A DNA stretch of 34,087 bases, from contig MGNS01000083.1 in NCBI GenBank assembly GCA_001795165.1, positions 1 to 34,087 of the forward strand, in the 5' to 3' direction. This DNA comes from Chloroflexi bacterium RBG_16_57_11. GTDB lineage: Bacteria; Chloroflexota; Anaerolineae; Anaerolineales; UBA4823. Positions 1 to 34,087 of the stretch are shown here, piece by piece. Below the pieces are notes generated by a model that was not told the origin of the DNA, searched no databases, and saw nothing but the letters and a program-made list of their open reading frames with translations. Position numbers and translations under genes: made by a program. Position 1 is the stretch's first letter. Every line of letters starts with the position of its first letter.

Positions 1-1
1 C

Positions 2-88
2 GTGAACGCTGCTCAGGCCCGCCGTTATTTCGAAGGGCATATTGATGCTGCCTTTTCTTTGCTCACGATGGTCAAATCCCGTTCTTGA
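2..88 (+). CDS. 3' end of a CDS entering from the left edge (…VNAAQARRYFEGHIDAAFSLLTMVKSRS*), function unknown
   Basis: Open frame from window start to TGA at 86-88; too short to assign. Confidence 0.45.
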   Translation: MNAAQARRYFEGHIDAAFSLLTMVKSRS

Positions 89-117
89 GAAAGCCATGGT
101 TCGACCCGATCTGCATC

Positions 118-146
118 TTGTCGATTCTAATCAGTCTGGGTATAAT
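118..146 (+). promoter_or_regulatory. Promoter for tRNA-Val: TTGTCG (118-123), 17 nt spacer, TATAAT (141-146)
   Basis: Consensus-like -35/-10 immediately upstream of the tRNA. Confidence 0.6.
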
Positions 147-158
147 CAGTATTCGTCC

Positions 159-232
159 GGGCGGATAGCTCAGTTGGTTAGAGCACTGCGTTGACATCGC
201 AGAGGTCGTAGGTTCGAGCCCTATTCCGCCCA
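159..232 (+). tRNA. tRNA-Val (anticodon GAC)
   Basis: Acceptor GGGCGGA/TCCGCCC, anticodon arm CTGCG-TTGACAT-CGCAG, T arm with GGTTCGAGCC; CCA not encoded. Confidence 0.95.
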
Positions 233-249
233 CTCAATCGAGCGCTTTT

Positions 250-505
250 TAAGAGCGATGACCGGGATGAGTAGCCTGTCCAGGACCCGCCAGGGAGAGG
301 AGATCAGTGACTGAAAGTCTCCTTCGAGAACCAGCAGGCGAATACCCCCCGCGAGCATGATCCCGAACCGGGCTGACCTCGCAGTAGGGTGAACGGCTGA
401 CCCCGTTATCGGTCGCCCAAGATGCTCCTCCAGCGGAGCGAAACTGGGTGGAACCGCGCGAGCGAGATAGTTGCTCCCGCCCCAGAGTGGGCGGGAGTTT
501 TTTTT
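250..505 (+). promoter_or_regulatory. T-box riboswitch leader upstream of thrS
   Basis: AAACTGGGTGGAACCGCG T-box core (441-458), Stem I K-turn/AGTA-like elements near 256-273, candidate Thr specifier ACC at 344-346, then a strong terminator. Confidence 0.9.
474..505 (+). terminator. Intrinsic terminator of the thrS T-box
   Basis: CTCCCGCCC-cagagt-GGGCGGGAG followed by eight T. Confidence 0.9.
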
Positions 506-583
506 ATTGTTCAGGAAAGTCGTAGGGGCGCATGGCATGCGCCCGCCACGCAAATTGGATTTCAACCAAATAAGGAGTGCAAG

Positions 584-2380
584 ATGCCAGAACAACACAA
601 TGTACCCTATGAGGCAAGCGACCTGTACCGGATACGGCATTCGGCGGCCCATGTAATGGCTCAGGCTGTCGTTGAGTTATTCCCTGAGGCGAAATACACC
701 ATCGGCCCGCCGATCGAGGACGGTTTTTATTATGATTTCGACCTGCCACGCACGCTCACTCCGGAAGACCTGGCGGAGATCGAAAAGCGGATGCGCAGGA
801 TCATCTCAGGGGATCATCCCTTCGAGAGAAAGGCCGTCTCGGCCTCGGAGGCGCGCCAGATTTTCGGGAACCAGCCTTACAAGCTGGAGCTGATCGAGGG
901 TCTGGAGAAAGGCGGGTTTGATGAATATGGCAACCCGCTGAAAGATAAGGTCGAAATCTCGATCTATACCCACGACACCTTTGTCGACCTGTGCCGCGGG
1001 CCGCATGTGGAAAACACACGGCAGATCAACCCGGCCGCGGTAAAGCTGATGAACGTCGCAGGAGCCTACTGGCGTGGGGATGAGAAGAACGCCATGCTGC
1101 AGCGCGTCTATGGCACCGCCTGGCACTCCCCCCAGGAGCTGGAAGAGTATCTCTGGCGGTTAGAAGAGGCCAGGAAGCGCGATCACCGCAAGCTAGGTAA
1201 AGAGCTGGGTCTGTTCTTCTTCTCAGACGATATCGGCCCGGGTCTGCCGCTGTTCACGCCGAAGGGTGAAATGTTGCGTTACCTGATGGAAGGCTATGTG
1301 CGCGAAACGGAGACACGCTATGGCTACCAACACGTCTGGACGGGCCACATGGTCAAGGAAGATCTGTATCGCCGGTCAGGGCATTACGACAACTACAAGG
1401 AGTCGATGTTCCCGCCGATGGTGGATGAGAACACCGTCTTCCGGCTGAAGCCGATGAACTGCCCCAGTCACATGACCCTGTACAAGGAGATGGGGCGGCA
1501 TTCCTACCGTGAGCTGCCGCTGCGCTTTGCCGAGTTTGCGACGCTTTACCGCTATGAAAAGACGGGCGAGCTGAGCGGCCTGACGCGCGTGCGCGCCCTG
1601 ACGCAGGATGACTGCCATACCTTCTGCACAGAAGAGCAGATCGGCAGCGAGTTTACCCGATCATTACACCTGATCCAGGAGGTGCTAGGACGTTATCGCT
1701 TTACCGATTACAAGGTGCGCCTCTCGCTGCGCGGCGAGGGCGGCAAGTACGTACAGGACGACGAGAAATGGTCCAAGGCGGAAGCTGCTCTGCGTAAGTC
1801 GATGGATGAGAACCAGGTGGAATACTTCGAAGCGACCGGCGAGGCGGCCTTTTACGGGCCGAAGGCGGATTTCCTGGCGCGAGACGTCCTGGGCCGGGAG
1901 TGGCAGCTCTCCACCATCCAGGTGGATTTTATCCAGCCCGCCCGGTTGGATCTGACCTATATCGGCGAAGATGGGCAGGAGCATACGCCTGTGGTGATGC
2001 ACCGTGCGGTTACCGGGACGACGGAGCGCTTCATGGCGACGATCATCGAGCATTTCGCCGGCGCATTTCCGGTCTGGCTGGCGCCGGTACAGGCAGTCTT
2101 GATCCCGATTGCAGATCGCCATCTTCCTTACATTCAGGAAGTGGCGGAAAAGCTAAAAAAAGCCGGGTTGCGCGTCGAAGTGGACGACCGAGGCGAGCGC
2201 ATGAACGCCAAGATCCGCGACGCTCAGAGGCAGAAAATCCCCTACATGCTGGTGGTCGGTGATCAGGAAGTGGCGCAGGAGCAAGTCGCTTTGCGCCTGC
2301 GCTCGGGTGAAAACCCAGGACCGATTTCATTGAATGACTTTCAGGCCCGTGTCCGCCAGGACCTCCGGGATGGAGTGTAG
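584..2380 (+). CDS. thrS: Threonine--tRNA ligase lacking an N-terminal TGS domain
   Basis: ATG at 584 with TAAGGAGTG RBS; HSAAHVMAQ and CRGPH editing motifs; class II aaRS motifs (RLKPMNCPSHM, RYEKTGELSGLTRVRALTQDD). Confidence 0.96.
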   Translation: MPEQHNVPYEASDLYRIRHSAAHVMAQAVVELFPEAKYTIGPPIEDGFYYDFDLPRTLTPEDLAEIEKRMRRIISGDHPFERKAVSASEARQIFGNQPYKLELIEGLEKGGFDEYGNPLKDKVEISIYTHDTFVDLCRGPHVENTRQINPAAVKLMNVAGAYWRGDEKNAMLQRVYGTAWHSPQELEEYLWRLEEARKRDHRKLGKELGLFFFSDDIGPGLPLFTPKGEMLRYLMEGYVRETETRYGYQHVWTGHMVKEDLYRRSGHYDNYKESMFPPMVDENTVFRLKPMNCPSHMTLYKEMGRHSYRELPLRFAEFATLYRYEKTGELSGLTRVRALTQDDCHTFCTEEQIGSEFTRSLHLIQEVLGRYRFTDYKVRLSLRGEGGKYVQDDEKWSKAEAALRKSMDENQVEYFEATGEAAFYGPKADFLARDVLGREWQLSTIQVDFIQPARLDLTYIGEDGQEHTPVVMHRAVTGTTERFMATIIEHFAGAFPVWLAPVQAVLIPIADRHLPYIQEVAEKLKKAGLRVEVDDRGERMNAKIRDAQRQKIPYMLVVGDQEVAQEQVALRLRSGENPGPISLNDFQARVRQDLRDGV

Positions 2381-2387
2381 CTGAAGA

Positions 2388-2423
2388 GATGGTTTTTGAG
2401 GCCTTAAGGCCTCAAAAACCATC
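2388..2423. repeat. 36-nt perfect palindrome GATGGTTTTTGAGGCCTT|AAGGCCTCAAAAACCATC after thrS
   Basis: 18 bp + 18 bp exact inverted repeat, no spacer; possible bidirectional terminator or cruciform. Confidence 0.8.
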
Positions 2424-2535
2424 CTTAAGGAAAATTTAAGATTTGTCCCGGCTGTTGACGATTTGGATGTTTTTTGGTATCATGCCTGGGCTGAGTAAAA
2501 ATCAGTTTACTTTAATTTTGAGATAGGAGTGTAAT

Positions 2536-3063
2536 ATCAGCGCATTAAACTATCGAGTGAACGACGCCATTCGCGTTCCACAGGTTCGCCTGATCGGCGC
2601 TAACGGCGAAAACGTGGGTGTGGTTTCGATCGAAGACGCCCAACGTATGGCCCGAGAAGCCGAATTGGATCTGGTGGAAGTAGCTCCTGCGGCTGACCCA
2701 CCGGTCTGCCGGGTGATGGACTTTGGCAAGTTTGTCTACGAGCGTGCAAAGAAGGAACGCGAAGCCCGTAAAGCGCAAACCAAGATCGAGGTTAAAGAAA
2801 TACGTCTACGACCCAAGACCAATGAGCACCATCGGGATTTCAAAGTCCGGGATGCACGCCGCTGGCTGCTGGATGGGAATAAAGTGAAGGTGCGCATCCG
2901 CTTCCGCGGCCGGGAGATCGATTATCTGGATATCGCCCTGACGGATCTAAAAGAAGTTGCCGAGGCGCTCGCGGATGTAGGCGTCGTCGAGCAGGCGCCA
3001 GCGCTGGAAGGGCGAACAATGTTGATGGTCCTCGCTCCAGGGAAGGCGCCGAAGAAAAAGTAA
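2536..3063 (+). CDS. infC: Translation initiation factor IF-3, probable non-canonical ATC start
   Basis: ISALNYRVNDAIRVPQVRLIGANGENVGVVS…; AGGAG at 2525-2529, 6 nt before ATC at 2536; the track start GTG 2557 would cut the conserved N-terminus. Confidence 0.93.
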   Translation: MSALNYRVNDAIRVPQVRLIGANGENVGVVSIEDAQRMAREAELDLVEVAPAADPPVCRVMDFGKFVYERAKKEREARKAQTKIEVKEIRLRPKTNEHHRDFKVRDARRWLLDGNKVKVRIRFRGREIDYLDIALTDLKEVAEALADVGVVEQAPALEGRTMLMVLAPGKAPKKK

Positions 3064-3110
3064 GTTCACTGCGCTGGTTTTTATTCTCGCTAATTCGAGT
3101 AGTTTGGCCT

Positions 3111-3135
3111 CCGCGGATGTTGGCAAGCTCCGCGG
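3111..3135 (+). promoter_or_regulatory. Hairpin in the infC-rpmI intergenic region
   Basis: CCGCGGA (3111-3117) / TCCGCGG (3129-3135), followed by AATTTTG. Confidence 0.45.
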
Positions 3136-3163
3136 AATTTTGTGTGATGAGAGGAGTTCGACC

Positions 3164-3400
3164 GTGCCACGCAAGCAACCAGATGGAAAGTATAAGATCA
3201 AGACCCACAAGGCTACTTCGAAGCGTTTTCGGGTCACTGGATCGGGCAAGCTGATGCGTACCAAGATTGGCAAAAGCCACCTGCGCCGCCGCACGCCCAA
3301 GCGCACCAAAGCGCTGTTCCAGGAGATGATCCCCGTCAAAGGACGCGGGATCGTCAAACGCGTCCATCGCCTGGCTCCGTACATGAAAAAGGCGGACTAA
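3164..3400 (+). CDS. rpmI: 50S ribosomal protein L35 (GTG start)
   Basis: VPRKQPDGKYKIKTHKATSKRFRVTGSGKLMRTK…; GAGAGGAG RBS upstream of GTG 3164. Confidence 0.95.
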   Translation: MPRKQPDGKYKIKTHKATSKRFRVTGSGKLMRTKIGKSHLRRRTPKRTKALFQEMIPVKGRGIVKRVHRLAPYMKKAD

Positions 3401-3610
3401 GGGGCAATAGCCATGGCAGTAGCCCTGGCATTAGCCAGTGTGTGTCTGGCTTTACCTTCAATTGCTCATGGTGAGCAGAGTGGAAAAGCGCAGACTCGAA
3501 ATCGTTTATCGATCAATTGCTTAAACCCAAGATGTAGTTGCAGCTGTTGGGTGCGCAAAACGGGCAGATGAAAGCCTGCCGGCGCCCAGGGGCTTGCAGG
3601 AGAGAGAACA

Positions 3611-3961
3611 ATGGCTCGTGTAAAAACTGGACCGTATCGCCGCCAGCATCATAAGAAAGTATTGAAGATCACCAAGGGCCAATTTGGTACCCGCCACCGC
3701 TTATACCGGCGCGCCAACGAGGCCATGCTCAAATCCATGTGGTATGCGTATCGTGACCGGCGACAGCGCAAGCGCGACCTGCGCCGCCTGTGGATCGCCC
3801 GCATCAATGCCGCGGCCCGGCTGAATGGCACCACCTACAGCCGCCTGATCCACGCCATGAAGGATAATCAGATCGTGCTCAACCGCAAGATGCTGGCTGA
3901 TCTGGCTGTGCGTGACCCGCAGACGTTCGCCGCGGTCGTCGCCCAGGCGAACGCCGCCTAG
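3611..3961 (+). CDS. rplT: 50S ribosomal protein L20
   Basis: [43 protein letters not shown]…; AGGAGAG RBS. Confidence 0.97.
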
Positions 3962-4008
3962 CGTAGAATACTTATCCAAAACACATCACAAGCCTTACAC
4001 CCCTTGCT

Positions 4009-4052
4009 GAAACCCGTTTTCAGGTCCCTCACGGGAGCCGAGAACGGGTTTC
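4009..4052 (+). terminator. Terminator after rplT
   Basis: GAAACCCGTT … AACGGGTTTC, 10-bp stem, followed by TTGTTC. Confidence 0.6.
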
Positions 4053-4117
4053 TTGTTCATAGTATAATGCCCCTCAGTTTCACTCACCCGGGTTGGCGTA
4101 AGACTCTTGGAGGTTGC

Positions 4118-4477
4118 ATGTCCGAGCAAAAAGGAAGAAAATTGATCCCCTCCGGGGGCGGGATTTTTAATAACCTGTCTCAGCGGATTAAGCTGATTTT
4201 TCGCTTGATGGGCGATAACCGTATCAGCCCGTTTCTGAAGCTGCTGCCGATTGGCTCGGCGCTGTATTTTGTCATCCCCGACCTGGCAATTGGACCGCTG
4301 GACGATGTGGCAGTGCTCTGGCTTGGGACTTACCTGTTTGTGGAGCTTTGTCCTCCGGAGATCGTCGAAGAGCATCTGGCGGCCTTGCGCAACCAGGCTT
4401 TGCCGGGCGTATGGCATGATCCAGACCCCGACCAGGAGGAAGTGATCGAAGGGGAGTTTTGGGAAAAGAAGAGCTAG
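4118..4477 (+). CDS. Conserved small membrane protein, possibly DUF1232-like
   Basis: TTGGAGGTTGC RBS then ATG 4118; hydrophobic FLKLLPIGSALYFVIPDLAIGPLDDVAVLWL. Confidence 0.7.
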   Translation: MSEQKGRKLIPSGGGIFNNLSQRIKLIFRLMGDNRISPFLKLLPIGSALYFVIPDLAIGPLDDVAVLWLGTYLFVELCPPEIVEEHLAALRNQALPGVWHDPDPDQEEVIEGEFWEKKS

Positions 4478-4561
4478 TGAGTTTTCAAGCAGACCAGGGG
4501 ACAGGGGGATCCAGATCCTGATTCGATGAACTCTTTTATTTGACAAAAGGTAGATTGGTTG

Positions 4562-5884
4562 ATGAAACGAACCTTGCTGGTAGTCTTGATTTTAATGCTT
4601 AACGGCTGCGGTGGGGGGTCTGCTGGGCTCTCGCCTTCCGCCACACCTGCACCCACCACCGCCCCTGCAGTGGCGACGCCGGCATCCGCCACACAAACTT
4701 CGGCGCTGCCGAGCCCGACTCTGCCGACCATGCCGCCCGCTACCGTGGCGCCGACCGCCACGCTGTCTCCAACAGCGACGGAAACAACCCAGCCTTCCCC
4801 CAGACCTCCCCAGGGCCTGCCAGATCCGTCGGCTTATACCTGGCGACCGGTTGTCGGTGGGCTACAAAAACCGCTCGGGCTGGCTACGGCAGGGGATGGT
4901 ACGGGACGGTTGTTTGTTGTCGAGCAGGCCGGGAGAATTCAGGTCGTTCAGAATGGGCAGATGATACCAGCGCTATTTCTGGATATCACCAGCCGGGTTG
5001 GCAGCCGGGCGAACGAGCAAGGCTTGCTCGGGCTGGCTTTCCACCCACGCTTTGTGGAGAACGGCTTTTTCTATGTTAATTACACCGACCTCAACGGCGA
5101 TACAGTCATCGCACGTTTCCAGGTTTCGCCGGATGACCCCAACCGCGCCGACCCCGGTTCTGAAAAGCGCCTGCTTTCCATCCCGCAACCGTATCCGAAC
5201 CACAATGGTGGGGCGGTTGAGTTTGGGCCGGATGGCTTCCTGTACCTGGGTTTGGGGGACGGAGGCTCGGCGGGCGACCCCCAAGGTAATAGCCAGTCGC
5301 TGGACACCTTGCTGGGTAAAATTTTACGCATCGATGTGGGCAATGGCGACCCGTATGCCATCCCGCCCGATAACCCGTTTTCCGGTGGTGGTGGCCGGCC
5401 GGAGATCTGGGCGTACGGGTTGCGCAACCCCTGGCGTTTCTCCTTTGACCGCCTGACCGGAGATCTGTACATCGGCGATGTCGGTCAAAACCAGATCGAG
5501 GAAATCGACTTCCTGCCAGCGAATGCGCCAAGTGGGGCAAACTTTGGCTGGGATTTCTTCGAGGGCTCGTCAGCCTATGAAGGGGCGCCGCCGGATGTTC
5601 AGATGATCCCGCCGGTGGCCGAGTACAGCCACGAGATGGGTTGCTCGGTGACCGGTGGGGTGGTCTACCGCGGCAGCCGCCTACCCGAATGGCAGGGGGT
5701 TTACCTGTATGGCGACTATTGCTCCGGATTGGTGTGGGGACTTGCGCGGGATGCCCAGGGGAGCTGGCTGAACCAGATGCTGTTTGAGCCTGTTGGTCAG
5801 GTAACATCGTTTGGCCAGGATGAGCAGGGGGAAGTTTATCTGGTTGACCAGGGAGGGATTGTGTATGTCCTCGAGGCGAAGTAA
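4562..5884 (+). CDS. PQQ-type soluble aldose/glucose sugar dehydrogenase family lipoprotein
   Basis: Lipobox LNGCGGG, Thr/Pro-rich linker, beta-propeller motifs (GLQKPLGLATAGDGTGRLFVVEQAGRI, GPDGFLYLGLGDGG, AYGLRNPWRFSFD). Confidence 0.9.
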   Translation: MKRTLLVVLILMLNGCGGGSAGLSPSATPAPTTAPAVATPASATQTSALPSPTLPTMPPATVAPTATLSPTATETTQPSPRPPQGLPDPSAYTWRPVVGGLQKPLGLATAGDGTGRLFVVEQAGRIQVVQNGQMIPALFLDITSRVGSRANEQGLLGLAFHPRFVENGFFYVNYTDLNGDTVIARFQVSPDDPNRADPGSEKRLLSIPQPYPNHNGGAVEFGPDGFLYLGLGDGGSAGDPQGNSQSLDTLLGKILRIDVGNGDPYAIPPDNPFSGGGGRPEIWAYGLRNPWRFSFDRLTGDLYIGDVGQNQIEEIDFLPANAPSGANFGWDFFEGSSAYEGAPPDVQMIPPVAEYSHEMGCSVTGGVVYRGSRLPEWQGVYLYGDYCSGLVWGLARDAQGSWLNQMLFEPVGQVTSFGQDEQGEVYLVDQGGIVYVLEAK

Positions 5885-7514
5885 ACGTTCTTTTCGAGCC
5901 TGGGTCAGTTTCGCTATGGGCAGTCTGGCGTTCATTTTTGCTTTTGTAGGATGCAGAACCTTTGCATCTTCAGGCGTTACACAGGAGGCCACCGATGTGC
6001 CAGCTATTCCGCCTGCCTCCGGCCTGGAGCCCACGCAACCAGCACCAGGATCTTCACCCCAGGCAGCGCAAGCCCGCTCACAGCCTTTGTCGCTGCCCAC
6101 GCCCGGCGACCCGTCCCTGGCGCTGATCCCTGCCGCCCGCCAGGATATCAATACCCTCGAGGATCAAACGCGGTATTCAATCGCTTTGAATATCGACCCT
6201 TCCCTGCGCAGCTTTCAAGGAGGCGCCCGGGTCGAGTACACCAACCAGGAAGACGTCACGCTGGATGAAATCTATTTTCGCCTGCTGCCAAACGGGCATA
6301 AAAGCTATGGCAATGGGTCTCTGAAGGTCAGCGAAGTCCTGCTCAATGGGGAGGTCGCCCCGACTGAGCTTTCCCTTCAGGATACCGTGCTAAAAGTGAA
6401 ATTGCCCGAGAGCCTGCCTCCCGGGGAGAGCGCCGAGATCGAGCTGGCTTTTGAGGGTGAGGTCCCGGTTGATTTCGGCGGCCAGTCCGAGCCAGCGGGT
6501 TATGGCATTTACAACCTGAGCCAGGATGTTCTGGCGCTTTCCGGCTGGTATCCAATCCTGGCGGTTTACGACGACCAGGGCTGGAACCTGGACCCAATCT
6601 CGGAGATCGGCGACTCGGTGTACAGCGATACAGCGCTGTATTCGGTGCGGGTATGCGCCTCAGACGAGCTTGCCCTGGCGGCCACCGGCAGATCGATTGC
6701 TGAACAGACCTCGGACGGCACAACCTGTACCCAACTGGAAAGCGGCCCAACACGCGACTTCTTCTTGATCGCCAGCCCGAGTTTCCAGGTCGACAGCCAG
6801 CAGGTGGATGGTGTTACAGTAAACGCTTATTCCTTGCCTGGGCACGCGAGCGCTTCGCGCCAGGCTTTAAAGATCGCTGCGGATTCGCTGCGTATCTACA
6901 ACCAGAAATTTGGCCCCTATCCCTACGCTGAGCTGGATATGGTGGATGCACCGATGCGCAACGCCCTGGGGGTTGAATACCCTGGTGTGTTCCTGGTTGG
7001 CGATACTTTGTATGACGAGCCGGATGAGGCAGGGTTTGCCATCACCATCGCCCACGAGGCGGCGCACCAGTGGTGGTATGGCGTGGTGGGCAACGATGTT
7101 TTCGATTCGCCATGGCTGGATGAAGGGTTGGCCACATACTCCTCAAGCCTGTACTATGAATTTGACCGATCACCTGAGTTTGTAAACAGCTTGTTCGACT
7201 TCTGGCAACAGCGCTACGATCGCTTGAAAAAAGAAGGTAAGGATGACCAGATCACCGCCGGTCTGGAGTATTTCGAAGATCAGGGGGCCTCGAGCGTCTA
7301 TGGTACAGTGGTATATATCAAAGCTGCGCTCTTCTTCCGCGCTTTGCGCCAGGAGATCGGGGATGAGGCCTTCTTTACCGCCTTACAGCGCTATTATCAG
7401 GAGCATAAATACGGGGTTGCTACGCCGACCGACCTGCTGAATGCCTTTGAAGAAGCTGCCGGGAAATCGTTGGAGGCTTTCTATAACCAGTGGCTGTACA
7501 CGCCCGAAAGATAA
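5865..7514 (+). CDS. M1 family metallopeptidase, lipoprotein/secreted
   Basis: HEAAHQWW…DEGLATYSS (HExxH-x18-E); lipobox-like FVGC; starts 20 nt inside the upstream CDS end. Confidence 0.9.
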   Translation: MSSRRSKRSFRAWVSFAMGSLAFIFAFVGCRTFASSGVTQEATDVPAIPPASGLEPTQPAPGSSPQAAQARSQPLSLPTPGDPSLALIPAARQDINTLEDQTRYSIALNIDPSLRSFQGGARVEYTNQEDVTLDEIYFRLLPNGHKSYGNGSLKVSEVLLNGEVAPTELSLQDTVLKVKLPESLPPGESAEIELAFEGEVPVDFGGQSEPAGYGIYNLSQDVLALSGWYPILAVYDDQGWNLDPISEIGDSVYSDTALYSVRVCASDELALAATGRSIAEQTSDGTTCTQLESGPTRDFFLIASPSFQVDSQQVDGVTVNAYSLPGHASASRQALKIAADSLRIYNQKFGPYPYAELDMVDAPMRNALGVEYPGVFLVGDTLYDEPDEAGFAITIAHEAAHQWWYGVVGNDVFDSPWLDEGLATYSSSLYYEFDRSPEFVNSLFDFWQQRYDRLKKEGKDDQITAGLEYFEDQGASSVYGTVVYIKAALFFRALRQEIGDEAFFTALQRYYQEHKYGVATPTDLLNAFEEAAGKSLEAFYNQWLYTPER

Positions 7515-7536
7515 GCCAAGGAGTCCTTTGGTACTG

Positions 7537-8559
7537 ATGAAAAAACCAGCATACTACTGGATGTTTCTACTTACGTTGGCGTGCATAGCTGGTTTATTGG
7601 CAGCCTGTGGCGCCGCGCCTGCCCCACAAATGGCGGGGACGCCGGTCGCTCCGGCCCAGCTAAGCCTGGCCACGACGGATACGCCGCTGCCTGCAACGAT
7701 AACGACCCCTGTAGAAACGACTTCAATCGTTTCTACAGTTGCACCTGCTCTCACGGATACCCCGGAACCCAGCCCGACCCCGATGCGCTTTGCGGTGATC
7801 GGGGACTATGGCGAAGGCAACCAGGCTGAGCAAGATGTGGCCGATCTGGTGAAGAGCTGGAATCCGGAGCTGATCATCACGGTGGGCGACAACAACTACC
7901 CCAGCGGCGCGGCGGATACGATCGACGACCGGGTGGGTCGCTTCTACAGTGAATTCATCCACCCCTACACGGGAGCATTTGGCCCCGGAGCCGGGCAAAA
8001 TCGCTTCTTCCCCACCTTGGGCAACCACGATTGGGACACCGCCAGCGCGCAGGCTTACTTTGACTACTTTTCGCTCCCCGGTAATGAGCGCTATTACGAT
8101 TTTGTCTGGGGACCGGTGCATTTCTTCGCCATCGACAGCGACTCGCGCGAGCCGGATGGCGTGGCCCGGATCTCGCCCCAGGCGCAGTGGCTCCAGGAGC
8201 GCCTGGCGGCGTCCACCTCCCCCTGGAAGATCGTCTATTTTCACCATCCGCCCTATTCTTCGGGTTACCATGGCCCGGTGGACTGGATGATCTGGCCTTT
8301 TGCGGAGTGGGGCGCCTCGGCGGTGCTTTCGGGGCACGATCATACTTATGAGCGGCTGCTGGTGGGCGGAATCCCTTATTTCATCAATGGGGTGGGAGGC
8401 GGCCCGATTTACTATTTCATCCAAATCGATCCAAGATCACAGAGGCGCTACAATGACGATTATGGCGCCATGCTGGTTACGGCTGAAGGTGAAAAATTAA
8501 CCTTTCAATTTATTACTCGTCATGGGGAAATGATCGATGAGTACAGTATTACACGATGA
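7537..8559 (+). CDS. Metallophosphoesterase lipoprotein (purple acid phosphatase-like)
   Basis: Lipobox LLAAC; GDYGEGN, GDNNYP, GNHDWD, SGHDHTYER motifs. Confidence 0.88.
   Translation: MKKPAYYWMFLLTLACIAGLLAACGAAPAPQMAGTPVAPAQLSLATTDTPLPATITTPVETTSIVSTVAPALTDTPEPSPTPMRFAVIGDYGEGNQAEQDVADLVKSWNPELIITVGDNNYPSGAADTIDDRVGRFYSEFIHPYTGAFGPGAGQNRFFPTLGNHDWDTASAQAYFDYFSLPGNERYYDFVWGPVHFFAIDSDSREPDGVARISPQAQWLQERLAASTSPWKIVYFHHPPYSSGYHGPVDWMIWPFAEWGASAVLSGHDHTYERLLVGGIPYFINGVGGGPIYYFIQIDPRSQRRYNDDYGAMLVTAEGEKLTFQFITRHGEMIDEYSITR
7709..7738. repeat. 12-bp perfect inverted repeat inside the metallophosphoesterase CDS
   Basis: CTGTAGAAACGA-cttcaa-TCGTTTCTACAG. Confidence 0.8.
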
Positions 8560-8608
8560 GATCGGCTCTGATCGGGCTAATTCCTCCAAAACACTCCGAA
8601 ATTGGGTC

Positions 8609-8638
8609 TTGACAGCCTTTGGCATGGTGTGATAAACT
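8609..8638 (+). promoter_or_regulatory. Promoter of the ABC leader: TTGACA (8609-8614) with GATAAA (8631-8636) or TAAACT (8633-8638)
   Basis: Consensus -35 with 16-18 nt spacer. Confidence 0.55.
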
Positions 8639-8688
8639 TTCGATCGCTTAACGAAAGCTTAACTTTTTAGAAAGGACAGGTGCATTTC

Positions 8689-8784
8689 ATGGTACAGAAG
8701 CAAACCACACTCAGCACTGCTTGCTCTGCCGCCGTTGACGGTGGTGCAGCTTTGCCTTCTCGGAGTGCGCCTGTTCCTCGCTAG
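8689..8784 (+). CDS. Putative 31-aa leader peptide MVQKQTTLSTACSAAVDGGAALPSRSAPVPR upstream of the ABC ATPase
   Basis: ATG preceded by AAAGGACAGGTG; complete ORF between promoter and terminator; not in the supplied track. Confidence 0.6.
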   Translation: MVQKQTTLSTACSAAVDGGAALPSRSAPVPR

Positions 8785-8804
8785 GTTTTCATCCTGAAGG
8801 ATCG

Positions 8805-8845
8805 ACAGCCACGGGTGCGCTCCAAAGCCCGTGGCTGTTTTATTT
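8805..8845 (+). terminator. Intrinsic terminator/attenuator between the small ORF and the ABC ATPase
   Basis: ACAGCCACGGG (8805-8815) / CCCGTGGCTGT (8828-8838), then TTTATTT. Confidence 0.85.
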
Positions 8846-8876
8846 GTGTGACCCGGTCACCCCAGCCCGCCGGTTT

Positions 8877-8909
8877 ACACCAGCCACGGACCTGTTCTGT
8901 GGCTGGTGT
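8877..8909 (+). promoter_or_regulatory. Second hairpin reusing the CAGCCAC/GTGGCTG arms, upstream of the ABC ATPase
   Basis: ACACCAGCCAC (8877-8887) / GTGGCTGGTGT (8899-8909), 11 bp perfect, no T tract. Confidence 0.75.
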
Positions 8910-8945
8910 TGGTTAAAGACCCGCTCCCTGGGTCAGGAGTTCGCA

Positions 8946-9749
8946 ATGACTACGGCTGTACTGCTACACAAGACAACCAAACATTTCAGCATCCCGGGCA
9001 TCCCGATGTGGAGCCATGCGGCGTTGCGCAACGGCAAGCCAGATAGCCCTGCCCAATTGCAGAGCCTGGTGGCAATTGACCGTGTCTCGTTCTCCATCCG
9101 TGAAGGTGAGATCTTCGGCCTGGTGGGGCCTAGCGGCTCAGGAAAGACGACGCTGATCCGGTTGATCGCCACATTGCTGCAACCCGACGCAGGGGATATC
9201 CGTGTGTTTGGCCATGACACAACTCGCCAGCCGATAAAGGTGCAGCGCCTGATCAATCGGGTTTCGGTTGAGGCCAGTTTCTTCAAGCAGCTTTCCCCGC
9301 TGGAGAATTTGCTTTACGGGATGCAATCGTATGGGCTGGATGAAACCGAAGCGCTCTGGCAGGTGGTGGAGATTTTGACCCGGTTGGGCCTGGAGCGGGG
9401 CGACATCCACTCACCCATGGAAGATCTGTCGAGGGGCAAGGCACAGAAAGTTGTCGTCGCCCGGGCTTTGCTCTCTCGGCCGCGCCTGTTGTTGCTGGAC
9501 GAGCCCACCCGTGGACTGGACATGCGCGCTAAGTATGAAGTCTGGCAGATCGTTCGTGAGCTACGCGACCTGCATGGAATGACCGTGCTGCTGGCAGTCC
9601 CAGACCGTGAAGAAGTGGACGGCCTGTGCGACCGGATTGCCACGCTTGAAAACGGGCGGATCGTCGCCCTGGATGCCTCATCGAGCGTTGACCTGCAGGC
9701 AAAGGACACTTATCTGAGCATGCCGGAAGAGTCCCCGATTTTTGCCTGA
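8946..9749 (+). CDS. ABC transporter ATP-binding protein (DrrA/CcmA-like)
   Basis: Walker A GPSGSGKTT, signature-like LSRGKAQKVVVARALL, Walker B LLLLDEPTRGLD; CAGGAG RBS before ATG 8946; no adjacent permease. Confidence 0.88.
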   Translation: MTTAVLLHKTTKHFSIPGIPMWSHAALRNGKPDSPAQLQSLVAIDRVSFSIREGEIFGLVGPSGSGKTTLIRLIATLLQPDAGDIRVFGHDTTRQPIKVQRLINRVSVEASFFKQLSPLENLLYGMQSYGLDETEALWQVVEILTRLGLERGDIHSPMEDLSRGKAQKVVVARALLSRPRLLLLDEPTRGLDMRAKYEVWQIVRELRDLHGMTVLLAVPDREEVDGLCDRIATLENGRIVALDASSSVDLQAKDTYLSMPEESPIFA

Positions 9750-9844
9750 CGGACGAGCGCCCCGGTGGTTTGTGAAGAAAAAGTTTCATGTTAAGAGGTG
9801 GGCGAAAATCACCTCGCCCGCCTCTCACCCAGGAGGAATATAAG

Positions 9845-10201
9845 ATGAGGATCGATCAATCTTTGTTCGAAGGTGAGCATATCTGTTTTGGCCCGATCGA
9901 CCATGAATTGGATCCTGAGATTGAGTCGCTCTGGACCCACGATGCCAGCTACCTGCGCTTAATCTCGTTGGACCCGGCGTTGCCTCTCTCGCCTGCCCGG
10001 ATCAAGAAACGTTATGAGGCCATCGAAAAAGAACAGAATGTATTCGAATATAACCCGCGCGCCGTGCGCTCTTATGAGAAGGTTGGTTTTAAGCATGAAG
10101 GGCGCGCCCGAGGTGTGTTGCATCGAGCCGGAAGGCGCTGGGACCTGATCTTTATGGGCATTTTGCGTGAAGAATGGGAAGCACAACAAAAGAACAATTA
10201 A
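9845..10201 (+). pseudogene. GNAT acetyltransferase with apparent in-frame loss of its central acetyl-CoA-binding region
   Basis: N-terminal GNAT segment …RIKKRYEAIEKEQ joins directly to C-terminal NVFEYNPRAVRSYEKVGFKHEGRARGVLHRAGRRWDLIFMGILREEW; no R/Q-x-x-G-x-G/A loop. Confidence 0.7.
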
Positions 10202-10205
10202 GTTT

Positions 10206-10230
10206 TTCGAAGGATGTACCAACCTTCGAA
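10206..10230. repeat. Hairpin between the two GNAT genes
   Basis: TTCGAAGG-atgtaccaa-CCTTCGAA. Confidence 0.6.
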
Positions 10231-10257
10231 TATTGGATGGAAAGGAGAACCCTGATC

Positions 10258-11271
10258 ATGAACCACCTATTACCCCATAGGTATGAGAGCCGGCCGGTGA
10301 CGATGGGCGATGTGGAGCCGACGGTCAAAATGCTCAATATATGGTCAAAGAAGTTGCTCGGTGTAGAGGCTTTTGAGGCTACCGATATTGGCAGTGAATG
10401 GACCACACCGGGCTTTGATCTGGAGCGGGACACGCGCCTGGTCCTGGCGCCCGATGGCGAGATCGTTGGGTATAACGAAGTCTGGGACATTTTCGATCCA
10501 CATGTGCATGTCTATTCCTGGGCGCGCGTCCACCCCGAATATAACGGTCGCGGCATCGGTACTTATTTGATGGCGTGGGCTGAGGATCGCGGTAGAATGG
10601 CGCTCCTGAAAGCCCCTCCTGAAGCGCGTGTGACATTGCGAGGGCATTGCCTGAGCCCGGACCTGGCAGCAGCCGAGCTGTTTCGAAATTCGGGATTTAA
10701 CCTGATCCGTTATGCGCTGCGCATGGTGATCGAGCTGAACGGCTCGCCGCCCGAGCCCGTCTGGCCCGAGGGCATTTCGGTGCGAACCCTGGTGGTCGGG
10801 CAGGATGAGCCTGCTGCTCTGCAAGCCGTGCGCGAATCCTTCCAGGATCACTGGGGCTATGTAGAGCGCCCCTTTGAGGATGAGCTGGAACGCTGGAAGC
10901 ATTTCATGGCGACGGATGATATCTTCGATCCCAACCTGTGGTTCCTGGCGATGGCAAGCGACCGGGTGGTCGGGACGGCTTTGAACTACCCCTATGTGGA
11001 TGACGACCATGATATGGGCTGGGTCGGGACGTTAGGCGTGGTGCGCGAGTGGCGCCGCAACGGGCTGGGCCTGGCTCTGCTGCGCCATTCATTCCAGGAT
11101 TTCCACCGCCGTGGAAAGCGCAAAGTCGGTCTGGGCGTGGATGCCCAGAGCCTGACCGGGGCGACACGGCTGTACCTCAAAGCCGGGATGCACCCAGACC
11201 CTGACCGCCAATGGAGCATATTTGAAAAGGAGCTGCGCCCAGGGCAGGAGCTCAGCACGCAATCGATATGA
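10258..11271 (+). CDS. Tandem-domain GNAT N-acetyltransferase
   Basis: AAAGGAGAA RBS; two GNAT cores (VHPEYNGRGIGTYLMAWAE; LGVVREWRRNGLGLALLRHSF). Confidence 0.85.
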   Translation: MNHLLPHRYESRPVTMGDVEPTVKMLNIWSKKLLGVEAFEATDIGSEWTTPGFDLERDTRLVLAPDGEIVGYNEVWDIFDPHVHVYSWARVHPEYNGRGIGTYLMAWAEDRGRMALLKAPPEARVTLRGHCLSPDLAAAELFRNSGFNLIRYALRMVIELNGSPPEPVWPEGISVRTLVVGQDEPAALQAVRESFQDHWGYVERPFEDELERWKHFMATDDIFDPNLWFLAMASDRVVGTALNYPYVDDDHDMGWVGTLGVVREWRRNGLGLALLRHSFQDFHRRGKRKVGLGVDAQSLTGATRLYLKAGMHPDPDRQWSIFEKELRPGQELSTQSI

Positions 11272-11348
11272 GGCCGGGAGGACAATGGTAGTTGCAGATT
11301 GGGCTACCTCCAGGTAAAATCCGTTAGATTTTAACGAGGAGGTGCAAA

Positions 11349-11963
11349 TTGAGCATTCAGGCGGTGATCTGGGACCTGGGCGGTGTGCTGGTGCGCACGG
11401 AAAATTATGTCCCACGACGTACGCTGGCGGGCAGATTCGGCATGACCTTCGAAGAGATTGAAGACTTCGTCTTCTCTGGCGAGTCAGGCAACCGCGCTCA
11501 ACGTGGCGAGATCAGCGTTGAGCAGCATTGGGAAAACCAGCGTAAGGAATTGGGCTTGAGCCCGGTGGAGATGCAGGTCTTCCGCGATCAATTCTGGCAG
11601 GGTGACCGGCTGGATACTGACCTGGTGGCCTACATCCGCCAGCTACGGCAAAGCTACAAGACCGGCTTGCTGAGCAACGCCTTCTCGGATTTGCGCGCGG
11701 TGGTATCTGAAATCTGGAAGTTTGCCGATGCTTTTAATGAAATGATCATTTCCGCCGAGGTTGGCCTGGTCAAGCCCGACCCGCGCATCTATCACCTGGC
11801 GCTGGAACGTCTGGGGGTTGTGCCCGAAGCAGCTGTTTTTATCGATGATTATATTCACAACGTTGAAGGAGCGAGGGCGGTAAATATGCACGCGATTCAT
11901 TTTCGCGATCCGCAACAAACGCGCAGTGAGCTTCAGGACTTGCTCAATGGGAGCCGCCCATGA
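11349..11963 (+). CDS. HAD-IA family hydrolase (TTG start)
   Basis: AVIWDLGGVLVRTEN, LLSNAF, VGLVKPDPRIY, VFIDDY motifs; AGGAGG 6 nt before TTG. Confidence 0.9.
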   Translation: MSIQAVIWDLGGVLVRTENYVPRRTLAGRFGMTFEEIEDFVFSGESGNRAQRGEISVEQHWENQRKELGLSPVEMQVFRDQFWQGDRLDTDLVAYIRQLRQSYKTGLLSNAFSDLRAVVSEIWKFADAFNEMIISAEVGLVKPDPRIYHLALERLGVVPEAAVFIDDYIHNVEGARAVNMHAIHFRDPQQTRSELQDLLNGSRP

Positions 11964-13381
11964 ACGCCGATGAGCGAGCTGATGAGCTATGTGAATTAAG
12001 CCTGTCCCAGGCCGGCGAATGGATCCGCCAGCGAAAGCTCTCCCCGGTCGAGCTAACCCAGGCGCACCTGGAGCGCATCCAGCGGGTGGACCCACGGATC
12101 AACAGCTACATCACTGTCACCGCCGAAGCGGCGCTGCAGCAGGCCCGCCTGGCTGAGGTCGAGCTGCAACGCGGTGAGACCCGGGCAGGAGGACCTCTCG
12201 GACCGCTTCACGGCCTCCCACTGGCGCTCAAGGACCTGTATGAGACGCAAGGCATCCGCACCACGGTCGGGACGAAACACTATAGCGATTACATCCCGAC
12301 GGAAGATGCCGTCGTGGTCGGTAGATTGAAAGCCGCCGGGGCGATCCTGCTTGGCAAGAATAACATGCATGAAATTGCCCTGGGGCTGACTACAGTAAAT
12401 CCGCACTTTGGGACATGCCGCAACCCATGGGCGCTGGAGCGCATCGTGGGCGGCTCATCCGGCGGCTCGGCCGCAGCACTGGCGGCGCGTTTGTGCCTGG
12501 GCGCGCTGGGCAGCGACACCGGCGGATCGATCCGCGTCCCCGCCGCCTTGTGCGGCGTGGTAGGCTTAAAGCCGACCTATGGGCGGGTCAGCCTGCGCGG
12601 AGTAATCCCATTGAGCTGGAACCTGGATCATGCCGGACCGATGGCGAGACAGGTGCAAGATGTTGCGTTGCTATTGCAGGTGATTGCCGGGTACGATCCA
12701 CTGGATGCCTATTCCATCGATATCCCTGTAGATGATTACTCTAGCGATATCCATCGGGGAGTCCGGGGGTGGCGCATTGCCCTGGCAGAGGATGATTATT
12801 TCAACCGCACTCAGCCTGAGGTATTGGAAACTGTCCGGCTGGCGGCCCAGACCTTTGAGGCGCTTGGCGCGCAGGTGGAGGGGACGCCGTTTCCGGATAC
12901 CTACCAGGCTGCGCTGGCGAATGGCATGATGGTAATCGGCGATGCCGCCGTCTTCCATGCCCCGCGCTTGCTGGAGAACCCGGGGGACTTTGGCGCAGAC
13001 GTTCTCCAGCGCCTGCAAAATGGGGCCGCCTTGCCGGTGAAGGAGTATATCCAGGCCCGCCGCACCCAGACTCTGCTGCGGAGCCAGTTTGCGCGCTTCT
13101 TCGAGAGCTACGATTTGCTGTTGATGCCAACCACACCGGTGGCTGCACCGCCAATCGAAGGCCCATCTGCGGTGGAGCTGGCCCGATTATTAACCCGCTA
13201 TACTGCTCCGTTCAACCTGACTGGATTTCCGGCGCTGTCGCTGCCATGCGGTTTTACATCCGACGGGCTGCCGATCGGTTTACAGATCATTGGCCCGCAC
13301 TGGGGAGAAGCAAAGTTGTTGCGTGGCGGGTACGCCTATGAGCGCGCTACAGACTGGCCTAACAGGAAACTTGCTGTTTGA
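11960..13381 (+). CDS. Amidase signature family protein (GatA-like amidase)
   Basis: LKDLYETQGIRTT, GGSSGGSAAALAARLCLGALGSDTGGSIRVPAALCGVVGLKPTYGRVS; ATGA overlap with the HAD gene. Confidence 0.92.
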   Translation: MNADERADELCELSLSQAGEWIRQRKLSPVELTQAHLERIQRVDPRINSYITVTAEAALQQARLAEVELQRGETRAGGPLGPLHGLPLALKDLYETQGIRTTVGTKHYSDYIPTEDAVVVGRLKAAGAILLGKNNMHEIALGLTTVNPHFGTCRNPWALERIVGGSSGGSAAALAARLCLGALGSDTGGSIRVPAALCGVVGLKPTYGRVSLRGVIPLSWNLDHAGPMARQVQDVALLLQVIAGYDPLDAYSIDIPVDDYSSDIHRGVRGWRIALAEDDYFNRTQPEVLETVRLAAQTFEALGAQVEGTPFPDTYQAALANGMMVIGDAAVFHAPRLLENPGDFGADVLQRLQNGAALPVKEYIQARRTQTLLRSQFARFFESYDLLLMPTTPVAAPPIEGPSAVELARLLTRYTAPFNLTGFPALSLPCGFTSDGLPIGLQIIGPHWGEAKLLRGGYAYERATDWPNRKLAV

Positions 13382-14634
13382 TCAGGAAATGGAAGGCCTA
13401 CCCGCTTTACCTGACGATGCAAGGTGCACTGGCGCTGTTTACCGGCATCATCTTCACCGCCAGCTCAATTTACCAGGTCACCGTTGCCGGGTTGACGCCA
13501 CTCCAACTGGTACTGGTGGGCACAACAATAGAATTATCGATATTTATATTTGAAATCCCTACGGGTGTGGTCGCCGATGTTTACAGCCGACGCTTATCCA
13601 TCATCTTCGGCATGTTCTTGATTGGCCTGGGATCTCTCGTTGAAGGCACATTTCCGATCTTCTGGGTGATTTTGTTAGCCCAAATTCTCTGGGGCGTCGG
13701 ATACACCTTCACCAGTGGGGCCACCGAGGCCTGGATCACGGATGAGATCGGCGAGGCGGCTGCCGGCAGGGCTTTCCTGCGCGGCAATCAGGTCGACCAG
13801 ATCGCTTCGCTGGCGGGGATCGGGCTGGGGGTCGTCCTGGGCAGCTTGCGGATCAGCCTGCCGATCCAGATTGGCGGCCTGCTGATCGCTTTACTGGGCC
13901 TTTTCCTGGCTCTGTTCATGGCCGAGACCGGGTTTGAGCCTGCTCCCAGCCAGGAGCGGAACTCCTGGCAGAAGCTGGCGCACACGTTCCGAGAGGGCGT
14001 TGGGACCGTGCGCACCCGCCCGGCTTTAATGACCATCCTGAGCATCGGCCTGATCTATGGCCTGTATAGCGAAGGATATGACCGCTTGTGGACCAAGCAT
14101 ATCCTCGACCGGTTCACCTTCCCTCTGGCGGGCCTGTTCCAGCCGGTGTTCTGGTTCGGGGTGATCCGAGCGGTTGGGATGATCCTGTCCGTCGGCGCGG
14201 CAGAGCTGGTACGGCGCAGGGTACGAACCGAACAGGCCGTGGCAGTGGCGCGCGCCTGCTGGGCGGTTTCGGCTGTACTGGTCATCAGCCTGTTTGGCTT
14301 TGCCCTGGCGAATACCCTGTTGGTGGCGGTGATCGCAATCTGGCTGATCTCGATGTCGCGCAATGTGATCGGCCCGCTGTACACGGCCTGGGTCAACCAG
14401 CGCCTGGACTCTCGCGTGCGGGCCACCGTGCTGTCGATGAGCAGTCAGGTGGATGCCATCGGCCAGGTCGCCGGCGGACCGGTGGTGGGTGTGATCGGCA
14501 GCCGGCTCTCTGTACAGGCCGCGTTGATCGCCTCTGGGCTGACGTTATCGCCGGTATTGCTGCTGTTTCCCCGCGCCATCAGGTTGAATAACGGCGAGCC
14601 GATCCAGAGAGGACCGGCCATTTCTGAAGAATAA
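13378..14634 (+). CDS. MFS transporter (TTG start overlapping the amidase stop)
   Basis: About 12 hydrophobic segments; EIPTGVVADVYSRRLSIIFG loop; TTGA overlap. Confidence 0.85.
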   Translation: MIRKWKAYPLYLTMQGALALFTGIIFTASSIYQVTVAGLTPLQLVLVGTTIELSIFIFEIPTGVVADVYSRRLSIIFGMFLIGLGSLVEGTFPIFWVILLAQILWGVGYTFTSGATEAWITDEIGEAAAGRAFLRGNQVDQIASLAGIGLGVVLGSLRISLPIQIGGLLIALLGLFLALFMAETGFEPAPSQERNSWQKLAHTFREGVGTVRTRPALMTILSIGLIYGLYSEGYDRLWTKHILDRFTFPLAGLFQPVFWFGVIRAVGMILSVGAAELVRRRVRTEQAVAVARACWAVSAVLVISLFGFALANTLLVAVIAIWLISMSRNVIGPLYTAWVNQRLDSRVRATVLSMSSQVDAIGQVAGGPVVGVIGSRLSVQAALIASGLTLSPVLLLFPRAIRLNNGEPIQRGPAISEE

Positions 14635-14696
14635 GTCTCCAGGTGGGACTATTAACGGTGAGGCAATTGCAGGTGCCTTATATGCAAGCCAGCGTT

Positions 14697-15467
14697 TTAA
14701 TAATATGGGATGCTACTCACGAATTCGCTGATGGAAGAAGCGACGGCCAGTGGTTGTTCCAACATGACCATGTGTCCTGCGTTTGGAATCACATTCAATA
14801 CAGCATTCTTGACACCGCATGCCAGGAATTGTGCATAGCGCGCCGGCGTCATTTGATCGTCAGCGCCGCACAAGATCAACGTGGGCTGTCGAAGCTCGAC
14901 CAGGCGATCACGGACATCGAAATCGTCACATGCCAGGAAATCGCCATACAGCACGCTGGCACGCGTTTCGGCCATGCGCCGGGTGGCCAAGGCGACCAAC
15001 CGCTCCGGGGCATGCGGGCTGAAAGACCGGCTGATAATCGCTGCGACTCCACCGGCGAATGTAGTTTGGTTCGAGATCTGTTCCAAAAGCTCCGGAGACA
15101 CGCGCAAGCGCGCCCCAGCACCAACCAGGCCGAGACCCAACACTCTCCTCGGGTGATCGAGCGCCAGGGAAAGCGCGATCGCGCTGCCCATTGAATGCCC
15201 GATCAGTACAGAGCTATGTAAATCCAGCGCATCTAGCCAGCTTACCAGCGCCCGGGTATAGGCGCCGATCGTCTGCATGCCGCGCCCACCCGAATTTCCA
15301 TGTCCAGGCAGGTCGGGCGCGTAGACATGATAACCGGGCAGCCTGCGGATTTCCGTAGGCCAGTAGAGATGTGTACCGCCAGCCCCGTGAATGAGCACGA
15401 CAGGTGGCGTAAGACCTTCACGCCCTCCCCCATGCAGGTGATAGTAAATATCTGCGGTGCTTGGCAT
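14697..15467 (-). CDS. Alpha/beta hydrolase
   Basis: VVLIHGAGGTHLYW, DLPGHGNSGG, LIGHSMGSAIAL nucleophile elbow, GAGHMVMLEQP. Confidence 0.92.
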   Translation of the reverse strand: MPSTADIYYHLHGGGREGLTPPVVLIHGAGGTHLYWPTEIRRLPGYHVYAPDLPGHGNSGGRGMQTIGAYTRALVSWLDALDLHSSVLIGHSMGSAIALSLALDHPRRVLGLGLVGAGARLRVSPELLEQISNQTTFAGGVAAIISRSFSPHAPERLVALATRRMAETRASVLYGDFLACDDFDVRDRLVELRQPTLILCGADDQMTPARYAQFLACGVKNAVLNVIPNAGHMVMLEQPLAVASSISEFVSSIPYY

Positions 15468-15538
15468 GATGGATGGGTCCTGAATTAAGCTGGGGGGAAT
15501 TCGTAAGGGATGTTTATGGCGCCGGATAGTACGGCGGG

Positions 15539-17302
15539 CTAAATGCCGCGGCGGATCCTGTCGACGGCCTCTTCATTGAGTGGAATGACAACCTGGACGC
15601 GCGTTCCTCGACCCGGGGCTGAATCAATTCTTAGCATGCCGTTCACCAGCTCTGTGCGCTCGCGCAAATTGATCATCCCCAGGCTTCCACGGGATTCATA
15701 ATTTGCGCCGACGGAATCTACATCGAAACCGATGCCATCATCTTCGACTTCTAGCAGACCTAACCCCTCGCGCAGTATTTTCAGCCGGACCCAAATATGG
15801 TGAGCCTGGGCATGCTTACGGGCATTATTAACCGCTTCTTCGGCGATGTAAAAGACAACGGCTTGCTTGGCGGGTTCCATCTCACTCATAACCCTGGAAT
15901 CTGCCTGGATGGTGACGTTTTGGTTGAAGGTTTCCTTCATTTTCTCGGCCATCGACTCGAGGGTAGCAATCAAGCCCTGAGACTCTAGCACCAGGGGACG
16001 CAGGGTGAATAACATATGCCGAATCTCTTTGGTTGTCCGGCGGGCCAATTCCTCGATTTTGTAAAGCTCTTCGGAGGCGGCTTTAAAATCTCGCTCCATC
16101 AAGCGCCGGGCGAAGTTGACTCGCATGGCAATCGCGGAAATCGCTTGCGTAGGACCATCATGCAGATCACGAGCCAGCTTCTTGCGCGACTCTTCCTGGA
16201 TTTCCATGATGCGGTTTTTTTCCTGTTCCAGGTCCTGGTAGAGGCGTGAATTTTGTATGGCGATGACGGATTGCTTGGCGACGATTTCGAGCACTTCGCG
16301 TCGGTCGGGGGTGAAGAAATTTACGCTGGGATGCGCAAACAGCAAAATGCCGTAGGCATCCAATCCAGCCCTCAGAGGCAGGCAAAACGCCGCGCGACAT
16401 TCGTTCAGTGAGGCCAATTGGCTGAGCTCTGCATCGGCGGGTAGATTACGCGACAAGCTGGGAGCGCCCTCATCGATGGCGTGGGCCAACAAACCGCTCG
16501 TGCCAGGCAGGTTGAGATCGCGATCCTCAGCTACGATATGGCGCGCGGCAGCAATTTGAAGTGTAGGCGACTGGTCAGCCCCTTCGGAATAGAGTAAGAC
16601 TGCGCTAAACAGATGATCTACATCCGGCGCGTCTAGCTCCTTCAAAGTATCCTCACTCAAATTCAATGAGGTCTCCAGAACACGCTGATAATTTAGCGTG
16701 GCGCTCAAAGCTGAGATCAAATCATAGATCAAACGGCGGCTTTCACGTTCCCTTTTTTGGGTGGTATTCGACAGGCGCTCGGTATTCTGGTAGCGAGTCT
16801 TGGCACTGCTATTTGCGAGCTCACTGATCAAAGCGAAAGGTAAGCCGACGATCGTGTACATGGGAAACATAAATCCAAGCAGGATCAGCAAATCGGCGGG
16901 TTGGCGGCGATAAACGATAAAAGCTTGAATGGACAGATTCAATACTACGGCCAGGATGGCTCCTACCCATTGAAAATACAAGGCGGCTGTAGCGGTTGGA
17001 AGCAGCCCTAGCCAGGCCAGGTTAACTGGACTGTTACCCAGATAAAAGGCTATGGTTGCAAAAGCGAAATCGCTGAGTAAATAGAGCACCCGTAAAACGG
17101 TCATCGTCTGGTATGCCGCGGTGAGAACCGTAGCCGCTAAATTTGTGATCATCATTCCGACGATGAGGATCAGGATTTTTGAGTCGAGCATGTTGTGGAT
17201 AGCATACCATAAGCTTACGCTCGCGATGAATGCCCATCGTACCACGAGGGATATCCAATCTGCTAAAGGCCAGGGGGCGCTCTTTCGCATATCAGTTATC
17301 AT
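15539..17302 (-). CDS. Sensor histidine kinase, NarL/HisKA_3 type, N-terminal membrane region plus GAF
   Basis: KKLARDLHDGPTQAISAIAMR H-box; DDGIGFD and GRGTRVQVVIP ATPase motifs; hydrophobic N-terminus. Confidence 0.9.
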   Translation of the reverse strand: MITDMRKSAPWPLADWISLVVRWAFIASVSLWYAIHNMLDSKILILIVGMMITNLAATVLTAAYQTMTVLRVLYLLSDFAFATIAFYLGNSPVNLAWLGLLPTATAALYFQWVGAILAVVLNLSIQAFIVYRRQPADLLILLGFMFPMYTIVGLPFALISELANSSAKTRYQNTERLSNTTQKRERESRRLIYDLISALSATLNYQRVLETSLNLSEDTLKELDAPDVDHLFSAVLLYSEGADQSPTLQIAAARHIVAEDRDLNLPGTSGLLAHAIDEGAPSLSRNLPADAELSQLASLNECRAAFCLPLRAGLDAYGILLFAHPSVNFFTPDRREVLEIVAKQSVIAIQNSRLYQDLEQEKNRIMEIQEESRKKLARDLHDGPTQAISAIAMRVNFARRLMERDFKAASEELYKIEELARRTTKEIRHMLFTLRPLVLESQGLIATLESMAEKMKETFNQNVTIQADSRVMSEMEPAKQAVVFYIAEEAVNNARKHAQAHHIWVRLKILREGLGLLEVEDDGIGFDVDSVGANYESRGSLGMINLRERTELVNGMLRIDSAPGRGTRVQVVIPLNEEAVDRIRRGI

Positions 17303-17341
17303 AACTCAAAATATGCCCTTGGCAAGGCGTCCATACAAAAT

Positions 17342-17944
17342 TTATAGGTTTTTCAGCATTTCTAGCAATATTGGATACGCAGCACGAACCGCACGACCCC
17401 GATGGCTTAGCCGGTTCTTTTCTTCCATGTCCAGTTCAGCCATTGTTTTACCCAGCTCTGGGAGGAGGAAAATCGGATCGTAACCGAAACCTTTTTCACC
17501 ACGCTCCTCCGGGATGATCACGCCAGGACAAATACCCTGGGTATATTGCGTCTCTCCGGATGGTCTGGCAAGAGCGACGATGCAGCGAAAATGGGCGGTC
17601 CAGGGGGGTGTCTTGGGTTGCAACCTCTCCAATAGTAGCCTCCGGCGGTCAGCATCGGAGGCTCCGGTCCAGGGAGCAAAGCGCGCCGAATGCAACCCAG
17701 GCAGGCTGTCCAGGGCATCCACTTCTAATCCCGAGTCATCCGCCAGGGTGATCAAGCCCGAAGCTTTGGCGTAGGCAACTGCTTTTAGTGCCGCATTCTC
17801 CGCATAGTTGCTGCCGGTTTCCTTGACCGCCAGATCCAGGTTGATATCCGCTGGCGCGACCAGCTCGGCAGGGATTCCGTTCAGCAAGGCCCATATTTCT
17901 TCCAACTTGCCTGCATTATGGGTAGCAACCAAGATTTTAGACAT
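17342..17944 (-). CDS. rdgB: XTP/dITP diphosphatase (RdgB/HAM1 family)
   Basis: SKILVATHNAGKLEEI, LADDSGLEVDALDSLPGLHSARF, EKGFGYDPIFLLPELGKTMAEL. Confidence 0.95.
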   Translation of the reverse strand: MSKILVATHNAGKLEEIWALLNGIPAELVAPADINLDLAVKETGSNYAENAALKAVAYAKASGLITLADDSGLEVDALDSLPGLHSARFAPWTGASDADRRRLLLERLQPKTPPWTAHFRCIVALARPSGETQYTQGICPGVIIPEERGEKGFGYDPIFLLPELGKTMAELDMEEKNRLSHRGRAVRAAYPILLEMLKNL

Positions 17945-18005
17945 AAGCACTCCTGTTTGAGCCCCGCGCGTAAGATAATATTCTGCGCCATGTTATAATC
18001 GATTT

Positions 18006-18515
18006 ATGTATATTTCGCAGGATGTTCTTCGCCTGAACGTTGGATTTATCATCCATCAAACGGTCGGCTATAGCCGGGATTTTCCCTTCGAGATCCCTTC
18101 CCTGCGCCTGCCGCCGGACCTGGACCTGATCGATTTTACCGGTGTGGTCCGAGTCACCCGGACCGCTCAGGGCCTGTTCGTACAGGCAAAACTGCAGGCC
18201 ATGGCTGCATCGGAATGCGTCCGTTGCCTGACTGAATTCCAGCAACCACTCGAGGTCGAGTTTTCGGATTTATATGCTTTTACGCTTTCATCCATCACCG
18301 AGGCCGGGCTGCTTCTACCCGAGAATGGCAAGATCGATCTGGCTCCCATTGTACGAGATGAGATGTTGTTGGCGTTTCCGATCAAGCCGCTCTGTCGACC
18401 AGACTGCAAAGGCTTGTGTCCAATCTGTGGCGAAAACCGGAATGAGATAAACTGCCATCCTGGGGATGAAAGCCTGCAAGCCGGTCCCGGTGAGTTGAGC
18501 TCTGTTTTTGAATGA
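18006..18515 (+). CDS. DUF177 (YceD-like) protein
   Basis: SECVRCLTEFQQPLEVEF; C-terminal CRPDCKGLCPICGENRNEINC. Confidence 0.88.
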   Translation: MYISQDVLRLNVGFIIHQTVGYSRDFPFEIPSLRLPPDLDLIDFTGVVRVTRTAQGLFVQAKLQAMAASECVRCLTEFQQPLEVEFSDLYAFTLSSITEAGLLLPENGKIDLAPIVRDEMLLAFPIKPLCRPDCKGLCPICGENRNEINCHPGDESLQAGPGELSSVFE

Positions 18516-18591
18516 TCCACTAGCAATTTATTGTGCGAAACCGGTTATTCCCTTCATGTACTCGCCCTGGTCAGTTCCAAGGGGGTAATTA

Positions 18592-19764
18592 GTGTCTAAT
18601 TCGGGCGATCGAAAGTCAATCGACCTGGCATTGCGAGTGTTGGTCGAACGCGCCGATTTACACGGCTGGCTGACGCAGGAAGATGTGCTGGAAGTATTTC
18701 CGATGGCAGCCAGTGATAACGATCAGCTCTCTCATTTGATCGCTGCTCTGCGTCTGAAGGGTATCCAGGTATTTACTCAGGAGAAGACCGATGAGCCGGA
18801 TGTGGAGCTGGTTTTAGGCGAACCGGAAGCGCTGCTTACATTCGAATATGTCGCCAGTGATGATACTGTAAGTCTCTACTTGAAAGAGACAGCGCTCACC
18901 CCATTACTCTCTTTGGAAGAAGAGCTTGGTCTGGCAAAGCGCATCGCCCATGCCCGGCAAGCCAAGCGCGAGCTGATGCGGATAATTCCGGGCGAGCGCG
19001 ACCTCGAAAGCTGTAAAGAGCTGGATGCTCTGATTCAAGACGGGCGCCTGGCGCGCGAGGCGCTGATCAAAGCGAACACCCGGCTGGTGGTTAGCGTTGC
19101 GCGTCGTTACCTTGGACGTGGTGTGCCATTTCTGGACCTGATCCAGGAAGGCAACCTGGGCTTGATGAAAGCGGTCGAGAAATTTGAATATCAGCGAGGT
19201 TTCCGCTTTTCAACCTATGCGACCTGGTGGATCCGCCAGGGGATTGTTCGCGCAATCGCCGATCAAGGACGGACCATCCGGGTCCCGGTTCATATGGTCG
19301 ACCGGTTACGCATGGTTCATAAGGCGTCGCGAGAGCTTGAGCAGAAAATTGGCCGTACCCCAACTGCCCAGGAGCTGGCAGAACGGCTGGATCTGGATAG
19401 CAGTAAGCTGAACTGGCTGCTCCAGGTCACCCAGCAACCCGTCTCGTTGGAAAGCCCGGTGAGTGGAGAGGACGACGCCGAGCTTGGGATGTATGTCGAA
19501 GATATCACTTCGCCCAGCCCGGCGCAGATTACTTATGAAAATATGCTGCGAGAACGTATGGACGAAGTCTTGGGAACCCTGACACCGCGTGAGGCGCGCA
19601 TTTTGCGCCTGAGGTTTGGCCTGGGACAGGATCGCCCCTACACCCTGGAAGAGGTGGGGCAGAAATTCGGCTTGACTCGTGAGCGCATCCGGCAGATTGA
19701 ATCCAAGGCCTTGCGCCGCCTGCGCCAACCTTCGCGGGCGCGACTGTTGAGGGATTACAGTTGA
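18592..19764 (+). CDS. rpoD: RNA polymerase sigma factor, RpoD/SigA family (GTG start)
   Basis: DLIQEGNLGLMKAVEKFEYQRGFRFSTYATWWIRQGIVRAIADQGRTIRVPVHM; region 4 FGLTRERIRQIESKALRRLR. Confidence 0.93.
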   Translation: MSNSGDRKSIDLALRVLVERADLHGWLTQEDVLEVFPMAASDNDQLSHLIAALRLKGIQVFTQEKTDEPDVELVLGEPEALLTFEYVASDDTVSLYLKETALTPLLSLEEELGLAKRIAHARQAKRELMRIIPGERDLESCKELDALIQDGRLAREALIKANTRLVVSVARRYLGRGVPFLDLIQEGNLGLMKAVEKFEYQRGFRFSTYATWWIRQGIVRAIADQGRTIRVPVHMVDRLRMVHKASRELEQKIGRTPTAQELAERLDLDSSKLNWLLQVTQQPVSLESPVSGEDDAELGMYVEDITSPSPAQITYENMLRERMDEVLGTLTPREARILRLRFGLGQDRPYTLEEVGQKFGLTRERIRQIESKALRRLRQPSRARLLRDYS

Positions 19765-19844
19765 GGGGAGACGTCGTAGCAGAAATGTTTTCGGTTTTTC
19801 GCAGTCTTGTTGCCGCGATTTTCACCGCCTAGAAATTTCGGCAC

Positions 19845-19873
19845 TTGACAAATGCAACCCCTAATATTAAACT
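19845..19873 (+). promoter_or_regulatory. Promoter of the metG leader: TTGACA, 17 nt spacer, TAAACT
   Basis: TTGACA 19845-19850; TAAACT 19868-19873. Confidence 0.55.
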
Positions 19874-19912
19874 AGCGTTAAGTTATTAAGTTATAAAGAA
19901 AGGTCCGCGACA

Positions 19913-20017
19913 ATGGCGCCGGTTGACTCTCGCTATGATACTATTCGCTATTCAATGGCCATGATGTGCAATCTGGTCGATTACCTCGCGCCTGAGTACG
20001 GGCAGCCGGTTTTTTAA
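19913..20017 (+). CDS. Putative 34-aa Met-rich leader peptide MAPVDSRYDTIRYSMAMMCNLVDYLAPEYGQPVF upstream of metG
   Basis: GAAAGG RBS before ATG 19913; ATG codons at 19955, 19961 and 19964; complete ORF between promoter and hairpin; not in the supplied track. Confidence 0.65.
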   Translation: MAPVDSRYDTIRYSMAMMCNLVDYLAPEYGQPVF

Positions 20018-20047
20018 GGATAGAAAAATTCTAATTGCGAATATCCG

Positions 20048-20073
20048 AGGGCTGTCCTGGAGAGGGCAGCCCT
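20048..20073 (+). promoter_or_regulatory. Attenuator-like hairpin between the leader ORF and metG
   Basis: AGGGCTGTCC-tggaga-GGGCAGCCCT (10 bp, one G·U) followed by TTTAAC; GGGCAGCC also occurs at 20000-20007. Confidence 0.65.
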
Positions 20074-20104
20074 TTAACTGTGCATAACCATCTGGAGGTC
20101 TCCT

Positions 20105-21886
20105 ATGTCCGAGTATATTCTTGTATCTGTGGCCTGGCCTTACGCGAACTCGCAAATCCATGTTGGCAATCTAACCGGCTCTTATTTGCCGGCGGATATC
20201 TTTGCGCGCTACCACCGGCTGGCAGGGGACCAGGTGGCTATGGTTTCTGGCTCCGACGGACATGGCACGCCGGTGACGGTGCGGGCTGACGCTGAAAGCA
20301 CAACCCCGTTGAAAGTCTACCAACACTACCATACTACCTTCATCGAGTTGTATCAGAAGCTGGGTTTGACTTACGACCTCTTTACCAGCACGCACACAGA
20401 GAACCATTTCGAGGTCTCGCAAAATATCTTTCTGGCGCTGCAGGCAAACAATTTCCTCTATACCGAACGTCAGAAACAATGGTACGCGCCTACTCAGGGG
20501 CGCTTCCTGCCCGATCGCTATGTTGAAGGCACCTGCTATATTTGCGGCTACCCCAACGCCCGCGGCGACCAGTGTGATGGCTGTGGCAGCCTGCTGGATG
20601 CCACCCAGCTCATCGACCCACGCTCCAAGATCGACGGCTCGACCCCTGAGCTCCGCGAGACCGAGCATTTTTATCTGGATCTGGGCGCCCTGGAGCCAGC
20701 CATTATCGAGTTCCTGCGCCAGCGCGAAGGTTATTTCCGCCCGAATGTGTTGCGCCAATCCCTGGGTCAAATCCAATCCGACGGTTTGCGCGGCCGGCCG
20801 ATCACGCGTGATCTGGATTGGGGCATCCCGGTGCCGGTAGAAGGCTGGGGTGGCAAGTGCCTGTATGTGTGGTTCGAAGCGGTCATCGGTTACCTGTCGG
20901 CCTCAATCGAGCTGGCCAGGCTGCGAGGCAAGCCGGACGATTGGCACTACTGGTGGTATAACCCCGCTGCCCGTGGCTATTACTTCATCGGCAAGGATAA
21001 CATCCCCTTCCACGCCGTTAACTGGCCAGGCCAGTTGATCGGCGCGGGAGAGGCCTTCGGCCGGCTGTTGGAAGGCTCTGAAGGCAAACGCTTGACCTTA
21101 CCCTATGACATACCAGCGAACGAGTTTATGAACCTGGAAGGCAAGAAAATCTCCGGCAGCCGAAATTGGGCCGTTTGGGGCCTCGATTTCCTTGAGCGCT
21201 ATGACCCCGATTCGTTGCGCTACTACCTGACTGCCAATATGCCCGAGGCCAAAGATACGGATTGGGATTGGGATGATTTTGTTCGTCGTAACAACGATGA
21301 GTTGGTCGCCACCTGGGGCAACCTGGCAAACCGGGTGCTGTCTTTTGCTTATAAGCATTGGGATGGCCGCGTCCCTGAGCCAGGCGAGCTGCGCCCCGAA
21401 GACCAGGAGATTATCGCAACTGTGGAAGCGGGCTTCCAGAGTGTTGGCCAGCACCTGGAGGCGGTGCGCTTGCGCGCCGCCTTGGGCGAAGCGCTCCGTC
21501 TGGCGGCGGAGGTCAATAAATATCTGGATAAGGCTGCGCCCTGGTTCGAGATCAAGAGTGACAAAGCCGCAGCTGCCAAGTCGATCTACGCCGCGCTGCG
21601 CGCCATCGACTCGCTGAAGGTTCTGCTCGCCCCGTTCATCCCCTTCTCCAGCGAGCGACTGCACGGTTACCTGGGCTACTCGGAGCCGCTGTTTGGCAGC
21701 CAATACACCGAAACCGTCCAGGACGGCCTCGGCGAGCACACGGTGCTGCGCTACCGCCCTGGCCCGGCGGGGGTTCATTGGCAGCCCAGCCAGCTGGCCA
21801 CCGGAAAGGCGCTCCACCAGCCGGGGCCGTTGTTTCGCAAGCTGGAGCCGAGCGTCGCCGCGGAAGAGCGCGCCCGGCTGGGCTGA
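20105..21886 (+). CDS. metG: Methionine--tRNA ligase
   Basis: VSVAWPYANSQIHVGNL (HIGH-region variant), zinc knuckle CYICGYPNARGDQCDGCG, GKKISGSRNWAVWG (KMSKS variant), TGGAGG RBS. Confidence 0.95.
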   Translation: MSEYILVSVAWPYANSQIHVGNLTGSYLPADIFARYHRLAGDQVAMVSGSDGHGTPVTVRADAESTTPLKVYQHYHTTFIELYQKLGLTYDLFTSTHTENHFEVSQNIFLALQANNFLYTERQKQWYAPTQGRFLPDRYVEGTCYICGYPNARGDQCDGCGSLLDATQLIDPRSKIDGSTPELRETEHFYLDLGALEPAIIEFLRQREGYFRPNVLRQSLGQIQSDGLRGRPITRDLDWGIPVPVEGWGGKCLYVWFEAVIGYLSASIELARLRGKPDDWHYWWYNPAARGYYFIGKDNIPFHAVNWPGQLIGAGEAFGRLLEGSEGKRLTLPYDIPANEFMNLEGKKISGSRNWAVWGLDFLERYDPDSLRYYLTANMPEAKDTDWDWDDFVRRNNDELVATWGNLANRVLSFAYKHWDGRVPEPGELRPEDQEIIATVEAGFQSVGQHLEAVRLRAALGEALRLAAEVNKYLDKAAPWFEIKSDKAAAAKSIYAALRAIDSLKVLLAPFIPFSSERLHGYLGYSEPLFGSQYTETVQDGLGEHTVLRYRPGPAGVHWQPSQLATGKALHQPGPLFRKLEPSVAAEERARLG

Positions 21887-21938
21887 TCGCTGGGCGAATG
21901 ATCGCTGGGCGAGTCATCGCTGGGCGAATCATCGCCGG
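21884..21938 (+). repeat. 15-bp tandem repeat, about 3.6 copies, beginning at the metG stop codon
   Basis: TGATCGCTGGGCGAA TGATCGCTGGGCGAG TCATCGCTGGGCGAA TCATCGCCGG. Confidence 0.9.
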
Positions 21939-21954
21939 TGCCATACAACAAGTA

Positions 21955-21991
21955 CAGGCCAGGATTGGAAGCTAAACCCTGGCCTGTTTTG
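21955..21991 (+). terminator. Terminator after metG
   Basis: CAGGCCAGG … CCTGGCCTG then TTTTG. Confidence 0.8.
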
Positions 21992-22022
21992 TAATCAGAA
22001 TTGCGGATGGGATTTGACTCGA

Positions 22023-22676
22023 CTACATACCCTTCTTTGCTATGGCCTCGTTGTACGCCTGGCCCCACAGGTGACCCTGGATGACATAAGCGTAAGCCAT
22101 GGTGAAAATGACGCCGATGACGCACAAGATCACGCCTAACCCGGCGATCAGGCCCGCTACGATGCCGCCGAGCAGAGCTAGCAGGTAGGCTGCCGGAGCG
22201 GCGCGCACCAGAGCTATGACTTCTGAGAAACGGAACGCCGCGCCGAGCTCGCCGCTGACGACGAAGTTAGCCAGCGCGGCCGGGATCAGGAACCATAGGG
22301 CGATGCCATAGATGGCAGCAAGACAGCTTACACAAGTAGAAATCAAGCCGACCATGGTTGCTACTGTTTCATCGCCGCCATTTCCCATGAACATAACAGG
22401 CAGATTTGCACAGATGGATATTAAGATGATCGGTAGTGCATAGACCAGACCGATGACAAAAATCTTGAGGCCTTTCACCAGGTAGTCGCCGAAAGCACCC
22501 CAATCTGGGAGCGTCTCCGGTTCGCGCTGGATCACCCGCCGGGTCACTTCCAGAGCCCAGCCGCTCACGGTAAGCTGGCCAATCAGGGGGATCAGCATCA
22601 CCAATCCGGCGATGCCAAGCTTTTTTATCCAGTCCTTGTCCTCGAATGCAAACGTAAATGCTTTTCCTAAGTTCAT
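22023..22676 (-). CDS. DUF4013 family membrane protein
   Basis: Multiple hydrophobic segments; DKDWIKKLGIAGLVMLIPLIGQLTVSGWALEVTRRV. Confidence 0.85.
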   Translation of the reverse strand: MNLGKAFTFAFEDKDWIKKLGIAGLVMLIPLIGQLTVSGWALEVTRRVIQREPETLPDWGAFGDYLVKGLKIFVIGLVYALPIILISICANLPVMFMGNGGDETVATMVGLISTCVSCLAAIYGIALWFLIPAALANFVVSGELGAAFRFSEVIALVRAAPAAYLLALLGGIVAGLIAGLGVILCVIGVIFTMAYAYVIQGHLWGQAYNEAIAKKGM

Positions 22677-22788
22677 GACGGCCTCCTTGGATAATAGAAA
22701 TTGGGCGAACCTTAAAAGCAGATGGGTATAATCTTATCAGCTTTTAAGTATTTTGCGGGAAAATCAATCTAAATATTTCAGTTTTGGG

Positions 22789-23025
22789 TTAGGCAATTTT
22801 CGCCCCGGTAGAGAAAAATCGGACATACCAACGAGCCTCCCACTGGTTAAAAACCAGCTCACAAACCTGTTCGAACGGGATCATGACCAGGATGTGCTCG
22901 CCGCGCTCGTCTTGCCAGCGACGCCCGGCCGAAGCAACCGGAATCGACTGGCCTTGCCAGGTGAAGCTCAGCGGTGTGCGGCGGCCTTGCGTATCGATAC
23001 GTGCGATGACTTCAACTGGCTCCAT
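22789..23025 (-). CDS. Small conserved hypothetical protein (DUF6504-like)
   Basis: MEPVEVIARIDTQGRRTPLSFTWQGQSIPVASAGRRWQDERGEHILVM…; overlaps the end of the upstream cinA-C gene. Confidence 0.65.
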   Translation of the reverse strand: MEPVEVIARIDTQGRRTPLSFTWQGQSIPVASAGRRWQDERGEHILVMIPFEQVCELVFNQWEARWYVRFFSTGAKIA

Positions 23026-23497
23026 CGAGATACTCCGCCAGATGATGTAACGCGCGCTCGGCGGCCTGCTGCTTGATCTGGATACGCTCGCCCTGCAGCC
23101 GGTAGGACCAGGCCTGCTCCTTGTCAGGTGTGCACAGGCCAATCCAAACGGTTCCAACCGGTTTATCCGGTGTGCCGCCGCCGGGTCCAGCGATGCCGCT
23201 TACCGCCAGGCCGACATCCGCATTGAGTGCTCTGCGTACCCCGCGCGCCATTTCCAGCACCGTCTCCCGGCTTACTGCGCCAAAATTTACCAGTGTCTCC
23301 CCGCGAACACCCAGCAAGTTCATCTTTGCCTCATTCGCATAGGAGATCACGCCTCCGACGAAATAGGTCGAAGATCCGGCGACATTGGTGATGCGATGCC
23401 CAACCAGCCCGCCGGTGCAAGATTCTGCCACAGCCAGGGTCAGCCCGCGCTGCCCAAGCAGCTCACCAAGGCGTACTTCCAGGAGATCATCACTCAT
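23012..23497 (-). CDS. CinA C-terminal domain / nicotinamide-nucleotide amidohydrolase (PncC-like)
   Basis: TLAVAESCTGGLVGHRITNVAGSSTYFVGGVISYANEAK; SGIAGPGGGTPDKPVGTVWIGL. Confidence 0.93.
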   Translation of the reverse strand: MSDDLLEVRLGELLGQRGLTLAVAESCTGGLVGHRITNVAGSSTYFVGGVISYANEAKMNLLGVRGETLVNFGAVSRETVLEMARGVRRALNADVGLAVSGIAGPGGGTPDKPVGTVWIGLCTPDKEQAWSYRLQGERIQIKQQAAERALHHLAEYLDGAS

Positions 23498-23617
23498 TGC
23501 TGCAATGATATTGTTGCGATAATATTGCTGCAAATATATTGCTTCAATTATACCCGCGCTGGCTGGGTGCGAACCCTGCGAGCCTGTCCTCCGGCCCGTT
23601 GCGTTATAATCAACCCC

Positions 23618-23767
23618 ATGCTGGATGACAAATACAATTACCTGAAGCTTTCCGAATCCATTGCCACTTCCGGGCAGCCGAGCGAGGCGCAATTCGCCGA
23701 AATCGCCCAGGCCGGCTACCAGCTTGTAATAAACCTGGCTGCGTTACCCGATGGGGGGAACGCTTAG
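23618..23767 (+). pseudogene. Truncated phosphatase/beta-lactamase-hydrolase-like (DUF442-type) protein, N-terminal about 47 aa only
   Basis: MLDDKYNYLKLSESIATSGQPSEAQFAEIAQAGYQLVINLAALPDGGNA*; the downstream phosphatase P-loop region is absent. Confidence 0.7.
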
Positions 23768-24057
23768 TTCGTGGGGCGCGCAACGCGGATCTGGAAGGCC
23801 AGTTCTGGCTCCAGAGCGATCTCACAGTGCTCAACCTGTACCACGGTGACCGGCGCGTGTTGTAACACGCGCACAAAACGCCCTGGCACCAACCCATAAG
23901 CCTGTAAGTGCGCCCAACGCTCCGGGGGGAGATCCGGCGCAAACCCTAAAAGCTTCGCACCTTCACCGGGTAGGACATCCGCCAGGGTGTTTGGCAGACC
24001 GGAGCCGCGCCTGTGGCGTCTATGCCTGAGGTGATCCCTGTGCCCAAAACGCCACAT
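23764..24057 (-). CDS. feoA: FeoA-domain protein with His/Arg-rich N-terminus
   Basis: TLADVLPGEGAKLLGFAPDLPPERWAHLQAYGLVPGRFVRVLQHAPVTVVQVEHCEIALEPELAFQIRV. Confidence 0.82.
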   Translation of the reverse strand: MWRFGHRDHLRHRRHRRGSGLPNTLADVLPGEGAKLLGFAPDLPPERWAHLQAYGLVPGRFVRVLQHAPVTVVQVEHCEIALEPELAFQIRVARPTN

Positions 24058-24061
24058 ATAC

Positions 24062-24283
24062 TTAGTCCCTCTGAGACGGATCAGGAATGGATCTTTCTTT
24101 GCCGGGCAGTAACCAGCGTTTGGCCAGCCGCGCCAGCCTAGAGCGATCCGGGTTGACGATTTCGAAACCACAAGCCGGGCAGCATGCCAGCTGGCAGCCG
24201 CTCTGCAGCGGGCAGGAGCGACAGGCTGTATGAACCGCTGGATCAAAGCGATGCCCGCACATGGTGCATGTAATCATCGGCAT
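24062..24283 (-). CDS. Small cysteine-rich (zinc-ribbon-like) protein in the feo operon
   Basis: MPMITCTMCGHRFDPAVHTACRSCPLQSGCQLACCPACGFEIVNPDRSRL…; eight Cys; short gaps to feoB and feoA. Confidence 0.75.
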   Translation of the reverse strand: MPMITCTMCGHRFDPAVHTACRSCPLQSGCQLACCPACGFEIVNPDRSRLARLAKRWLLPGKERSIPDPSQRD

Positions 24284-24285
24284 CC

Positions 24286-26304
24286 TTATACTCCCCATAC
24301 AAGCGCCAGCAGCAGCCGGTTGAGTATGCCACCCACCAAAAACGCCAGCGGAATGATCAGAACGACCATCCCCAGCGCTGTGCGGCTGCCGCGCTCCTTG
24401 GCAATCATCATGACACTGGCGATGCATGGGATGAACAGGGTCACGGTGACCATTGCTACCAGCACCTGCAGCTCGTTCAACTGCCCGTGGGAGGCCATTA
24501 CGAACAGACCGGTGGCGCCAAAATCCCGGCGCAGAAAGCCCATAACGAAGGCCGCGCTGGCTTCCGCTGGCAGACCCAGCCAGCCGGTCATTAAGGGCTC
24601 TCCGACGCTTACCAGCCAGGCCAGCAGCCCGCTTTTATCCAACAGGAACATCAGCCCGGCGCCGAGCAAGAATAGGGGCACCACTTCCTTGATGTACCAT
24701 TCCAGGCGGGCCAGAGTCTTAATCAACACATTGGAAGCTTGCGGCAAGCGGAGAGGCGGAAGCTCTACCACCAGCATGGTGCGCTCTCCGGGGGTCAGGC
24801 GAGCCGCCAGCCAGCCCACCGCCAGTAAGACGATGAAGATCACCCCGCCCCAGATCAGCGTGGCGCCGAACGAGATGCCCGCCAGCATGCCCATCACAAC
24901 CCCCAATTGCGCCGAGCAGGGCACCGCCAGCGCCAGCAGCAAGGTCACCAGCAAACGATCGCGCTTGCTTTCCAGGACGCGCGTGGTCAGCATCGCCATG
25001 GTGACGCAGCCCAAGCCGAGCACCATCGGTAGGACGGCCTTGCCGTTCAATCCCAGAGCCTTGAAAAGGCGGTTGCTCAGCGCCGCCAGGCGCGGCAGGT
25101 AGCCCGAGTCTTCCAGGACGCCGAAGGCCAGGAAAAACGTGGTCACAATGGGCAGGATCAGCGCCAGGGCATAGGTCAGGCCCATCGTCCACAGGCCGTA
25201 CGGGCCGACCAGCAGCTCCTCCAGCCACGGGATAGCGACGACCCCTTGGACCAGCCCGGTCACCCAGGGGTTGATCACCTGCCCGAAGAGCCCCTGTTCA
25301 AGCAGCCCGACCAGGATGCCCGCCCCGAAAACTCCGACAAACCAGTAGATGGCATATAAGATGATTGCCAGGAAACCCCATCCCCAGATGGGGTGCGTGG
25401 TCAAGGCGCTCAGGCGGGCGTTCCAGCCTCGCCCGCTCTCCCCGGCCGAAAGTAAGCTGGCATCCGCCAGCCGGTCGACCAGCTCCAGGCGGGCCTGCTG
25501 GATGTGCCTCGCCAGTGAGGTGGCGCTGCCCGCCTGGGCGGCATCACGCTGCGCTTGAAGTTGAGTATATTGAGCGGCGTCCAGGTGAAGGCGCAGCCAC
25601 TCGGCGACCACGGTGTCGCCGCTCAGCCACAACAGCCCCAGCGCTCGTGGTTGGATCGAGCCGAGTCTGTCAGAACTTGACCGCACATGCGCGTCGAATT
25701 CGGCCAGGGCGGCTTCGACTTCGGGGGGATACTGGATGTGGAAGCTGCATGGGCTGGCTGAGCGCACGGCCTCTGTCAGCTGATCAACACCCTGGCCGTG
25801 GATCGCGGTAGTGGGGATGACCGGAGCGCCGATCGCCGCGGAGATTCGTCCGTAGTCTAACGCCACGCCCCGGGCCAGGGCTTCGTCGGTCATGTTCAAA
25901 GCCAACACCAACGGCAGCCCCATCTCGGCCAATTGCAATGTGAGCAGCAGCGTGCGGCGCAGGTTCTTGGCGTCGCCAACCTGCAAGATGATCTGGATCG
26001 GCTCATTGAGCAGCAAGCGCGCCGTGACCTGCTCATCCTCCGAATAGGGCGGGAAGGCGATCACCCCTGGCGTGTCGATCAAGGTGAGCCCAGGCAGCCG
26101 AGGCGCCGAGCCACGCGCTACTTCGACCGTCGTACCGGGATAATTCGAAACGATCACGCGTTGCCCGGTGAGGCGCTGAAAGATGACCGACTTGCCGACG
26201 TTGGGATGCCCAACCAGTGCAATACTGCCTGCGGTAAAATTACCGCCGGCAATCTTGCCGCCGGCTACCAGAGCCTCAGAATTCGACGAGCCGTGACATT
26301 GCAT
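24286..26304 (-). CDS. feoB: Ferrous iron transporter FeoB
   Basis: G1 GHPNVGKS, NYPGTT, DTPG, LNMTDEA; Gate/FeoB_C membrane segments. Confidence 0.96.
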   Translation of the reverse strand: MQCHGSSNSEALVAGGKIAGGNFTAGSIALVGHPNVGKSVIFQRLTGQRVIVSNYPGTTVEVARGSAPRLPGLTLIDTPGVIAFPPYSEDEQVTARLLLNEPIQIILQVGDAKNLRRTLLLTLQLAEMGLPLVLALNMTDEALARGVALDYGRISAAIGAPVIPTTAIHGQGVDQLTEAVRSASPCSFHIQYPPEVEAALAEFDAHVRSSSDRLGSIQPRALGLLWLSGDTVVAEWLRLHLDAAQYTQLQAQRDAAQAGSATSLARHIQQARLELVDRLADASLLSAGESGRGWNARLSALTTHPIWGWGFLAIILYAIYWFVGVFGAGILVGLLEQGLFGQVINPWVTGLVQGVVAIPWLEELLVGPYGLWTMGLTYALALILPIVTTFFLAFGVLEDSGYLPRLAALSNRLFKALGLNGKAVLPMVLGLGCVTMAMLTTRVLESKRDRLLVTLLLALAVPCSAQLGVVMGMLAGISFGATLIWGGVIFIVLLAVGWLAARLTPGERTMLVVELPPLRLPQASNVLIKTLARLEWYIKEVVPLFLLGAGLMFLLDKSGLLAWLVSVGEPLMTGWLGLPAEASAAFVMGFLRRDFGATGLFVMASHGQLNELQVLVAMVTVTLFIPCIASVMMIAKERGSRTALGMVVLIIPLAFLVGGILNRLLLALVWGV

Positions 26305-26329
26305 CAGGGTGATCGCCTCTATCCGGTCT

Positions 26330-26788
26330 TCAGGATGCTAACCGCAACTGGCGGCACTGCGGACAAAGCCCGTACAACATCATGGAGGCCGATTGGACCT
26401 GGCAACCGGATACCCCGGCAAACTGGGTCTTGATCACCTGGATCGACGGGTGATCGAACTCGATGACGTTTTTGCAGGTCGTGCACTGGAAGTGGTGGTG
26501 CTCGGCGGGCAGGACGAGGTCGAAGCGCTCCTGCCGCCGGCTTTCGTCAAAGCGGCGGGCGCTGATCAGGCCTTCCTGCTCCAGCCAGCGCAACGTGCGG
26601 TAGATTGTAGAGAGATTCACGCTGGGATCGCGCTGGTTGACCACGGCGAAGACTTCTTCGGCGGTGGGGTGGCAGCCCAGGCAGTCCAGCGCCTCCAGGA
26701 TCAGCCTGCGCTGGAAAGTCATCCGTCCACCTTGGGTATGCAGCCGCTGGATTGCGAGATCGATAAGAGTATCCATACAAAGATCCAT
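26330..26788 (-). CDS. fur: Fur family transcriptional regulator
   Basis: RMTFQRRLILEALDCLGCHPTAEEVFAVVNQRDPSVNLSTIYRTLRWLEQEGLI; HHHFQCTTCKNVIEF; CPQCRQ. Confidence 0.93.
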   Translation of the reverse strand: MDLCMDTLIDLAIQRLHTQGGRMTFQRRLILEALDCLGCHPTAEEVFAVVNQRDPSVNLSTIYRTLRWLEQEGLISARRFDESRRQERFDLVLPAEHHHFQCTTCKNVIEFDHPSIQVIKTQFAGVSGCQVQSASMMLYGLCPQCRQLRLAS

Positions 26789-26795
26789 GAACAGC

Positions 26796-26840
26796 TTATT
26801 GCAAAAAGGTCGCAGCTTTATTGCAAATGACTTGCAATAA
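26796..26840. promoter_or_regulatory. Candidate Fur-family operator: TTATTGCAA half-site plus TTATTGCAA-ATGAC-TTGCAATAA palindrome
   Basis: Half-site 26796-26804; perfect 9-bp inverted repeat 26818-26840; half-sites 22 nt apart; just upstream of fur. Confidence 0.7.
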
Positions 26841-26896
26841 TTGTAATGCGCTTATCCCCCGGACGTCAGTGACTAATGTCACTCTTTTGTCATATA

Positions 26897-26928
26897 AAAA
26901 CCGCTTGGGATGATCCACAAGCGGTTTT
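26897..26928. terminator. Bidirectional terminator-like hairpin upstream of fur
   Basis: AAAACCGCTTG-ggatgatcca-CAAGCGGTTTT. Confidence 0.75.
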
Positions 26929-26999
26929 GTCACGTCCGCCGATCGCGGTGTCCGCGGAATCGTCTATGAAACTATACTTTCATTTACCAGCGGATAAGC

Positions 27000-27452
27000 T
27001 CATTGCCCCGGAATGCCGACTGCTTTGAGAAACCCATCCACGCCGCTATGTGGCGTGATTGGGGTGACATTGCGTTCCGTGGTGATTTTTCCTTGGGACA
27101 CAGTGAATTCGTAATGATCGGGGGGAAAGATAACCATTCTGCCGCTGGCGGGGATAATTCCCATTCCCATTCCCAGGTTGGGCAAATCCAATGGCCCAGT
27201 ATGTCTTCCGCCGCCCTGAGCAGTCAGCATAACGACGCCACCCTCAGAGCGAATGTTGCTCAAGGCATGCCTTAGATCGGGCAAAGCAGTCTTGAGAAGA
27301 GTCAAAATCTCAAGGGCTTCATGCTTACCTACCCATCCCGAGGTGGTCCCAAATAATTTAAAATCATCAGACAGTAATTGACCGGCTTTCTCCAGATTAC
27401 CCGAGTCGACCGCGACGTAGAACGCCCGAACAACTTCCATATCGGTTTGCAT
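27000..27452 (-). CDS. SnoaL/NTF2-like (ester cyclase-type) protein
   Basis: EVVRAFYVAVDSGNLEKAGQLLSDDFKLFG… NTF2-like fold pattern. Confidence 0.7.
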   Translation of the reverse strand: MQTDMEVVRAFYVAVDSGNLEKAGQLLSDDFKLFGTTSGWVGKHEALEILTLLKTALPDLRHALSNIRSEGGVVMLTAQGGGRHTGPLDLPNLGMGMGIIPASGRMVIFPPDHYEFTVSQGKITTERNVTPITPHSGVDGFLKAVGIPGQ

Positions 27453-28018
27453 TGTATTTTCTCCTGACGGAAACGAGGTACGCATTTTAGAGAAACGTAC
27501 GGATGACTTGCACAGGATTGCAGATGGGTCTGTTGGTTCTCGGTTTGGTAAGCGGTGTTTCCTGCGAAAAATAAAAGCGAGCCATCCACATTATGAAGCA
27601 GACAGCCCGAGAGGGTATGCTGTATCAAAGGAGATGTATATCTTGACAATAGAATACTATACCACAAAAGATGGCTGTTAAGCACCTGGATTGATGGCCA
27701 TCGAGAGAATTACCCCTTGAATCTCGATTTATGCATACGAGATCTCAATCGGATCGTGAGTTGAGCCTAAGCGGATTTGTTCCGAACCGGTTGGATTCCC
27801 TGGCTACTTTTCCTAAAGACCTGGACCAAGTAGCCCAAGTACACAAATGGCGAGTGTAGATCGATATTAATTATCTCGCCTTGGCGGTTAACTATAATTC
27901 GCATAATGATCGTCTGCAAGAGTAAACCTATTGTTTCATCTCATCCAAACGAGGAGATGATGCAGCCACTTTCGTCAACAAGATCAATGCATTCGGTTGG
28001 ATCAGGTACAATACACCA

Positions 28019-28942
28019 ATGCAGGAAAGCGATGAGTTCTGGGATTTTTATTGGGAAGTGCATCTTCAAGACATGGAGGATTTGGGGAAAAGAGAAGCCA
28101 TCCTGGCCATCTCAAAGTTGATCCGCCGCCTTGCAGTTAACCCGGATCAGAGGGTCCGTCTACTTGAATTAGGTTGCGGGGAAGGCCAGATTATCGGCGC
28201 GCTGGTGGAGGCGCACGCGCAGGTTCCATCGATCAACGCCTCGCATGGGGTAGATTATTCACGGAAGTCGATCGAGATTTGCCGACGCCTCTACCCGGGA
28301 ATGACCTTCACCGAAGGCGATTTCACACACCCAGATCAGATGGCAGGGCTTGGCCAATTCGAGATCGTGCTTCTGGTTAATGCCCTGCATGAGGTCTTTT
28401 CTACAGGCTATTCACGAGATCTTGGAGAGGTGGCGGTCGAACAATCCAAACAACGAGTGGAGCAAGCGTTGACCAGTGCAGTAGAACACCTGGCATCGGG
28501 AGGCTACCTGGTATTATTTGATGGATTGGAAAATTGCGGCGATATCCACGAAAGGATTTGCATTCGATTCCGTCACTGGCAAGCCCGCCGCCGCTTCGAA
28601 ACCTTTTCTCACGAGTACCGTCCTTTCCGCATAGCTTACCGGGAAACCGGTGATCCCTTCGTTGTGGAGCTATCTTACCGCGACTTTACGCGCTATATCA
28701 CCAAATCCATCTTCCTGGATAAACACCTGTGGCAAACCGAGCGCCTGGAAAGCTACCAGTACTTCAACGAAGACGAATTCAGACAGGTATTTGCCCGTCT
28801 GGGTCTGGTGATCGATGAATTGCGCACCCTGACTGTGAATTACGAGAAGTGGTACAGCGAAGTCGAAATCGAAACTGCAAGCATGGACTTCCCGGTAGAG
28901 CATATCCTGATCCTGGCTCGGAAGCCTGGACAACCGGAGTAG
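28019..28942 (+). CDS. Class I SAM-dependent methyltransferase
   Basis: VRLLELGCGEGQIIGALVEA motif I; HGVDYSRKSIEICRRLYPGMTFTEGDFT; LLVNALHEV. Confidence 0.85.
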   Translation: MQESDEFWDFYWEVHLQDMEDLGKREAILAISKLIRRLAVNPDQRVRLLELGCGEGQIIGALVEAHAQVPSINASHGVDYSRKSIEICRRLYPGMTFTEGDFTHPDQMAGLGQFEIVLLVNALHEVFSTGYSRDLGEVAVEQSKQRVEQALTSAVEHLASGGYLVLFDGLENCGDIHERICIRFRHWQARRRFETFSHEYRPFRIAYRETGDPFVVELSYRDFTRYITKSIFLDKHLWQTERLESYQYFNEDEFRQVFARLGLVIDELRTLTVNYEKWYSEVEIETASMDFPVEHILILARKPGQPE

Positions 28943-28945
28943 ATA

Positions 28946-30493
28946 ATGCAACCTTCTGAAGAGGAGAAGCTTTTTCAAAGCATCTTCGAAAACGCCAGTG
29001 ATGGGTTGATTGTCACCGATTTAGAGACTCAACTGGTGGTTGAAGCCAATCCTGCCGCCTGCGCCATGCACGGTTATACTTATTCGGAATTCATTGGCCT
29101 GCACCGGTCAGAGATCGTACATCCCGACAGTCAACCCATCTATATGGATTACCTTCTGGCAGTCCAGGCGCGCGGGAATCACGAAGCTCAGTTGATCCAC
29201 ATCCATCGAGACGGCACGCAGTTTGATGTCGAGCTGCGCGGCACATTGTTTACTTATCAAGATCGGCCCTGCCTGTTGAGTGTTGTCCGAGATATCAGCC
29301 GGCGCGTGCGGGCAGAGCGACAGCTTCAACATCGGGTGGAGGCGCGCGCCCGCGAACAGTCCACCTTGCTAGAAATCTCACAAACACTCGCTTCCGCTCT
29401 GGAGCTTCAACCCGGCCTGATCCTCGACCAACTCCGGGTGATCGTCGAATTTACCCATGCCGGGCTCTTTGTGCTGGAAGACCCGGTCCTGGTCGCTCTG
29501 GCGCTGCGCGGACCGTCCTGGCAGCAACAGGAGACGATCTTCAACATCCGGTTGGATCGCCCGGAGGATCGAGCGGCGCTATTCAACAATCACCAGCCGA
29601 CCCTCATTGCCGACGTTTGGAGTGAGGAACCGGCAGCCCGGTTAATTCGATTGTTCCTGGGCAACCAGGCAGCTGTGCTGTTGGAGGGGGTGCAGTCCTG
29701 GATGTGGGTACCTCTGGCCGGGAAAGGCCGGTTCATCGGGGTCGTGGGTGTGGCACATACCGAACGGGATTACTTTAGCGTCCATCACGCTGGCCTGGCG
29801 CTTACTGTCGCCAACCAGGCCGCGATCACACTGGTCAATGCCGAGCTGTATGAACAGGCCCAAACCCTCGCCGCACTTCAGGAACGCCAGCGTCTTGCGC
29901 GGAACTTGCACGATGCTGTCAACCAGTCGCTCTTCTCCGCTGGCCTGATCGCCGAAGTTCTGCCGCGCCTGTGGGAGAAGGACCCGGAGGAGGGGCGACG
30001 ATCCCTGGAAGATTTACGCCGGTTGACCCGCGGTGCGCAGGCCGATATGCGCCTGTTGTTGGCTGAGCTGGTGCCATCCACCCTGACGGATGCAAAACTG
30101 GGTGATCTGTTGCGCATGTTGGGGAACGCGCTGGCAGGCCGGATGAACATCCCGGTCAGTGTGATTGTGACGACGGAAGGGACCTTGCCCGCTGTAGTGC
30201 AGGAGGCGTTCTACCACCTTTGCCAGGAAGGGTTAAATAACATTGCCAAACATGCTGGAGCCAGCCGTGTGGACATACAGCTACAATATGAGACAGGTGC
30301 GGTTGAGTTACACATTCGAGATGATGGTCGTGGCTTTGACCCCAGGCTGGTGCTCCCCGGCCATTATGGGTTGAGCATGATGCGCGAGCGCGCCACGGCT
30401 GTGGGGGCGACATTCTCCATCACCAGTCAACCGGGACACGGCACCGAAATTGTCATTCGCTGGGTGGAGACCCAGGAACAGGAGGCCGGATAA
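28946..30493 (+). CDS. PAS-GAF sensor histidine kinase, NarL/HisKA_3 type
   Basis: PAS (IFENASDGLIVTDLETQLVVEANPAAC), GAF region, H-box RQRLARNLHDAVNQSLFSAGLIAEVLPRLW, DDGRGFDP. Confidence 0.92.
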   Translation: MQPSEEEKLFQSIFENASDGLIVTDLETQLVVEANPAACAMHGYTYSEFIGLHRSEIVHPDSQPIYMDYLLAVQARGNHEAQLIHIHRDGTQFDVELRGTLFTYQDRPCLLSVVRDISRRVRAERQLQHRVEARAREQSTLLEISQTLASALELQPGLILDQLRVIVEFTHAGLFVLEDPVLVALALRGPSWQQQETIFNIRLDRPEDRAALFNNHQPTLIADVWSEEPAARLIRLFLGNQAAVLLEGVQSWMWVPLAGKGRFIGVVGVAHTERDYFSVHHAGLALTVANQAAITLVNAELYEQAQTLAALQERQRLARNLHDAVNQSLFSAGLIAEVLPRLWEKDPEEGRRSLEDLRRLTRGAQADMRLLLAELVPSTLTDAKLGDLLRMLGNALAGRMNIPVSVIVTTEGTLPAVVQEAFYHLCQEGLNNIAKHAGASRVDIQLQYETGAVELHIRDDGRGFDPRLVLPGHYGLSMMRERATAVGATFSITSQPGHGTEIVIRWVETQEQEAG

Positions 30494-31137
30494 TGATGAG
30501 CTCTTCCCAACCAATTCGAGTGATGTTGGTCGATGACCATACGATGGTGCGCCGGGGATTGGCAACCTTCTTGAAGGTCTTTGACGACCTGGAACTGGCG
30601 GGCGAGGCTGCCAGCGGCGAAGCTGCCATTGATCTCTGTGGCCAGGTCCTGCCTGACGTCATTCTGATGGACCTGATGATGCCGGATATGGATGGGGCAA
30701 CCGCCACGCGCCTCATCCGGCAGAAATTCCCCAAGGTGCAGGTGGTTGCCCTGACAAGCTTCAAAGAGCAAGGGCTGGTTCAGAACGCCCTGCAGGCCGG
30801 GGCAATCGGCTATTTGCTCAAAGATGTGTCGGCGGATGAACTGGCCCGAGCCATCCGTGCGGCGCATTCCGGGCGCGCCACCCTGTCTCCCGAAGCTGCC
30901 CAGGCGCTGGTAAACGCCGCTAACCAGCCACCTGTGCCTGGCCAGGATTTAACCGAGCGCGAGCGTGCTGTGCTGGCTTTGATGGTTGAAGGATTAAATA
31001 ACACGCAGATCGCCGGCAGGCTGGTAGTCAGCCCGTCCACGATCAAAACGCATGTCAGCCATATCCTCTCCAAGCTCGGTGTCGCCAGCCGTACGGAAGC
31101 CGTGGCGCTGGCAATGCGTCACCAGCTCTTTACCTAA
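30493..31137 (+). CDS. NarL/FixJ family response regulator (REC + LuxR HTH)
   Basis: RVMLVDDHTMVRRGL, PDVILMDLMMPDMDG, LTERERAVLALMVEGLNNTQIAGRLVVSPSTIKTHVSHILSKLG. Confidence 0.95.
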   Translation: MMSSSQPIRVMLVDDHTMVRRGLATFLKVFDDLELAGEAASGEAAIDLCGQVLPDVILMDLMMPDMDGATATRLIRQKFPKVQVVALTSFKEQGLVQNALQAGAIGYLLKDVSADELARAIRAAHSGRATLSPEAAQALVNAANQPPVPGQDLTERERAVLALMVEGLNNTQIAGRLVVSPSTIKTHVSHILSKLGVASRTEAVALAMRHQLFT

Positions 31138-31190
31138 GCGACCACTGCGTCTCGATCCACCCAGCTTGATCTCCCCCAAGTGGGGGAAAT

Positions 31191-31229
31191 AAACACCCCC
31201 CGGACGATGGATGCGTCCGGGGGGTGTTT
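31191..31229. terminator. Strong bidirectional hairpin after the response regulator
   Basis: AAACACCCCCCGGACG-atggatg-CGTCCGGGGGGTGTTT, 16-bp perfect stem. Confidence 0.85.
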
Positions 31230-31245
31230 GCTATACAATGATTCT

Positions 31246-31614
31246 ATGAAACGTGTCTATTTGGCTGACTCACAATCCGATGAACGTAGGGCCTTCCGTC
31301 TAATACTACAAGATCTTAAAATGCAGGTCGTTGGCGAAGCGGCCGACTGGCCGACTGCGTTGGCCAAGGCTCCCGCCACGCGCCCCGACATGTTGATGGT
31401 GGAGTGGGGGCTGGTTGCAGCCGGATCAGGCGGAGACCTGACCGAACTGCGCCTGGCTTGCCCGGCTGCAGTCGTGATCGTGCTGGTCAGCCATCTGAGT
31501 GCCCGTGAACAGGCCGCCTTATCGGCCGGAGCGGATGTGTTTATCAATAAAGGCGAGACCTCCGACCGGGTGGCTGACCGCCTGCGAGACGCCGTAGCGA
31601 GTATTGGTCCTTGA
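31246..31614 (+). CDS. Single-domain REC-like protein with atypical phosphoacceptor position
   Basis: VYLADSQSDERRAFRLIL, GEAADWPTAL, PDMLMVEWGL (E at expected D), VLVSHLS, GADVFINKG. Confidence 0.8.
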   Translation: MKRVYLADSQSDERRAFRLILQDLKMQVVGEAADWPTALAKAPATRPDMLMVEWGLVAAGSGGDLTELRLACPAAVVIVLVSHLSAREQAALSAGADVFINKGETSDRVADRLRDAVASIGP

Positions 31615-31752
31615 AAAACCCGATCGCCCAGGCTGAGGCTTGTCTCTAAGGAGAATTGCGCTTTGAAAACCGGCGCACTACGCTGTCCCGAGCGCCGGCA
31701 GAAACTGGGGCAGCTTATCTGAGATAAGACAGAAAACGGATGGAGGATTATT

Positions 31753-32025
31753 ATGGGAATACTATCCTGGATTATCGTTGGTTTGATCGCCGGATTTTTG
31801 GCCGGACAGGTCATGCGGGGGGGCGGCTATGGTTTGATTGGTGACATCATCATCGGTGTACTTGGCGGTTTGTTGGGAGGCTGGATTGCTTTCTACTTCT
31901 TCCATATCGGTGACACGATGACAGGCATCAACCTGGTGTCGATCCTGGTTGCGTTCGCCGGAGCGATCCTGTTGATCCTCGTCTTGCGCATGATCGGCGG
32001 CCGAGGGCGTTATAGAAGGGATTAG
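31753..32025 (+). CDS. GlsB/YeaQ/YmgE family stress-response membrane protein
   Basis: MGILSWIIVGLIAGFLAGQVMRGGGYGLIGDIIIGVLGGLLGGWI. Confidence 0.92.
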   Translation: MGILSWIIVGLIAGFLAGQVMRGGGYGLIGDIIIGVLGGLLGGWIAFYFFHIGDTMTGINLVSILVAFAGAILLILVLRMIGGRGRYRRD

Positions 32026-32133
32026 TGAGTTCTGGAATGTCTCCGCAAGGTCGCCGGTGGGGGATGGCACGGAATGCAGCTCCCCATCGCACCACCACGA
32101 CCGATGATCGCAAACATTGAGAGGAGAAAGTCA

Positions 32134-32304
32134 ATGGAGAGAAATTTAACCGAGAGAAAGTCAATGGATCTGATTAATTTCATTGTCTGGCTCACAGCGG
32201 GGGCCGTTATCGGCTGGTTTGCCAACCGGATGGTTAAGGCGCAACACGTTCGACGGGCAGACAAACCAACCCCTTCCGAGGATAGCAGCTCTGAGAAGAA
32301 CTAA
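32134..32304 (+). CDS. Small membrane protein related to the GlsB N-terminus; alternative start at 32164
   Basis: MDLINFIVWLTAGAVIGWFANRMVKAQ; RBS-like GAGAGGAGAAAG. Confidence 0.65.
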   Translation: MERNLTERKSMDLINFIVWLTAGAVIGWFANRMVKAQHVRRADKPTPSEDSSSEKN

Positions 32305-32395
32305 GCCTGCTGGAAGAAAGGTGTTCTAAAACTAAAGTCGGTGACGCGAACGAGTGTCCTTATTTGGCGAAGGATAAGAACGCAGTGGAGGTCGT

Positions 32396-32626
32396 ATGGA
32401 TGGAATGCAGATGTCAAGGATTGTAGAGCAATACTGCCGGAAGGTTACCTCAACATACGAGAATATCAAGATCACGCGCATAGCGGACCGAAAGACGGTA
32501 TTTGTGGAGCAAACTGGCGAAAGCGGACGAGCAGTTATGCTGAACGAATACAAGGTAGATGGGATAACCTGCTGGGCAGGATACAGCACGCGCAGCCAGA
32601 CGGTTTATATCAGCATGACAGCCTGA
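32396..32626 (+). CDS. Hypothetical 76-aa protein
   Basis: GTGGAGGTCGT RBS before ATG 32396; complete ORF. Confidence 0.55.
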   Translation: MDGMQMSRIVEQYCRKVTSTYENIKITRIADRKTVFVEQTGESGRAVMLNEYKVDGITCWAGYSTRSQTVYISMTA

Positions 32627-32790
32627 TGACCTTGTAATGCATCCTGGCCATGTTGGGTTTCCATATCCAGCGGGTGGCCGTGCTATGCGTCAGCTGGACA
32701 GTATTCGTTCGGTTGGCACAACCCCAAATTGTTGCTCCTTCTACAACGATGATCTAGAACTCATCAAGGCGAAAGCCAGAAAGGAATTTG

Positions 32791-33129
32791 ATGATGAACG
32801 ATAAGGCATTTGAAAACAAGGTTGATCGGGATATTGACAAGGCGAAAGAGGATTTAGCTACGCTGAGGGATGATGGCGTCACCGGGTTGAGCAGGAAAGT
32901 TGAACAACTGGCAGACGACGCGAAGAAAATGGTAGCTGACCAAGTTAAGACCGTCAATAAGGAAATTGGACAAGGACTGAGCCAATACAATGCGAAAGTC
33001 CAGAATATAGCAGACAGGGTTCCAAGTGACTTCAGCAAGATGGTTGCCGTATACCCCTGGGTGACGATCACGATATCCCTGGCTTTCGGTCTACTGCTAG
33101 GTGCATTACTCAAACCTAGCCGGGTATGA
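32791..33129 (+). CDS. DUF883/ElaB-YqjD-like membrane-anchored stress protein
   Basis: Helical amphipathic N-terminus, C-terminal TM segment YPWVTITISLAFGLLLGALLKPSR. Confidence 0.75.
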   Translation: MMNDKAFENKVDRDIDKAKEDLATLRDDGVTGLSRKVEQLADDAKKMVADQVKTVNKEIGQGLSQYNAKVQNIADRVPSDFSKMVAVYPWVTITISLAFGLLLGALLKPSRV

Positions 33130-33217
33130 GCAATTCTCGCATAATATAGGTCACCTGTTACCCGGTCAACTGACCCGGCCAGGTGACTTCCAATAGATCA
33201 TTCAAAAGGAGAATCTC

Positions 33218-33382
33218 ATGTTGTGGACAATCATCTTGATTCTAGTAATACTATGGCTGCTCGGCTTTTTCGGCCGGAACATTAGCTCCAGCTTCCCGCG
33301 CACTGGCAACTGGGTCCATATTCTGATCGTTATCGCCATCATACTGATCGTATTGAAGCTGCTTGGGGTGGTGACCTTCTAA
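33218..33382 (+). CDS. Lmo0937-family small membrane protein (54 aa)
   Basis: MLWTIILILVILWLLGFFGRNISSSFPRTGNWVHILIVIAIILIVLKLLGVVTF; AAAAGGAGAA RBS; below the track's length cutoff. Confidence 0.8.
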   Translation: MLWTIILILVILWLLGFFGRNISSSFPRTGNWVHILIVIAIILIVLKLLGVVTF

Positions 33383-33405
33383 CTGGTTAGCGTGACGCAA
33401 CAGGA

Positions 33406-33437
33406 TCTGATGGAGGCAGGTTCATGCCTCCGTCAGA
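33406..33437 (+). terminator. Hairpin downstream of the Lmo0937-like gene
   Basis: TCTGATGGAGGCA-ggttca-TGCCTCCGTCAGA, 13 bp with one G·U, no clear T tract. Confidence 0.45.
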
Positions 33438-33517
33438 CGCGCGACTGAAAGCCCAGACAGACAGAAAAAGCCAGAACATGATCCGCGCTGCTGACACGCT
33501 GTAGTTCATCAAGGAAA

Positions 33518-34087
33518 ATGATGACAAAAAGATTTCGCTATTTAGCCATTCTCTTAAGCCTGTCTCTGGTCTTGATGGCCTGCCAGTTGACACAGCAGGT
33601 ATGGAAGCAGCCTGCAGGACCAGCCAGCGTAGCCACCGACAGCCCGGAAAAGGATATCCCGGCGGATGAAGCCTCCCAAGCCGAGCAAGCAGATCCCGCC
33701 GAAGCACAGGCGCCAGTAAAAGGAAATCCTGATCCCTCTGCGCGGGACAAACCCTTACAATCCCAGGCAGCCGAGATCCGGCCCATTGAAATGCGCACAA
33801 AGTTGACCCATCTCTCCAACTTGCTGGATTACCAGGTGCTGGATGGGAATGGGGACACACTGGGGGTCGCCAGCGACTACATTGTCAACACCTGTGAGGG
33901 TTACATAATTTACATCCTGATGGAGCCGGTAGCCAGCCTTAACGTCGCCTCCGGAAGCCGGGTGGTGATTCCTTTCGAAGCAGTGACGATCAACAGCGGC
34001 GTGTTGGACGCCCAAAACGAAGCGGTCCATTTGCGCCTGACCCCAGAGCAGTTCTCGGGTGCGCCGGCTTTTCCCGCCGGGCAGCAG
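33518..34087 (+). CDS. Lipoprotein with PRC-barrel-like domain, truncated by the window end
   Basis: MMTKRFRYLAILLSLSLVLMACQ lipobox; LLDYQVLDGNGDTLGVASDYIVNTCEGYIIYI; frame open to 34087. Confidence 0.78.
   Translation, partial: MMTKRFRYLAILLSLSLVLMACQLTQQVWKQPAGPASVATDSPEKDIPADEASQAEQADPAEAQAPVKGNPDPSARDKPLQSQAAEIRPIEMRTKLTHLSNLLDYQVLDGNGDTLGVASDYIVNTCEGYIIYILMEPVASLNVASGSRVVIPFEAVTINSGVLDAQNEAVHLRLTPEQFSGAPAFPAGQQ

Follow-up and report, generated by a model that had tools for sequence, protein, structure and literature searches.

The metG leader in the window

The DNA analyzed here (the window) is a 34,087-nt stretch of the genome of the Chloroflexota bacterium RBG_16_57_11. At 20105–21886 its forward strand carries a gene for a 593-aa methionyl-tRNA synthetase, as judged by a match to TIGR00398 (470 bits; cut-off 336) and a further match to PF09334; this gene, metG, is the proposed regulated gene. 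Upstream of it, on the same strand, a promoter-like sequence of the form TTGACA-N17-TAAACT (19845–19873; TTGACA at 19845–19850 and TAAACT at 19868–19873, separated by a 17-nt spacer) precedes a putative Shine–Dalgarno-like AGAAAGG (19897–19903, from sequence reading) and a leader ORF of 34 aa, MAPVDSRYDTIRYSMAMMCNLVDYLAPEYGQPVF*, at 19913–20017, with its TAA stop at 20015–20017. ORFs in the relatives share its homologous position and its Met richness. Within the ORF lies ATG-GCC-ATG-ATG (19955–19966; ATG at 19955, 19961, and 19964), whose Met codons are putatively regulatory, a reading that draws on the Met enrichment in relatives.

Three short arms follow, also on the forward strand. Arm A, GGGCAGCC (20000–20007), the predicted 5' arm of an antiterminator, is located within the final leader codons and begins 36 nt beyond the first nucleotide of the last Met codon. 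Arm B, AGGGCTGTCC (20048–20057), is the 5' arm of a predicted terminator and is complementary both to arm C, GGGCAGCCCT (20064–20073), the 3' arm of that terminator, and, over 20050–20057, to arm A. A weak run of U, TTTAACTG, comes after arm C, and the metG Shine–Dalgarno GGAGG (20094–20098, again from sequence reading) stands 21 nt downstream of the hairpin end. The promoter, the site resembling a ribosome-binding site, the 34-codon ORF, the Met codons, and the three arms had all been described in an earlier note on this DNA, and each lies where that note placed it.

Taken alone, the window provides weak evidence for regulation. The fold of the whole leader has z = −1.03, the complementarity of A and B gives p = 0.06 and 0.09 in two tests, and the leader contains one promoter-like site against 0.6 expected. 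The U-tract is poor, with just four T per eight-base windows 3' of the stem. Across relatives, by comparison, the predicted attenuator anatomy is far above chance.

Conservation of the leader among relatives

How much of this leader recurs in other Chloroflexota? Searches for metG yielded the gene in 59 of 61 genomes of near relatives, in 107 of 121 at class level, and in 73 of 121 at phylum level; nearly all of these genomes are apparently metagenome-assembled. The DNA upstream of the genes gave 160 distinct metG leaders. Terminators were called at a relaxed setting; a stricter version of the caller misses the window's own hairpin. A blastn search with the window leader DNA against 41 relatives returned no homologous leader (the sequences are not alignable), and a tblastn search with the leader peptide against 38 family genomes returned no credible homologue. 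Because DNA and peptide are both too diverged for BLAST, the features that the leaders have in common reflect constraint rather than recent descent.

The recurrent anatomy consists of a promoter, a short ORF with two to eight internal Met codons, an arm A situated inside that ORF or shortly 3' of it, a hairpin with a U-tract, and metG. TTGACA-N17-TANACT, or a close variant, is found 5' of the upstream ORF (uORF) in nearly all family leaders. The same anatomy appears in a second genome collection (Anaerolineae/Anaerolineales MAGs, e.g., DeMMO6_43), which shares several contigs with the first set and is therefore only partly independent. An ORF with at least three internal Met codons plus a terminator is present in 24 of 31 family leaders, 17 of 29 order leaders, and 7 of 65 class leaders; it is present in 0 of 35 leaders from other classes, which serve as an empirical negative control for this combination.

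The Met-rich uORF is absent from a few family members (L013, L021, and L025) and from many members of the order and class. The element is likewise absent from Leptolinea and from most Anaerolineaceae-labelled records (L297–L308), in which the uORF is decayed or missing. L021 and L025 still carry the hairpin with the family word, and L025 also retains arm A. The distribution in L013, L021, L025, and L297–L308 suggests repeated loss of the Met-rich uORF. The earlier note had proposed examining related leaders for the ORF, the Met codons, and covarying arms; all of these are kept in the family, in most of the order, and in part of the class, the one branch of the Chloroflexota that the predicted metG attenuator spans.

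Is methionine singled out among the residues of these peptides? For uORFs ending 12–70 nt 5' of a U-tract hairpin, we took the largest number of each residue in the last 35 codons and used dinucleotide-preserving shuffles as the null. By this count the 54 leaders from the family and the order contain 213 Met, compared with 26 in the shuffles (z = 32; like the other z-scores given here, this value takes leaders as independent and ignores phylogeny). The next-enriched residues are Ala (z = 7.1) and Arg (z = 6.9). The Met signal is z = 6.6 in 30 class leaders and z = 2.7 in 17 phylum leaders. Many metG leaders also contain a CGCGCC/CGCGTC-like stretch ~10 nt 5' of arm A (CGCGCC at 19987–19992 in the window); positioned between the Met cluster and arm A and often read as Arg-Ala codons, it contributes to the Ala/Arg enrichment (z ~7).

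The codons themselves tell the same story by frame: ATG is distributed 237:11:8 across the three frames inside the uORFs (in-frame first), a bias that is partly built in because the frame was picked by its Met content, but only partly, since ATG-rich DNA would fill the other frames too. GTG, TTG, CTG, ATA, and ATC have no comparable frame bias. Judged by these counts, Met is the sole strongly selected residue of the uORFs.

Arms A and B form conserved islands on either side of a variable spacer of 40–50 nt. Leaders of the main type have GGGCAGCC, GGACAGCC, CTGGATAGC, or a similar sequence as arm A, which pairs with the terminator word GGCTGTCC, the window being of the type GGGCAGCC/GGCTGTCC; in the antiterminator register 95% of cells pair, versus 25–45% in slid registers. 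More distant leaders have other terminators, with a correspondingly different arm A, in the pairs GTCGGATGGC/GCTGTCCGAC (L008 and L037), GCGAGGCT/AGCCTCGC (L084, with L061 near it), AGCCGAGGCT/AGCCTCGGCT (L315), GGGCAGAC/GTCTGTCC (L128), TGCGAGAC/GTCTCGCA (L127), and GCCCGGG/CCCGGGC (L040). Over 66 leaders, arm A pairs better with its own terminator than with permuted ones (z = 6.5; 0 of 20,000 permutations reach the score), although terminator types partly track clades, so that the independent changes may number six or seven, not 66. The co-variation signal arises from comparing terminator types with each other. Inside the GGCTGTCC type there is one compensatory pair, and 225 of 500 shuffles score equally high; few such changes are seen within the family because its arm B is nearly invariant.

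What do geometry and folding predict? In main-type leaders with a good arm, the median distances are 21 nt from the last Met codon to A, 26 nt from the stop to the hairpin, and 46 nt from A to the hairpin. With a ribosome placed as a mask at the last Met codon, every listed leader of the GGCTGTCC type has a modeled P(A:B) of at least 0.9, the window reaching 0.90; a mask at the stop lets the terminator form, with a probability of 0.83 for the window. In ribosome-free folding P(A:B) varies among leaders (median 0.48; the window has 0.26). A:B pairing is not predicted by the simple fold model for several leaders of the AGCCTCG type. The anatomy, the selection of Met codons, and the mutually exclusive, co-varying pairing are computational observations.

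A protector (1:2) hairpin is a feature of the E. coli trp type. In the metG leaders, the Met region and arm A show no excess of pairing with each other (t = 1.2, n = 47). A survey of Actinobacteria describes its attenuators as complementary triples, a description that does not include a protector hairpin (Seliverstov et al. 2005, PMC1262725).

A predicted Met-responsive attenuator and its alternatives

How would such a leader control metG? We consider it highly probable that the leader acts as a transcription attenuator, ribosome-mediated and responsive to Met, through which metG expression is tied to how far Met-tRNA is charged. The earlier note had put forward this mechanism, and it gains support from the Met enrichment (z = 32), the ATG frame distribution (237:11:8), the co-variation of arm A, and the conservation of the promoter. 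RNA polymerase would start from the promoter at 19845–19873 and a ribosome would enter the 34-codon leader. When charged Met-tRNA is scarce, the ribosome would stall at the Met codons (19955–19966), leaving arm A (20000–20007) free downstream to pair with newly made B (20050–20057); A:B pairing would block the B:C terminator (20048–20073), and metG would be transcribed. When Met-tRNA is charged, the ribosome would instead cross arm A to the stop at 20015, and with A occupied, B would pair with C and transcription would end before metG. Leader translation, ribosome stalling, termination, and the response to Met are what we infer from the sequence comparisons. In many leaders arm A ends ~18 nt 5' of the stop, so that a ribosome paused there would mask just part of the arm, and its timing with respect to RNA polymerase presumably has to contribute.

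Could the hairpin act on metG translation instead, by sequestering or spacing its ribosome-binding site, with the Met leader still the sensor? The earlier note had allowed for this, and the weak U-tract of the window (TTTAACTG) is in keeping with it. In relatives, however, 5–8 T lie directly 3' of the hairpin, and the window's own hairpin stops 21 nt short of the GGAGG, with which it does not pair. The distance from hairpin to metG ranges from ~25 to 370 nt among relatives, a variability that fits termination and not sequestration of the Shine–Dalgarno. With these data, action on translation is not favored and appears improbable.

Somewhat less probable again is an arrest peptide, in which the nascent chain would sense free methionine or SAM, as in TnaC or SpeFL, and codons would not be counted. 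The closest relatives do have “YSMAMM” in common (L008, L011, L031, and L037), and an Arg-Ala motif 3' of the Met cluster is kept in many leaders. Beyond Met, however, the peptides are not conserved—in line with the tblastn search of 38 family genomes that found no credible homologue—and the Met codons differ freely in number and spacing, whereas their frame and their distance to arm A are maintained.

We reject, as very unlikely indeed, the idea that the ORF is there by chance and the hairpin is just the usual terminator of the sigma-factor gene upstream, neither having a regulatory connection to metG: terminators built from the GGCTGTCC word do exist elsewhere in these genomes and the window alone is not significant, but the comparative data contradict this idea (Met z = 32, ATG 237:11:8, and 0 of 20,000 permutations for arm co-variation), the promoter sits between the sigma gene and the hairpin, and the uORF is kept where no upstream sigma match is found (e.g., L010, L011, and L040).

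Sensors at synthetase genes of the lineage

Which other sensors do these genomes carry? At metG, the window and 60 class and phylum upstream stretches have no Rfam match at E ≤ 0.01, and specifically neither a T-box (RF00230) nor a SAM riboswitch (RF00162). The same genomes each contain several T-boxes, including those at thrS, pheS, and trpS and others assigned by position to ileS, leuS, and valS, and 24 of 25 genomes have SAM riboswitches elsewhere (e.g., G000 C15:46137–46250). With T-boxes at other synthetase genes and none at metG, the metG sensor differs from those of its synthetase neighbors. Hairpins with the word GGCTGTCC-N-GGRCAGCC occur at other sites of these genomes as well; in a scan of the single terminator word GGCTGTCC, a Met-rich uORF with a proper terminator was found just at metG, and no wider Met-uORF regulon emerged.

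The window has a T-box of its own at 249–487, before thrS (422–2380). Its specifier looks like ACC (Thr), and its score of 80.4 bits is below the gathering score of 93, so that a default scan misses it.

A candidate Tyr-codon attenuator precedes tyrS, a gene with no T-box match in the loci scanned. In 22 relatives with a terminator 5' of tyrS, the last 12 codons before the stop contain 53 Tyr codons where shuffles have 7.1 (z = 18), and every other residue stays within z 3.1. The order of elements is a run of Tyr codons near the stop, an arm such as CTCTGCGG, and then a CGCGCCCTC..GAGGGCGCG terminator (L342, which is G000 C35, and L343–L370); the arm pairs with the terminator at z = 11.5 against shuffles, and 4 of 5,000 permutations do as well. 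In most genomes the Tyr codons form the 3' end of the upstream gene (in G000, of a 169-aa protein ending in GEGYYYARE), and in others (L360 and L365) they lie in a free short ORF of 19–28 codons. As a separate case of the same design, with Tyr codons at a Tyr gene, the tyrS leader adds weight to the mechanism put forward for metG.

For an attenuator, methionine is a difficult signal, because the initiator tRNA is charged by MetRS too. A tentative and fairly doubtful extension of the attenuator model is that scarcity of charged Met-tRNA would block both initiation and elongation on the leader; since a protector hairpin seems not to be kept, both failures would leave arm A free and lead to read-through. 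The extension would also have the lineage divide the control of its synthetases between T-boxes (Thr, Ile, Leu, Val, Phe, and Trp) and codon-reading attenuators (Met and Tyr), the Tyr attenuator often being placed in the 3' end of the preceding gene. As ribosome-free P(A:B) is not uniform, a default-on state is kept here just as a possible case.

How does the metG leader compare with known systems? Textbook leader-peptide attenuators use Trp, His, Phe, Leu, Ile/Val, and Thr codons, whereas T-boxes, SAM riboswitches, or protein repressors are the regulators to which control by methionine is generally ascribed. The metG leader resembles the trp, his, leu, thr, ilv, and pheST leaders (Rfam RF00513, RF00514, RF00512, and RF00506) in having a promoter, a short ORF rich in cognate codons, three mutually complementary arms, an intrinsic terminator, and a cognate gene. 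It differs from them in its Met codons at metG, its occurrence in Chloroflexota, and the lack of a detected conserved protector hairpin, and it shows no sequence similarity to them and no Rfam match. T-boxes (RF00230), which the same genomes have at thrS, ileS, leuS, valS, pheS, and trpS, are likewise sensors of tRNA charging, but they read uncharged tRNA directly without an ORF, and none was found at metG. Chloroflexi T-boxes are listed by T-box surveys (PMC2494555, PMC3766115).

Closer precedents are attenuators at synthetase genes. Those predicted for trpS and leuS of Streptomyces (Seliverstov et al. 2005, PMC1262725) are likewise classical attenuators before an aminoacyl-tRNA synthetase gene, but for Trp and Leu and in Actinobacteria; the genomes of that survey showed no conserved RNA structures 5' of their methionine operons. 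Premature terminators were the subject of another survey, which gives leader peptides as known in Proteobacteria and Actinobacteria, added hisS/hisZ of bacilli, and mentions neither metG nor Chloroflexi (Naville and Gautheret 2010, PMC2965389). In the hisS/hisZ case, too, a synthetase gene of an otherwise T-box-using lineage has a leader peptide, and sensors are exchanged at syntenic genes (PMC2965389); it concerns His in Firmicutes, whereas the present cases concern Met and Tyr in Anaerolineae.

We found no description of a Met-codon leader or a metG attenuator in full-text searches of largely open-access literature. Ribosome-mediated attenuation is a known kind of control; the amino acid (Met) and the lineage (Chloroflexota) appear to be new. 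The predicted metG system raises the question of what a ribosome-based sensor does if initiation, too, becomes limiting. It would extend leader-peptide attenuation to the Chloroflexota, beside T-boxes in one genome, and this coexistence bears on the lineage's choice of sensor.
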